DNA from: Mermis nigrescens
Taxonomy: Eukaryota; Nematoda; Enoplea; Mermithida; Mermithidae
Reading direction: 5' to 3'
Length of the DNA stretch: 64,000 nucleotides
Assembly (NCBI GenBank): GCA_036768485.1
Contig: JAVLUZ010000641.1
Span: forward strand, 124,001 to 188,000
The first letter of the stretch is position 1, and each line of letters starts with the position of its first letter. Positions 1 through 64,000 of the stretch are shown piece after piece. Made by a program: the position numbers and the translations under genes. The notes under the pieces were generated by a model. That model saw only the letters and a list, made by a program, of their open reading frames with translations, was not told the origin of the DNA and made no database searches.

Positions 1-190
1 GCTAAAAGATTATCTAATATTTTATGATGACTGTCCAGATGAGAGCTCGCTGTTGTTGTATTTGAAGTTTAGAGTGCTACACTAATTAGGAACCAAGAAA
101 CATTTCAAGCCAGCCTTACCTCAGAAAATAAGTTAAAATATCAAATTGAGTGGGTTGAGATAGGCCAAGCACATGGATAAGGAAGAACTG
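1..190. repeat. Copy of a dispersed repeat, inverted relative to 54,866-55,015
   Basis: The reverse complement of this stretch aligns over about 150 bp with 54,866-55,015. Shared blocks include CCTATCTCAA, TAACTTATTTT, GGTTCCTAATT, GTGTAGCAC and GAGCTCT, in the same order. The repeat runs off the left edge of the window, so its full length is unknown. Positions 191-570 show no recognisable gene or repeat. Confidence 0.6.
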
Positions 191-570
191 AAAAATGTCA
201 ATAGTGATTCACTATGCCTCCGGAATGGGGCACGGTAAACGAAGGTTTAAAACAACAACTTTTTAAAGAGAATTTTTAGGAAAACGGCGAATTCTTGGGC
301 TTAAAGAAACTACTGGGAGTGAAAATCATACCCGAGTGTGGGGTATGCAACCCCAAGAATTGAATTTTTGGTTACGTGAGTAAAAGTTTACCGGCACCGG
401 TTTGCCGGATCTTCCGCTCTGATTCGCGTGTGTAGTACTAATCGACTACCCGGGCTCTTGCTCAAAACTGCGCAAAGTATTGAATAATATTGAGAAACAA
501 TGAAACATTAACGTCACGGGTTAAACTTCAAAGTAGGCATTTCTAGCCTTCTAGTAGCACTCCTGCTACA

Positions 571-705
571 CAATGGATAGTGCTCGATGAGAAACGTCGA
601 AAAATTGTGTTTTTTGCCAACCACCATTTTGAAGGCAATTTTTTTACCTTTGAAAAAGTCTTGCACCCCCCAGAACTTCGGTGCCGCCCACCTATCGTGA
701 AAATA
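571..705 (+). mobile_element. M1 MITE fragment (left part missing)
   Basis: It contains the M1 core ATGGATAGTGCTCGATGAG and the right terminal block GGTGCCGCCCACCTAT, but lacks the G-rich left end. It is a decayed copy. The following 706-1576 is AT-rich and shows no gene that I can support. Confidence 0.7.
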
Positions 706-1576
706 TCCTCAAACCCCCCAAGATTATATGGTATTGAGCTTCATTTTTACTCACAAAAAACACGAATGCATGTATGAAAAGCATCACGAATGAGATAATA
801 AATCAGACGACGTTAAATTTTTGCAACTTCCACCGAAACAACTTCACTGATGTTTTTTTGAATGCCAGTCGACGATGCAGCAAGATTGATCTGAATACGG
901 CAAAACGTTCCTCCGCTTTCGCCTTTGCTCAAAAAACCCGGATTAATGAAGCATACGTCATGTACTTCCTTAAATAGATATGAATCGTTCACAAAAACAA
1001 GTATATGAAAAATAAAATAAAAAAATAAAAAAAGAGGATAAGTGATAGAAGAACAAAGAAGTAAATAAAAAATATATGAATAAAAAATAATATATAATAA
1101 ATAATAAATGAACATAAAGAAGTTCAATTTATTTCGTCAAACAAAGTGTACAGAAAGGTTTGAGATTGTACGAAGATCAATTTTGTAGTGTTTAGGACGC
1201 GGCTTTGAAAAACTTGACCGTTCTTTAAATTATGATGAAAATTAGCAAAAAGTATCAAAATTTCTAAAAACTTGATTTTGAAAAGAAAACGAATCAAAAT
1301 TTTACAATTTTTTCTCAGAGTTGTAATTTAAGACGAGCTATTTAAGTATATAACGTTTGACACATCTATTGGCTGAACTGACCAAAAAAGGCAAGTTTTT
1401 GCCAAAAAATAAGAGACAATCGAAATTTTCAGAATTTGGGGATAGAAGACAGGCTCTGAATAGGACATACAGAAAGGGGACTTTGGATTTTGGGTGGTCT
1501 AACCTCATCTTTAACTAGGAAGGGTGGTTAGAACCACCCACGGCCGTGAGAGGTCAGGAGGTGTGTACCCCGCCAC

Positions 1577-1752
1577 CAGGGGCGGATTTAGGGGGGGGGC
1601 GGCCGCCCCCCATTGGCCCAGAATAGTGCGAAAAATTAAGGATTTTTGAGCGATTTTCGGGTTAAAACGGCTAATTTTTCCGCCCAAGTCAGAGTTCCGC
1701 CCCCTCCCCTTAGAGGTACCGCCCCCTTAGGAAAATCCTGGATCCGCCACTG
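1577..1752 (+). mobile_element. M4 hAT-like MITE, 176 bp
   Basis: The ends are CAGGGGCGGATTTA and TGGATCCGCCACTG, imperfect terminal inverted repeats of the CAGTGGCGGATCC type. Flanking 8-mers CCCGCCAC and TACGCCAC agree at 6 of 8 positions, which fits an aged 8-bp TSD. A C-run/G-run palindrome (GGCGGCCGCC) lies just inside the left end. Confidence 0.75.
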
Positions 1753-1981
1753 TACGCCACCCATCCCAGAATTCGGTAGACCCCCATAAATCGATAAAAA
1801 TTCGAACTGAATTTTCGGCATGTTTTTGAGATTTTTGCCAGTTTTACACCAACTCAGAACCACAAAATTCGATCGCCAACCATGTATATGGTTAGAAGCA
1901 TACACGGGAAGCAAGAAAATTGTGGAGGGGGTGAAATCGCGAAAAATTGCCAAAAATGTTATTAAAAAAAGAATTCTGACG

Positions 1982-2427
1982 CAGCGTTTTTTGTACAAGG
2001 TGCGTTTGTACACGTACAAAGATGGTCCCCAAAAGTATTTGTACATTTCGTACACACAAATTTTTGGGTACTATAATATGGCATAATAGCGATTTTAAAG
2101 TAGTAAAAACAGAGTTGTTCGGCTTTTCGTAGCGTATTTTCGCTAATTTCTGGGTCTCTAAGGGCAAAAATCACTAAAAATCGTCTTAAAACGGCGCGAA
2201 GCGCCGAAAAATTTGACACTTTTCCTTCTGAAATGTAATTTCTTCCATCATAAAGATATATACTACACACAATTACTCATTTCGGCGCGAAGCGCCGTAA
2301 ATTTTTGCAAATTTAAGACCTTTTTTGCAATTTTGTCTTCCTAAAAATCCTTGTACATGTGCAAAGACGGTCCCGAAAAGTCTTTGTACACCGGGAAAAA
2401 TCTTGGCCGAGTACAAAAAAAACACTG
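1982..2427 (+). mobile_element. M8 hAT-like MITE, 446 bp
   Basis: The termini are CAGCGTTTTTTGTAC and the inverse of CAGTGTTTTTTTTGTAC. Subterminal TGTACAAAGA motifs recur in both orientations. Two copies of the palindrome GGCGCGAAGCGCC sit in the interior. Flanking 8-mers TTCTGACG and TTCTGAAA agree at 6 of 8. Related copies lie at 30,587 and 42,233. Confidence 0.75.
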
Positions 2428-2488
2428 TTCTGAAAGGGGTTTATAGAGTAATCTGCGAGGGGTTTCACCATCTGGAGGCGGTGTATAC

Positions 2489-2574
2489 CATACATACATG
2501 GGCGTGGGGTGGTAGCAATTTTGACCTTTGAAACAGTCTTGCACCCCCCAGAACTTTGGTGCCGCCCACCTATG
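2489..2574 (+). mobile_element. M1 MITE, internally deleted to 86 bp
   Basis: Both M1 ends are present but nearly the whole interior is missing. An exact 8-bp TSD, GTGTATAC, flanks it on both sides (2481-2488 and 2575-2582). The shortening therefore preceded or accompanied transposition, or happened inside the element afterwards. Confidence 0.85.
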
Positions 2575-2878
2575 GTGTATACCCCAGATCCCCCCACGCC
2601 CATCTGTGGTCAGAAAACTCGTGTGAACCCCGCACTACTGCAGTAAGCACTGAGCACCTGAACAAATTGCCGCAGGGTCGAAGGTAAAATGCAAACGTGA
2701 GGACGATCATCGATGCTAGTTCGTTCATTAAAATGCGTATAATCTACGTTTACTTCCTCGTTGGGCGGATAAAGCGGATAGAAACTGCAAAAAAAACAAG
2801 CGATTAATTATAATTATTAAAAATTCAACTTAAGCTTTAAATTTCGAATTAATCAAAATCTAAATGACGAGTCAAGCG

Positions 2879-3146
2879 CACACATGGGCGTGGGAGGGGG
2901 GGTTTGGGGGAGGGGGTAGCACCCCCCAGAAGTTGAAATACCCCCCAGAAATCAAAATACCCCCCCAGAATTCAAATTTTGAATTTTTTTGCTTTTTTAG
3001 CGATTTTTTGATGTCATTGGATAGTGCTCGATGAGAAACGTTAAAAAATGGTGTTTTTTCGCCATGCAACCACTTTTAAGACCATTTTTTGACCTTTGAA
3101 AATTTTTTCACCCCCCCCCCCCGAATTTCGGTGCTGCCTACCTATA
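2879..3146 (+). mobile_element. M1 MITE, full length (268 bp)
   Basis: The left end is CACACATGGGCGTGGG with long G runs, then C-rich blocks, the AATTCAAATTTT stretch, the conserved core TGGATAGTGCTCGATGAG, and the right end GGTGCTGCCTACCTAT. The 8-bp TSD GTCAAGCG is exact on both sides (2871-2878 and 3147-3154), which supports a hAT-type transposase. Confidence 0.88.
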
Positions 3147-3405
3147 GTCAAGCGAGGCCACGAGAGCGCATGGAAAAGCCTGGAATTCAAAGGATGCGAA
3201 CATTTTCAAAAATGAAAATTGTCCGACCTAAAAACACGTGGCTTTTAGCAGTCTTTTTATTAGGAAGTTGTCTTAATCACATTATTAAATTTAGATTTTT
3301 ATTTAGGTCTTATATTTTTAAAATACTTATTCTCATTTTTTATTAATTAAACGACGTCAGAAAATTTGGGCAAGTTGAGCGATTGTCGAAAATGGAATCC
3401 TAGCT

Positions 3406-3850
3406 TCGTACATGTAACAGGGGATCCCCCACCCAAGGTCGGACGTCCCCCCATCATACGTGGGCAGCAAGAAAATTCTGGTGGGGGGTACAATATTTTT
3501 CAAAGGTCAAAAAATGGCCTAAAAAGTGGTAGTATAGCGAAAAAACACCACTTTTTAGCATTATCTATTGTCATCAAAAAATTGCAAAAAAAAACAAAAA
3601 AAATTTTTAGAAATCGAATTCTGGGGGTATTTTGCTTTCTCGGGGGGGGGAGGTCCATACCCCCAATACTCTCCGCCACGCCCAGGTGTGCCCCATCCGC
3701 CGAAATCAGAAAATTTTTGACCCCTCCCCCCGATTTTTGAAAATACTTGCGATTTTTGGCCGTTTTTATCCAAAAATTAAAGGTCGTTTACCCCTCCCCT
3801 AAAAATGACAGGAGACCCTTCTCCTGAAATTTCGAGCCGTTACACGTATG
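3406..3850 (+). mobile_element. M3 MITE interrupted by an M1 insertion
   Basis: The left end ACATGTAACAGGGGATCC and the right end GAGCCGTTACACGTATG match the M3 family. M3 has blocks CCCACCCAAGGTCGGACG, AGAAAATTTTTGACCCC and TTTTTGGCCGTTTTT. The M1 copy at 3455-3690 splits it in the GGACGTCCCC block. Downstream, 3851-4606 is AT-rich with only a short M3-like scrap near 3,930-4,005. Confidence 0.75.
3455..3690 (-). mobile_element. M1 MITE nested in M3
   Basis: A minus-oriented M1 copy with left end CATACGTGGGCAGCA and right end CACGCCCAGGTGTG. It lies inside the C-rich part of the M3 copy at 3406-3850. The flanking C runs make the TSD unreadable. Confidence 0.8.
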
Positions 3851-4606
3851 TATACTTAGCAACAGCCTAATTTTTCGGGTCAAAAAAGGCCCAACTAATA
3901 TGACCACACATAAGTGTAAGGGGGCGTTCAGACCATACATATACGGGAGCGGGGATCGGGTTAAATCTAGAACCCCAGATTGAAAAAAAGGGTAAAATTT
4001 CCTCAATGTCGCTTGAAAATAACCCGCTATTTCAACATTTATGCAAGTTTTTGAGGCCTAATTTGATTTGAGACTTGGGATCGACACGAAATAATTCACG
4101 ATAAATAAAAAATTTAAATAAAAATTAAAAATAAAAAAATGTAAAGGTTTTGACTAAAAACAATTTTTTATCATTAAAAAATGAAAGAGCTTCTACGAAA
4201 AATAATGCCCATGTACAAACGATTTCGGGTGAAAAATTATCTTAGTTAGAGACTTATAAACGAGATGGCTTAAAATTGGGATTAAGCTGACATTATCACA
4301 GAAACGTAATCGGGCGAATGGAAAGTGAAAATGTCTTAGCTACTTCAATTAAATTGAAGACACGCTCAATTTAAAGGTGCAAATGCGACTAATTTTCGCT
4401 GAAAACTTATTAAGAGGTCCAACAAGCTAAAAATCCACACATTGCCTAAAAGCTGAAGCCGCTATCTAAACTACTGATAACGACTTTGGCGATTTCTGAA
4501 ATTGCATACTCAATAAACTTAGTTTACATTTTCGATAAGCTTTACACTGGGCGTAAGGAAAATGAAAATAAATTAAACACATTAAAATTATCATTACATA
4601 TATAAG

Positions 4607-4849
4607 CACACCTGGGCGTGGAGAGGGAAGGGTTTGGGGGTATGCACCCCCCCACCCGAGGAACCAAAACACCCCTCCAGAATTCAATTTTTGAAATTTT
4701 TTGTTTTTTTTTTCGAAATTTTTGATGATAATGGATAGTGATCGATGAGAAACGTTGGAAAATGATGTTTTTTCGCCATGCCACCATTTTTAAGGCTATT
4801 TTTTGACCATTGAAAAATATTGCACCCCCTCCCCAGAATTTTTGTGCCG
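4607..4849 (+). mobile_element. M1 MITE, right end lost
   Basis: The left end CACACCTGGGCGTGG and the core ATGGATAGTGATCGATGAG are present. The right end stops at TTGTGCCGA and runs into unrelated sequence, so no TSD can be read. Confidence 0.75.
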
Positions 4850-5439
4850 ATATTTAACATTTTTAAACCTACCAACGTTGCGTGAGCAAATGTTCGAGTA
4901 ATCTGCCCATGCGATTACTATCTGAGCTGAAAATCATTCGAACGATCAGCGAATATTTTAGCAAAAAACTAAGCAAAGAAAATATGTTTTCTTACTAGAA
5001 ATATAAACAGAGATAAATTTTTCGAATTGAAAAATTTTGGGGGAAATAGTAAATTCGGCAGGATTGTGGACGAGGCAAGTGACAGACTTGTTTCTTTACA
5101 GCAATATGTTCTTGCGCATGTGTTTATTTATATTCAGACCCGCATCCAGGAGGGCGCCCGTCCCCCTAGCAGGAAAAAAATTTTTTGGAGGGCAAGATAA
5201 TGCATGGAAAGATGAAAAACTCCGTTAAAATCTTTAAATTTTCGGCAAGTATTTTCTATAATTTAGCCACAGGCAGCCCTAAAAATGACACTTTTCATAG
5301 TTTATTGGAAGAAAAAATTTTTTCTTCAAAAAGTTCGAATTTTATTATCTTAATGGACAAAGCTGATTTAAAATATTGGAAATGCGGCTTTTACAAGCTA
5401 TCCGAGCGATTGAGCATAGATGTCACGGTTCGAAATTTT

Positions 5440-5630
5440 GGAAGAAAAGGGGTTTACTGTCATTTTAATGAGGGGGGAGGGGTTAATGACTCCTATTTTT
5501 GACCTAAAATGGCAAAAAACAGCAAGAATAACCAAAAACGCAAGTTTTTGCCAAAAAACGGGGGAGGGTCAAAAATTTTCTGACTTTGGGGGACAACCAA
5601 CATCGGGTGGGAGTCCTCTGTTATATGTTA
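5440..5630 (-). mobile_element. M3 MITE, decayed
   Basis: A minus-oriented M3 remnant containing AATGAGGGGGGAGGGGTTAA, TTTGCCAAAAAACGGGGGAG and GACTTTGGGGGACAACC. The outer ends are degraded. The flanks (4850-5439 and 5631-5893) show no gene or recognised repeat. Confidence 0.6.
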
Positions 5631-5893
5631 GTTTCCGAGATATAGACCAATTTATCTCCTTTGGGTAAATCCTGCATATAGTCCCGTATGCATATATTTT
5701 TCGTTTATCTATTAAATATTCTGTTAAAGCAATTGACCACCAGTCATTCACTATTACGTAATGAGTCATAATAAAAACCGAGCGAAACATGTTCTAGACG
5801 AGTTTCGAGTTTAATCTTTACCGAAAATCGCACAATGCACTTTATTAAAAATTTTAACAAGCATAGCCTCTAGCTATGATTATAGGTGAGGCC

Positions 5894-6136
5894 CATACCT
5901 GGGCGTGAGGGGAAGGGCGGGTGGGGGTATGCACCCCCCGGAAACCAAAATACCTCCCCCAGAATTCAATTTTTGAATTTGGTTTGGTTTTCACAATTTT
6001 TCGATACCAATGAATAGTGCTCGATGAGAAACGTGGGAAAATGGTGTTATTTCGCCATACCACCCGTTTTCAGGGCATTTTTAGACCTTTGAAAAAATCT
6101 TGCACCCCCCAGAACTTTGGTGGCGCCCACCTGATG
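5894..6136 (+). mobile_element. M1 MITE, near full length
   Basis: The ends are CATACCTGGGCGTGAGG and GGTGGCGCCCACCTGATG, with the core AATAGTGCTCGATGAGAAAC. Flanking 8-mers GTGAGGCC and ATCAGGCC agree at 6 of 8. The 450 bp that follow (6137-6589) hold nothing I recognise. Confidence 0.8.
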
Positions 6137-6589
6137 ATCAGGCCTACGTAAATTAAGCGAATGTCCGGACATTTTCCGGCGAATGAAGTCCAACGTAAAG
6201 TTTTGATAGAAATACGAGTTGTGTTGTAGAACTTAAATACTTTCTTATCCACTTGAAATGCTTCAAAACTTACTTCGAAATGTCGAATAGAACATTGAAA
6301 TGACGGCGTTAAGTGAAGAAATTAATCGTATACTTTTAGGAATATTTGGCAAGCCTCCATTTGAAAGTTTAATTTAAATTTGAATGAATTTTAATGAATT
6401 CGAAGAAATTAATTTAGAATTCAACTCAAATTCTTAATCAAATTTCAAAATGGAACTTTCCAGGCGCAGAATATGCACATAAATTTTATTAATTTACTAG
6501 ATATGTACATACATGATAAATATAAATTGTAATAACTGTATGTATTATTGAGTTAATTACACCGAATGTACATAATTATCACGAATTAC

Positions 6590-6997
6590 CATGCATGGTC
6601 TAGGGGGGTTTCAATCCCCCAGAAAAATTTTAACCCCCCTCGCAAAAATTCTTTCACCTTCCCCAGAATTGGCGTTTTTTTCAAGGTTCCCAAAAATTTT
6701 CTAAAAATTTGTAGAAAAGATGCCGTTTTAAGCATTTTAGCTATCTATTTGCTCAAAAATTCCAAATCTTCGGCGCTTCGCGCCATTACATTCATATTTT
6801 GACTATATTTGGTTTAATTTCTTCCATTATTTTTGATTTTTTTGAAATACCTTTATGTTTCTACGCTCTAGAAAGATAGGGTATCGTTAAAAACGCTGAA
6901 AAACGATTTTTTTTGACGCATACTTACCATTTTTAAACCTAAAAAGCAACTTTATAAGTTCACCTCCCCCCAAAATTTCCATGCTGTGCACGTATAG
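6590..6997 (-). mobile_element. M2 MITE, about 400 bp
   Basis: A minus-oriented M2 copy. It runs from CATGCATGGTC through C-rich blocks, the palindrome GGCGCTTCGCGCC, a CTAGAAAGATAGGG block, and ends at CATGCTGTGCACGTATAG. Flanking sequence shows only a weak TSD. Confidence 0.75.
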
Positions 6998-7946
6998 TGC
7001 TTACCTTCATATAGTGTTAAAGTTTTAAACCCGTGCGTTACCTGCTACATACTAGAATGAATAAAGTAAGTAATATATTAAGACAAAGCAAATTTTTTTA
7101 TAATCAAATTAAAGACAACCCAACGAGAGAGAAGCAGCGAAATCATACCAAAACAAAGCATTAAATCTAAGCTCACATGCACAGCGATGTTGGGTTATCT
7201 CAACAAATTTAATATGAAAAAATTAAAAAACAGCATTTCCGAACAGTTGAGCCTTCAAATTTACACCCAAAAACTTAAGGTCTCCGAATCGAATTCCTTA
7301 ATATTTAACATTTGTCCTTTTTTGGCCCATCGCGTTTCCATATTTTGCTGGGCTCCAATACTGACATTATACGCACGCTGAGACAAGACAAATAAACAAT
7401 CGTAAAAAGCCCAAACGTGCAAGCTTAGAGCTGGTCATGATTTCATGTAATATATCATGTAAAATATGTAATAATAATATCATGTAATATACGTAATAAT
7501 AAAATCATGTAATAAATCACGTAATATACTTCTTATTGAAAAATAATTTCGGCAAACCCGGACTTATTCTACTAAAATTGTCTAATTTTTGACAAAATGC
7601 CGGAAAACCGGTTTTTTTAATAAAATTTGCCAATGAGACTGAAACGCCGAAACAAATTATATTCATTCCTGAATTCGCAAAAAAATAAAAATACGAAAGT
7701 TCTACAGGAATATTGAGTAAATTTTTCGCAATTTGTTACGAAAATTTCAAGCAGAGCTGCAAGCGCATAAAATACACGAAATCACGCGTGTCCGCTCGTT
7801 CTCACTTCGACACCTCTCCTTTGCTCATATGGAACAAAATATCGGTTGAGCAAATATGCAGGCTAAATCCATTTAAATCTAATATGCAAGGGTCGGGTGC
7901 AAACACAAGTCGTTCATTTTCAATCTATAATTTAATTACATACAAC
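6998..7946. other. AT-rich stretch without a recognisable gene
   Basis: No coding feature can be supported here. At 7437-7530 short imperfect tandem copies of TCATGTAATATA are visible. The rest is unique-looking AT-rich DNA. Confidence 0.6.
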
Positions 7947-8214
7947 CATACGTGGGCAGCAACGAAATTTCTGGGGGGGGTGCAAGAATTTTCTGAAGGT
8001 CAAAAAATGGTCTTAACAGTGGTGGTATGGCGATAAAAACACCATTTTTCGACGTTTCTCATCGAGCACTATCCATTGGCATCAAAAAATTGCGAAAAAA
8101 GCGAAAAAAATTTTCAGAAATTTGAAGTCTGGGGGGGGGTATTTTGATTTCTGGGGGGTATTTCAACTTCTGGAGGGGTGCATACCCCCCAAACCTCCCT
8201 CACGACCAGGTGTG
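7947..8214 (-). mobile_element. M1 MITE, full length, exact TSD
   Basis: The ends are CATACGTGGGCAGCAACG and CACGACCAGGTGTG, with the conserved core in minus orientation. The 8-bp TSD CATACAAC is exact on both sides (7939-7946 and 8215-8222). Confidence 0.88.
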
Positions 8215-8230
8215 CATACAACTGTATATG

Positions 8231-8384
8231 CAGGCACGTAGCTGGCCGTCCTATTTTGGGGGGTCTAAGCCCAAAAAGACCAAAAATAGCACAAAATAAC
8301 GTTTATAAAGTCTCATTTTTCCGATTTTTCTTAAATTTGGGGGTCCGAACCCCCCCCCCCCATTTCCCCGGAGATACGTGCCTG
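8231..8384 (+). mobile_element. M5 MITE, 154 bp
   Basis: The inverted ends are CAGGCACGTAGCTGG and GAGATACGTGCCTG. Flanking 8-mers TGTATATG and CGTATATG differ at one position. Another complete copy is at 28,935 and partial copies lie at 22,645 and 43,568. Confidence 0.82.
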
Positions 8385-8457
8385 CGTATATGCATGCATT
8401 TATATAACGAGGAGAAAAGAGCGTTTGGAGGACTCCGTCCGGATTCGACCGTCTCCA

Positions 8458-8702
8458 CATATGTAATGGCTCTAAATTTGGGATGAAGTCTGCGGTGATT
8501 TTTAGGGAGGAGGGGGTAAATGATGACCCCAAATTTTCGGTCAAAAATAACGAAAAAAGCATCGAAAAAATGGCCAAAAAACGCATGTTTTCGCCGAAAT
8601 TCAAGGTAAAGAGTCAACAATTTCCTAACTTTGGAGGGATAGGGGGACGACCGACTTAATCAACTTTGGGTGGGAAATCCCCCTCCCCTTGTTGAATATA
8701 TG
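8458..8702 (-). mobile_element. M3 MITE
   Basis: A minus-oriented M3 copy from CATATGTAATGGCTC to CCCCTTGTTGAATATATG, with blocks TTTAGGGAGGAGGGGGTAAA and AACTTTGGGTGGGAAATCCC. No clear TSD remains. Confidence 0.65.
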
Positions 8703-8839
8703 AACGTACGCCTTTCAACCCACTGGTATCAGCAGCAATATACAGTCGAACCTCGATAATAAACACTCGGATAGTAGACAATCCCGCCAAATAAACACTA
8801 CTTCACTTCTGTCTAGGGGCGAATTTGAGGGGCCAGGGG

Positions 8840-10812
8840 CAGTGATCGACCGGGCTCAAAAAATACCAGGCCCGGTCCCGGGCCCGGGCTTTGCTGCCGG
8901 GCCTGGTACCGGGCCCGGGCTTATATACTAACAACATGCCTTGCTTCCAATATAATGTTATGCATAAGATACATATTTAGACCGATTTTACATTTGTTAT
9001 TTGTCAAACGCAAGGCTTACTGCTGTATCAAGAAGATTTTTGAATTCTAAGCTCTGTTAATTATTCAATCTTTCTAAAAATAAATTAAGTAGTTAGTAAG
9101 GATTATTTTGGTAGCATTATTCAAGCAAGAACAAAGTTTTTAATACAATAGCGCGCAATTCCATTATTAAAATGCACGTGCAACTAAACGCGGTTTGAAA
9201 AAGCACAAGGTTTCATGTAGATATTTAAAGGAAATTGAGCTTTAAATTTATGCATTCCATGCGACTATGATATGGTCGGATAGAAGATATGCTGTTTGGA
9301 TTTTAGAACTCAAACTATAGTGTACATTGACGTCAACTGAAATTGTGTAGTGTATAGGATAGGACACGTATTGAAGCCATAGGCGTAGCAAGTGGGGCAT
9401 TGGGGGCATTGCGCCACATGCCCCCCAAAATTTTTCAGAAATTTTGTTGATTTTTCGAGTGTAATAATTGTGTCCAGAAAATTGAGTTCAAAAAGTTAAA
9501 AACGTCAAAATTTTTCTGCGCTTCGCGCCGAGTCTTTATTATATTTATTGTTGCTTTGTTTGTCTTTCTTTACAAGGACAGGACACATAATCCTATTTTA
9601 AATGAAAGGAATGGCCAATTTTTCTTATGTTTTTGCGCATTTTCTGTTTTCTGAATTATGTCTTGTTAATAAGAAGGCCACAAATGGGCCTGAAAACGAT
9701 AAAAACAAAATTGTCATTGATACATCTTTTTTATATCTTATTGGCCTTTTGCTGCGCTTTATACTTAGCAGAGGTCGAAAAGCGCATTTCAGCTCAGAAA
9801 TCTTGTACAATGTAGGACTTCATCAATTTTAAGTGTTTTGGGCTTAATTTAGAAACTGAGATTTGGCCGATTTTGCGAAAATTTTAGCGATAGTATTTAA
9901 CATTAAAGTGCTTTTTTACAAAATTTTCTAGGGGACGATTGAGCGCGCCACCGCAGTCCCCCTCGCCGTAAAATCTCGTTGTACATGTGCAGCGAGATTT
10001 TTGGGAGGACGAAAAGGAAAACGGGTTCGCCTGAAATTAATTTGTCTGTTCTGTATGATTTAAGCGGTATAAATTGTGTTTAAAGAGCTAAAACGTCAAA
10101 ATTTTCCGGCGCATGGCGCTGCTGGTTATTGTTCTTTCTTTTTGTAAAGCTTCAGCAGTGCGTTCAATAGCCTAAATCAGGCAAAATATCACAGAATATT
10201 AGTATTCACAGGCTACAAAATGTTAAGGACAGTAAAAGATTACTAAATTCCTTGGTGCTTTGCGCCTCTTATGATTTCCGAACTGTTTGTCAATTAAAAG
10301 ACCGTAAATTCTACATGAAAACGGTAAAAATTTCAAAAATTTCCGGCGTTTTGCGCTGATTAACATTTTTGTATTTCTGATTGTCAGAAACCCATAAATT
10401 AGCTAGGCTACACTACTAAAGGTCGAGAAACTCAGTTTTATTATAGGTACATAACGTTACTAACATTCAATGCAAAATTAATCTTAAAAATTTTTTCTGT
10501 GTATGCCCCCGAACCAAAATCCTGGCTACGCCTCTGATTGAAGCGTTGTATAGAAGATGAATGCACATATGAAGTTGAGAAGTATATGATAATGAGCAGG
10601 TGGGCAGAAGTAAGGCAAATGGATTTAAATAGAATCACAGGCTAGCAAATTCGTAAGAAATACGGACAACAGCTGAAATAGTAAACGTCTAAAATATTAA
10701 CGATAATTATTTGAGGCCCGGTTGAGGCCCGGTGGTTTTCAGCCGGGCCCGGGCCCGGGCCTGCTATGACCGGCCGGGCCCGGTCCGGGCCCGGGTACCC
10801 GGTCGATCACTG
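8840..10812 (+). mobile_element. hAT-like element with GGGCCC-repeat ends, third layer
   Basis: The termini are CAGTGATCGACCGGGC and its inverse GCCCGGTCGATCACTG with minor changes. Just inside both ends are self-complementary runs of GGGCCCGGGC. The 8-bp TSD GCCAGGGG is exact (8832-8839 and 10813-10820). No transposase reading frame is visible, so it is non-autonomous. The first 12 bp of its termini resemble those of the element at 41,474-44,784. Confidence 0.88.
9378..10536 (+). mobile_element. hAT-like element, innermost layer, 1159 bp
   Basis: The ends CATAGGCGTAGCAAG and CCTGGCTACGCCTCTG are imperfect inverted repeats (CAGAGGCGTAGCCAGG type). The 8-bp TSD ATTGAAGC is exact (9370-9377 and 10537-10544). 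The interior holds several GGCGC palindromes but no long reading frame. Confidence 0.85.
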
Positions 10813-11546
10813 GCCAGGGGGCCGCCCCCCATTGCCCAAAAATATTTGGCAGGATAAAGAATGGATATGTAATTTACAATGGTTTTTGGCCGTCAGCGAC
10901 CATAATTTCACAAATTTTTCCAGCGCTTCGCGCCGGATATTACCTATTAATGACATTTATTTATTTTCTTGGCGACCTGAAAGCCATTTTTAGCTCATGG
11001 AATAGGTTTCAAGACAATTTCAACAGCACAAACAGCTATTTCAGCATACTTTTCTCCTTTTTTAATTCAAAAATTTTCGACATTTCGCATCAAATGCTAC
11101 AAATACAGAAAATCAAGCAGTAAATAAGCTTCTAAACGTCCTTCCGCCCGAATTTCGCAAATTTTCCGGCGCTTTGCGCCAGATTTTCGCTAAAGTCAAA
11201 GAAATTTCATGGTTTTTTTTGCACAAAATTGTCGGAAATTTTAAAATTATTCGAAAAAGTGTTCCGTCAAAAGTGACTTTAAACAAAAGTAGACAATATA
11301 AAAACGCCAAAAAACGCTATTTTGCGCGTAGAAGGGCGAATTTTCGGACCTATTTTTGACTGTGTTTGAAAAAGTTAGGGTACTGCCCCCTTAGGAAAAT
11401 CCTAGATCCGCCACTGCTTCTGTCCCTGCCAAACTGCTACGCTTTATCACGGCTAGAAACTCGTTAATAAGCACTCGGTTAACGAATAATAAACACGGCT
11501 CCATAAGACCGCGGCTGTATGATCACGTGTTAATAACCCCGGTAAG

Positions 11547-11745
11547 CATACATGTAATAGGGGGATGGGGGAATTCCCACCCAAAGTCGGACGTCTCCCA
11601 ATACCCCCAAAACCAGAAAATTTTGACCCCCCCCGATTCGGGAAAAATCGAATGACCTCCGATTTTTGGCCGAAAAATGGGGGTCATTTACCCCCCCCAC
11701 TAAAAATGGCCAGGACCCCCAGAATTTCGAGCCTTTACATGTATG
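11547..11745 (+). mobile_element. M3 MITE, 199 bp
   Basis: The ends are CATACATGTAATAGGGGG and CCTTTACATGTATG, with the M3 blocks CCCACCCAAAGTCGGACG and TTTTTGGCCGAAAAAT. Flanking CCGGTAAG and CCGGTTAA suggest an 8-bp TSD. It is inserted in the pogo-like element. Confidence 0.8.
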
Positions 11746-11921
11746 CCGGTTAATAAACATTTGACTAAAATACCTGACTAAACGACAATATGCTTGATTT
11801 TTTGTCAAGTAAACCGAGAAGCAAACACGTCTCATTCGATATTAAGCACGCTTCTATGCACAATTAATGTCAAAATCATCAATATCCTAAGGTGCAAACA
11901 TACATTGTAACGTCTTACCAT

Positions 11922-12151
11922 CCTAGGTGGGCGGCACCAAAGTTCTGGGTAGGGGGTGCAAGATTTTTTCAAAGGTCAAAAAATGGCCTTAAAAATGGTG
12001 GTATAGCGAAAAAACAACATTTTTCAACGTTTCTCATCGAGCACTATCCATTGGCATCAAAAAATTGCGAAAAAACAGAAAAAAAATCGAAAATTGAATT
12101 CTGGGGGGCATTTTGGTTTCTAGTGCTGCATATACCCCACGCCCCGGTATG
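11922..12151 (-). mobile_element. M1 MITE, 230 bp, exact TSD
   Basis: A minus-oriented M1 copy from CCTAGGTGGGCGGCACC to GCCCCGGTATG. The 8-bp TSD CTTACCAT is exact (11914-11921 and 12152-12159). It is inserted in the pogo-like element. Confidence 0.85.
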
Positions 12152-12954
12152 CTTACCATACGATAGAACTTTTGATTATAACAGCCCTGTTTGACAGATG
12201 GAAATTAGTAAAGGTCAACTCGGATAGTAAACACACTCGGTTAGTAAACACGGAACCCCTCGGTCCCTCAGGGTGTTTATTAACAGGGTTCGACTGTATG
12301 ATCTGGGGCTGCTTTCAACATTGCAAGAAAATATTTTCACCCCCCCCCCGAGAATTCTCGATTTTCGACAAAAGTACAAAATATCGTGATTTAAGCAATT
12401 TTCGTGATCTTTTAATTACATTTTTGGCAATATTTTTTATAAGAGTTTTTGTCTTTTTCTCGTCTAAGAAACAGAGAGTATCGTCAGAAACGCCCGTTAA
12501 ATCAATTTATATCACTTGCGCAGATTCGGTTTACACCATCGCTTTAAAAGCGCTCAAAGATGAAAAGAAAATAGCAAGAGTGGCAAAAAACAGGTGAAAA
12601 TGACCCGAAAAGGCAATTGTTTGCCAAAAAAGAGTGGCGTGGCGGGGGTGGGGGTAAAAATCTAATCCTGATTTACAATCTAAACCTTAAAAATCTTATC
12701 AATTAAAGTCTATGTAAAAAATCTCACAAAAAATCTGAGAAATTCCCCATGTTACACGTATTCAAGCGCTGGATAAAAATAAAACAAAAGACGATCGTCT
12801 TTTTGGGAACGATATCGGCATCGTCGACGAGACGATAATCGTTATCGTCGACGGAAATGAAAAAAATTCCAACTAAGGCGATTTGCCAAAATCTAAGCTC
12901 GCGCTGCGAAGACATCATTCAGTACGGACTTCTACTTAAATAACAGCTGTTTAC

Positions 12955-13217
12955 CATACACGATCTTGAGGGTTGGGGAGTTTTCACCCCACCCCCCAGA
13001 ATTGGCGAATTTCCGAAAAATTCCAAACGAATTCTTAGGAAAGGTGCTGCTTTGACCGCTTTTAGCTACAAGTTAGCTCGGAAGTTTCAAATTTTATCAT
13101 TTTTGACTATATTTTGTTAAATTTAATCGAATTATTCTGATAATTTTCCAAAATTTTTGCTAAAAAAGTCACTTTAACATTTCACTTCCCCCAAAATTCT
13201 CATGCTGTGCATGTCTA
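12955..13217 (-). mobile_element. M2 MITE, shortened
   Basis: It runs from CATACACGATCTTGAGG to CATGCTGTGCATGTCTA. Flanking CTGTTTAC and CTGCCTAC agree at 6 of 8. The central palindrome found in other M2 copies has decayed here. The neighbouring 12,300-12,954 and 13,218-13,729 show no gene. Confidence 0.7.
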
Positions 13218-13729
13218 CTGCCTACCTTTCGAAAATTGTAGGCTGGGCATGGAAAGACCGAATCGTGGGAAATGTCTTTAGGCGACGAAACTATCAAAAT
13301 TTTGGTATCCATACTAAAATAGTATGCAAATTTCGCGAAAAAATGTGCATTAAATCGACATAAATTGTTTTGCATTAATTTCTTAATTTATTGTTTCTAT
13401 TTTTACATTTTTCAATTTTCTGAACTTTTTCATTTTTTTAATAAAAAAGATTCATTGCATTTAACTCGATTTTTATTTGTATGGCAGATTAAATTGAACT
13501 AACAATTAATGAATGGGTCTTGCGTTGGTTTCATTCCCTTTTAAATCTATTTAAAAAACCATACTCCTTTGAAAATGGCGTTGATGCGGAAATATGATTA
13601 TGCAAATCGTAAAAAAAGCAAAAATAGAAATATAAAATCAATATAAAAATAGACAAAAGAAAAATGAGGTTATTTTAAAGTCTGATTCGGTGTCTAAATT
13701 TAAACCGTTTCAGTGTTCAGGCTGCTCGC

Positions 13730-14155
13730 CATACGATCCCATAAGGGCGTGGGAAAAGGGTGGGGAGCAGAAGTGTTCTCGGGGGAGTACGAACCCCCCC
13801 AGAATGACAACTGAAGTCCCGCAAAATGGCAGCGACCCCCATAATTGTCGACTTTTCGTAAAACTTGTAAAAAATGTGCCTTTTTACGCGTTTTTAGCCC
13901 ATTTTTAGCTAATAAATCTCAAAGTTTTCGCGCTACGCGCCATACACACATTTTTCGACCATATTTTTTCAATTTTCTGAATTTATACATTTTTTTCGGA
14001 ATTTTGTTTACGTTTTTATGTTGTAGAAAGGACGAGCACTGTCTGAAACCTTAAAAACAGTGTTTTTGACGTGTACCCATCGTTTTTGAGCCCAGAAAGG
14101 GCACTTTTTGAAAAATTCTGGGTCTGACCGACCCCATCCCAGAATTCCCACGAAT
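13730..14155 (-). mobile_element. M2-like MITE, variant b
   Basis: It shares with M2 the order C-rich end, GCCCATTTTTAGCTAATA, the palindrome CGCGCTACGCGCC, the TTGTAGAAAGGACGAGCA block and a G-poor AGAATTCCCACG end. A close relative in the other orientation is at 18,973, and another at 28,690. The ends are approximate. Confidence 0.6.
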
Positions 14156-14435
14156 CACAGTTCGAGACCCGAGTCAGTATCAGGCGATTTTTGACTATAT
14201 CGAACATTTCAGCATGATTTTCGGGGATAAAAGTGAAAAAAGGTGTCAAAATTTTTATATCAAATTTTTAAATCTAAATTTCTACACAGCTTTTCGATCA
14301 GTTCTTATATTTTTATCGACAAAAGTGGAGAAATGATTCAAAATGGGCCGAAAAACACTAAAAAATTCAGTCTTCTCGCCTCAATAAAGCATCTCATATA
14401 GGTCAACATGGACATAGGACCAACTGGGGTCCAAC

Positions 14436-14703
14436 CATACCTGGGCGTGGGGGAGTATGCACCCCATCGGGAAACCAAAATACCCCCCAGAAACCAAAAT
14501 ACCCCCCAGAAACTAAAATAGCCCCCAGAATTCAATTTTTGAAAATTTTTTGTTTTTTTTGCAATTTTTTGATGCCAACGGATAGTGCTCGGTAAGAAAC
14601 GTTGAAAAATGGTGTTTTTTCGCCATACCACCATTTTTAATACCATTTTTTGACCTCCGAAAAATCTTGCACACCCCCAGAATTTTGGCGCCACCTACCT
14701 ACG
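14436..14703 (+). mobile_element. M1 MITE, full length, exact TSD
   Basis: The ends are CATACCTGGGCGTGGG and GCGCCACCTACCTACG. The 8-bp TSD GGTCCAAC is exact (14428-14435 and 14704-14711). The block ACCAAAATACCCCCCAGAA is repeated three times in tandem in the left part. Confidence 0.88.
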
Positions 14704-14839
14704 GGTCCAACTGAGTTGATTCAACGTAAAAGCCAAGCATTCAAGCAGGGCAAAATCTGACCAGCCACGTAAAACTCTGCAACTTTTTTACTACGCACTT
14801 TCCAATTGTGTAAAAGTGAATTTCACTTGAGTTCATTTT

Positions 14840-15045
14840 AATTTATCTCTATTCGAATTTGACTAAATTTTGTCCAATTCTTCGACTTTTTTGATTTTTT
14901 CGAAATTGTTTTACGTTTTTGTGCTCTTGAAAGATGGAGCATCGTCGGAAACGCCGAAAATCGATGTTTTTGACGCGTACTCACCATTTTATGGCCCGAA
15001 AAAGCACTTCGAAATTCAACCCCCCCCCGAATTCCCATGCTGTGC
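14840..15045 (-). mobile_element. M2 MITE fragment
   Basis: The half of M2 that holds CTCTTGAAAGATGGAGCATC, GTTTTTGACGCGTACTCACC and CATGCTGTGCAAG. The other half is missing. Confidence 0.6.
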
Positions 15046-15203
15046 AAGTCTGGTATGCAATATGCACTGCACTAATTAGTATAATTTTTGGTGGCGTAGG
15101 TAAAATGGTTTGGTTTGCGCAATGCATGTAATATGGCTGATAAATGATTAGTGACTGACTACCAGTTGTATGCACATGCTAAGCATGCAAATTCTATTTG
15201 GCT

Positions 15204-15487
15204 GGGGCGTGAAACCAGAAAAGTTTTCTAGACTGCCCTTTGGGGCTTAAAAACGGTGATTATGCGTCAAAAACATCATTTTTGAACGTTTCTGACAATT
15301 CCCTTTCTTTCTGAAAAATAAAAAACATTGAAAAATTTAAAACAACTTTGAAAAAAACCTAGCATACTTGGCAGTCGTGAGCCGATGGAAGCTGAAAACA
15401 CTTAAAAGAACAACTTTGCTAAGATTTTTTATTAATATCAAGAATTCTGGGGGATCATAAGAGGGTGAAAAACTTTTTTGGGGAACC
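15204..15487 (+). mobile_element. M2 MITE, decayed
   Basis: It contains TATGCGTCAAAAACATCATT, CGTTTCTGACAATTCCC, and at the right GAATTCTGGGGGATCATAAG followed by GGTGAAAAACTTTTTTGGGG. The ends are degraded. Confidence 0.5.
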
Positions 15488-15517
15488 CCTAAACATCACC
15501 CGCCATGAACGCGCAGA

Positions 15518-15745
15518 TATAACGGCTCCAAATTTCGAGTGGGGGATCCTGGCCATTTTCAGGGGGAAGGGCGAATGACTTTCCATTTTTGGCCAAAAAT
15601 GGCAAAAAACGCCTCAAAACTACCGAAAAATTCGATTTTTCAAAAATTGGGGGAGGGGGATCAAACATTTTCTGGCTTTGGGGGAAGGGGGTCGACCGTT
15701 TTTGAGTGGGAAGATCACCACAACTCAACTCTGTTAGCACGTATG
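15518..15745 (-). mobile_element. M3 MITE
   Basis: It begins ATATAACGGCTCCAAATTTC and contains GGCCATTTTCAGGGGGAAGG, CATTTTTGGCCAAAAATGGC and TCTGGCTTTGGGGGAAGGGG. The right end is degraded. Confidence 0.65.
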
Positions 15746-15772
15746 AGGACATGTTGTATAGTGAGTGACCAG

Positions 15773-16153
15773 CATCCATGCACATTCATGGGAATTCTGG
15801 GGGAGTGATATCTTAGTGTGCCTTTTTTGGGTCCGAAAATGTTGGGTACGCGTCAAAAACATCGTTTTTCGGCGTTTCTGACGATGCTCTATCTTTTTAG
15901 AGCATAAAAACGCACATATATAAAAAAATTCGAATTAATTGAACTAAACATAGTCAAAACATTGACAATATGGCGCGAAGCGCCGAGAATTCGACACTTT
16001 TGAGCAAAAAGGGAGTAAAACACGCTTAGAGAAGCAACTTTTCGACAAATTTTTAGAAAATTTTTGGAAACCTTCGAAGATCGCGAATTCTGGCGGGGTG
16101 AAAAAATTTTTTCTGGGGGGGGCGAAATTCCTCAACCCCCAATATCATGTTTG
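15773..16153 (+). mobile_element. M2 MITE, full length, exact TSD
   Basis: It runs from CATCCATGCACATTCATG through GAATTCTGGGGGAG, the CTCTATCTTTTTAGAGCA hairpin and the palindrome GGCGCGAAGCGCCG, to CCCAATATCATGTTTG. The 8-bp TSD GTGACCAG is exact (15765-15772 and 16154-16161). Confidence 0.87.
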
Positions 16154-16414
16154 GTGACCAGTAAGAAAAAATGTATCACACACTGATGTACAGACGTTAA
16201 GAAACTGTCGCAAACTTAGATGAATGCAAAAAAATTAACCGACCTTATCAAGGGCTCCAAAACATGATTGTTTATCAGCATCTCGAATATTTTCTCGAAC
16301 TTGAAGGATAATAAATTGCCCTGCAAAATAGGGATACGTTAATTTTAAAAGAAGCAATACTAGTGGAAAAATGGGACATTTTTTGGCAAAAAAGTCGAAA
16401 TGAAGGCCGGCACT

Positions 16415-16932
16415 CATAGATGGGCAGCACCGAAATTCTGGGGGTGCAAGATTCTTCAAAGGTCAAAAATGGCCTTAAAAATGGTGGTATGGCGAAAAAA
16501 CACAATTTTTCGACGTTCCTCATCGAGCACTATCCATCTATTATCATCAAAAAAATAGCGAAAAAAAGAGAAAAAATTCGAAAATTGAAATACGACTGGG
16601 GAGGGGGGTATTCTGGATTCTGGGGTATTCGGCCTTCAGAGAGAGTATGTGCACATACGTGGGCGGCACCAAAATTATGAGGGGCGCAAGATTTTTCAAA
16701 GGTCAAAAAATGGCCTCAAAAATGGTGGTACGGCAAAAAAAGGCAATTTTTCAATGTTTCTCATCGAGCACTATCCATTGGCATTAAAAAATTGCGAAAA
16801 AAACGAAGAAAAATTCCGAAAATTGAATTCTGGGGGTTATTTTGGTTTCTCGGGAGGGGGCGTAGTATACCCCTAACCCCCACGCCCAGGTGTGTAGGTG
16901 CATAACCTCCTAGCTCCCAACGCCCACGTGTG
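16415..16932 (-). mobile_element. M1 MITE split by a second M1 copy
   Basis: A minus-oriented M1 copy that starts CATAGATGGGCAGCACC and, after the insert at 16654-16894, ends AACGCCCACGTGTG. Flanks CCGGCACT and CCGGTGTA agree only in part. It seems to sit in the left end of the GTGTCCGG element. Confidence 0.75.
16654..16894 (-). mobile_element. M1 MITE nested inside another M1
   Basis: The ends are CATACGTGGGCGGCACC and CACGCCCAGGTGTG. Flanking TATGTGCA and TAGGTGCA differ at one position, which supports an 8-bp TSD inside the older M1 copy. Confidence 0.82.
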
Positions 16933-17876
16933 CCGGTGTAGCGTCGTTAAGTGTCCGGGCGGTAAAGTGTCCGGCCGGACACTTTACGATGCGGCAAAGT
17001 GTCCGGCGGACACATTACGATGAGCAGTAAAGTGTCCGGCCTTGCCGTAAGGTGTCCGGGTCATGTTGTTCTTATTTTTCGTAACAGTAGCTAAGTTGCA
17101 TATGCATGTATGTACTTATTCAACAATAAACTGACTATTGTTTACGCACAATGCAATGCTGTGACCTTTGACCGCTTGTTATGATCAAAAATCGTATGAC
17201 TTTTTGGTTGCTTCTGATGCATAAATATTCTGGAGTTCATTTAAAATATTTGGCCGTTATCGAAAGTGCGTTGCGAATCGGAGGCTCTGATCCTCCAATT
17301 CACTTAAACAAGTGATAAAAATTTGAATTTTTAAAATTTTGCAATCAAAAAGTGTCGTTTTTTAAACGCACTAGAGCCAGAATTATAGGAAATACTCCAC
17401 ATATTCCGCAAAGCGCCGAATTTTTTCAGGATTTCACGTCGGACATGCAATTTTCCAATTTTTCGCTTATTGTCTTCACCTTTCAATAATTTTTCGGCCA
17501 CGAGGGGCTGGGCTGGGCGCCACCGCCCCTGAAAATATGGCCCTGTGTCTATATATATATATATCAGCATTTTAATGTGACATCACCTGATTCTCTTTAT
17601 TTCGTTTCACTTAGTTACTTTATCAATTCGCAGTAAATAAAAATTTGTCTTGGTACCTAATTTTGCATCATTCCAAAAATCATGCAGTGCAGCAATAAAT
17701 CGTCTGTGCTTAATTGTTTCATTATCTTAACCAGCAAGAGCATTCCTAAATGACATTACGCTACACAAACATAGGCCGGACACTTTGAGACGGACCCGGA
17801 CACTTTACGGCATCTTAAAGTGTCCGGCCGGACAATTTACGATGCCGGACACTTTACCGCGTGACACCGGCACTGT
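16933..17876. mobile_element. Unclassified inverted-repeat element with GTGTCCGG arrays at both ends
   Basis: Both ends begin CCGGTGT and carry repeated TAAAGTGTCCGG units in direct and inverted order, forming GTCCGGCCGGAC palindromes. There are four to six units at the left and four at the right. The interior has no recognisable gene; 17,400-17,540 resembles M4-type sequence with a GCAAAGCGCCG remnant. The superfamily and TSD are unclear. Confidence 0.6.
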
Positions 17877-17926
17877 CAATGAATGAAAATCGTTTCTGCA
17901 AGAGTGCTTGTTGACCCTAAGGTGTG

Positions 17927-18240
17927 AATTCCCGTAGTTTTCACGCGTTTCGCATTTGCATAAGTTTTTTAAGTTTTTTAAGCAAATTTTGGTTAAGAAA
18001 AAATGTAATTGATGACTTGGTAGGATATAATGGGCGTATTATTAAATAAAATAAGAATTATTAAATAAAATAAATAAATAACTACTCCTTTTTAACCAAA
18101 AATTATAAAATTCCCATAATTTTCACGCGTTTCGCATTTGCATAAGTTTCTTAAGTTTTTTAAGCAAATTTTGGCCCGGAAAAACTGTCACTGATTCCCC
18201 ACTCGGACATACTGCGCGTCTTATCAAATAAAACAACAAA
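17927..18240. repeat. Two direct copies of an approximately 185-bp unit
   Basis: The block TTTTCACGCGTTTCGCATTT plus GCATAAGTTT and TTAAGCAAATTTTGG occurs first near 17,937 and again near 18,121. The second copy has a few substitutions. Confidence 0.75.
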
Positions 18241-18972
18241 ATCGCGGAATTTCGCGGTTTCACAAATATCTCTTCAATATAATACGGATATGAATTCGCG
18301 AATCATATGATTAATTAATCAAATTATTACTCCATAAATTATAATTTAATTAATTCATAATGTACACTGCATATTTATAAATAACGAGAACAAATGAATA
18401 TAGAACATTTAAAAAATAAAGCTAGGATCTAACGTGTAATGTATAATAAAATAATAAATAATAAAATTAATGTATAATAAAATGATATTAATAAAATATT
18501 ATTAAAAAAATAATAAAAATTATTAAAAAAATTTTAAAAAAATAATAAAATAATAAAATATATAATAAAATATGAAAAAATATATAAAAAACGTATAATA
18601 AAATAATAACAAAAAGCTTATTCGTTTTTATTTTTTTCTGTTTTTTCAATAAAAATATGCATTAAGTTTGATTTAAAAAATCAAAAATGATCATTTTCGC
18701 TTGAGAAATCTTGCAAAAATTTTTTAGATTAGAGAGTCGATATACGGCAATGGTGCAAGATATCTCTGTCGCCCATTTTTTCACTTATGAGCAAGAAATA
18801 TAAATAAATAAAATTAAAAATCAAAATATAAACAAATGAAAAATTGCTAAAAATTCCATTTCTTTTCGTATTCCTTTTATCAACTATAACTCATCCTATT
18901 TCCAATTTCTCGCAATTCGCTTTTAACCCATTTTTTTAAAGTTTCTTCTGTTGAAAATGACCACCTGCATAC
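18241..18972. other. Low-complexity AT-rich DNA
   Basis: Mostly TAATAAAATAAT-like simple sequence. No gene is supported. Confidence 0.7.
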
Positions 18973-19312
18973 ATAAACAGTATAGAAATTCTGGGGGGGT
19001 CAGGCAAAATAAATTTTTAAAAATTGTCTTTTCGGGCTAAAAAACGATGGGCATACGTCAAAAACACTTTTTTGACCTTTCGGATAATTCTCGTTCTCTC
19101 TACAACATATAAAACATAAATAAATTTCGAAAAAAATTAAAAAATCGAGTAAATTGGACAAAATATAGTCAAAAAATGAGTATGTGGCGCGAAGCGCCGG
19201 AAATTTGAGACTTTTGAGCCAAGAATTGGGGGGGATCCGCAGCCATTTATGTGAAGGGTCATTTGCCATTCTGGGGGGAGTAGTAAATTCCCCCCAGAGC
19301 ACGTATGCCTAC
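18973..19312 (+). mobile_element. M2-like MITE, variant b
   Basis: It contains GAAATTCTGGGGGGGTC, TACGTCAAAAACAC, the palindrome GGCGCGAAGCGCCGG and the end CCCCAGAGCACGTATG. It is the reverse-oriented counterpart of 13,730-14,155. Confidence 0.65.
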
Positions 19313-19548
19313 TAGCAAAACTTTGAAGAGGAATAAGTTGCCGGTTTTTGATACGAAAAATTGGAAAGGTAATAAAAAAGAGCATAAGAAAAGCGAGTAT
19401 GTAATCTCAAAAAAATTTGGAGAGGGGCTTAGATCTCAAATTTTAGGAAGCGGGAAAGGTCGACTTTGAGTGGGGAATACATGTAATACCGTAATGCGAC
19501 GGCTTAAAATCCCGGGTGGAGGTTACACATGGCCTAGCCGGTCATTAC

Positions 19549-19805
19549 CACACCTGGGCGTGGGGATTTGGGGGTATGCACCCCAGCCCCCCCCCCGAGG
19601 AACCAAAACATTCCCCACCCAAGAAACCACATTACCCCCTGGAATTCAATTTCTTTTGTTTTTTTCGCAATTTTTTGATGCCAATGGATAGTGTTAGATG
19701 AGAAACGTCGAAAAATGGTTTTTACGTCATACCACTATTTTTAAGGCCATTTTTTGACCTTTGAAAAATCTTACACCCCCAGAATTTTAATGCTGCCCAT
19801 GTATG
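19549..19805 (+). mobile_element. M1 MITE, full length
   Basis: The ends are CACACCTGGGCGTGGG and AATGCTGCCCATGTATG, with the core ATGGATAGTGTTAGATGAG. Flanking GTCATTAC and GTCAATGC agree at 6 of 8. The following 19,806-20,415 shows no gene. Confidence 0.8.
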
Positions 19806-20415
19806 GTCAATGCCATTAAAAATGAGCCGTTTATTTATAATAAAACTGACGCAAATATTAAAAAGAAATTTCGATAAGCTAATTTTTTGAGAAAAAAATT
19901 AAAAAAGATGGGAAATTTCAACTTGCGAGGAGTTGGGGACGGGCACTTCAAAATGGGTAACCCCCAGACCCCTCTTATATTAATAAAGGTGGCGGGGCCG
20001 AATTCAGGATTCGAAAAGGAAAGGAATAAAAAAATAAAATTGAATTTGAAACAATAAATAAATAATAGGAAAAAACAAAAATGCAATGGTTTCATATCTC
20101 GGAAAGTAAACCGGGATAGCTAACCGCATTTTTTCAACCTCTTTTTACAAAATTTTCGATTAATTTAGATCGTAAAATATGGACTTTATGAGAAAAACTT
20201 CTCTTCTCTTGCAATAAGCTGTAAAGGCGACTTCTCCATCAACTTTTTTGGGCATTACGAAACCTATAGAAATTTTTTATCGGCAGGATTGAATTTATAA
20301 ATTATTAAATTAGGATCGTAAATTGGGGGAAATTAGTTAAAATTAAATTGAATTTTAATTTAATTAAAAATAAATTTAATCAAATTAGGGATCCTGTATT
20401 TATCATTACCATTAC

Positions 20416-20814
20416 CATACATGCACAGCATGCGAATTCTGGGGGAGGTGAAAACCTAAAGTGCCTTTTTGGGCCCAAAAATGGCCGGTATGCGTTAAAA
20501 AACATCGTTTTTCGGCGTTTCTGACGATACTCTATCCTTCTAGAGCATAAAATCATGAAAAAATTTCGAAAAAAGTCGAATAAATTGACCAATATATCGC
20601 TTAAAACATGAATATATGGCGCGAAGCGCCGAAAATTTGGCGATTTTGAGCAAATAGATAGCCAAAAACCCTTAAAAAGACACTTTTTCTACCAATTTTC
20701 AGGTAAGTTTAGGAAACTTTTGAAAAATCGCCAATTCTGGGGGGGGTGAAAAATTTTTTGCGGGGGTGAAAAATGATTCTGCGGGGGTGAAACCCCCCTC
20801 CAAGATCATGTATG
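20416..20814 (+). mobile_element. M2 MITE, 399 bp, exact TSD, young-looking
   Basis: It runs from CATACATGCACAGCATGCG to CCAAGATCATGTATG. The 8-bp TSD ACCATTAC is exact (20408-20415 and 20815-20822). It is nearly identical along its length to the copy at 33,074-33,487, so this family was active comparatively recently. From 20,815 to about 21,850 the DNA is AT-rich with only a short M3 scrap near 21,130-21,215. Confidence 0.9.
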
Positions 20815-21849
20815 ACCATTACCACAATTACCACCCTGGCTACGCAGCCGGAGTCACAAATTAAAACGTATATATAAAATGTTATTTAATCCAATGCTTA
20901 TTTCCAAAACGAATTATGTTAATGTCGAATCACAACAAAATATGATAAACTGAAAACATAGGAAAGGCGGGATAAAAAGTAAAAGCCTATGAAGCATGAT
21001 AAAACAAAATATATTTATACACATTTCGGATCGGATATAGAATTAGCCATATGTTAATCATATAAAAAAGTAGAAATGAAGATCAATATGTAGTTCAGAA
21101 TATTGAAGGAAAACGACTCATAAAATGGCACTTTTTGTGCCATTTTTAGGACATTTTTCTATTTGTGACCAAAAATTGAAGGTCATTACGCCCTCACTGT
21201 CCTGAAATGAATAAATCTGAATTAAAATAAATAAAATAAATAAAGCAAATAAAAAATAACGAGATGAAATATCCCAAAATAAATTAATAAAATCTAATTA
21301 CGTAATTAGGCCGAATATTCCCTCAAAAAACTTTTTACTGTCACATGTGTGATTTACATACTTAGAGTTAATAATTAAAATAACAGAAATGTTTGTTCTT
21401 CAACAACCGGCTCGCTAAATTTAAATTGAGCAAGTTGTAATTTAAGTTTGCATTTTTGATTAAAATAAAATTGAGTTAAAATTGAGATTCACTGATAGAA
21501 TTTTCGGGATAAGTCGGGCTAATTGAAATGAAAAATGTTACCGCATAATATTCAATAATAACACTATTTAATAAAAAATAGAAAATAATTGCGATACCTA
21601 TGCAACAATAAAAAAGCTAAAAATATTAGTAATAATTATAATTATATAATTTAATTTAGTAATTTCACTTTATATTTTATAAATCTCACTTCGACTAAAG
21701 CGTGTTTAGCAGGTATAAACGGACCGACCTAAAAAGCACACCGAATAACAGTCCGTTATTAAGTATGTTGTATACAAGGAAGCTAAGAATTGAATCACTA
21801 ATTAATTATTGAATAAATATCACTAATTATTATTTTTACTAGCACTTTC

Positions 21850-24740
21850 CGACAACTTGAACAATTTTCACACAAAATGGAGCCGGCATGTTTATAATTA
21901 TACGTTTTATGAAAATTCAATTTGCCCAATTTTTATTAAAAAACGGTAGTTTTCGCGCCTAATTTTAAGTTAATAATGTTTCTAATACGTCAGCTAGTAT
22001 TTTACCGAATAGATTGATCACTAGCAAAGAAAAATGTTCCGATGGAACAAAAAATACGAATATACTTGAAATTGCGGGTTATTAAAGACATAGAGGAGCG
22101 GACTGAGAAAAAACAAACCTATGCGCTCAAAAATCATAAGAATCTGCTAAAAATTAGATTTCTCTAAGCAACAAGAAAAACGAAGTATATTATGCGGCCT
22201 ACAGAAGCTAGTTGTGGCCACAAGTTGGCGTAAGGGGTTCCAGGGGGTTGCACACCCCAAGAAGATGAAAAATCCCCACACATTACTGTAGACCCCAGAA
22301 TTCTATTTTTAGTAACATTTTCGGCGATTTCACCCATACCGGTACCCCCAGAATTTCTTTGCTGCCCATGTACGCTTGTCGCCTCAGTTTAAGAAATAAA
22401 TAACATAATATATTTTTCAAACATCAAAATAATCAATCTTATTGAAGAAAACGACAAATCATTCTGTTTACTAACCTTAAGTGAATACAAGTTCGAACGA
22501 CCGCTGTTGCAAATGTATTTATGTAAGTGCTGTAGGGCACTAAACATGCGCAAACAGCTCAAGCACCAAAGAATTTAGGACACACGGCGCAAGAAGAATG
22601 AGCGAGATAACCGTGCAAATAAATGCAGTAGTGCATAACAATAGCAGGCACGCATCTCTGAGGGAATGGGAGGGTTCAGACCCCCCCGAAATTCAGAAAA
22701 ATCGGAGAAATATGACTTTTTAAACGTTATTTTGTGCTATTTTTGGCTTTTCGGGCTTAGTCTCCCGAAAAAATTGGTGCTTTAATATCTCATATATATG
22801 CAAAATGCCGAAGGAGGAGAACGTACCTACCTAGACATCTCTCATCACGCTAGCTGCAGAACTATAATAAACAGCATGATACGAATGTCATAATTCACCT
22901 ATTGAGCCTTTTAACTGAATATTGATTATATATTGTCACAAAAATGTGATACTGATCTCAAGCTGAATTGGCTATTTTACACTTTACACAGGCCAAGGTT
23001 AGGCCGCAGAACATACTTCGATTTTTGTGTTGCTTAGATAAATCTGATTTTTAGCAGATTCTTATAATTTTTCGAGCGCATAGGTGACTTTATCTTAGTT
23101 CCCTCCTTTTACGTCTATAATAATCCGCAATTCTAAGTATATTTGTCCTTTTTGTTCCATCGCAGCATTTTTCTTTGCTAAAACCTACTTTTAACTAGCA
23201 TGATTTGAGTAAATCATTCAGTAAACACATACAGTAATATGCCACAATAATGACAGCAGTCCAAAATCGCGGAAAACAATATTGTTCAGAATATCGGCAT
23301 TATATTTTTAAACATGATCACCTTTTAATTTATTGAAAAAGATCAAATGTTTTCAGCGTAAACTTTACGCAACTACTGGGTGTAAGGAACACTTGCACTC
23401 AGATTCATAACCCTGGCGTTAAATGGAACATTTTGAAGAAAATTGAGCTTTTGCACCGCTTTAGAACTAAAATCAATTTTCAGTGTAAACTTGTCATAAC
23501 GACAGAGTGTAAAGATAGCATGCAGTCAGATTCGTAATCCTGACCTTACGGAACATATTTTGGAAAAAAATTTCGTTTTGCAATGCTCTGGAAATAAAAT
23601 AAATTTTTAGTGTAAACTTTACACATCAACAACAATTGAATAGTATAAACTTTACATAACTGCAGGGTGTAAGAAAACTAACATTCAGATTCGTTATTCT
23701 GACGTTACATAGAACATTTTGAAAACACAAAGCTTTTGCAACGCTCTAGATCTAAAAATAATTATCAGTGTAAACTTTACCCAACCACCAAGTGTAAAGA
23801 TTTAGGTCGGATTCTTGATTCTATTATTACTCTGATATTACGATCAATATTTATGTAAAAACTAAGTCTTCACAATGGTCTGAAGACAAATAAATATTAG
23901 ATGTAAATCACTTTACATTACTATTGAGTGTAAACAAACGCGCCCAACTGAAGTATGACGTTTGACCCCTGGTACATTTTTAGACTTAAGATCATGTCCA
24001 GTCTCATAACCGGGAAACTTGGCAGAAAAAAACAAGACAGAAACACGTTTAACACCCCGGATTTTTGACTTTACACCCCAACAGAAAAAGCTCAATATTG
24101 ATGTAAATAAACACAATTTGCTGTGACATGTACTCCTTCCAAAGTAAAGTAGTTCGACTTATCTCGACTACTAAACGGAGAGGAAGCAGAACAAAAAAAG
24201 GGCAAAAACGTATTTTCCCATTATCCATCACATTGCGAACTTCAAAAATCTGAACCTAACTCCACATTGAGTGTAAAGAAATTCAGTTTGGGCCGGTTTG
24301 TAGCATTTAAATCGTAGTGCGGTTGTGTGAAAACTTCTGTCCCGCATCCGATTTGAGATATAGACAAATCGAAAAAGGGGGGAATGTATTTTTTATTCAA
24401 TGTTACACCCTAAGTTCGAACTTTACACCTGCAGAAATAACTCAATATTGAGTTTTTTAAACGCGGTCTGCTGTGACGAGTAGCCCTTTAAACGTACTAT
24501 ATTTTTAATCTATCCAACTTGCCCCGATTCGCAAGCAGAGAAGTTGGCGAAAAAATTTCGAACAAAAACCGTTGTTTACACTATCCACTAGAGTGTAAAC
24601 TTTAAAACTCTGGATCTAACTCCGTATATAGTGTAAAAAAATTCGCAGGTGAGCCAAAGGTCGCCGTTGGGTCCTAGTACATTTATATCGGAAAAAATTT
24701 CTTGGGACTGACGACCGAAGTTGTTGGCAGGCCTAAACAT
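21850..24740. repeat. Foldback-like repeat block, copy I
   Basis: A short left arm (about 21,850-22,215) is the reverse complement of 22,985-23,200, with shared blocks GAAGTATATT, GCGGCCTACAG, AATCTGCTAAAAATTAGATT and GAAAAATGTTCC. To the right, 23,340-23,900 is an imperfect tandem array of about 130-150-bp units containing GTGTAAACTTTAC and TCAGATTCGTAAT. It is followed by about 355-bp units containing CTCAATATTGA and GCTGTGACG. The same units occur in the same order at 55.6-56.9 and 57.9-59.7 kb. A spacer at 22,215-22,985 carries an M5 copy. No protein is encoded. Confidence 0.65.
22645..22780 (-). mobile_element. M5 MITE, one end lost
   Basis: It starts CAGGCACGCATCTCTGAGGG and continues through AATCGGAGAAATATGAC and TTGTGCTATTTTTGGC, which is the M5 interior in minus orientation. 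The other terminus is degraded. Confidence 0.65.
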
Positions 24741-24744
24741 GACC

Positions 24745-24907
24745 TGTATCATCCGGCGCGTAGCGCCGGAAAAATTTGAGAAATTTTGGTCGCTGACGGC
24801 CAAAAATCATTGCAAATTGCATGTCCATACTTTATCTCGCCAGATACTTTTGGGCCAAAGGCCGGGAGGGCGGCCGCCCCCGCCCCCGCCCCCTTAAATC
24901 CGCCTCC
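24745..24907 (-). mobile_element. M4 fragment
   Basis: The reverse complement of 10,820-10,945 in the large M4 element: shared GGTCGCTGACGGCCAAAAA and CCGGCGCGTAGCGCCGG. It ends TTAAATCCGCCTCCGTG, an M4-type terminus. It abuts the end of the foldback block. Confidence 0.7.
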
Positions 24908-25028
24908 GTGTAAAAGCTCACCATTTCACGCAATCAAGACAAGAGGTTAGACGAGGAAGAATTCTCCTACTCAAACTTTCCTGTCCCGAATTGAAGATTC
25001 TCCAAAAATTTAGGACGTTACATACCTA

Positions 25029-25534
25029 CAGTGCTCGCCATGAAACATGACGCACTATAATCGTCAGATTTATATTAGATGATGCGTCGCGAGCGCCGCG
25101 TTTCGTCTATAATGCGCTATCATCTCTTTTTTATTATTATAGGATATTTATCTGTATCATGCCGTTAATCTGGCGATGCGGACGGCGCAATTTAGCTATT
25201 AATAGCGCCAACAAGAAGGATGCGCGCATGTGAATGCCGGAAGCGCGCACGTTCCTGAATATAGAACGGCATTTACGTGCGCGCACTCGCCTGAATATAG
25301 AACGGTATTCACGTGCGCGCTTCCGGCATTCACGTGCGCGCTTCCGTCATTCACGTGCGCTATTAATAGCTAAATTGGGCTATCCGCATCGCCAGATTAC
25401 GGCATGATACAGATGAATATCCTATAATAATAAAAAGAGATGATATCGCATTATAGACGAAACGCGGCGCTCGCGACGCATCATCTAATATAAATCTGAT
25501 GATTATAGTGCGTCATGTTTCATGGCGAGCACTG
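25029..25534. mobile_element. Tc1/mariner-like MITE with long inverted repeats, 506 bp
   Basis: Termini CAGTGCTCGCCATGAAAC and its inverse are each bordered by TA, the Tc1/mariner TSD. The inverted arms extend about 190-200 bp with few differences, so a single strand could fold into a long hairpin. The centre (25,215-25,365) contains imperfect tandem units with CACGTGCGCGC and CTGAATATAGAACGG. No transposase is encoded. Confidence 0.85.
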
Positions 25535-25605
25535 TAGTCGGTCATTTCCCGACGGTAGGCGGAATTGGCCTTCTGTTTTTCCGGTAAAACATGGAAAGTA
25601 AACAC

Positions 25606-25832
25606 CATACATGTAAGGGCTCGAAATTTCTAATGAGGTTCCCCGGCCACTTTTAGGAAGCAGGGGTAAATGAGCTCGAATTATTTTTGGCCAAAAACGG
25701 CCACACATAAGAACGGCCTAAAAATTCAATTTTTTCCAAAAACGGGGTCAGAAATTTTACGGCCTTAGGGGGGGGGGTGGGCGGACGGCCTACTTAGCGT
25801 GGGGGATCCCCCATCCCCCTGCTACATGTATG
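25606..25832 (-). mobile_element. M3 MITE, 227 bp
   Basis: The ends are CATACATGTAAGGGCTCG and CCTGCTACATGTATG. Flanking GTAAACAC and GTGAACAC differ at one position, an 8-bp TSD. Confidence 0.85.
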
Positions 25833-26082
25833 GTGAACACCTGAAAATGGTCCGCAAGCAGGTTTTTCCGAAATAAAGTCGAGAGGGTTCTCCGCCGTTA
25901 AGGATACATACATGCCACGGCTAGGAATTTCGGGAGAGGGAGGCTAGGTGACAATTTTTAAATAAGCACATTGACCTTCCTAAGGCAAGAAGGGCTTAAG
26001 TATGGCCTCAAACAAAACGTAAATATTTTGCCAAAAAAATCAAGCGTTGGTATGAAAAAATATCAGCCTTTGGGTTCAGGAT

Positions 26083-26440
26083 GGCATAAGGTCAGGGTCG
26101 GCAGGAGGGGGGCTAAAATCCCAAAAAATCACAAAACAGCAAATTTAACGTCCCCGATTTTTTTAGCTGTTTTAACGATCTTAATGGTCAAAATTGCCTA
26201 TAAAACATTTTTCCGAGGTAATATCGCATTTTAAAAGCATTTTTAGTCCATTCTGACTGCATTATATTACTTGTTACGCTAAAAAATGCAAATATGTATC
26301 AATTTTGGGCGCTTCTTGAGTAAAAAGTACTCAAGCACTAATCTGCCGCAAAGCGCCGGAAAATTTTTGACGTTTTTGCTGCTTTTGACCTCAAAAATGA
26401 TGCGAAAAAACGTTGCTGACCCTTCAGGGGGTTAATAACC
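26083..26440 (-). mobile_element. M9 MITE
   Basis: An inverted relative of 31,195-31,528. Both contain AAGGTCAGGGTCGGCAGG-type ends, TGCCTATAAAAC, TTTTAGTCCATTCTGACTGC and a GCAAAGCGCCGG-type palindrome in the corresponding order. The exact ends are uncertain. Confidence 0.65.
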
Positions 26441-26465
26441 CCTACGTGCATTTATGGGTCAGGGG

Positions 26466-26711
26466 CATAGGCGGGCGTCACCAAAGTTCTTGGGGGGGGG
26501 GTGCAAGATTTTTTCAAAGGTAAAAAAATGGCCTTAAAAATGGTGGTATGACGGAAAAACACCATTTTCCAACGTTTCTCATCGAGCATTGTCCATTGGC
26601 ATCAAAAAATTGCGAAAAAAAACAAAAAAAATTTCAAAATTGAATTCTGTGGGGGCATTTTGGTTTCTGGGGGGTGCATACTCCCCCGCAAACCCCCCAC
26701 GCCCAGGTATG
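26466..26711 (-). mobile_element. M1 MITE downstream of a POLA2 exon
   Basis: The ends are CATAGGCGGGCGTCACC and CACGCCCAGGTATG. Flanking GTCAGGGG and GTCAGGAG differ at one position. It lies 75 bp beyond the splice donor of the exon at 26,787-27,015, hence inside an intron if the gene continues. Confidence 0.85.
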
Positions 26712-26786
26712 GTCAGGAGGTCATCGACCTAGGGTTGGGGATTCCCAGGCCCTGTTACACGCTAAATGAAGTAGCTTTTGTTCCAC

Positions 26787-27015
26787 CAACTAGGATCAAT
26801 ACATCCGGCTGTTCCTGGACTACTCGATCGATCAAATCTTCCAGCGGCTTAAAATCAAAATTATCCGACGTAGTGAACGGGCCAGCGGCGCATAAAATCG
26901 ACAGGGGTTGCTTGAGGCCCGTCGGATGAGGCGTTTTTTGGGGCAGAGGGAGGGGCAAAGCCCGTTCGACTACGAACAATTTACCGCTCGGATTCAGTCC
27001 ACGCAGAGCGACGAA
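26787..27015 (-). CDS. POLA2: DNA polymerase alpha subunit B (POLA2), internal exon, phosphoesterase-domain start
   Basis: This exon encodes 76 residues plus one base. POLA2 is the non-catalytic B subunit of the DNA polymerase alpha-primase complex, which starts replication primers in the nucleus. The segment ALRGLNPSGKLFVVERALPL resembles the GxNxTGR region, and LCAAGPFTTSDNFDFKPLED with DRVVQEQPDVLIL resembles the highly conserved ACGPYTTSD...DRPDVCILFGP block of animal B subunits. The acceptor is CGCGTTACAG and the donor is GTTG/GTGGAA. It starts in phase 0 and ends in phase 1, where the glycine of the expected GPF motif would be split. I found no convincing following exon towards lower coordinates. 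A 75-bp minisatellite begins right behind the acceptor. Confidence 0.87.
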
Positions 27016-27035
27016 CTGTAACGCGAAAAAATATG

Positions 27036-27345
27036 AAAATTTCAAAAAATTTTCAACTTTAAATTTAAAGAAATTTTCCGAATTTATTCGGAAAAAATGT
27101 ATATTTGGGGAAAATTTCAAAAATTTCCAACTTTAAATTTAAAGAAATTTTGCCAATTTATTCGGAAAAAATGTATATTTGGGAAAATTTCAAAAATTTC
27201 AACATTAAATTATGAAATTTTACAAATTTATTCGGAGGAAAATGTATATTTGGGGAAAATTTCAAAAAATTTTCAACTCTAAATTATAAGAAATTTTACA
27301 GAATTTATTCGGAAAAAAATGTATATTTGGGGAAATTCCTAATAA
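27036..27345. repeat. Minisatellite, about 75-bp unit, four copies
   Basis: The block AATTTATTCGGAAAAAATGT followed by ATATTTGGGGAAAATTTC recurs near 27,097, 27,172, 27,243 and 27,320. Spacing is 71-77 bp with scattered substitutions. It lies in the POLA2 intron just upstream of the exon at 26,787-27,015. Confidence 0.85.
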
Positions 27346-27371
27346 AAAATTTTAAACATATTTTCAAAAAG

Positions 27372-27437
27372 CGAAAAAGCGCCTATCAGGGAATAAGATC
27401 GGATTTGAGACGCGTCCTGGGCGACGGTTGCGGTAAA
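27372..27437 (-). pseudogene. POLA2: Decayed duplicate of the end of a POLA2 exon
   Basis: It matches the 3' part of the real exon and the start of its intron at about 27,750-27,825. Shared blocks are GTCGCCC, GGACG, CAAAT and the following CTTTTTCG. In the same frame it would read TVAQDASQIRSYSL, against TVALDVSQMEHFSF in the real exon. The GT donor is missing (GATAGGCGC), so it is probably not spliced in. It may be a relic of a local tandem duplication. Confidence 0.6.
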
Positions 27438-27761
27438 ATTGAACAAAATTGACTACAGAATAGAAAAATTAATGATTCAAATTTTTTTGAAAAAAATAAG
27501 TTTAGGCTAATAATGCGTGCGTAAGTTTTAGGGGAATATTAATTAATTTTTTGAAAAAAATATTAATACCAATTTTCATTAATTTTTCATTAATTTTCTA
27601 ATATTAATTTAATATTAATTTTTATATAATTTTATTACATTTTTTTATTAATTTTGAATATTAATTCTTTGGAAAAAAATAAGTTTAAGCTAATAATGCG
27701 CAAGTTTTAGGCGAATAATAATTTAAAAATTTTAGAAATTTGGAAAAAAACGAAAAAACAC

Positions 27762-27920
27762 CTGGCCGGGGAAGAAGGAAAAATGTTCCATTTGGGATAC
27801 GTCCAGGGCGACTGTTCTCCCGGCCGAATTCGACCACGTCGATTGTAGCATCAACGAATTAGGTTCCGGTCTCAAACCGTCATCCGTTCCGCAAATTTGA
27901 CCGCATACATTAACAGGTTC
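27762..27920 (-). CDS. POLA2: DNA polymerase alpha subunit B (POLA2), internal exon, OB-fold region
   Basis: The exon is exactly 53 codons, phase 0 at both sides. It encodes CGQICGTDDG, then NSLMLQSTW, SAGRTVALDVSQ and ends FSFFPGQ. This parallels the GQIGCDSNGKLNNKSVIL, SSGAQIPVDLSE and YSLFPGQ blocks of animal POLA2, in the same order and spacing. The acceptor is CGATTTAAG and the donor CAG/GTGTTT. It joins in frame to the exon at 26,787-27,015, just as FPGQ is followed by the GxN block in the family. Confidence 0.9.
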
Positions 27921-28091
27921 CTTAAATCGTAAGAAAAATAAAGTAAAAAGAAAAAAGAGAAAAAAGAAGAAGAAAAGGAAAAGAAAAAAACAAGCAGAAA
28001 ACGTTCCGTCGGCTCAAAATCGCTGGGTAGTACATACCTGTCTGGCTGACCATTCAGCAATAGGGGGTGGGAGAGTTATACCCCCACTCAG

Positions 28092-28305
28092 CCATGCATG
28101 TAACAGTGCCGCCCCGTCCCCTCCCCCCGAAGCTAGAAAAGTTTTGACCCCTCCCCCCAATTTTTGGAAAAAAATTGAAGTTTTTGGCCATTTTTAGGCG
28201 TTTTTTGGCCAAAAATTGGAGGTCATTCACTCCCCCCAATGGCCTGACCCCCCCCCCCACAAATGGCCGGGACCCCCTAAATCTCGGGCCGTTACATGTA
28301 TGCCT
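28092..28305 (+). mobile_element. M3 MITE
   Basis: It runs from CATGCATGTAACAGTGCCGC to GGGCCGTTACATGTATG. The interior CCCCCAATTTTTGG and GGCGTTTTTTGGCC are M3 blocks. It lies in a POLA2 intron. Confidence 0.7.
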
Positions 28306-28341
28306 CACCCGTATATGCCTGTATCGAAAGAGGTATCCCAT

Positions 28342-28530
28342 ACATATATGTAACGGCTCGAAATTTTGAGAGGAAATCCCGGTCATTTTTTATGGGAAGG
28401 GGTCGTATTACTTAGAACTTTTGGCCAAAAATAAAACATGGCCAACTTTCCGCCCAAAATCGGGGGAGGTCAAAAATTTTCTGACTTTGGGGAATGGATG
28501 ACATTGGTGTGTAAGGTCAGGTTGGCCAGG
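28342..28530 (-). mobile_element. M3 MITE, far end degraded
   Basis: It starts CATATATGTAACGGCTCG and continues through TTTTTATGGGAAGGGG and CTGACTTTGGGGAATGG, a minus-oriented M3. It lies next to another M3 copy of opposite orientation. Confidence 0.65.
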
Positions 28531-28689
28531 GAGGGTTAAAACCGTGATGTCGAGGTCAGGAAAAGGTGAAATCCAGGATTTTTACTACTGTAAGTGCGTT
28601 TTTGGCTATTTTTACATCGAAATCGCTTAAAAATACATAATTTTTGACTCAAACTGCTCGACAGCAGACGTGTTTTGGGGGTTTGACCT

Positions 28690-29185
28690 CTAAGGATGGC
28701 AAAATTGTAAAAAGTGTGCCTTTTTTGGTATTTTTAGCCCATTTTTGGCTCAGATATCTCTAATTTTCGGCGCTTAGCACCATATACACATTTTTTGACT
28801 ATATTTTGTTCAGTTTACTCCATTTTTTCAAATTTTTTCCGAAACTTTTTTTCACATTTGATGTTCTAGAAAGAACGAGCATTCTCTGAAACGTCAAAAA
28901 ACAGTGTGTTCGACGTGTACCCTTCGTTTTCTAACAGGCACGTATCTGGCCGTCCTATTTTGAGGGTGGACCAACACCAATTTTGGGGGGACTAAGCTCA
29001 AAAAAGCCAAAAATAGCACAAAATGACATAGTCCTATTTTTCCGATTTTTCTGAATTCTGGAGGATCCGAAATCCCCCTTCCTATTCCCCAGAGATACGT
29101 GCCTGTTTTTAGCCCAGAAGAGGCACTTTTTAAAAATTTTCCGGGCCTGACCCCCAGAATTCCCGTGCTGTACATGTGTGCTCGA
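28690..29185 (-). mobile_element. M2-like MITE (variant b) split by M5
   Basis: It contains TTTGGTATTTTTAGCCC, the degenerate palindrome CGGCGCTTAGCACC, TTCTAGAAAGAACGAGCA and, after the M5 insert, the terminal AGAATTCCCGTGCTGTACATG. It matches 13,730-14,155. Confidence 0.65.
28935..29105 (+). mobile_element. M5 MITE nested in M2-like element
   Basis: The inverted ends are CAGGCACGTATCTGG and AGAGATACGTGCCTG, with the M5 interior TCCTATTTTTCCGATTTTTC. It interrupts the GTTTTTGAGCCC block of the host M2-like copy. Confidence 0.8.
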
Positions 29186-29454
29186 CAGTACCTAAATTTT
29201 GGACCCTTCAGCGGCGGTAATTCCCTCTCTCACCCCTCCTTACGTGCATATACGATGAGGGAGACAACTTTAACTGAAGGAGATCCCCATCTCCCTAAAC
29301 TTTTGAAAGGAATAGCCGGCCTAATGCCATTTTTGGACTATGAAAAAATGAAAAATGAAAAATCACAGTAGTAATAAAAAATAGTGCCTAATAACAACAT
29401 AATAGTAATAAAACTTCACAGAAAAAATAATAATCATATAAAATATTCATCCAA

Positions 29455-29590
29455 ACCATTTTTCAACGTTTCTCATCGAGCACTATCCATTAGCATCAAA
29501 AAATCACGAAAAAACAATAAAAAATTTCAAAAATTGAATTCTGACGGAGTATTATTTCGGGGGAGGTATTCGACCCTCTGAGGGGTGCGA
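29455..29590 (-). mobile_element. M1 MITE fragment
   Basis: The core TCATCGAGCACTATCCATTA and the left-end blocks are present; the other half is missing. It ends where the next M1 copy begins. Confidence 0.65.
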
Positions 29591-29592
29591 AC

Positions 29593-29881
29593 CATAGGTT
29601 GGCGGCACCAAAGTTCTGAGGGGTGCAAGATTTTTCAAAGGTAAAAAAATGGCCTTAAAAATGGTGGTATGGCGAAAAAACACCATTTTTCAACGTTTCT
29701 CATCGAGCACTATCTACTGGCATCAAAAAATTGCCAAAAAACAAAAAAAATTCAAAAATTGAATTCTGGGGGGTATTTTGGTTTCTGGGGGTTGGGGGTA
29801 TTTTGGTTTCTGAGGGGTTGGGGGTATTTTGGTTTCTGGGGGTGCGAACCCCCCCCAACCCTTCCCCCACGCTCATGTGTG
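29593..29881 (-). mobile_element. M1 MITE abutting a POLA2 splice donor
   Basis: The ends are CATAGGTTGGCGGCACC and CACGCTCATGTGTG. The block TATTTTGGTTTCTG is repeated three times. It ends 8-9 bp beyond the splice donor of the exon at 29,891-29,988, so it inserted inside the first 10 bases of that intron. Confidence 0.82.
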
Positions 29882-29890
29882 GGAACTTAC

Positions 29891-29988
29891 CGTCCCTTCA
29901 ACGCTATTCACAGACGACCAATCGATTTTATCCTCGCCTAATGCACTGGCGACAAGCTCGCTCATATAATCAATTCTTTGAGACAAAG
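29891..29988 (-). CDS. POLA2: DNA polymerase alpha subunit B (POLA2), internal exon, linker region
   Basis: The exon has 98 bp: two bases that finish a codon, then 32 codons ending in SVNSVEGT. The helix IDYMSELVASAL followed by GEDKIDWSSV parallels the REVLTCKIEELGSEL region just before the GQIGCDS block of the family. The acceptor is ATGTACTTTAG and the donor ACG/GTAAGT is a perfect consensus. Phase 1 at its start matches the phase-1 end of the exon at 33,919-34,095, and its phase-0 end matches the exon at 27,762-27,920. Confidence 0.8.
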
Positions 29989-30055
29989 CTAAAGTACATA
30001 AAATAGAATGAATTAGTCGATCGAGAAAAATATACGTAATAAAAATACGTAGGTA

Positions 30056-30580
30056 TACAGGGTGGCCCAAAAAAGTGCCAAATGTTTTAGTTAAACATTT
30101 TTTGAAAGCACAAATATAGGGCAACAAAAATGCAAAGTTTCGCAAAGTTACCTCTGTTATTCAGTTTTGATTTACAATTTTGTAAACAACACTTTTTTTA
30201 GAAAGTCACAACAAAAAAGTTGTTAGCTAGCCGCAAAAAGGGCGCGTAAACTTCTCATTTTGATTTTATTTGTGTTCAACTTCGAGCAATGCGGCTTACA
30301 TCATTTAATAAAACAAATGCTTTGAATAGAGGATATCTAAGTATTGGTTTCCGATTGCTAGAATTCATTTAACGCAACGCATTTTTTGTGAACCCGACTT
30401 TTTATTGAATACATGCAAGCACATTTAAAGCGTAACATGATTAAAAACTTAAAAAACTGAACTAAAACGAACAAAAAAATTGACAATTCTTAAGCTGAGA
30501 ACATTAAACAACAGTGTAAAGATGCCTTAACGGCTATTCTAACAGAAAAATTTATATTAACGTTCCCAGCAGATTTAATA
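30056..30580. mobile_element. Possible mariner relic (one end only)
   Basis: TATACAGGGTGGCCCAAAAA at the left is typical of mariner termini (TACAGGGTGNCCCAAAAA). No opposite end is found before the M8 element at 30,587 and no transposase frame is visible. Confidence 0.4.
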
Positions 30581-30586
30581 ATTAGC

Positions 30587-31049
30587 CACTGTTTCTTTTT
30601 TGTACGAGGCAAAAATTTTAGGGCTCGTACAAAGATTTTTGAGCGATCTTTGTACGATGTACAAAGATTTTTCGGGGCACCGGTATAAAAATTCTCGAGT
30701 TTCCTGATCATTCTGCTGGATGAAATACCAAAATTTTTGGCGCTTCGTGCCGAATATTATAATTATTATTCATTTTAGCCCCAAGCGCGCGCTAAAAATG
30801 CTCTAAAATCAGTCTTTGTAGCATCTAAAGTGTACGTTGCGACCAAATCATAATTTTTTTGGAAAATTTAATGCAGGAAGTTGAGAATATAAGTCAATTT
30901 TAGGCTTTTTCGTGATAGTAAAAATTTTTCGGGCATATTTGACAGTATACAAAAATTATGTGTACAAAAAAATGTACGCTTGTACAAAGACTTTTTCCAG
31001 AGATCTTTGTACGTGTACAAAAATACCCGTACAAAAAAAGAAAACAGTG
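30587..31049 (+). mobile_element. M8 hAT-like MITE, 463 bp, exact TSD
   Basis: The ends are CACTGTTTCTTTTTTGTACG and TACAAAAAAAGAAAACAGTG. The 8-bp TSD TAATTAGC is exact (30579-30586 and 31050-31057). TTTGTACGTGTACAAA-type inverted motifs are repeated near both ends, and a GGCGCTTCGTGCC palindrome lies inside. Confidence 0.9.
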
Positions 31050-31194
31050 TAATTAGCACTCCTTATCGCCTACTTTTTTGTGGTAAGTTACTGAATACAC
31101 TTATGTTTGAAAAAGTGTAAACCAAAAACTGAATCACAATGAAAACTCAATATAACTTCACGATTTTATCGACACATTACATTCACAACCATAC

Positions 31195-31528
31195 CATACA
31201 TGCACATAGGGGGTGAAGGGGAGTATTACCACCCCGTCAAAATTTTTCCGGCGCTTCGCGCCAGATTAGTACTTTTAAGTACTTGTTAATCAAAAAACGC
31301 CCAAAATTGATAAATTTTTGCATATTTTAGTATTAAACGTGATATAATGCAGTCAAAATGGACTAAAAATGCTTCTAAAATTCGAGATTACCACGAAAAA
31401 CCGTTTTATAGGCTATTTTGACCATTTTTATCATTAAAACAGCAAAAAAACCCTTTACAATAAATTTACCAATTTGGATTTTTGGGATTTCACCCCCCTG
31501 CCGACCCTGACCTTGTGCATCTATGCAC
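31195..31528 (+). mobile_element. M9 MITE
   Basis: It begins CATACATGCACATAGGGGG, holds CCGGCGCTTCGCGCC and a G-run end near TCACCCCCCTGCCGACCCTG. It matches 26,083-26,440 in opposite orientation. It is followed at once by an M3 copy. Confidence 0.65.
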
Positions 31529-31723
31529 CATACATATAACAAGGGATCGCCTCCACCCAAAGTGGTCGTCCCCTAATCCCCAGAGTCAGAAAATTTTTGA
31601 CCCCCCTGATTTTATGAGAAAATAGAATTTTTGGCCGCTTTTGGCCAAAAATTCAGTCATTTACCCCCCCCCCTTAAAATGGCCGGGCACCCCCTCCCAA
31701 ATTTTCCAGCTGTTACATGTATG
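31529..31723 (+). mobile_element. M3 MITE, 195 bp
   Basis: The ends are CATACATATAACAAGGG and CAGCTGTTACATGTATG. Flanking CTATGCAC and TTAGGCAC agree at 6 of 8. The next 900 bp hold AT-rich DNA with a decayed M3 scrap near 31,945-32,105. Confidence 0.78.
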
Positions 31724-32626
31724 TTAGGCACCTTTCTTTGGGCCAACCTGTACATATACGTAGGTACCTAAAAAATAATACAAAACAGAAAATTTATGTA
31801 ATATTATATATTAAAAATAAAAATTTATAAAAACATAGATAAATTTTAAAACTCCTACTTTTTCTAAACAGTATGTTTAATAATTTAATTATATGCTTTA
31901 AAAAACGAACATTTTACATGATACATTTACAGATGGATGTCAGATTACACACCAAAAGTCGGTTGTCCCCTCAAAAACAAGATTGTTTTACCCCCTCGTA
32001 TATACGACTTTTAGCGAAAACTTGCGTTTTCAGCCTTTTTGAGCGTTTTTCTGCCATTTCGGCCAAATACAAAAAGTCAAACTCTCCAACTCATAGAAAT
32101 AGGCGGATAAAACTCCAAAATTATTAGGCGTTAGTTGTATGAAACTTAGTATAAGAATGAAACGAATAGAAATAAATTATTTATAAATAAATAGCACATT
32201 AAAGCTGGAATAAATAATTTAAAAATATGATTCTAAACAAATAAATAACTAAATAAACATATACTATAAATTCATACAATTATGTCAATTAATGTAATTA
32301 ATTAATAATAAATAAATGAAAGAATACTTTAAATGACTAAATAAATCAGATAATAAGCAAAATGAGCAAAATAAAAATACAGAGGGTGTATGGTTGCTGG
32401 ACCGCAGCTGAGAGGTCAGGCAGAAAGGTACTCGTCAGGCGATTTTGAACCTACAGAACATTCTCGGCCTTACTTTTTTCGTAAAAAACGCTGCTCAAAC
32501 TTACTGCGGTGTTTCCACCCGGATTAATCAACTTTTTTCTACTGTTTGCAAATAACGGACCCAAATTGTGTATAAAATTATTTCAAGTCAAAAAAGTTTC
32601 TATATATTTATTTCATTGTTGAATAG

Positions 32627-32863
32627 CATACACGTAACGGCTCAAAACTTAAAGGAGGGTCCCGACCATTTTTAAGGGTGGGGGTGGCTAAATGACCCTC
32701 AATTTTTGGCCAAAAACGGCCAAAACATGTCCAGGAACGGGCTATAAATTCGATTTTCTCCCAAAATCAGGGGGGTCGACATTTTTCTGGCTTTGGGGAG
32801 GGGGGTTGAAGGGACGTCCGACTTCGGGTGGGGGATCTTCCCCATTCCCCTGTTACATGTATG
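32627..32863 (-). mobile_element. M3 MITE
   Basis: The ends are C ATACACGTAACGGCTC and CCCTGTTACATGTATG. It contains the TTTTTGGCCAAAAACGGCC block. Flanking TTGAATAG and CTTAAAAG agree at 5 of 8. Confidence 0.75.
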
Positions 32864-33073
32864 CTTAAAAGTTACATAATTCAGTCCGATTGGAATAATA
32901 ATGCTTCAAAAACGGAGTCCCAAATTACGAAAGCGGTGACCATTTTCGTAATTTAGCATAGCTAACAAAAAAGCGTAAACGATAAGTTTGAGCTTTGAAT
33001 AAAATTATCGATTCGGAATGATTTTTCGATCAGAATCTCTTCCTAAAAAAATTTAGATAAGTGAGGTAGTGAG

Positions 33074-33487
33074 CATTCATGCACAGTATGAGAATTCTGG
33101 GGGGTTGAAAACCTAAAGTGCCTTTTTTGGGCCCAGAAATGGCCGGTACGCGTTAAAAAAACATCGTTTTTTGGCGTTTCTGACGATACTCTATCCTTCT
33201 AGAGCATAAAATCTTGAAAAAAAATTTCGAAAAAAGTCGAATAAATTGACCAATATATCGCTTAAAACATGAATATATGGCGCGAAGCGCGAAAATTTGG
33301 CGATTTTGAGCAAATAGATAGCCAGAAACCACTTAAAAAGACACTTTTTCTGCCAATTTTCAGGTAAGTTTAGGAAACTTCTGAAAAATCGCCAATTCTA
33401 GGGGAAAGTTAAAAATTTTTTGCGGAGGGGAGTGAAAAATGATTCTGCGGGGGTGAAACCCCCCCTTCCCCAAGATCATGATGTATG
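33074..33487 (+). mobile_element. M2 MITE, 414 bp, exact TSD, young-looking
   Basis: It is nearly identical to 20,416-20,814 along its length, including TTCTAGAGCATAAAATC and GCGGGGGTGAAACCCCC. The 8-bp TSD GTAGTGAG is exact (33066-33073 and 33488-33495). The palindrome has lost one base (GGCGCGAAGCGC). It lies in a POLA2 intron. Confidence 0.9.
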
Positions 33488-33918
33488 GTAGTGAGCAATA
33501 TTCCAGACGCATTAGGTTCTAAAAGTAAGAAAGCTCAAATCTGTACTTATATCATTCAAATTTTTAAAATAAGTTATGTAACACACCGTCGTAAATGTTA
33601 ACAAACTCTTAAAATTATGTGGGAATCGATCTAAATTTCTAAAGCAGATTACAAACCTGCCAAAAATTCGCGAAAAATTAGTCATAAGAGCAAAATTGGT
33701 ACAATTTTTTGTTTTCGAAATCGCATCCATTTCTAGCAATGATACAAATTTTTTTCTTCTTGATAGAATGGTCGTATATTTTGCGGAATTTTGTCATAAA
33801 ATATTTTTCAACATTTTTAATGACTTTGAAATTAAGGAAAAAATTTCCGAAATTCTCAATTATTCTACAAATCTTTCGATCAATAGCAAGAATGCTAGAA
33901 ATAATGTAATTCACTGAC

Positions 33919-34095
33919 TCATCATGATGTCGTACGGTAGCTGGTACATGTACGAGTAGGCAGAAGCAGCATTCTGATCAACTCTGATATTAATTTCGGG
34001 TCGACCATGGTTCCGAGCCCGTGCACATAGAGCCGAATTTGCATATAATGTCTCCTTTGCCCTTCCGTTCGGCGTACTTCGGCGTATTAGATGAG
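33919..34095 (-). CDS. POLA2: DNA polymerase alpha subunit B (POLA2), internal exon with a 1-nt frameshift
   Basis: The first part reads SNTPKYAERKGKGD and IICKFGSMCTGSEPW, matching the KYNSRSNRGEVVTSFG...W region of animal POLA2. After a GGG run (33,998-34,000 on the plus strand) similarity continues in another frame as EINIRVDQNAASAYSYMYQ, parallel to NISLKV...YKSMFQKLP. The exon is 177 bp, but flanking phases (2 before, 1 after) require 176, so one extra base in the C/G run explains everything. The acceptor is ATTACAAAG and the donor ATGA/GTCAGT. It may be a sequencing error or a genuine null allele. Confidence 0.82.
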
Positions 34096-34283
34096 CTTTG
34101 TAATATGATTTGTAAAATTTTGAATGAAATTTCATATGTATTTAAATTTTAAATTTTGAATGAAATTCAAGTCCAATCACCAATTTAATAAAATTTAAGA
34201 CTACTAATGATTAAACATTCTGAAAAAGATTGATGTACGTAGAATTGCGTCTTGAATAGAAAAACAGAAAATCGAAATACCAC

Positions 34284-34384
34284 GGTGAAAACAATTTGGA
34301 CTTATTGACGCTTCTGTTTACGGCTCTTGTGTTTTGAGTTGTTCTCGGAGTCACCTGAGCCTTCTGGTTCGTAAGTTCGGAAGT
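34284..34384 (-). CDS. POLA2: DNA polymerase alpha subunit B (POLA2), exon for the TP/SP-rich linker
   Basis: The exon has 33 codons plus two bases and encodes AQVTPRTTQNTRAVNRSVNK followed by SKLFSP. It resembles the STPETPLTKRSVS...LLSPSSFSP linker of animal POLA2, a phosphorylation-prone segment between the N-terminal domain and the OB fold. The acceptor is TTATTTTTCTAG and the donor CACC/GTGGTA. Its phase-2 end joins the next exon so that a CCC proline and then SSNTPKY follow. In another frame the same DNA reads a lysine/arginine-rich tail, which I rejected. Confidence 0.72.
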
Positions 34385-34426
34385 CTAGAAAAATAAGCCT
34401 ATTGAAAATTAACGCTAGCCAGCCAG

Positions 34427-34688
34427 CATACGTGGGCAGCACCAAAATGCTGGGGAAGGAGAAAGATTTTTCAGAGGTCGAAAAATTGTCTTAAAAATGA
34501 TGGTATGGCGAAAAAACACCATTTTCAAAGTTTCTCATTGAGCATTATCCATTGGCATCAGAAAATTGCGAAAAAAACAAAAAAAATTTCAAAAATTGAA
34601 TTCTGGGGGGTATTTTGGTTTCTGAGGGTATTTAGGTTCCTCGGGGGAAAGGGTTGCGTACCCCCCAAACCCCCCACGCCCAGGTAGG
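34427..34688 (-). mobile_element. M1 MITE, exact TSD, in a POLA2 intron
   Basis: The ends are CATACGTGGGCAGCACC and CACGCCCAGGTAGG. The 8-bp TSD CCAGCCAG is exact (34419-34426 and 34689-34696). It sits about 40 bp upstream of the acceptor of the exon at 34,284-34,384. Confidence 0.87.
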
Positions 34689-34799
34689 CCAGCCAGCCAT
34701 CGACCCAGCAAAACAATAACACTAGAAATATTTGAACGAAATTAATTGATCGGTTCAATCAACAGTCATTTCCTTTTTGAAAGACTCAACCAAGCTGAC

Positions 34800-34845
34800 C
34801 TGATTGCATTTAATAATCTACGCCAGCGTGTTTTTTCAAATCTAA
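34800..34845 (-). CDS. POLA2: Possible very short POLA2 exon
   Basis: It would encode RFEKTRWRRLLNAI, reminiscent of the SFEHEFLSKRL motif that closes the POLA2 N-terminal domain. A donor CAATCAG/GTCAGC follows. The acceptor TTAAAG is weak. A 35-bp tandem duplication immediately upstream (34,840-34,880) repeats most of it. Its phase does not connect directly to the exon at 34,284, so another small exon would be needed. Confidence 0.3.
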
Positions 34846-35016
34846 CTTTAATCTACGCCACGTGTTTTTCAAATCTAACTTTTTCAGGCTAGGCGTTCAG
34901 CTATATTCCATATATTACGTAAGTACATAAATAAATACCTACATATGTTATACAGTACTTAATTTAATACAGTTACTATGAGAATATTAATAATAGGAAA
35001 CATGGCAAGAGCATAC

Positions 35017-35132
35017 CGAATATTCCAGAATCAAGTCGTCTATATCCATTGAATATCAGAGGTACAAGATATTCGATCAGAGATTGTTGTTCTATGCAAA
35101 ACGCAGCGCAAAATTTAGCACATTCCTCTGGT
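35017..35132 (-). CDS. POLA2: Candidate POLA2 N-terminal-domain exon
   Basis: The open frame PEECAKFCAAFCIEQQSLIE continues YLVPLIFNGYRRLDSGIF. Its hydrophobic pattern aligns without gaps to the KLVELCVQYGQNEEGMVGEL...LTSEIL segment of animal POLA2. The donor TTCG/GTATGC is good. No pyrimidine-rich acceptor is visible upstream (GGAAGAAG), so the 5' border is unsure. Further upstream (35,133-36,830) I find no initiating exon; the rest of that stretch has only a lone GGCGCAAAGCGCCG palindrome at 36,604. Confidence 0.5.
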
Positions 35133-36884
35133 CTTCTTCCGTTTCAGCGTATTTTTAAAATCGCTATTGCTTCATTTATACTGTTTAAGTACCCTAAACT
35201 AATAGGCAAGGCCTAATATATAGGTAAACAGAGTAACAAAGTTGGTGGGTTGGGTTAGGAAGTTCATGCACCGGATCTTAAGCCAAAATACGCATGACAA
35301 GAATTTTGTAGGTCTGAATCGGCTGCTTCCAAGTAGAAACAATAAATATAGCGCACGTAGATGAGCAGTTTCACATGAAATGGGTTTTTTCGGCTTTTAA
35401 CTTATCGCAATCACGACTGAATTCCTTATCTTTTAAGTCTCCATGTGTAGCTTTCTTCATGACAATACATGTAAGTGGTATACTACAGAAAAATTTAACA
35501 TGCTTTCTGCAAACTTGAGCGGCTTAATTAAAGCTTTTCCTGTTACAGAAACTTCAAATAAGAGATTGGAGCAATTGGAAAAAATTTCTCAATTTTTTTG
35601 CAAGTCCGTTTTCAGTTCTGCCTGCATACGTTCCGTTTTTTGATGAGTACTTAATCGTCCTGCATCCGGATCTGCATGCCGAAATCTTCCTGATGCAGTG
35701 CGAAACCGCATATACATAACGCGCAATGCACGAGGATGGGCATTAGATATTACAATGCGTAGTGGCTGGCGAAGAGTGGAGAGGGGAGAAGTTGAGCTAT
35801 AGAAGCCCAGAATAGAAAAAAGGAAATTTGTTGGCGAAAATCAGACAAAACGACGGCCAAAAGTGGATGAAAATCAAAAATTTTCCTCAGATAAGCACGA
35901 AATTGACAATGAACGGTCCGAGCGTAAAATTTGCATTCTGATCGGAACGGATTCAACGTGTACAAGTTTTGGGATGTGGGGTTCCTCAAAAGAAAGCGTA
36001 AAGAAGAAATCTAATTAAAATCGAGATTCGACTTATTATCAGTGAAGCTAAAGACAAGAGGTCAAGTTTTAAAGTAGTTTCTCAACATTGTTAGATTTAG
36101 AGTCGATTCTTGAAATGATCAATAATAATCTGTTTTACTTTTATCCCTAGACTTAGGCTTAGTTTAGTGGCACTAGCTATTTATGCATTGTTGAATGGGA
36201 CTCGGAAGTTAAATAGTAGACGCCATCGCATTACAAAATTGAGACTATTGCGTAATGCAATAGTCTAATCATAATCAATAATCAGCGCAATGCAATCGAT
36301 TTAGTTTCGGGAGGGGGAGGCAAGACCAAAATTTTTAAAAACATAAGCAGGGACCGAAGAATGAATTAAAAGAGACGTTTCACGACCATTAGAATTGTGA
36401 ATATTGTAAATTTTGCTGCCCAAATGCCTTAAATAGAGTGAGAATAAAATGGACACTTTCTTGAACAAATCTTATTCTCTGCATAAAACCTGTGCAAAAC
36501 AGAAGACGACAGATGCAAAATACGCTTTAGGTTGTATAAAGACTAAAAGTAGTGTGTAAACCATGAGCTTAGGACTCACTAGAATTTATTCATAATTTTG
36601 AAATCCGGCGCAAAGCGCCGAAAAATTTTTTTGCGATTCCTGGCTAAAAATGCAAAGGGCGGAGTAAAGGAGAGAAATCGTTCTCATATTCCGTTTTGGG
36701 TGGGCACGTGCCCCTCTATCCCCCTGGATACTGGCCTAATTATGTTTGACATGCTGATCACGAATATGACATTCGTTTTTCAAGCCGAGGCATATAACTA
36801 ATGATATGAAGCAAATTTAAGTAAATTTACTTATGAACAATCACTGGCTTGTTATTGCCAAAGTCCTAGGCTTAGGCTTAGTTG

Positions 36885-37012
36885 AGTGCGTTCACATTGG
36901 TACCAGCGCATGGGCTAAGCCTAAGATAAATAGGAAGGAAATTTCGAAACGAGCGGAGCAATTTTTGCCTCAATTATGCCTGGCCTATGCCTGGCACCAA
37001 TCTGAATTCTCA
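36885..37012. mobile_element. M7 MITE, copy 1
   Basis: The inverted ends contain CACATTGGTACCAGCGCATG and, inverted, ATTGGTGCCAGGC, with GGGCTAAGCC inside. A second copy lies at 38,410-38,555. No TSD is evident. Confidence 0.55.
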
Positions 37013-37165
37013 AGCAATCCCTGAAACTTTCCTGATCGTTATTCAAACAAAATATATCTTGAGTGACATAAACATGTTGGTGCTGACTGCTGACATAAGG
37101 TTACATAGGTTTAACAAATACATAAATGGTTTATTAGAAATTCGCTAACTTTAGAAACTATCGAG

Positions 37166-37235
37166 TCATTGGCCAAGTAGATAGTTTATCTGTCTTTAGT
37201 GCGAGAGGTCTCAGGTTTGAACCCCACAAGAGTCA
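37166..37235 (+). repeat. tRNA-derived SINE head
   Basis: It contains an A-box-like TGGCCAAGTAG and, 35 bp later, a B-box-like GGTTTGAACCC preceded by GAGAGGTCTCA. These are the internal RNA polymerase III promoter boxes of tRNA genes. There is no proper cloverleaf, so it is a SINE head rather than a tRNA gene. Confidence 0.6.
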
Positions 37236-38409
37236 CTTTGTTTCTTTCAACCGTCGCACACACAACTCTGAAATTGAAAGGGCATAGAAAAAGTCAGGAC
37301 TTAGAAAATTTAGTCCTAAAAAGTAACATGAATACTTAGATTACCTACATAAATTTGCAAATAAAATTAGATATATTCGTTAATACGAAAAACGGATATT
37401 ATATTCGTGATCAGCGTGTCAAATGTGACTAAAATCAGTCACATTTGCAGAAAAAATTCTTTCTTCCTGTTCCACCTAAACTGAACAAGTGCCCGGCTAA
37501 AGTGAAGAATATGGGTTCCGCCAGAAGTTGTTGAAAATCAATTTGGGAAGTTCGGATTTTTTACAAAACTCGCAGAATTGATTAAAATAAGGCGCAGAAG
37601 AATAGTTCCCAGAAAATCCGCCCAATATTGAGTGAGCTATAGGGCTCTATACTTCACAATTCCTTAAGAATAGGAGGTTTTGACATTTATCCTACGAATC
37701 GGTTTTCTCTCAATTTTGCTTAGGCTTAGGCTTCAGATATAGATGAAGGAGAATTTTAGACTGCTTTGGTAGGTATTACACCCACTAAGGTCGACATATA
37801 GCTGCTTAGGTCGAATTAAAGACGTTTGGACAAAAATTTGCATAAATTTGCATATATCACGCGTAAATGACATTTTCAAGCAAAAAGATGGTATATCCGT
37901 CATCAGAATATCGGGAATGGACTCGAAAAATCATTGTTTTAGTGAAAAAGCTATAAAACCACGAAGTCTATGTTCTAGTGCCAAATCACGAAAAACATGA
38001 AATGAATTTAGCGATAAAATTCAAAATATTTTGGGAAACAATGGTCAGTTATCAATCAAACTTATTTTCCGCGCCTTATTTTAAGGATTTCAGCACGTTC
38101 TGCAGAAAATTCATTTTTACGGATTTCTGATGCCCTACTCTGCACAAGGGCTTTAGCATAATAGGTTGACACCTACCCTTAACCATGAAGCATGTTACAA
38201 GATATATTTAAATACACAGTAGCGCTTGGTCATGATTTTCCAAGGTTCTTGCATGCGCTGATTCCATCAGTGACATTTTAAGACTACATAAGCGAGTAAA
38301 ATATACATAAGCGTCGTAAAAAGCGAGTTTTCATTGTGTGGGCTTTAATCTTTGATGCCAGTGGCTTTACATTGGTTGTTTTTTATCAATGTCTTATACC
38401 TAGACTTAG

Positions 38410-38555
38410 TTTTGTCCATTCACATTGGTACCAGCGCATAGGCTAAGCCTGGAGACAAATAAGGCGAAAAGTGCAGAGCGAGCGAAGTGAGTGGAGCGAT
38501 TTCAGCCCCTTTATACCTTAGGCTTAGCCCATGTCTGCCACCAATCTGCATTCTC
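38410..38555. mobile_element. M7 MITE, copy 2
   Basis: It contains CACATTGGTACCAGCGCATA and GGCTAAGCC at the left and GGCTTAGCCCATGTC with CCACCAATCTG at the right, an imperfect inverted repeat. It is similar to 36,885-37,012. The interval 37,236-38,409 between them shows no gene. Confidence 0.55.
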
Positions 38556-38644
38556 AAGCAATCCCAGAAAGCTCTCAATCGATTGTTTGTAAGATGTGGT
38601 AAACATAAATGTTTCTCTTTAACTTTGTTACTTAATGTCAGAAT

Positions 38645-38716
38645 CAGGCAGGCATAGATGAATGGTAAACGTGTTGCACTGTAGATTGAGAGGTCTGAGA
38701 TTGAAACCTGGCTACT
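38645..38716 (+). repeat. tRNA-derived SINE head, decayed
   Basis: It has an A-box-like AGATGAATGGTA and a B-box-like GAGATTGAAACC preceded by GAGAGGTCT. It lies the same way relative to an M7 copy as the first SINE head does, so both may belong to one composite repeat. Confidence 0.5.
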
Positions 38717-38790
38717 GCTTATGTGCTTCTCCTTGCTGTCTAGAAATATTAACAATAGAATCTGGCGCAGCACGCGAAAACCTAAGAAAA

Positions 38791-40899
38791 AGGCAGTAAT
38801 TATATGCAGTCAACTGCAGGTGATATAGCACACAATGTAAAATTATATGCAGTCAAAAACCAGCGGCCTAGACTGCAGGTAATATAGTACACCACAAAAA
38901 ATTATATGCAGTCAAAAACCAGCGGCCTAGACTGCAGGTAATACAACACTCAATGTAAAATTATATGCAGTCAAAAACCAGTGGCCTGGGCTGCAAGCAA
39001 TATAGCACACAATGTGATATTATATGCAGTCAAGTTGAATGCTTAGTGATATGGGAAATTGGCGCTTCGCTCGCATTTCAAACTGTATTAGATGGTTTTA
39101 GAAGGCACTTTTATTTGGGATGGTCTGGCAGATTTGCTTCCTCACTAGGGAATGTGTTTTTGCACGACATGGTTAGCAGCTTCAATAGCTGCCCAGTCAC
39201 CCATTAACGCATTTTTATGGGCCAGCGTAAGCTCCAGTCCTGCATGATAGATGTTGAGTAGTTGTTGCTGTTCTTGTCAATCATTCTAAGGAATTGTTTT
39301 ATTGTAGTGGAAATAAAATACTTCGCAAATGTGTACGTACCAACAGGAAAGTAAAGTACATGCCTTCGCGGTCCACATACTTCATTTTTAGCCATGTTTG
39401 CCCTTTTCTTGCGTTTAAATGTAATTTTATAGCTAGCTAAACAACCATTGCGTTAATTCTTGGACATAATTTGACATCATAAGATTCTCGAAGCATTTTA
39501 TTCCTACTACAGTAAAACCATTCCCCAGAATGAGGACAAGAGCAGCAACAGCTACTTAATATCTATCAAGCAGGACCAGAGCCTATGCTGGCCGATCGAA
39601 ACGTGCTATTGGGTGACTGGGCAGCTATTGAAGCTGCTACCCATGCAGTGCAAAAAAACATTCCCTAGCGAGGAAGCAAATTTGCCAGACCATCTCAAAT
39701 AAAAGTACCTTCTAAAACCAGGTATTCCTGTGCCTGGTGCACACCTACCTTTTGTGTGTGCACACGTTTGGTACCTACAGTGTGTGCATAAGCCGTATTA
39801 TAAATGAGCGTATGACAGTACTTGCGCCGCTGTTTTTTTAAATATCCAAATACATTCACAAAGTTATGCACATACTTACTTTTAACATATGCATGCGTAG
39901 GTACATACATAAGATAGGTTCTATAAATATTTGCATGCCTTTTATCAACTTGCTTAGTTTGATCAAGATGAGCCTCTAAGTCGTGACCTATAGTTGTCGT
40001 TCTCATTTCCACCTCCTTGTAACGCAATATATGTATGTAGTCTGCCTGTCAGCCATATCAGCACCTGCAAAAACAGACCTACATATATAAATAAAATTAC
40101 GGTGGTCTTTTTAACCCCAGCTCGGTGCATGAAATTGCTCGATATTAGAACACCCTCATTACTGTAGAGCCCGACTTCATCGTTATTCAATGGCTGGCAG
40201 TTGATTTGATTGAACACTGAAGAAATCGGTTGTTTTTTCACAGTGAAATACAGAATTCATGTCATGCCATAAGAAATATTATTACTGTAAGCCATATTAA
40301 ATATATAAAAAAATATTACTGTCAGGCCTGCAAAAATAGACTTAGTGAACATAAGATTACTGTAGTCTTTTTTAACCCCAGCTTAGTGCATGAAATAGCT
40401 CGACAATAGAACACCCTTACTACATACTGTAGCGCCCAACTTCGTGGTTGCTTAACGGCCGGTGATTGATTTTGCCAAACAGCGCAAGTACTATCATACG
40501 CTCATTTATAATACAGCTTATGCACATACTGTAGGTACCAAACGTATGCACACACAAAAGGTGGGTGTGCACCAGGCACAGAAACACCCTAAAACCATCT
40601 ACTACAGCCTAAAATGCGAGCAAAGCGCCAGCTTCCCATATGAATATGCATTCAACTTGACTGCATATAATACCTTATTAAGTGTTATATTACCTGCAGT
40701 CCAGGCCGCTGGTTTTTGACTGCATATAATTTTACATTGTGTGCTATATTACCTGCAGTCCAGGCCGCTGGTTTTTGACTGCATATAATTTCACGTTGTG
40801 TGCTATATTACCTGCAGTCTAGGCCGCTGGTTTTTGACTGCATATAATTTTACATTGTATGCTATATTACCTGCAGTTGACTGCATATAATTACTGCCT
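38791..40899. mobile_element. 2.1-kb transposon whose inverted ends are 59-bp tandem repeats
   Basis: The ends AGGCAGTAATTATATGC and GCATATAATTACTGCCT are exact inverted repeats, flanked on both sides by AAGAAAA, a 7-bp candidate TSD. Each end carries three to four tandem copies of a 59-bp unit containing ATTATATGCAGTCAAAAACC and GGCCTAGACTGCAGGTAATA. The interior contains further inverted pairs (39,060-39,240 with 39,585-39,730; 39,720-39,860 with 40,480-40,590) and a direct pair (40,060-40,240 and 40,320-40,490). No transposase is visible. The structure is foldback-like. Confidence 0.78.
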
Positions 40900-42232
40900 A
40901 AGAAAACCATGACCAAGTGCAACTGTATACCTATTATAACTTATAACATGTCCAATGGTATAGGACAGGTTAGGTGTCAAGTCAATTTATTATACTACCC
41001 TGACCAAGTGGGTAGCTAGGTAACAATAATTTTTCTAGCCAAAAACCTTTTCAGATTTTTAATCGTTTTTGCAAAATCACTGAGTCATTTTCGATACAAT
41101 CTCGAACTTCCGAGATGATAAACGGAGTGATTTCCATACAGAAATTTTTCCCACACTTTGAATTGAGGCCATAAACCAAGTAAATTAATTTTCAAACTCA
41201 CTTAATCGGGAGTTTGAGAAGTTCACTTTGGACCGTATTCTACAATTACGTCAAAATAGCTGAATTTTCACGTTATTGTCATATGTTCGTTAGCATGCCG
41301 ATTGTCTTAGAATGAAGTTTGATCAGAATTTGTCAAAGCGCCAAAAGAGAGTCATTTTCAACTTGTCTAGTGTCCTTAAGAGAGAGAGAAAGTGTTTATT
41401 GTCCAGAAAAATACACAAAATATGATAAAACGTTCTGATTTAAAACAAACAAAAATTTTTTCTGCGCTTTGATCAGTGATCGGACTGAGGGTACTTTTTG
41501 GACCCTCGGCCTCTGCCAAGGCCGAGGCGACTTAAAATCTTTGCCTCGGCCGAGGCCAAGGCCGAGGCCAAGGGTAATGCCTAGGGTCAAGCTTATATAT
41601 ATACCTATACCCAAAAATAGTACTCTTAGAATATTTTTTATGCACATGAGCTAGAGAATAATCGTAATATTAAACACTTTATCAAATGTCAAACAATTCA
41701 TTCTTATTTTCAATAATAGTAGATTAAATGTGTGAAGGATTTATTGAAATAAGTCAGCAGCACGAAAGCATACTTAATTTAACAAGTTGCCGTTGAAGAC
41801 TTGGAAAAGTTAATGAAAAATGTGGCTGAAGAAGCACTCAAAAACTTTTATTACTATAAATAAGAAAACAGTGTCAGAGAAATAAACAAACAATTGAAAT
41901 AAGCTAAGTAAAGACAGAACTGTAGCCATTGTTGTGCTCGCTTTTATGCATGCTTAAACACGCTTTTATGCATGCTTAAACACGCTTTTTCAGTCATCCA
42001 ATTCTGGTGTTGTAAGTAATATGACGGAAATTGCACTGTACTTTCCGATCATAGTTATCCAAGGTCCAGAGTTGAGGGAAGGGTGAAATCCCAAAATGGG
42101 GACCAGTAAATTAAGTACTGTCTTTGTATGAGTGAACAAATTTTTGTAGATATTTTACATAAATATATTTTTAAACATACACATTTTTTCATACTGCCAG
42201 TGTGTGACCTGCATCCGGCATGCAATCCTAAA

Positions 42233-42620
42233 CACTGTTTTTTGTGCAAGATACCTTTTTACATGTACAACGATGGTATCCAAAAGTCATTGAACATTTT
42301 GTGCATGCAAATTTTTGTGTACTATTATAGTATGATACAGTAGCGAATAAGTGAGGTAAAACAGGGTTTTTCGACCTTTGGTAGTGTATCTTAGCTAATT
42401 CCTGGGTTTCTGAGTATTTGACATTTTTCCATTCTAAATGCAAATTCTACTATTTTAAACATATATAGGACAGACAATTACTAATGCGCCAAAAATTTCC
42501 GGGAATTTTACAGCTTTTTACAGTTTTCGTCTCTCCAAAAAATGTTTGTGCGTGTACAAAGACAGTCTTGAAAAGTCTCTGTACATTATGAAAAATCTTT
42601 GCCGAATACAAAAAACCGCG
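42233..42620 (+). mobile_element. M8 hAT-like MITE inside the 3.3-kb element
   Basis: It begins CACTGTTTTTTGTGC and contains the M8 blocks TTTTGTGTACTATTATAG, TTAGCTAATTCCTGGG and GTGTACAAAGACAG. The right end is degraded (AAAAAACCGCG). Its palindrome has been lost. Confidence 0.7.
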
Positions 42621-43260
42621 GCCCTAATGTGATAATTCGGCCTGACCAAAATTTTTTGAGCTTTTGATGAAATTTATACATAAAACTCGACTGAGAAAGC
42701 TAAAACAACTTGTACTACAAAATCAGAAATATTACAGATATTGTAATATGCCAATTAAATCTTGTAATAAGCACTACTGTGCTTAGAAATCCAATGCAAC
42801 ATCAGGATAAATTAGTCAATTTTATCTTTGAACGGCAAAAAAAGTGCAAAGTTATTAAATAGTACTTATTTTGCATAAAACTTTTAAAAACAGTATAAAT
42901 CGATACAAAAGATATTCAAATCTGTATAAAGATACCTAGATACACAAAAATTGATTTTTGAGTGTTTAATGCCCCTGCTTCAATCTAAATACAGTATATT
43001 AGCGATATTTTGCGCGAAGCGCCGAAATTTTTTTGAAATTTTCTAGAAAAATACTGAAAAACGATATAAATGATATCACTTTGTCCAAGAAAGTATTTTA
43101 ACATTGTATGAAAATGGCTCCAAAAAATGCATGAGCCAAAATTGATTTTTGGCAAAACCTGCATTTATTGGCCATTTTTAGGTGCGTTTTTGCGATTTTC
43201 GGCCGAAAATTCGTGAAAATGCCCTCTCCCATAAAAATGGCCAAAAAGCATACATGTAAC

Positions 43261-44000
43261 CAGGGTTGGCCGGGCATGTTTTTTTGGTTTTTTGGTTTTT
43301 TTTTGGTTTTTTTGGTTTTTTATGGTTTGAAAATCGGCCTGGTTTTTGGTTTTTTTGGTTTTTTGGTTTTTTTAAGTCGATGTTAAAAATTGTTGCAAGA
43401 TTCATATTTCATAATTTGTAAACATGTGCAAATAGTACTTTTTACTCTAGCATAGAGTACACTAATTATTTAGGGAATAAACGGCATGAAATAGTTTATT
43501 TTCATTTTGGTTGAACTTTTTTTTGTAAGAGAGACGTAATTATAATCGTATAATGTAATGATGATCCAGGCACGTAGCTGACCCTCCAATTTTGGGGGGT
43601 TCACTCAAAGCTGCGTAATCAGCTGGCACCCGACACTGTCAAAAAGCTGGTATTTGTGAAAAGCAATATCAACCAACTCGAAGGAACGACCCTAGATATT
43701 TCTAGCGATGAAAATGAACAAGAAGAAAATGATTCTTAATGTTGCCGTTTATTCTACTGAATAAATTTGAAATTGTTCACTTTTGTTATTTTTCCTGAAT
43801 AATTGGTTAGGCAACTCATGCCTGTTCTTTAATTTAGTGGTTTTTAATCATAATCAAGCATCTAAACACTTATACTCGCGACTGAGACATAAAAACCAAA
43901 ATTTAACCATTAAAAAACCATAAAAAACCATTAAAAAACCATAAAAAACCAAAAAAACAAAATATCGGAAATTTTCAAACTTTGGTTTTTTCCAACCCTG
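43261..44000 (+). mobile_element. hAT element remnant with GGTTTTTT-repeat ends, 740 bp
   Basis: The ends CAGGGTTGG and CCAACCCTG are inverted repeats, followed inwards by runs of GGTTTTTT at the left and AAAAAACC at the right. Flanking CATGTAAC and CGTGTAAG agree at 6 of 8, an 8-bp TSD. It retains the end of a transposase gene (43,611-43,739) and an M5 end (43,568-43,600), so it is a deletion derivative of an autonomous hAT. Confidence 0.82.
43611..43739 (+). pseudogene. hAT transposase, C-terminal remnant
   Basis: The frame reads LRNQLAPDTVKKLVFVKSNI and then an acidic tail ending ENEQEENDS before a stop. The RN(R/Q)L.P.TV.KL.F...N pattern is the classical C-terminal end of the hAT dimerisation domain. 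The catalytic DDE part is absent. It confirms that hAT transposases existed in this genome. Confidence 0.72.
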
Positions 44001-44792
44001 CGTGTAAGAGAGGGCTTTGGGGAATTCTTCACCCACCCAGGGTTGGACGTCCTCCCCTCACCCTTTCCTCCATCGTCAGAAAATTTTGACCCACCCTCCC
44101 CATTTTTGGCGAAAATTTGCGCTTTGTTGGCTATTTTTAGGTGCTTTTGCCATTTTTGACATAGAATTATAGTCGCTAATCCCCCTCCTTCTAAAAATGG
44201 CCAGGGACCCCTACCCGAAATTTCTAGCTGTTACATGTATGCCGAGGAGCCCCTTCCGAAAATTTTGAGCTGTCACATGCATGTTTTATAGTGATAGTTT
44301 GTCTATTTACTCTTGCTTGCATTCAAAAATACTGTATCACTTCGGGAAATTCTAATAGTTAGCTGCACTTTGCCATAGTAAAAACAAAGTTCAAAAATAT
44401 TCAAAAGGTTTTCACCAAAAATCGTCTGACAGTGACTTGAGTCTTATACCCTGAGAGGGCGGTAATAACCCTCCCTCACCCCCCCCCCTTTGAGAATGCG
44501 TATTTCCGATCCATGTAGCGAGCATGAATAATAAATTGGCACTTCGCTGTATATAACTTGGTGTAACTGGGTACGCGACTAAAACCACAAGAAGAGTCTA
44601 TAGGTAAAAAATAGCCTGTGTGCTGCAGATGCCTTCTAATTATTTAATATTCAACGGATATATTAAACTTATTCAAATTTGATTTTAACCCTCGGCGCCT
44701 CGGCATTTTTCAGCTTCGCCCTCGGCGCCGAGGCTCCAAAAAACGCCGAGGCTTGCCGAGGCCGAGGCCTCGGTCCGATCACTGGCTTTGAT

Positions 44793-45247
44793 TCAAGGTC
44801 CTGTGCCGAAAAAATCAATATCATTCTTCAGGAACATAAACTAAACTTAATTTTGTTGTATATTACAGTAATTTATTTGAAAATTATTCCTACGGTATAT
44901 TTGCGTCAAGAGGCATACTTTCCGTTCGATATTTTTTTCGTCCCATAATTCATGCATAAACCATTATACGAAATCCTTCATATCGAACACATTTTCATTG
45001 CGCAAATAAATGGCTACGAAAAAAGCTTTTAGCCGACAGTAATGTATTTTCCCACAGTAAAACTTTATGTGTCACAGTTTTAATGGGCGGATTTTTGGAA
45101 GGGCGGCGGCCGCATATCCTGTTCGGCTCCGAGTTGGCGAGAAAAAAGATAAGATTTGCATTTTCTACGGTTGTTTGGTAATTTTCTCTCAAATTTCCCA
45201 AATCTGTCGTTAATTGACTTTCTTGTCACTGGACAGTTGGGAACGTG
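44793..45247. other. Region downstream of the retrotransposon genes, no LTR recognised
   Basis: This lies on the 3' side of the minus-strand retroelement, where a polypurine tract and 3' LTR would be expected. I found no segment repeated at 54-55 kb. A short GGGCGGATTTTTGGAAGGGC block at 45,084-45,115 with a GGCGGCCGC core resembles an M4 end. Confidence 0.4.
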
Positions 45248-45640
45248 TTATTTTGGCGCTAGAAATTCAGTTTTTGTAGCCTGTGATTGCAAATTTGCCA
45301 CGGTACTAGACACACCCGTCATGGCCATAGGAGCCGTGAAACGAGTATCTGGTGCCGTCGTACCTTGTGACACGGGCTGAGTCGTTACTTGCGTGTATAA
45401 TGCTACATGAGGTACTTTGTGTGCGGCTAATGTACGTTGCGGTTGTGGCGGAAAACCGATAATGTCCGTCATGATGACATCTGGGTCAGCCTGCTGCTCT
45501 GCCCCGACCGGCTGAAGAGTCGGCAAAGGTCCGAGTGCACTGATACCCAAGGGAGCTTGTTGAACTGCCGCAAGCGATTGCGAGACAATCGGTTGCGAAA
45601 CGGTAACAATCCTTTTCGAGCCATTGCTCCGCGTGTTACG
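45248..45640 (-). pseudogene. Tail of the exonuclease gene, second part (frame-shifted)
   Basis: This frame is low-complexity and rich in P, Q, T and A (for example GPLPTLQPVGAEQQADPD), like the preceding segment at 46,155-45,620. Both readings are plausible protein through the overlap near 45,600-45,660. I infer a single-base frame break there, near an A/T run at 45,612-45,618. It ends at a stop at 45,248. No domain is recognised. Confidence 0.5.
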
Positions 45641-46155
45641 CGCGGTGGCGACACGTTAGCCTGTGTTTCCGCCTCGGTGTCAGATAACGCCATAACTAAA
45701 CGTTTGGGAGATAAATCATCGTCTTCAGTGGAGATCGATGGTTCTACACCCAGCATAGGCGAATCGTATGGAATATCGGTTTGCGAAGAAAACACAGAAG
45801 CTGGTGTACTCGTACTGGTTGGTTTTGACTTAGGTTCCGTGTCAGGCGCATTTACCGGGCCCGAAACTGTGTCGGCAACGGTTTGCGAAGCCTGCACTTG
45901 TAAGTCAGGATTGTCAAACACGTTAGCGTGAGCCAACGCTTCCGTTACTGAGGCAATGGTGGTGGCTGCCGCTATAGCTACTTGTTGTTGCGGAGCCGGG
46001 CAATAAAAATCCTCAGCTAAGATTAACTCTTCGCCATTTGAATCAACTTCAGCTTCAACAGCTGCGCTGGTCGACTGCCCTTGTGGTGGCTTGCTAGATC
46101 GACAATGGTATGCGTACTTTGGCTTTCGGACCACTAGCCTTAATGTACAACTCAT
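45469..46155 (-). CDS. Low-complexity tail frame downstream of the exonuclease
   Basis: The frame overlaps the last 62 bases of the exonuclease gene in another frame and runs 228 codons. From residue 21 on it is rich in A, S, T, P and D/E, with PTSTSTPASVFSSQ and STEDDDLSP stretches. It looks like a disordered region and not an enzyme or membrane protein; no signal peptide or transmembrane segment is present. It could be a separate gene or the original C-terminal extension of the exonuclease, put out of frame. The last 40 codons are probably out of frame. Confidence 0.55.
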   Translation of the reverse strand: MSCTLRLVVRKPKYAYHCRSSKPPQGQSTSAAVEAEVDSNGEELILAEDFYCPAPQQQVAIAAATTIASVTEALAHANVFDNPDLQVQASQTVADTVSGPVNAPDTEPKSKPTSTSTPASVFSSQTDIPYDSPMLGVEPSISTEDDDLSPKRLVMALSDTEAETQANVSPPRVTRGAMARKGLLPFRNRLSRNRLRQFNKLPWVSVHSDLCRLFSRSGQSSRLTQMSS

Positions 46156-47239
46156 CGCCTACGAAAGAAACCGACATGGGCTTTCTATCGTCAGTAATGC
46201 GATTATCCTGCGAGCACCCTTCTATCAATATGAAAACATCGATAGTTATGAGGGCGTCCATCGCTAGATAATGCTGCATGTCCCGAGTTAAGGGTAAACT
46301 CCACGCCTGTCCGAAGTTTCCAGGCGCGTTCGGATCAATATACATGTCGAAAAAGAATTCTGCCAAGCGCTTTAACGAATGCGATTGCGCTTTAATGCGT
46401 AAACGACGAGTAAATGTTCTCGCCAACGGCTGAATGTCGATGAAATTTGCAATAAATGGGTCTTTCCAGTGCAGTTTATTGCGAATTTCTGCATCCGGAA
46501 TTGCAACAATTTCCTCGAATGTTGGCCCGTAGACATGGAAATACGCAAGTCGATCTTGCGTCGGGTCATAACACACCATATACACGTTAGGTAAGCGTGT
46601 TTCGAGCAACTGGTGAAGCCCGAACGGAGGTTGCGGAAACTTCGCTAGATCCCAACAGAACACATGGCCAGTCGCGCTCGCAACTTGGACGTAGCGTACG
46701 AATGGGCCATGGAGGTCCTGGTAAGTGGGACATAGTTGCTGAAAACGCAGGTCCCAGGTCTTATAATGCCTGCCCTTTCTGTCATTCACAAATTCAGAGT
46801 CGTAGCCTAAAAATAAAGTGCCATTAGTCATATTCGATGGCTGAATTAACGCCAAAATGGCGCCAAACGACGTCTGGTCGTCGGAGACTAAGACGGTGGG
46901 TAAAAGCCTATTCTTTGGTACGCGAGGGGTTACCAAAGGACTTCTACCAAGCCGATTCTCCCACCAGAGTTGTTGATCATTTATGCGCTTTCTGTGATTT
47001 GCGATTTTATGTGTTGCTTTATGCTTTACCCATTTTGCGGTAAGTGATTCGAGACCGCCAACACGGCGATTATCGTGTTGCGGCAGCGGGTTGGGTACGA
47101 CCAATCCCCGCTCTAAAGCCATACTGGTCAACGCCGAACGAAACTCATCTAGGGACGCGGGAACACGTCCCTCGAATTTGCATCGGCGACCAGCTGCTTC
47201 CAACAATGCCTCCTTGCTGGGGGTACCTTGTGCAGCCAT
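46094..47239 (-). CDS. DEDDy-type 3'-5' exonuclease (WRN/RNase D-like) encoded by the retrotransposon
   Basis: The 381-residue frame is intact. Motif I is LGYDSEF (D147, E149). The next strand VRYVQVASATGHVFCWDL parallels the ...LIQLA....LFD element of the family. Motif II lies at VCYDPTQDRL (D225 or D229). The helix HSLKRLAEFFF (residues 287-297) and WSLPLTRDMQHYLAMDAL (motif III, Y324 and D328) match WS..PLT..Q..YAA.DA of WRN and RNase D. All catalytic carboxylates and the tyrosine are present, so it could remove nucleotides from 3' ends with two metal ions. Residues 1-130 are not recognised. It overlaps pol by 91 bp in the -1 frame and occupies the env position. The region looks GC-richer than pol, which suggests capture. 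No search was run. Confidence 0.82.
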   Translation of the reverse strand: MAAQGTPSKEALLEAAGRRCKFEGRVPASLDEFRSALTSMALERGLVVPNPLPQHDNRRVGGLESLTAKWVKHKATHKIANHRKRINDQQLWWENRLGRSPLVTPRVPKNRLLPTVLVSDDQTSFGAILALIQPSNMTNGTLFLGYDSEFVNDRKGRHYKTWDLRFQQLCPTYQDLHGPFVRYVQVASATGHVFCWDLAKFPQPPFGLHQLLETRLPNVYMVCYDPTQDRLAYFHVYGPTFEEIVAIPDAEIRNKLHWKDPFIANFIDIQPLARTFTRRLRIKAQSHSLKRLAEFFFDMYIDPNAPGNFGQAWSLPLTRDMQHYLAMDALITIDVFILIEGCSQDNRITDDRKPMSVSFVGDELYIKASGPKAKVRIPLSI

Positions 47240-50200
47240 GGGTCTGCAAAAGGAAAAACATTAGATAATGGTACGGCATGTGCTGTTTTAGAACCATTTA
47301 ATAAACGTACAGGCGCGCAGTCCTTAGCTTTTTGTTCCCTGCCCGGTAAATCCTCAAAACTTATGACAACTGCCGGGGCAAGAGGGCGATGTGGTAACTT
47401 TACCAACACAAAATCGCCAGGGACATACGCGTGTTTTTCCACAATTAAGTCAGAATAAGGTAGTTTAGGTTCAGGCAAAAGTCTATTCCTGTGAACGTGA
47501 TGAATAATGAGAGGGTTATAGACATATGCGATTTTCGCAGTTTCAGGCGTAGGTAAGTCAATAATCCGGTAGGGACCAACACGCTTGGGTGATAGTTTAC
47601 CGATTTCAGGTTGAATGACTGAAGTATTATTGAGGTAGACTATATCCGAGAGATTAAAATTTGTGTGCGTTACGGCTTTGTCATATTGCGATTTTTGCTG
47701 CTTACGCGCTTGAGATAAATTTTGAGACGCGATTTCATGCAGATCCTGCAAAGTCAGCTTTAAATCAATGACGTATTTTTCCGCAACAGATGGTAAATTC
47801 GGATTTATCACGAAGTCATTTATGAGTAAAGTGTCAAGAGGAAATGCTGGTTCGCGACCATAAAGCATTTCAAAAGGAGATATATTAGTTGATGATTGTG
47901 GAGTCGCGCGGTATGCAAATAATGCGAAGGGTAAAAATTGTTCCCAATCATACTGTGATCGCGCACTCAGCTTAGACAAACCATCAATCAATGTACGATT
48001 ATAACGTTCCACCAACCCATCACACTGGGGGTGATATGGGGTTGTAAATATTTTTTGAACGTTTAATAGTTTACAAACTTCCGAAATTAGGGTAGATGTA
48101 AAATTTGACCCCTGATCTGTCAAAAATTTCTTGGGGACTCCATAACGTGGTATAATTTCTCTTAGTAATAGATTTGCAATAGTTGTTGCTTTTATATCAG
48201 AAACAGCAAAAGCTTCCACGTATTTTGTAAAATAATCCATAAAAACTACAATTTGGTCATTTCCGGAGGGAGATCGCGGCATATGCAAACAATCGCACGC
48301 AATGAGTTCAAAGGGCGCGGATACTTCGATTGGTTGCAACGGAACGGATGTGGAATTTAATGCGACCTTACGTTGTAAGCACACATCACAATTCCTACAC
48401 CACGCGATTACATCATTTTCCATACGCGGCCACCAATAACGCATTTGTATGGCGGGCAAGATTTTGCGCGATGAAAAATGAGCTCCGAAAATAGAGTCAT
48501 GAAATTCCGTTAATATGAAGCGACGCAAAGATTTGGGTATGACGATTTGATGAACGACAGTTGGTGAACGCTTAGGTTGAAAACGACGAAAAAGTACATC
48601 GTTTACGAGAAAAAATTCGTCACGATATTTTTTCGTTGTTAAGTCATTCAATGCGATACGAATTTTATGCAATTCGTCATCTGCACGTTGCTCAGCGAGT
48701 AAACGCGCAGGTGTTAGCATTTCAGCTTTTTCTGCATCGGTAAGTAACAAGCGTTCGCGAAATGTAGGTGGTTTAGAATTAATAGGATCGGTTTGCGCAG
48801 TAGGATTATTATTTTGTGCGTTTGGATGATTAATTGGCGCAGTAGGGGTATTATCGCACGATCGTTCAGGTGGAACCGATTCGTCATCTGACTCAGAATC
48901 TTCGGATTCTAAATTTGCGATGTTAACGATATTTTTGCGCTCTACTTTATATTTGCGTTCTGCATGATCATATTTAGGATGACGTGAAAGAAGATCAGCT
49001 GCGCAGTTATATGCACCAGGAACGTAAACGATATCATATTCGTATTCCTGTAATTTGAGACCCCAACGGCGTAATCGACTCGATGGGTCTTTAACATTTA
49101 CTAGCCAGGTTAACGCTTGATGATCCGTTTCGACAATGAATTTTTTACCGTAAAGATAATGTCGATAATGCTTGATGGCCCACACTACCGCTAGCGCTTC
49201 TTTTTCTGAAGTAGCATAATTACATTCAGCAGAATTTAGCACGCGACTAGCGTAGCTAAGAATAAAACGACTTTTGGATGGTAAATGCTTTTGCGTCAAA
49301 ATAGCACCTAACGCATAGTTACTTGCGTCAGTTGTTAAAATAAATTGGTGCTCATGATCGAATTTTGGTAATTGCAAAATAGGTGGAGATGTAAATGCTT
49401 TCTTCAGAAGCTCAAAAGCGGTTTGGTGCTCAGCCTTCCAGCAAAATTCGACATCTTTACGTAGAAGATGGAATAGCGGTTTAGCGATTTTAGCGAGATC
49501 TTTAACGAATTTCTTAAACCATTGGACTAAGCCAAGAAATTTCTGCACGGATTTAACGGTTTTTGGTACGGGAAACGAGATTAAATCTGCGACTTTAGAC
49601 ATATCGGGAGCGATGCCCATTGCACTGATGCTGTGGCCAAGAAATTTTACCTCTGCATGCGCGAGATGGCATTTATCAGGCTTGACACGTAAGTTTGCCT
49701 TTTTAAGAGCAATGAAGACATTTTCGAGATCTTTTAAATGTTCTTCGAAAGTACGTGAAAAAATAATTATGTCATCGATGTAAACGAGACAAGATTTCCA
49801 ATTTAGACCTGCGAGCACAAGCTCCATTAGTCTTTGAAAATCTGCGGGCGCATTCTTTAAACCAAAAGGTAAAACTTCAAATTCGTAATGACCAACAGGA
49901 CATATAAATGCTGTTTTTTCGCGAGATTTATTATCGAGTGGAATTTGCCAATATCCAGATTTCAAATCTAGTGTGCTAAAATATGCAGCACTGCCTAAAG
50001 TATCAAAATAATCGTCTAATTGTGGAAGAGGGTAAACTTGCGTTTTAGTAACGTCATTTAACCGTCGATAATCGACGACTGGCCTAAGGGAACCGTCCTT
50101 TTTCCCAATGAGAAATAATGGACTTGCCCATGGGCTAGTTGTAGGTCGAATAATTTTATCCGCAAGCATTTCATTTATAATTTTCTGCATAGATTCTCTT

Positions 50201-52395
50201 CTAGAATGCTCAACACGGTAAGTTTTTCCAACAACGGGTGGATTATCCCCTGTGTCAATATGATGTTTCATCAAGGGGGTACGACCGAGAGGTTCATTTT
50301 TTAATGCAAAAATTGAGTCGTATTTTAAGCAAAGTTCACGAATTTGTTGCTGCTGTCTAGAATTAACGGCGGAGCCGTTTAAAGCTTTGTTTATTGATGC
50401 AAAAAGTTCTGGTGTCCTATCATCAAAGGATGAAACATGTGACACGACTTTGGCATCAGTGGTTAAAGAACCTATTATTTCACCAGAGTCAATGCGAATT
50501 GGTGCTTTAGAGATGTTACAGACGCGAACAGGTATTAGAGGTTGTGATGCATCGACTATAGACGGAGCAACAAAAAGTGAAGTTTTTTCCATAAAATCGG
50601 GATTTGGTTCGAATAATGCGAAATCAAAATTGCAAGAACCGTGACTTATGTAGCCAGGTGTAATTAATTCATGCCTAGGTTGTATGATAACAGGCTCAGG
50701 TAACGAAACATGCACACACACAACACCAGAGGTAGTTGCGTTGGGTTTCGCGCGAAATTGCAATTTTTCGTGAGATGAAAGTAAATTAATCTTTATGCCG
50801 TTTATAAAAGCACAACGCTCAATAGGATTAACCCACATGAGTGCGGATTCGCAAAAATCATATCCTAAGAGCATGTCTTCCGGCAAGTGATCAATTATAG
50901 CTACTGAGGTAGAAATAGATTGTTCCGCGATTGTTAAAGTCATATTTACTTTATAGCAAACGACTGCGGTAATTTCGCCTACACCATGCACGACTTGTGA
51001 AACTTGCTTAGGTGGTAAATTAAAACCAAGACGTAAGAATGCTGATGTGGTCATCATGGTGACCTGTGAACCTGTGTCTATCAGAGCAGGTACGTCAACG
51101 CCATGAACTTTAACGAGAATAGTGGGTAAATTTGTCCCAGCATGACTTACGATAGGAATATTAGGATCGAAAATCTTAGATGGAGGTAGATTAATTTTTT
51201 CGTAAGTTGCAAGACGACGTTGTAGACGTTCGTACTCTTCAAGAAATTCTTGCGACGCGAAGAAATTAGGACGCGCGCTAGATTCTTGGTCTTTCGCAGT
51301 AACTGTGTTCACATCACGAGGAGATGTAAGGGTTGGCTGCGGTGGGGGCACATTTATGGCGGGTTGGTTATCTGCAGTGTATGTGACATACGGGCGATTG
51401 AAATTATTATCGCTGCGATAACTAGAGTTATAGTATGTGCCACGTTGTTCATTAGGAAATTGCACAAAAGGTGTATTTTGGCGCGATTGGTTATTATAAC
51501 GATTATCGTAACGCAAATTTTGATAATTAGCACGCGAATTTTGGTAATGATCATTACGATTTTGCCAAAAATTCGATCGTGATTGCTTTGCTTCAAAGCG
51601 ATTATCATTATTCGCATAGTTAGATGAACGATGTTGACTAGAATTACGATATCGTGATTGAGATCGATGCCTATTCTGCGAATTCGAACGCGATGGCGAA
51701 CGATTTCGTCGCGAAAAAGAACGCGATTGGCTGCGATTGCGCACCATAGAATTAGTATTCCGATCAGCTTGATTATTAAAATTAGCATTATTAGACGTTT
51801 CTTGCCTTTGACGCGTGAAGCATTCCTCATAAATGTGACCTATGCGCTTGCAAAAGGTACAATATTTACGAGAAGAATTTTCTGGTTTCTCAGCACGCGA
51901 TGAGCGATGAAACGTTCGATGACGTGAACGATTTGGATCATTTTGGTTAGATGCGCGAGGAGTATCTTTAGGTACTACGCTGCCTACTGGAGCAGCTGTT
52001 ACCGATACGTAAGGCGTTACTGCCTTTTTATCCTCAAATTCTTTATTAGCAAATTCAGCGCTAAGCGCATTGTCCAAAAATTCAGCTAATGATGCCCTAG
52101 GTTTTTTATGATATGCCTCTTTCGAAATGTGTGGTAATAAACCTTGTTTTAGTTGATGTCGCATTAAATTATTGAAATGTGGCGAGTCAACTTCAAGATA
52201 GGGATCCGATTTAATTAACTCTTCGCGAAGCGAGAGATAATAAGCTTTAACCGATTCGTTAGGCTGCTGTTTGTGTGACAAAAAACGATTAAAGAGCGCA
52301 CCGGTGTCCATAGGACAAAATTCGGTTATTAGCGCATGTTTCATTTTCGAATAAGATTGTTGTATATCAGCAGGTAACGAATGGTATAGACGCAA
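47149..52395 (-). CDS. pol: Gag C-terminus plus Pol polyprotein (capsid part, zinc knuckle, PR, RT, RNase H, integrase)
   Basis: The 1748-codon frame is unbroken. The frame opens within the capsid-like retrotransposon Gag domain (continuing upstream to about 52,520). Residues 179-192 form a CX2CX4HX4C zinc knuckle. Residues 215-260 are rich in RS/SR pairs. The protease has LIDTGSQV (D440). RT shows LPFGLKNAP and YIDD (872-875). RNase H has TTDAS (D1023), E1066 and D1091. Integrase has an HHCC finger (1299-1339) and D1368, D1427, E1463 with DD35E spacing. GPY/F follows (VGPYRI, 1607). Residues 1656-1718 (PGDFVLVKL...PAVV...VRLLNG...VFPF) look like a PWWP/Tudor-type barrel. The acting site would be cytoplasmic particles and then chromatin. 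Confidence 0.92.
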   Translation of the reverse strand: MRLYHSLPADIQQSYSKMKHALITEFCPMDTGALFNRFLSHKQQPNESVKAYYLSLREELIKSDPYLEVDSPHFNNLMRHQLKQGLLPHISKEAYHKKPRASLAEFLDNALSAEFANKEFEDKKAVTPYVSVTAAPVGSVVPKDTPRASNQNDPNRSRHRTFHRSSRAEKPENSSRKYCTFCKRIGHIYEECFTRQRQETSNNANFNNQADRNTNSMVRNRSQSRSFSRRNRSPSRSNSQNRHRSQSRYRNSSQHRSSNYANNDNRFEAKQSRSNFWQNRNDHYQNSRANYQNLRYDNRYNNQSRQNTPFVQFPNEQRGTYYNSSYRSDNNFNRPYVTYTADNQPAINVPPPQPTLTSPRDVNTVTAKDQESSARPNFFASQEFLEEYERLQRRLATYEKINLPPSKIFDPNIPIVSHAGTNLPTILVKVHGVDVPALIDTGSQVTMMTTSAFLRLGFNLPPKQVSQVVHGVGEITAVVCYKVNMTLTIAEQSISTSVAIIDHLPEDMLLGYDFCESALMWVNPIERCAFINGIKINLLSSHEKLQFRAKPNATTSGVVCVHVSLPEPVIIQPRHELITPGYISHGSCNFDFALFEPNPDFMEKTSLFVAPSIVDASQPLIPVRVCNISKAPIRIDSGEIIGSLTTDAKVVSHVSSFDDRTPELFASINKALNGSAVNSRQQQQIRELCLKYDSIFALKNEPLGRTPLMKHHIDTGDNPPVVGKTYRVEHSRRESMQKIINEMLADKIIRPTTSPWASPLFLIGKKDGSLRPVVDYRRLNDVTKTQVYPLPQLDDYFDTLGSAAYFSTLDLKSGYWQIPLDNKSREKTAFICPVGHYEFEVLPFGLKNAPADFQRLMELVLAGLNWKSCLVYIDDIIIFSRTFEEHLKDLENVFIALKKANLRVKPDKCHLAHAEVKFLGHSISAMGIAPDMSKVADLISFPVPKTVKSVQKFLGLVQWFKKFVKDLAKIAKPLFHLLRKDVEFCWKAEHQTAFELLKKAFTSPPILQLPKFDHEHQFILTTDASNYALGAILTQKHLPSKSRFILSYASRVLNSAECNYATSEKEALAVVWAIKHYRHYLYGKKFIVETDHQALTWLVNVKDPSSRLRRWGLKLQEYEYDIVYVPGAYNCAADLLSRHPKYDHAERKYKVERKNIVNIANLESEDSESDDESVPPERSCDNTPTAPINHPNAQNNNPTAQTDPINSKPPTFRERLLLTDAEKAEMLTPARLLAEQRADDELHKIRIALNDLTTKKYRDEFFLVNDVLFRRFQPKRSPTVVHQIVIPKSLRRFILTEFHDSIFGAHFSSRKILPAIQMRYWWPRMENDVIAWCRNCDVCLQRKVALNSTSVPLQPIEVSAPFELIACDCLHMPRSPSGNDQIVVFMDYFTKYVEAFAVSDIKATTIANLLLREIIPRYGVPKKFLTDQGSNFTSTLISEVCKLLNVQKIFTTPYHPQCDGLVERYNRTLIDGLSKLSARSQYDWEQFLPFALFAYRATPQSSTNISPFEMLYGREPAFPLDTLLINDFVINPNLPSVAEKYVIDLKLTLQDLHEIASQNLSQARKQQKSQYDKAVTHTNFNLSDIVYLNNTSVIQPEIGKLSPKRVGPYRIIDLPTPETAKIAYVYNPLIIHHVHRNRLLPEPKLPYSDLIVEKHAYVPGDFVLVKLPHRPLAPAVVISFEDLPGREQKAKDCAPVRLLNGSKTAHAVPLSNVFPFADPWLHKVPPARRHCWKQLVADANSRDVFPRP
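47243..47265 (-). promoter_or_regulatory. Predicted 3' splice site for a subgenomic exonuclease mRNA
   Basis: On the minus strand CTAAT, a branch-point-like pentamer, is followed by the pyrimidine run GTTTTTCCTTTTGCAG. The ATG of the exonuclease gene begins 4 nt beyond this AG. The same bases encode the NVFPFAD stretch of the pol product. Gypsy env is known to be made from a spliced RNA with its acceptor at the end of pol; use here is inference. Confidence 0.6.
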
Positions 52396-52570
52396 AACAT
52401 AAGGGTCAAGAAATCCAGTAGCGAATTTTAAACGATCAGCCTTGTCAATATCATAGGTATTGGCAAGCGATTCAAATTCTGCAAAATAAGCCTTTATATC
52501 CGATTTATCGCCATCAAAAATTTTTTATTTGCAATTGCAAATTGCATCTGCTGCAAAAATGGTCCGCGAT

Positions 52571-53557
52571 TCAAGGAATCAGCGAGACATGAATCACCAC
52601 GCGAGCTTTCAGATGAAGAACCTGAACTATGCCTATGACGTCGTCTGCGCGATCGAGATTTGCAACGCGAGCGACGATCATGCGCGGGCGATCATAACTA
52701 TTAGATGAGCTGTCGTCAGAAAATTTGACATGTTTTTTCCTACTAGACGATTCAGATTGAGGAGCAGCTTCATTTTGCAAATTTGCAGATTCGTTATTAA
52801 TACCAGATAAATTTATCTCAACCGGTTGCATTTCGATATTAGAAGAATGCAAGATAGGATTATTAGGTGGTATTTCCACGTTTATAGGGTTAGGTACATA
52901 ATTATTGGGTAAGATTTCTCCTTGTGGTGGAAAATACTGCAGCGGTGGTGGATTTAGTTGCTGCTGCAAATTTGCAATAGAAGGAGTAGGTACAAAGGAA
53001 GGCGCATTACGATTTAATGGCAGCAAAGGCCGAGATCGCGACGTCTGCGAAATCGATACCGACGGCTGCGAAATCGTAGGTATATTCTCCGAAAAACCCG
53101 AGTTTTGCACTGATTGCAAACCCGTGTTTACAGGATTCTGTGACAAATTACAGATTTCCGGCGCGCGATTAGTACAACTTTGAGAGATATTTTCTGGAAC
53201 AGTTTCCGAAGGTGAGCGTGAATTCGATGCTCTGTTGCTAGTAGACAACAGTGAAGATGCCCTATGCGTACTTTGCGCACGATTTGCACTTTGCGCATTG
53301 AATTCAGAAAAATTTGCGCTATCGATTGAGTGGTTAACGCGCTCAGATACATTAGTTTCTATGCGATTCAGAACTGGTTGGGGTTTAAGCATAGTGCTTA
53401 GCTCCAAACGCAGTTTACGCATTTCATCCACATTTTCCTTTTTATCTTGATCAACGCGCGTAGAAAGATCCGAAAATTGCAAATGAATAGCTTGTAGCGC
53501 TTTCAAAATAAGATCATTAGTCACATTAGCATTAGCAAGCTCTCTGTCGGCATTCAT
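52571..53557 (-). CDS. gag: Gag N-terminal region, low complexity, with an RS-like patch
   Basis: After a coiled-coil-like start (NDLILKALQAIHLQFSDLST) the 328-codon frame is dominated by S, N, P, Q and I without a known fold. It contains SSSRKKHVKFSDDSSSNSYD. From about 52,690 an alternative frame is richer in R, S and H and leads smoothly into the capsid domain, so I infer a single-base frame break near 52,680-52,700. Another break lies near 52,515-52,530 in an A/T run. The extension in front of the capsid domain is unusually long for a Ty3/gypsy Gag. Confidence 0.65.
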   Translation of the reverse strand: MNADRELANANVTNDLILKALQAIHLQFSDLSTRVDQDKKENVDEMRKLRLELSTMLKPQPVLNRIETNVSERVNHSIDSANFSEFNAQSANRAQSTHRASSLLSTSNRASNSRSPSETVPENISQSCTNRAPEICNLSQNPVNTGLQSVQNSGFSENIPTISQPSVSISQTSRSRPLLPLNRNAPSFVPTPSIANLQQQLNPPPLQYFPPQGEILPNNYVPNPINVEIPPNNPILHSSNIEMQPVEINLSGINNESANLQNEAAPQSESSSRKKHVKFSDDSSSNSYDRPRMIVARVANLDRADDVIGIVQVLHLKARVVIHVSLIP

Positions 53558-53582
53558 GCAGCGACTATGATTACTTTCTACG

Positions 53583-53981
53583 TCAGAATTGTGAGTTTCC
53601 GCGTTCCGAACTGGTTTCAGGGTTATTTGCAGTGTTAATGGTAGTCGTATTATCGATCATTGTGTGACTTGATGAATTGTCACTATTAGGATCCGACCTA
53701 GTTAGCGAAGATTGATTAATGCGAGATCGCATGGTACTCAATGATAATTCGTCTTCGGACTGTGTATTACTCGCGGCATGTAGTGACGCGGGTAATTTAT
53801 CATTATTCGCCTTAGTCGTTACGTCTCTCGTAATTGTGTCATTACTCGCAGAATTACACGCGCTATTAGAGTCAACAGGCGCAGTAGGTAATTGGCGAGC
53901 TGAAACAGGTGGCGTAGAAGGTTTTTTCAATTTAGCGGGCGGTGTCCGCAAAACCTTTTTCCTGCCATTTTTAGGTGTCAA
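53583..53981 (-). CDS. gag: Gag amino terminus
   Basis: The 132-residue frame starts MTPKNGRKKVLRTPPAKLKK, a basic PPAK-type start, and continues rich in S, T, N and D. It ends at a stop just as a plausible continuation begins in the frame of 53,557-52,571, so a further frame break near 53,590-53,640 is likely. The ATG at 53,981 is the first long-frame ATG of the element. Confidence 0.55.
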   Translation of the reverse strand: MTPKNGRKKVLRTPPAKLKKPSTPPVSARQLPTAPVDSNSACNSASNDTITRDVTTKANNDKLPASLHAASNTQSEDELSLSTMRSRINQSSLTRSDPNSDNSSSHTMIDNTTTINTANNPETSSERGNSQF

Positions 53982-54640
53982 AAATGTCGAGAAATGTGCC
54001 TTTGGGTAAAATAAATTTCAGTACGTCGGAATTTTTCCCAAAATAAATGTTTCGAATTAGACCTTTGTCGATCCGAAAAACAGGTTTTTCCACGTAAATA
54101 GTACTTCCTTACGTGAAGTAAGATATACCTGACGTGAAATGATCGAAAGCAGATAGGACTAAGCCTAAAGCGCAAGAACGTGTATGTGGTGATAAAAACA
54201 GGTATGTAAAAACCTAAATGACGGAAATTCGTCGTCAGTTGAGAAAAATGATAAATCGTCGCCTGAGGGCTGACGTTTATAGAAAAATAAATATACGAGC
54301 GTGAAAGCTGCCTTCGTCGGTAGGGATCCGACGGAAATAGAAAAATAACGATGGCTTTACCACGATACACAAAATCTTTACCACGGATGCTTACTTAAAT
54401 TGCGCACTGCCACAATCGCGGTCGATACCACAACAAAGGTGAACGAAACGTTACACATTTTTAGATGAACAAAATGATAATTTTTGGATCGAAAAATAAT
54501 TTTACGATGATTGATCAGTTCGGCTGTAGCTAGCAGCCTAAAGGAGGGAACATCCAATGTAAATGCGTAGGACCGTCCAATGTAAATGTACAGAGCCGCC
54601 TTATGTCTACAAAGAATCAACATAGGACGGGTACATTTGC
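53982..54640 (-). other. Untranslated leader of the retrotransposon
   Basis: No long frame of biological character is seen. On the minus strand CACGTCAG/GTATAT near 54,131-54,137 is a good candidate splice donor for the exonuclease RNA. No primer-binding site complementary to a common tRNA 3' end could be recognised with confidence. Confidence 0.4.
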
Positions 54641-54865
54641 CTTCGAAATTTACCTAGGTACGTAGGTACTTAAGTCTACGCTTAGTGCTGGCCCCGATCG
54701 CGCGGCTCTAAGGCTTTCGATCTTTGGACCCTTACAGACCTTACGGCTTCGATCCCCTCAGCCCTAATATTGCTGGCTGCTTCTATGTCGGGTGATCTCA
54801 GCAGCTACGCCCTAAGACCTAAGGCTACCTACCTAGTCTCGGTAATTGCCGCGGAGGTCAGTTGA

Positions 54866-55015
54866 CCTATCTCAAGCTCAAGTTGTAATTTAACTTATTT
54901 TCAATCAGTGCCTGATCAGAAATGTTTTGGTTCCTAATTTGTGTAGCACGCTGAACTATGAAAACAACAACGACGAGCTCTATGCTGATCAATCATCCTT
55001 AAAGATTAGATAATA
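54866..55015. repeat. Dispersed repeat, second copy of 1-190
   Basis: It is the inverse of the window start (see 1-190). It lies upstream of the retrotransposon leader and could be part of an LTR, but no second copy exists on the other side of the coding region. Flanking 54,641-54,865 and 55,016-55,640 hold nothing that I recognise. Confidence 0.55.
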
Positions 55016-55639
55016 ATTTTGATCAATTTTTGGCTTGAGAAATAAATTATGATTTTCGAATAGAAAATGCTATCATACGGAATTTACCTATCAGTCCACT
55101 AGATGGGTGGAGATCCTCGACGTGGGAAAGATGGCCGACCTAACCCTCGGTATAACCGAAACCACTGGGTTGGTTTTCTATGATTTTATTTGACGAAGAA
55201 CACACGGCCTATAGCCGGGAAACAAAATACGCAAAAGAAAAATGACAATGTACAGTCGAAAATAACCGGCCAACGAAAAAACCAAACAAGCCAGAAAAAA
55301 CTCATACGACCCTCAGTACACTGGCCTCAAGGGCCATTACAGTAAATTAAAACAACGATCAATTTAACATAATACTGAAATGACTTTTATCTCAGATCGA
55401 AAGTTCTCGATTTACGTAAGCGGTATGCATTAAACAATTACTATTATCATACACTTAGCTCTATGCTACCGGACAAGTATCTAAATGTTTTTTATTATTG
55501 AAAATTTGGGAAAATAATGGGAAGACCGAAGGCATAGCCCACAGTGCACTATCATAGATAGCTACTAGTATTGGCTATGTTATGGCTATTGCGAACTGCT
55601 AAGGCAGGTTCGCCTAAACGTGTAACTCTCGCAGTTACA

Positions 55640-56880
55640 TAAGGATAAATTAACATTGATTTAAACCACTTTACCGAACTGTTGAGTGTAAACATACGCG
55701 CCAAAATTGCGTATCGAATTTGGTTTCAGGTTCATTTACAGACTTGAGAATCATGTCCCTGACTCATAACCGGAGAAGCTGGCAGAAAGAAACAAGACAG
55801 AAACCTGTTCAAAGCATCCCATTCTTGACTTTACACTCGCCTAATATTGGTTTAGACATCACTATGACATACACCCCAAATAAGGCACTTTATTTTTATT
55901 CTATTGAACCTATTCTTACTTCTGAATGAGAAAGTGGCGAACAAAACCCAAACAAAGACATATTTTCCATCTTTCAGAACATTGTAAATTTTAAAAATCC
56001 GTACCGTATTCCCTATTGAGTGTAAAGAAATTCGCTTCGGTACACTTTGTAGCTTTTGAGTCGTAGCACGTTTCTATGTGCGAAAATTCTGTTGCAAAAA
56101 TTATTTGATATGATTTACCAATCAAAATTGGGGAAAAACGTGCTTTTTCGCCCATTTTTCACGTCTGATTTCGAACATTACACCCCCATAAATAACTCAA
56201 TATTGCGTTTTTTTGAACGCGGTTTGCTGCGACGTGTAGCCCCTAGAAGCTGCTTGATTACTGTTATATTCATTTCAGCCCGACTTGTAAGCGGAAAAAG
56301 CTGGCAGAGAATTATTTGTTAAATCTGTTTTATTACACCATCGACTAGAGTGTAAACTTTAAACCCCAGGACCTAACTCCCTATTGCACGTAGAAAAATG
56401 TGCTTGTAAGCAGATTGTAGCCCTTGATCCGCTCTACATTTTTGTGGGAAAACATTTTTAAAGACTCATAAACGCAGTTAGTATCAGACTTAAACAAGTT
56501 GAAAACTCGACCAAAATGAGCTTTTTCAACCCCAGATTTTCGCACTCTTTACACTCCTATTCGAGAACTAATGCGAATTTCAACAAACCAAAATAAGCCT
56601 ATTTGGAGCATCCCTTCCTCTATAAATCTGTGCCATTAATTTATCTGAGGAGTCAAACTGAGTTGTCCACATGCCGCCTAAAAAACCTCCCAAAATTTAT
56701 CCTATGTTATTACGTTACACAAAAACTTTACACCTTCTTTACACAGCCAGTTTTGAGTTTCAAGAAAAACCGCACCTTAAATAAGTGTCCCGTTATAGCT
56801 GTAGGGGGTGCACAGGTGTTAGGGGTACCCAAGTATATTATAGGTACGCGCTAACGCGCTACCTAGAACAAAACTTTTGC
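55640..56880 (+). repeat. Foldback-like repeat block, copy II
   Basis: It has the same order of blocks as 23,900-24,740: GAGTGTAAACA, GATCATGTCC-like, CTCATAACCGG, AACAAGACAGAAAC, TTGACTTTACAC, then CTCAATATTG...GCTGCGACGTGTAGCCC. At the right end is the palindromic block AAGTATATTATAGGTACGCG (56,828), also found at the fold centre near 59,713. Confidence 0.65.
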
Positions 56881-56999
56881 CGCTAATAATCAGAAATTTT
56901 TAAGCAAAAGACTTTTACCACTTTCACTATTCAACAAATCAGCAATTTTTGTTTCTATAATGACAACATGAGTTTGTTCTATGTAGATCATATAATTTA

Positions 57000-59900
57000 G
57001 ATCATTCTGGATCTAGCTTTAGAATTTTTGTATTAGGCCAAGTTCCTGCGGTATTTGCATTTTAAAATTTGATGTTATATGATGGAACTAGTAAATTGCT
57101 ACCTATATATGTCCCTGAAGTCGCAAAATCTGCTGGAAATCATACTCTCTCTAAGCTACGCAAAAAAATTAAAGTATATTCTGCGGCCTACAGATTGAGA
57201 ATTAAGTATTGGACTAAAAAATGATTGGGAAAGCAGCAAGTTAGATATGCAGTGCTATAGGATGGAGTGAAATAGACGAGACTTTCCAAGCCGATTGAAT
57301 GAAAAAGTAAACATGATGCATTCAATATGTACAATCAAATACATTGTTTTGATTAAAGCAGCAGGAAACGCGTAAGCTCAAATGAAACAGATTGCATTTG
57401 TATGGACGGAAACGAGGTTTGCTTGCTGTAATGCTCATGATAACAAAATATAACATCTTTAAATACAATTGCAATTATTTTTATATCATTCACGATACGA
57501 AGCAAGTGAGCCTTTGCAACTTGCCAGAAATTTACAAAAAGTAAACATCCTAGATAATAGTTGTACTTGCGTTTGTGAAGCATTGAAATTTATTCAAAGG
57601 TTATACTTTTTCAGAGGCCACAGAATATACTTCGATTTTTTGCATTGCTTAGAGAAAGTCAGATTTTTAGCAGATTTTCAAGCCCTAGGCACATACATAG
57701 GTAGCTTTCTTCTAGTCCCCTACTTGAACATCCATAATAATCCACAATCCATAGTATATTCGTCTTTTTCTGTTCCATCATAGCAATTTCCTTTGCTAGT
57801 ACCCTACTTTTAATTAGCATGATTTCAGTAAATCAGTCAGTAAACATTTATAGTAACATACCACAATAATGACAGCTTACCTTATTTCAACGGATCAAAG
57901 GTTTCCAGCACAAACTCTATACAATTATTGACTGTTAAGAAGACTTATGCTCAGATTTGTAATCCAGACGTTACATGGAACATTTAAAAAATAAGCTTCT
58001 GGAAAGCTATAAAACTAAATTTAATTTTGAGTGTGAAGTTTACATAACTAGTGGATGGAAAGAAATTATACGGTCAGATTCGTATTTTTGACCTTAAAAA
58101 ACATACCTGTAAAAATTTCATATTTGCAACGCTCTGGAAGTTAAATAAATTTGTAGCATAAACTTCACATTAACAATAAATGAATAATGCAATTTTTACT
58201 CAACTGCTGGATGTCAAGAAATCTAACAATGAGCTTTGAAATTCTGACGTTACGTGAAACATTTTGAAAAGAAATTAAGCTTTTGCAAGGCTCTAGAAGT
58301 AAACTTAATTTGCAGTATATACTGTTTTTCAATTTTCAATTTCACAATCACAGAGTGTGAAGAAGAATTAAGTTCGATTTGTAATTCTGATATTACTCTG
58401 ATATTTCGATTAAAATTCAAGAAAAAACTTAGTCTCCACAAAAGCTTGATGATAAGCAAATGTTAGAAGTGAGCATTTTATACCGATGTTGAGCGTGAAC
58501 AAACGTGCTCAATTATCGTTTCACCTCCGATTTCTGATACATTTCTAGTCTGGAGGTCATGCACAGATTCATAATCAGAGAAGTTGGCAGAAAAAAACGA
58601 CATAGAAACACGTATAAGACACCCAATCTTTTGACTTTACACCTGACAAAAAGTTTAATATGGAATTAATGCAATTCGCTGTTAAGTTTCCTCCTTAAAA
58701 AGTGCTTTATTTTTATTCTATCCGGCTTCCCGACTTCTAAACGCAAAAAAGCGAATATTGAAAATTAAAAAAAACGTATTTCTCCATCATTCACCACATT
58801 TTAAACTTAACAAATCTGAACGCCTACCTCCACATTGAGTGTAAAGAAATTCAATGTGTGCAAACTTGTAGCGTTTAAATTGTAGAACGTTTGTATGTAG
58901 GAAACTTCTGTTCCGAAAGATATTTGAGATATTCACAAATCAATATAGAGAGAAAAACGTGTTTTTCGCCTATTTCACATTTCTGATTCCGAACTTCACA
59001 CCCCGATAAATAACTCAATATTAAATTTGTTTAAACTCGGTTTGCTGCGACGTGTTGCCATTATATCAAGCTATATTTTTATTTCTCTCAATTTTTACTG
59101 ACTCAGAAGTAGAAAAGTTGGCTGAAACATTTTAGACATGATCTGGTTTTGACACTATCTATTAGAGTGTGAAGTCTGAACCCCTAGATATAATTCTGCT
59201 TCAAATGTAAGAAAGTTTGCCGGTAAGCTAAAGGTAGCCCTTAATGCGTAGTAAATTTTCATAGATAGGTTTTTGGGGGACTTTTATACAAAGAATTCGG
59301 CAACCATTAACAAGTCGAAAACTCGACTAGGATCTGTTTTTTTACCCTCACATTCTTTACACTCCTTGTATTGTCACTCTAAAAATAGGTCACTTTTCAA
59401 AAAGATAAAGAATATCGTATCGAGCTTACTCAATTGGCTACAATTTTGAAAAACCAGACTAATCTGAATGCATAACTGAGTTAGGATAGTCGTGTGACCG
59501 ATTAAATATAACAATATGTTATAAGGTTACAGTATAACTTTACACGCGCTATACACATTGGGCATTGATTTATAAAGACAGAAAACCAGTGAGCGAATTG
59601 TTTTTATTACGTATTCATCTGAAAAACCGCACAATACAGAAGTGTCCTAATATAGCTGTAGGGAGTAGACTAATCGCTGTTTAAGGGGTCCAAGTATATT
59701 ATAGGTACGCCTTAGCGCACACCTATAATATACTTGGGTACAACACATGTCCCTCCTCCCCAACAGCTATTACGGGACACATATAAGATGTGCGGTTTTT
59801 TCTATGGTAGATAATCAGAAAAGATTTTGCAGACTTTTTTGTTTACACTCAATTTCGATTGAGTGATTTGTGTGTAAAGTTTTGGCGTAACGTAATAACA

Positions 59901-61260
59901 TATTCAAATTTTTGACATTTGCCGCCTAGTACATAAGTCAGCATGCATGCCTCATACATTTAATGGTAAAAAACTGTAGAGAAATGATTCACTGAATAAA
60001 TATTTTTTTAAATTTTGCATTGCTTCTGGAGGGGGAGTAAAGAGTGTACTAAGTTTCTGTTGTTAACACCGATTTTAGTTGCCTTTTTATCTTCCTAATG
60101 TTTGCCAACAACTCCGCTCAGGAGTCCGAAGCGATTTTTGTAATAAAAATGTACTACGGCTCAAACGCTACTTTCTGCTTACCCAGCAAACTTATGTACA
60201 TTCAATAAGGAGTTAGATCTAAGAGTTCAAACTTCACAGAGAAGAGAATTGAGTAACGGTTTTGTCTAAGATTTCGTCACCAACTTCCCAGTTCAAGTCG
60301 AGATAAATTAAATAAAATAAAAATAAAGTACGTCTTAAGGGCTACACGTCGCAGCAAATCGGTTTAAAAAAAGCAATATTGATTTATATATAATGGTGTA
60401 AAGTTCGAAATCAAGAGTGTAAAACGGATAAAAAAACACGTTTTTTTCCACTATTTTGATTAGTGAATATCTCAAATTTTTTGCGGAACAGAAGTTTCCC
60501 ACATATGATCGTACAACAAGTCAAAGGCTGCGGCCTCTAAAATAATGTAAACTTCTTTGAATGGTTTGCCATGCTTCACATAGATTGAATAACATTATCT
60601 AAAAATGTATCGTATTTGTAAATTGCTTGCAAAATGCAACACTGACTTGCTCCGTATTGTTAGTCGTAGAAAACTAACTGCGATTGTATTTAAAGGTGTT
60701 TTATTTTGTCATCATGAGCATTGTAGCAAGCAAACCTAGCTTAATTGTTTAGTGCACACAATTGTTGTGGGCATGCAGGTGTACCTAGATGTAGTCTGTT
60801 TCATGTAAGCTTACGCGTTTCCTGCTGCTTTAGACCCACAATTCCTTTGATTGTCTTGAATGCATTGGTATTTGCTATTTCATTCAATTGGCTTGCAAAG
60901 TCGCTCCCTCTTAGTCAATCACATCTACATTCCCTTATCTACAGCATAGCTAACATGCTACTATTTCAATTGATTTTTGGTTGAATGGTTTAATTCAATC
61001 TACCGGCTGCAGAATATACCTCGATTTTTTAGGCTTAAGGCAAATGCATAGAAGCTCTTTTTCAAGTCCCTCCTTTTTACATCCTTAGAACTCGTAATCC
61101 ATAATCCCGTGTGTGCATCTTTTTTGCTCCATCAGGGCATTTCTTCTTCCTAGTTAGAAGTATATTCGTCCTCTTTTGTTTTTCTGGAGCATTTTTCCTT
61201 GCGATAATATATGAGTTTACAATATGTATTCTAATTTTTGTACTACTTTAAGTATATTAA
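57000..61260. repeat. Foldback-like repeat block, copy III: large imperfect palindrome
   Basis: The left arm (about 57,290-59,705) and the right arm (about 59,720-60,910) are inverted copies. The fold centre is AAGTATATTATAGGT...ACCTATAATATACTT at 59,690-59,745. Matching inverted blocks include TTACGCGTTTCCTGCTGCTT (60,810; inverse at 57,355), GAGCATT.CAGCAAGCAAACC (60,716; inverse at 57,412) and GCGGTTTTT. The left arm contains about 130-150-bp and about 355-bp tandem units. At 61,005-61,260 another unit in forward orientation follows (CTGCAGAATATACCTCGATT). No protein is encoded. Confidence 0.65.
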
Positions 61261-62060
61261 TTTTGTGCGCTTATTCATTTTTATGACAAAACATGTAAAT
61301 TGACACCATGACAAATAAAAAATAAGTTCATTCGATGCAGTATTCTCACTCTACACGTTTTTACCCATAAACTACGATGTATTAAATGAAGTATCTAAGG
61401 GAACAACTTTTATTTGAGAATATAATTATGAGATTGAAATCCTACAAAAAAATTATTTTTCCAATAAAACTAATTCTATCTTACTCGTATGTGTTGTTTC
61501 AATGTCAATCGTCTCAGTGGGACATTCATATGATGCAGCATTTGATGGAATGGCATAGCAAACCTTTGTTGGAAAAATTTGGGGAGTCAAGTGTAAGACG
61601 AGGGGCCTCTTGAGCTCTCTGCAATCCGGAGAATCGACTTCACCAGTATGCTCATCATCTATTGTATTCTATGTAAAAATGCATTCATAAAAATATCACA
61701 TGAATTTCAGTGTAAATCGCGAGTTCGTGACAATGAGGATTTGAATGTCGTTGAGCCTATTTCTGATGAAATAATAGTCATAAGAATCGATTTTTAAAGT
61801 TTTAAATGACACACTATACCTAAAACCAATGAATTATCTGAATTTCGATATCAGTCTTAAATTGATAGTTCAAAAGTTTATTGCAGCAGCAAAAATACGT
61901 CATCAGAAACATTTATGAAGAGAAAAATGTACAGTCGTGGAAAATGTAGAGTATGGAATAAAAGACGTTAAAGGAATAACACAAATACAGCTCGTACCAT
62001 GAAGAAACATTGCTGTGCAAGGTCATAAAGGCAGTGCTCTTACTTGTGACTAAGGTTTAT
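61261..62060. other. AT-rich stretch without a recognisable gene
   Basis: No coding feature, terminal repeat or RNA gene is seen. Confidence 0.5.
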
Positions 62061-64000
62061 TCTCCATAGTCAATTTTAAAATTTTCTAATTTAGCTTAAA
62101 CACATTACTACAGGAAGCGTTTACCACTGATTCAGAGAGCATATTCCAAGCATTTATTATTCTGTGACTGAAAAAATATTTCTTCAAGTTAGATTTTAGA
62201 GCAGCAACTTTCAATTCCAATGTGTTGGTGGATATAGTGTTATTGTCTAATAATATGAAGAGTTCATTTACATTAATATCAACTGCTGAATGAAACATTT
62301 TGTATACCATTGTCATGTACGAAAACCTACTATTTTCTAGAGATTTCAGATTTAACACCTGAAGTCGATTCTGAGAAGACATGACGTTTGGATAACAGCA
62401 CCCTAAGACACGTTTAGAAAAGTATCTCTAAAACTTTTTTAATGTTACAAATATTTTGCTTTGTATGTGGTGACCAGACAGAGGTCGAATATTCTAAAAG
62501 AGGCCATACATAAGTTTTATAGGCCATTGTGAGATGTGTCAAGTTCTTACTTTTAAAACAGCGAGAAATTAGTGACATGCGATGAAAGGCCTGCTTCACA
62601 TGTTTGCTTATGCATGTTTGCTTATGCATGTTTGCTTATGTGAGCAGTAAAAATTTAGTTATTCGTCAATGGATATGCCTAAATCTTTTACAGGAGATTT
62701 TGGAGTTGAGATGACACTATTATTTATCGTGTAAACCAATGTTGAGAATTACTATGACCATAATGAAGGACTTGACATTTTGGTAAAGATAAAGTAAGCT
62801 GCCAAAAATCTGACCATTCAGAAATTCGATTTAGCAAATTTTGAAGGTGGAAAGAGTGCTCAGACTTTGCATAAATCTTAAAATCATCAGCAAAAATAGG
62901 CATGTTTGAATAATGATCAGTTAGTAAAGATGTAATGTCATTTATGTAGAAAAGAAATAAGATTGGACCCAGGATGCTGCCCTGTGGCACACCACTAAAA
63001 ACACTGGTCTCATTTGAAAACTATTAGCAATTCTAACTCTCTGAGTTCTATTAATAAGAAAGGTTTTAATCCATTCAAGTACGTTACCTTGAATACTATA
63101 TTTTGATAGTTTTAGAACCAGTTTACTGTGAGAGATGGAATCAAATGCTTTTGCAAAATCCAAGTATATGGAATCTATGGGCTCTTTTTTGTCTACACTG
63201 TCAATTATCTTATTTAGATAGCACAAGAGTTGCAACTCCCACGATTTTTAGGCAGAAAACCAAACTGTTCAAACAAAATAGAGTCATTTCTTTTAGCGTG
63301 ATCCATTAACTGAGTTTTCAAGACTTTTGCAAGAATCCGGCGGCTAACACAAGTTAAAGAGATCGGACGATAATTAGACGATAAAGATGCATTGCCTTTC
63401 TTTAAGACTGCAATTACAAGAGCAGTTCTACAAATTTTAGGTAAGGTTCCAAACAGTAAGGATACTAGAGAAGAAATTTTTTATAGGAGTTTTCAAGGAA
63501 TACGCTAATTTTTTGAAAAGAATACTTGGAAGCCCATGAAGTCCACTAGAAGGTTAAGAATTCAAATCTTTTATAGCAGTTATAATATCGTCTTCTGTAC
63601 ACAAAATACGAACGATAATACTTTATGTATCGGGTGTAGGTAAAGCAGGTAGAATGCCATTATCGAGGGTGAAAGTAGAGGAGAAGAAATTATTGAGTAG
63701 ATTAGCATTTTTAGATTCGTCAAAAATGCATTTACCGTTTTCATCCTTTAGGGGTGGAGAAGGCATCTTATCGTTTTTACAGTAAAGCTCATAAACAGCA
63801 CTTTTTAAAGAAGCAGTAATTTGTGGTATTTATGCTTTAATTAGGACGTTATGAATTTTTTAGCTTTCTCCACAGATTTATCTTCTTTCGCTATAATTTT
63901 TTTATGCATAGAGGGTATCCTTTTGGTAATTTGGTTTTGAAAGGAATAAATAGGGATATACCTTCATTTATGATGCACAGATATTTTTATAAAATTCATC
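62061..64000 (-). mobile_element. Non-LTR retrotransposon (LINE, Jockey/CR1-like), 5' part outside the window
   Basis: Minus-strand reverse-transcriptase blocks appear in order: a KAIKDLNS..SGLHGLP-type block near 63,540, LPKICRTALV...LKKGNASL near 63,430, NYRPISLTCVSRRILAKVL near 63,370, FGFLPKNRGS near 63,250, then the active-site region. The 3' end is about 62,060, near GAGAATAAACC, a possible polyadenylation signal. Several frame breaks show that it is dead. Confidence 0.82.
62086..63440 (-). pseudogene. LINE reverse transcriptase, decayed
   Basis: Recognisable segments lie in shifting frames: DFAKAFDSISHSKLVLKL (63,170), MPQGSILGPILFLFYINDI (62,990), FADDFKIY with the catalytic DD (62,890), YKTYVWPLLEYSTSVWSP (62,510), and LQVLNLKSLENSRFSYMTM (62,350). 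This is the order found in Jockey/CR1-type LINEs. At least three frame breaks interrupt it. An endonuclease domain would lie beyond the window. Confidence 0.8.

Follow-up and report, generated by a model that had tools for sequence, protein, structure and literature searches.

Exonucleases of the DEDDy type encoded by LTR retrotransposons have been described from bdelloid rotifers, in which Rodriguez, Kenefick and Arkhipova reported in 2017 that LTR retrotransposons, as well as Athena elements, carry DEDDy ORF3s (PMC5408684). In the accessible text of that paper, a role in RNA 3' end processing is suggested for these ORF3s, and the ORF3s of LTR retrotransposons are stated to be typically expressed via spliced messages. 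A DnaQ-like exonuclease was also counted in 2019 among the known accessory domains of LTR elements, with the bdelloid work among the studies cited (PMC6338049, accessible part). For nematodes, no DEDDy or other exonuclease-bearing retrotransposon was found in the literature searched, whose coverage leaves out most subscription papers. In this paper, we have analysed a stretch of 64,000 nucleotides from the mermithid Mermis nigrescens (the window), for which the original prediction had placed an intact DEDDy 3'-5' exonuclease in the env position of a Ty3/gypsy retrotransposon. The novelty implied there is not supported, because DEDDy ORF3s had already been reported in bdelloid LTR retrotransposons, as the accessible text of PMC5408684 documents; the gene itself was followed through the whole genome assembly (523,963,438 bases in 860 contigs).

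The exonuclease ORF and the element that carries it

The retrotransposon is a Ty3/gypsy LTR element with many copies in Mermis nigrescens, and the copy in the window, which has decayed, shows the following features:

54581..55639, minus strand: 5' LTR, TGTAAC...TTTACA, about 1.06 kb, matching the stretch downstream of ORF3 in other copies
52571..53557, minus strand: part of gag, broken in the window copy; a 328-aa ORF judged to be gag by its position
47149..52395, minus strand: pol, with protease, RT, RNase H and integrase by Pfam
47245..47418, minus strand: pol aa 1660-1717 (integrase C-terminus), a degenerate stretch resembling PWWP, PF00855 below cut-off
47244..47258, minus strand: splice-acceptor-like TTTTTCCTTTTGCAG, 4 bases before the ORF3 ATG
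46094..47239, minus strand: N-terminal piece of ORF3, 381 aa, holding a predicted DEDDy exonuclease domain at about residues 91-350
45276..46093, minus strand: continuation of ORF3 (linker) in shifted frames, read against the open frame of copy L031

The Pfam matches of pol are strong (RVT_1 6.9e-36, RT_RNaseH 9.1e-36, Integrase_H2C2 4.6e-19, rve 1.8e-11 and Asp_protease_2 4.4e-11), their order PR-RT-RH-IN is that of Ty3/gypsy, and no dUTPase was reported by Pfam in this pol; tRNA and Rfam searches returned nothing. In other copies, pol forms the end of open frames that reach up to 2275-2281 aa. The 5' LTR of the window is 86-97% identical to the stretch 3' of ORF3 in six other copies, the match being interrupted in L034 by an insertion. 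In the window copy no 3' LTR was matched in place; in L031 the 3' LTR is preceded by the polypurine tract GTGGGGGAG and has TG...CA ends, as read by eye. With a PR-RT-RH-IN pol, LTRs and an ORF3 behind pol, the assignment to a Ty3/gypsy element with an exonuclease gene in the env position stands. As a side observation, two stretches in or after the LTR of L034 (5329-5584 and 7222-7469) match many places in the window between 571 and 34667 at ~76-88%, which is probably a common short repeat.

The ORF at 46094-47239 overlaps the pol ORF (47149-52395) by 91 bp on the same strand in a different frame, and the complete set of DEDDy motifs that had been claimed for it is borne out, with D147, E149, D229, Y324 and D328 aligning as active-site residues. 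In an alignment of 11 rows (the window, one other copy of its family and nine exonuclease ORFs from other families in the same genome), D229, Y324 and D328 are invariant and D147 and E149 nearly so. The profile search proposed earlier gave a divided answer: the window protein alone matches PF01612 at E 0.011 and 16 bits, below the cut-off of 23.6, and sister exonuclease ORFs exceed that cut-off and are linked to the window protein by the profiles of their classes. Profiles from two other exonuclease classes of the genome reach it at E 1.7e-9 and 1.3e-8 (the best E among 300 shuffled sequences was 26), and the 11-row profile, nine rows of which lie outside the window family, matches WRN at 4e-12, and also NrnC, Egalitarian, EXD2 and mut-7 (a mut-7 homologue at E 0.001). 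A phmmer search of the PDB with the window protein gave no credible match, the best being GRB2 at E 0.49. Taken at the level of sequence, it is confirmed that 46094-47239 encodes a predicted DEDDy-type 3'-5' exonuclease domain directly after a Ty3/gypsy pol.

The 381-aa ORF covers just the N-terminal part of ORF3, a gene of about 1,382 aa in other copies; the ORF3 frame measures 1381-1383 aa in all six other copies, which were chosen for long frames. It is laid out as an N-terminal region, the exonuclease (~91-350), a linker in which Ala, Pro, Ser and Thr abound, a middle region and a basic tail rich in Arg and Gln (72 Lys+Arg versus 48 Asp+Glu in 372 aa), which probably binds nucleic acid, to judge from its composition. 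No Pfam family was matched in the linker, the middle region or the tail, and no homology was found between the C-terminal regions of different ORF3 classes. In L031-L036 (6/6 copies) the end of ORF3 is also spanned, in a different frame, by an overlapping open frame of 216-301 codons, probably as a by-product of the repetitive tail. The description of the gene as intact holds for the exonuclease domain itself and fails for the gene of the window, which is frameshifted past the exonuclease and truncated, its likeness to other copies stopping at 45276, inside ORF3. The frameshifts may in part be assembly errors; the assembly was made from long reads with 10X scaffolding and polished with mRNA reads (PMC10989877, accessible part).

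Recurrence of the gene and selection on it

The exonuclease is present in at least 108 copies of 93-100% identity, these being the best 108 of 2685 first-look candidates scored. Among 125 listed copies of pol (98-100% identical), 75 are adjoined by a listed exonuclease. The ORF3 tail was found near at least 12 of the other 50, with 16 of 110 tail places entered, and all 12 copies sampled from the remaining 38 have the exonuclease start and sequence, open over 263 codons in seven and frameshifted or cut short in five. The search for family members without the gene thus turned up the gene in every sampled pol copy that had no listed exonuclease. Within the window family, the five motif residues are kept in all 46 rows (42 distinct places), 45 of which are without a stop.

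These counts bear on the idea that a host exonuclease gene was caught beside a single retrotransposon copy. The genome does contain other, host-like PF01612 genes (at C728 and C147), as that idea would need. Against it, the pol-ORF3 junction is identical in all copies read, ORF3 is followed by an LTR in each of the six copies that were read far enough, and the exonucleases of other element classes outscore the host-like fragments, which are short, when matched against each other. The reading as a host fragment is refuted by the other copies, its probability being practically nil, and the earlier argument that the ORF is not a neighbouring host gene is upheld by a junction common to all copies read and by the recurrence of the gene across the family.

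The exonuclease gene is under purifying selection, with dN/dS of ~0.08-0.18. Pairwise values are ~0.08 at dS 0.1-0.55, 0.13-0.14 at dS 0.01-0.1 and 0.42 at dS below 0.01; the value of 0.62 between the window and L073 rests on one synonymous and two other changes. Higher values among near-identical copies are expected if copies drift after insertion. A wrong-frame control on 29 copies gave 1.5 and 5.0. Since the first copies had been ranked by protein similarity, the calculation was repeated on copies found by pol, where dN/dS is 0.08-0.18 at pS 0.19-0.40 and 0.06-0.17 at pS 0.02-0.10 (eight of 13 rows, gapless over 263 codons, the five gapped or shifted rows being left out). The dN/dS check across copies that had been proposed for the gene thus came out in its favour, at ~0.08 where dS exceeds 0.1 and at 0.08-0.18 in the more divergent pol-found copies. 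By segment, in six copies, the exonuclease is the most conserved part of ORF3 (0.081), followed by the middle region (0.12), the tail (0.13), the N-terminus (0.16), residues 351-420 (0.21) and the linker (0.33). The pol C-terminus has a dN/dS of 0.023 in a protein-guided alignment (22 of 29 copies, with at least 440 open codons). Separately, in 22 of the 29 copies L002-L030, synonymous divergence is 0.053 in the pol C-terminus versus 0.098 in the exonuclease, a halving that could reflect recombination between lineages or added constraint.

Related families and the PWWP ends of their integrases

A PF01612 search of the genome gave 22 places, of which 19 were judged by mutual homology to be element exonuclease ORFs; the remaining three belong to the two host-like loci, C728 and C147, with short exon-like frames. 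A match to the window pol lies directly upstream on the same strand at E<1e-4 in 11 of the 19, a weak one (E 0.06-0.18) in three, and none within the flank examined in five. When 22 exonuclease ORFs were clustered at 80%, leaving out L038 (a broken near-copy of L039), 13 families resulted, with 21-71% identity between them. The upstream pol is directly matched in six families (the window, L049, L046, L052, L039 and L047) and weakly in one (L042); a PWWP-ended open frame takes its place in the families of L085, L086 and L087, and no pol was seen within the flank examined in those of L051, L055 and L057.

All five active-site residues are found in 18 of the 22 rows, with L045, L046, L050 and L055 each lacking one. 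The exonuclease might be a catalytically dead or non-essential passenger that has retained nucleic-acid binding only, which we regard as rather unlikely. It would have company, as the fold includes two inactive members, Maelstrom and EXD1, and intragenomic ORF3 variation in bdelloids is mostly neutral, although the ORFs concerned are env and GDSL and not DEDDy (both in the accessible text of PMC5408684); moreover, two of the 13 families, those of L046/L050 and of L055, have no row that keeps all five residues. These points are set against the low dN/dS of the exonuclease and the retention of the residues in 18 of 22 rows, in 11 of 13 families and in every one of the 46 window-family rows. On its motifs, the ORF3 exonuclease is quite likely to be catalytically active.

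Upstream of the exonuclease, the window pol ends in a degenerate PWWP-like stretch, which matches PF00855 at E 0.039 with the whole pol and 0.0026 with the tail alone (18.6 bits versus a cut-off of 25.6) and lines up with the clear PWWP domains that related pols have. PF00855 is over the cut-off in the sister families L046 and L052 and in the public proteins P0014 and P0015; Pfam finds integrase and PWWP in one frame in L052 and integrase-end domains in L046. Genome-wide, 101 of 150 candidates scored are over the cut-off, the window family not among them, 54 lying in open frames of at least 500 aa and 31 in frames of at least 1000 aa; examples are C44:2690171-2690410, C510:1986206-1986466, L046:3-974 and L052:2-1135. 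When PWWP and frame length were the sole criteria for picking families, all three families so picked proved to be followed by an exonuclease ORF of 490-534 aa, one of these running off the stretch examined.

Chromoviruses are Ty3/gypsy elements with an integrase chromodomain. They and the related elements described here are alike in having a domain of the chromatin-reader type at the integrase C-terminus, which is a chromodomain in the former and PWWP in the latter, clear in sister families and degenerate in the window family. No report of a PWWP integrase was found in the literature searched, which covers few subscription papers. Such ends point to PWWP as a possible second means, next to chromodomains, for retroelements to read host chromatin.

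A quick tree of 36 proteins, based on RT (SH-aLRT only; three elements of the genome, one per class), groups the window with the public proteins P0002 and P0003, in which PWWP is weak and absent, respectively, and the class B element L070 with P0014 and P0015; both groups belong to a single supported group. L069, the class C element, is placed elsewhere, beside P0071 and P0073. These two public proteins are gypsy polyproteins in which a viral fusion glycoprotein of the Monjiviricetes type (PF24664) sits, within one frame, between gag and protease. The exonuclease tree, for which a single distant host-like fragment with a long branch served as root, joins A with B at 71/69 support, whereas profile scores put the B and C exonucleases closer. 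A swap of ORF3 between element clades was considered and rejected, the exonuclease tree grouping A with B as RT does, so that no conflict with the RT tree is shown. Outside the genome, no relatives were found in viral contigs, and a protein collection searched for proteins sharing 5-residue words yielded no relative for either the 381-aa or the 1382-aa query.

Expression, possible function and comparison with known systems

The motif TTTTTCCTTTTGCAG followed by ACCC before the ORF3 ATG is unchanged in 44 of 45 rows (42 distinct copies), the other row differing by one base, and an equally good acceptor occurs within 60 bases at 1.8% of 5000 random window places; since TTTTTCCTTTTGCAG also codes for pol, its conservation is not independent evidence. 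Candidate donor-like sites lie in the leader at 54394, 54112 and 54128. Of seven ORF3 starts scored, two reach 6.5%, namely L039, whose acceptor TTTCCTAG abuts the ATG, and L042. Another four do not surpass 29-57% of random places. No exact match to the nematode SL1 leader was found; TTAGGC, the nematode telomere repeat, has 4846 matches in the genome. We infer that translation of ORF3 in the window family probably proceeds from a spliced subgenomic mRNA, in the manner of retroviral env; splicing of ORF3 in other families is a possibility.

Its position and probable splicing, both as in env, would also suit an env-like entry function with the exonuclease fold reused. Six ORF3s examined by Kyte-Doolittle hydropathy only, in contrast, have no clear signal peptide or membrane segment, with maxima of at most 1.68 in five and of 2.06 in L051, the latter within the exonuclease core, and such a function is very improbable.

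Recurrence in several gypsy families and upkeep by selection imply that the exonuclease does something for the element. The original prediction had put forward 3' trimming of cDNA or RNA, proofreading and a counter to host small-RNA defence as what it may do. The explanation that we favour, with some reserve, is that ORF3 encodes an accessory nuclease which trims the 3' ends of the element's RNA or cDNA. ORF3 would be made from the spliced subgenomic message, the basic tail would hold it on the nucleic acid of the element, and the exonuclease would trim the 3' ends of element RNA or cDNA within the nucleoprotein, which would improve replication or integration. That the substrate is the element's own RNA or cDNA ends is itself a guess, and a somewhat doubtful one.

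The main rival is that the exonuclease is an antidefence protein, with host small RNAs, or the precursors of these, being degraded or trimmed by it to counter RNA silencing. A separate message, probably spliced to judge from the acceptor motif, would fit such a role, as it does for accessory proteins, and so would the kinship by profile with the mut-7 homologue (E 0.001), given that MUT-7 acts in nematode silencing (cited in PMC5408684, accessible part). The clade I nematodes tested, including the mermithid Romanomermis, are reported to lack piRNAs and 22G RNAs and to have an RRF-3-type RdRP (PMC4323106, accessible part); the target would therefore have to be other small RNAs. Overall we consider the antidefence role unlikely, if less so than that of a passenger. 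A broader and tentative idea, for which we see a modest chance, is a whole nematode gypsy clade built on two conserved modules, a PWWP integrase that reads host chromatin for site choice and an active exonuclease ORF3 for replication or anti-silencing, in a worm without piRNAs. Recurring in several nematode gypsy families, an exonuclease in the env position would seem to be no rotifer oddity, and the many near-identical open copies make testable a question left open in 2017.

As far as checked, what is new here is the nematode host, the 1,382-aa ORF3, the number of families, the evidence for selection and the PWWP integrase ends. Compared with WRN, EXD2, MUT-7, Egalitarian and NrnC, the window exonuclease is alike in profile kinship and in the five active-site residues, and it differs in being element-borne, remote in sequence and set among other surrounding regions. 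Juno, Vesta and Athena/Terminon of bdelloids share with the present elements a DEDDy exonuclease as ORF3 behind pol (PMC5408684 and PMC6431247, accessible parts), and there as here the invariant residues are reported intact in more than one element lineage (accessible text of PMC5408684). On the other hand, the bdelloid motif is given in that text as DEED and not DEDD, and the pol of Juno and Vesta is described there as having a dUTPase, with no chromodomain found, whereas here no dUTPase is seen and related pols end in PWWP. Finally, the bdelloid elements live in a rotifer host, and those described here in a nematode, with an ORF3 that reaches ~1,382 aa in one family.
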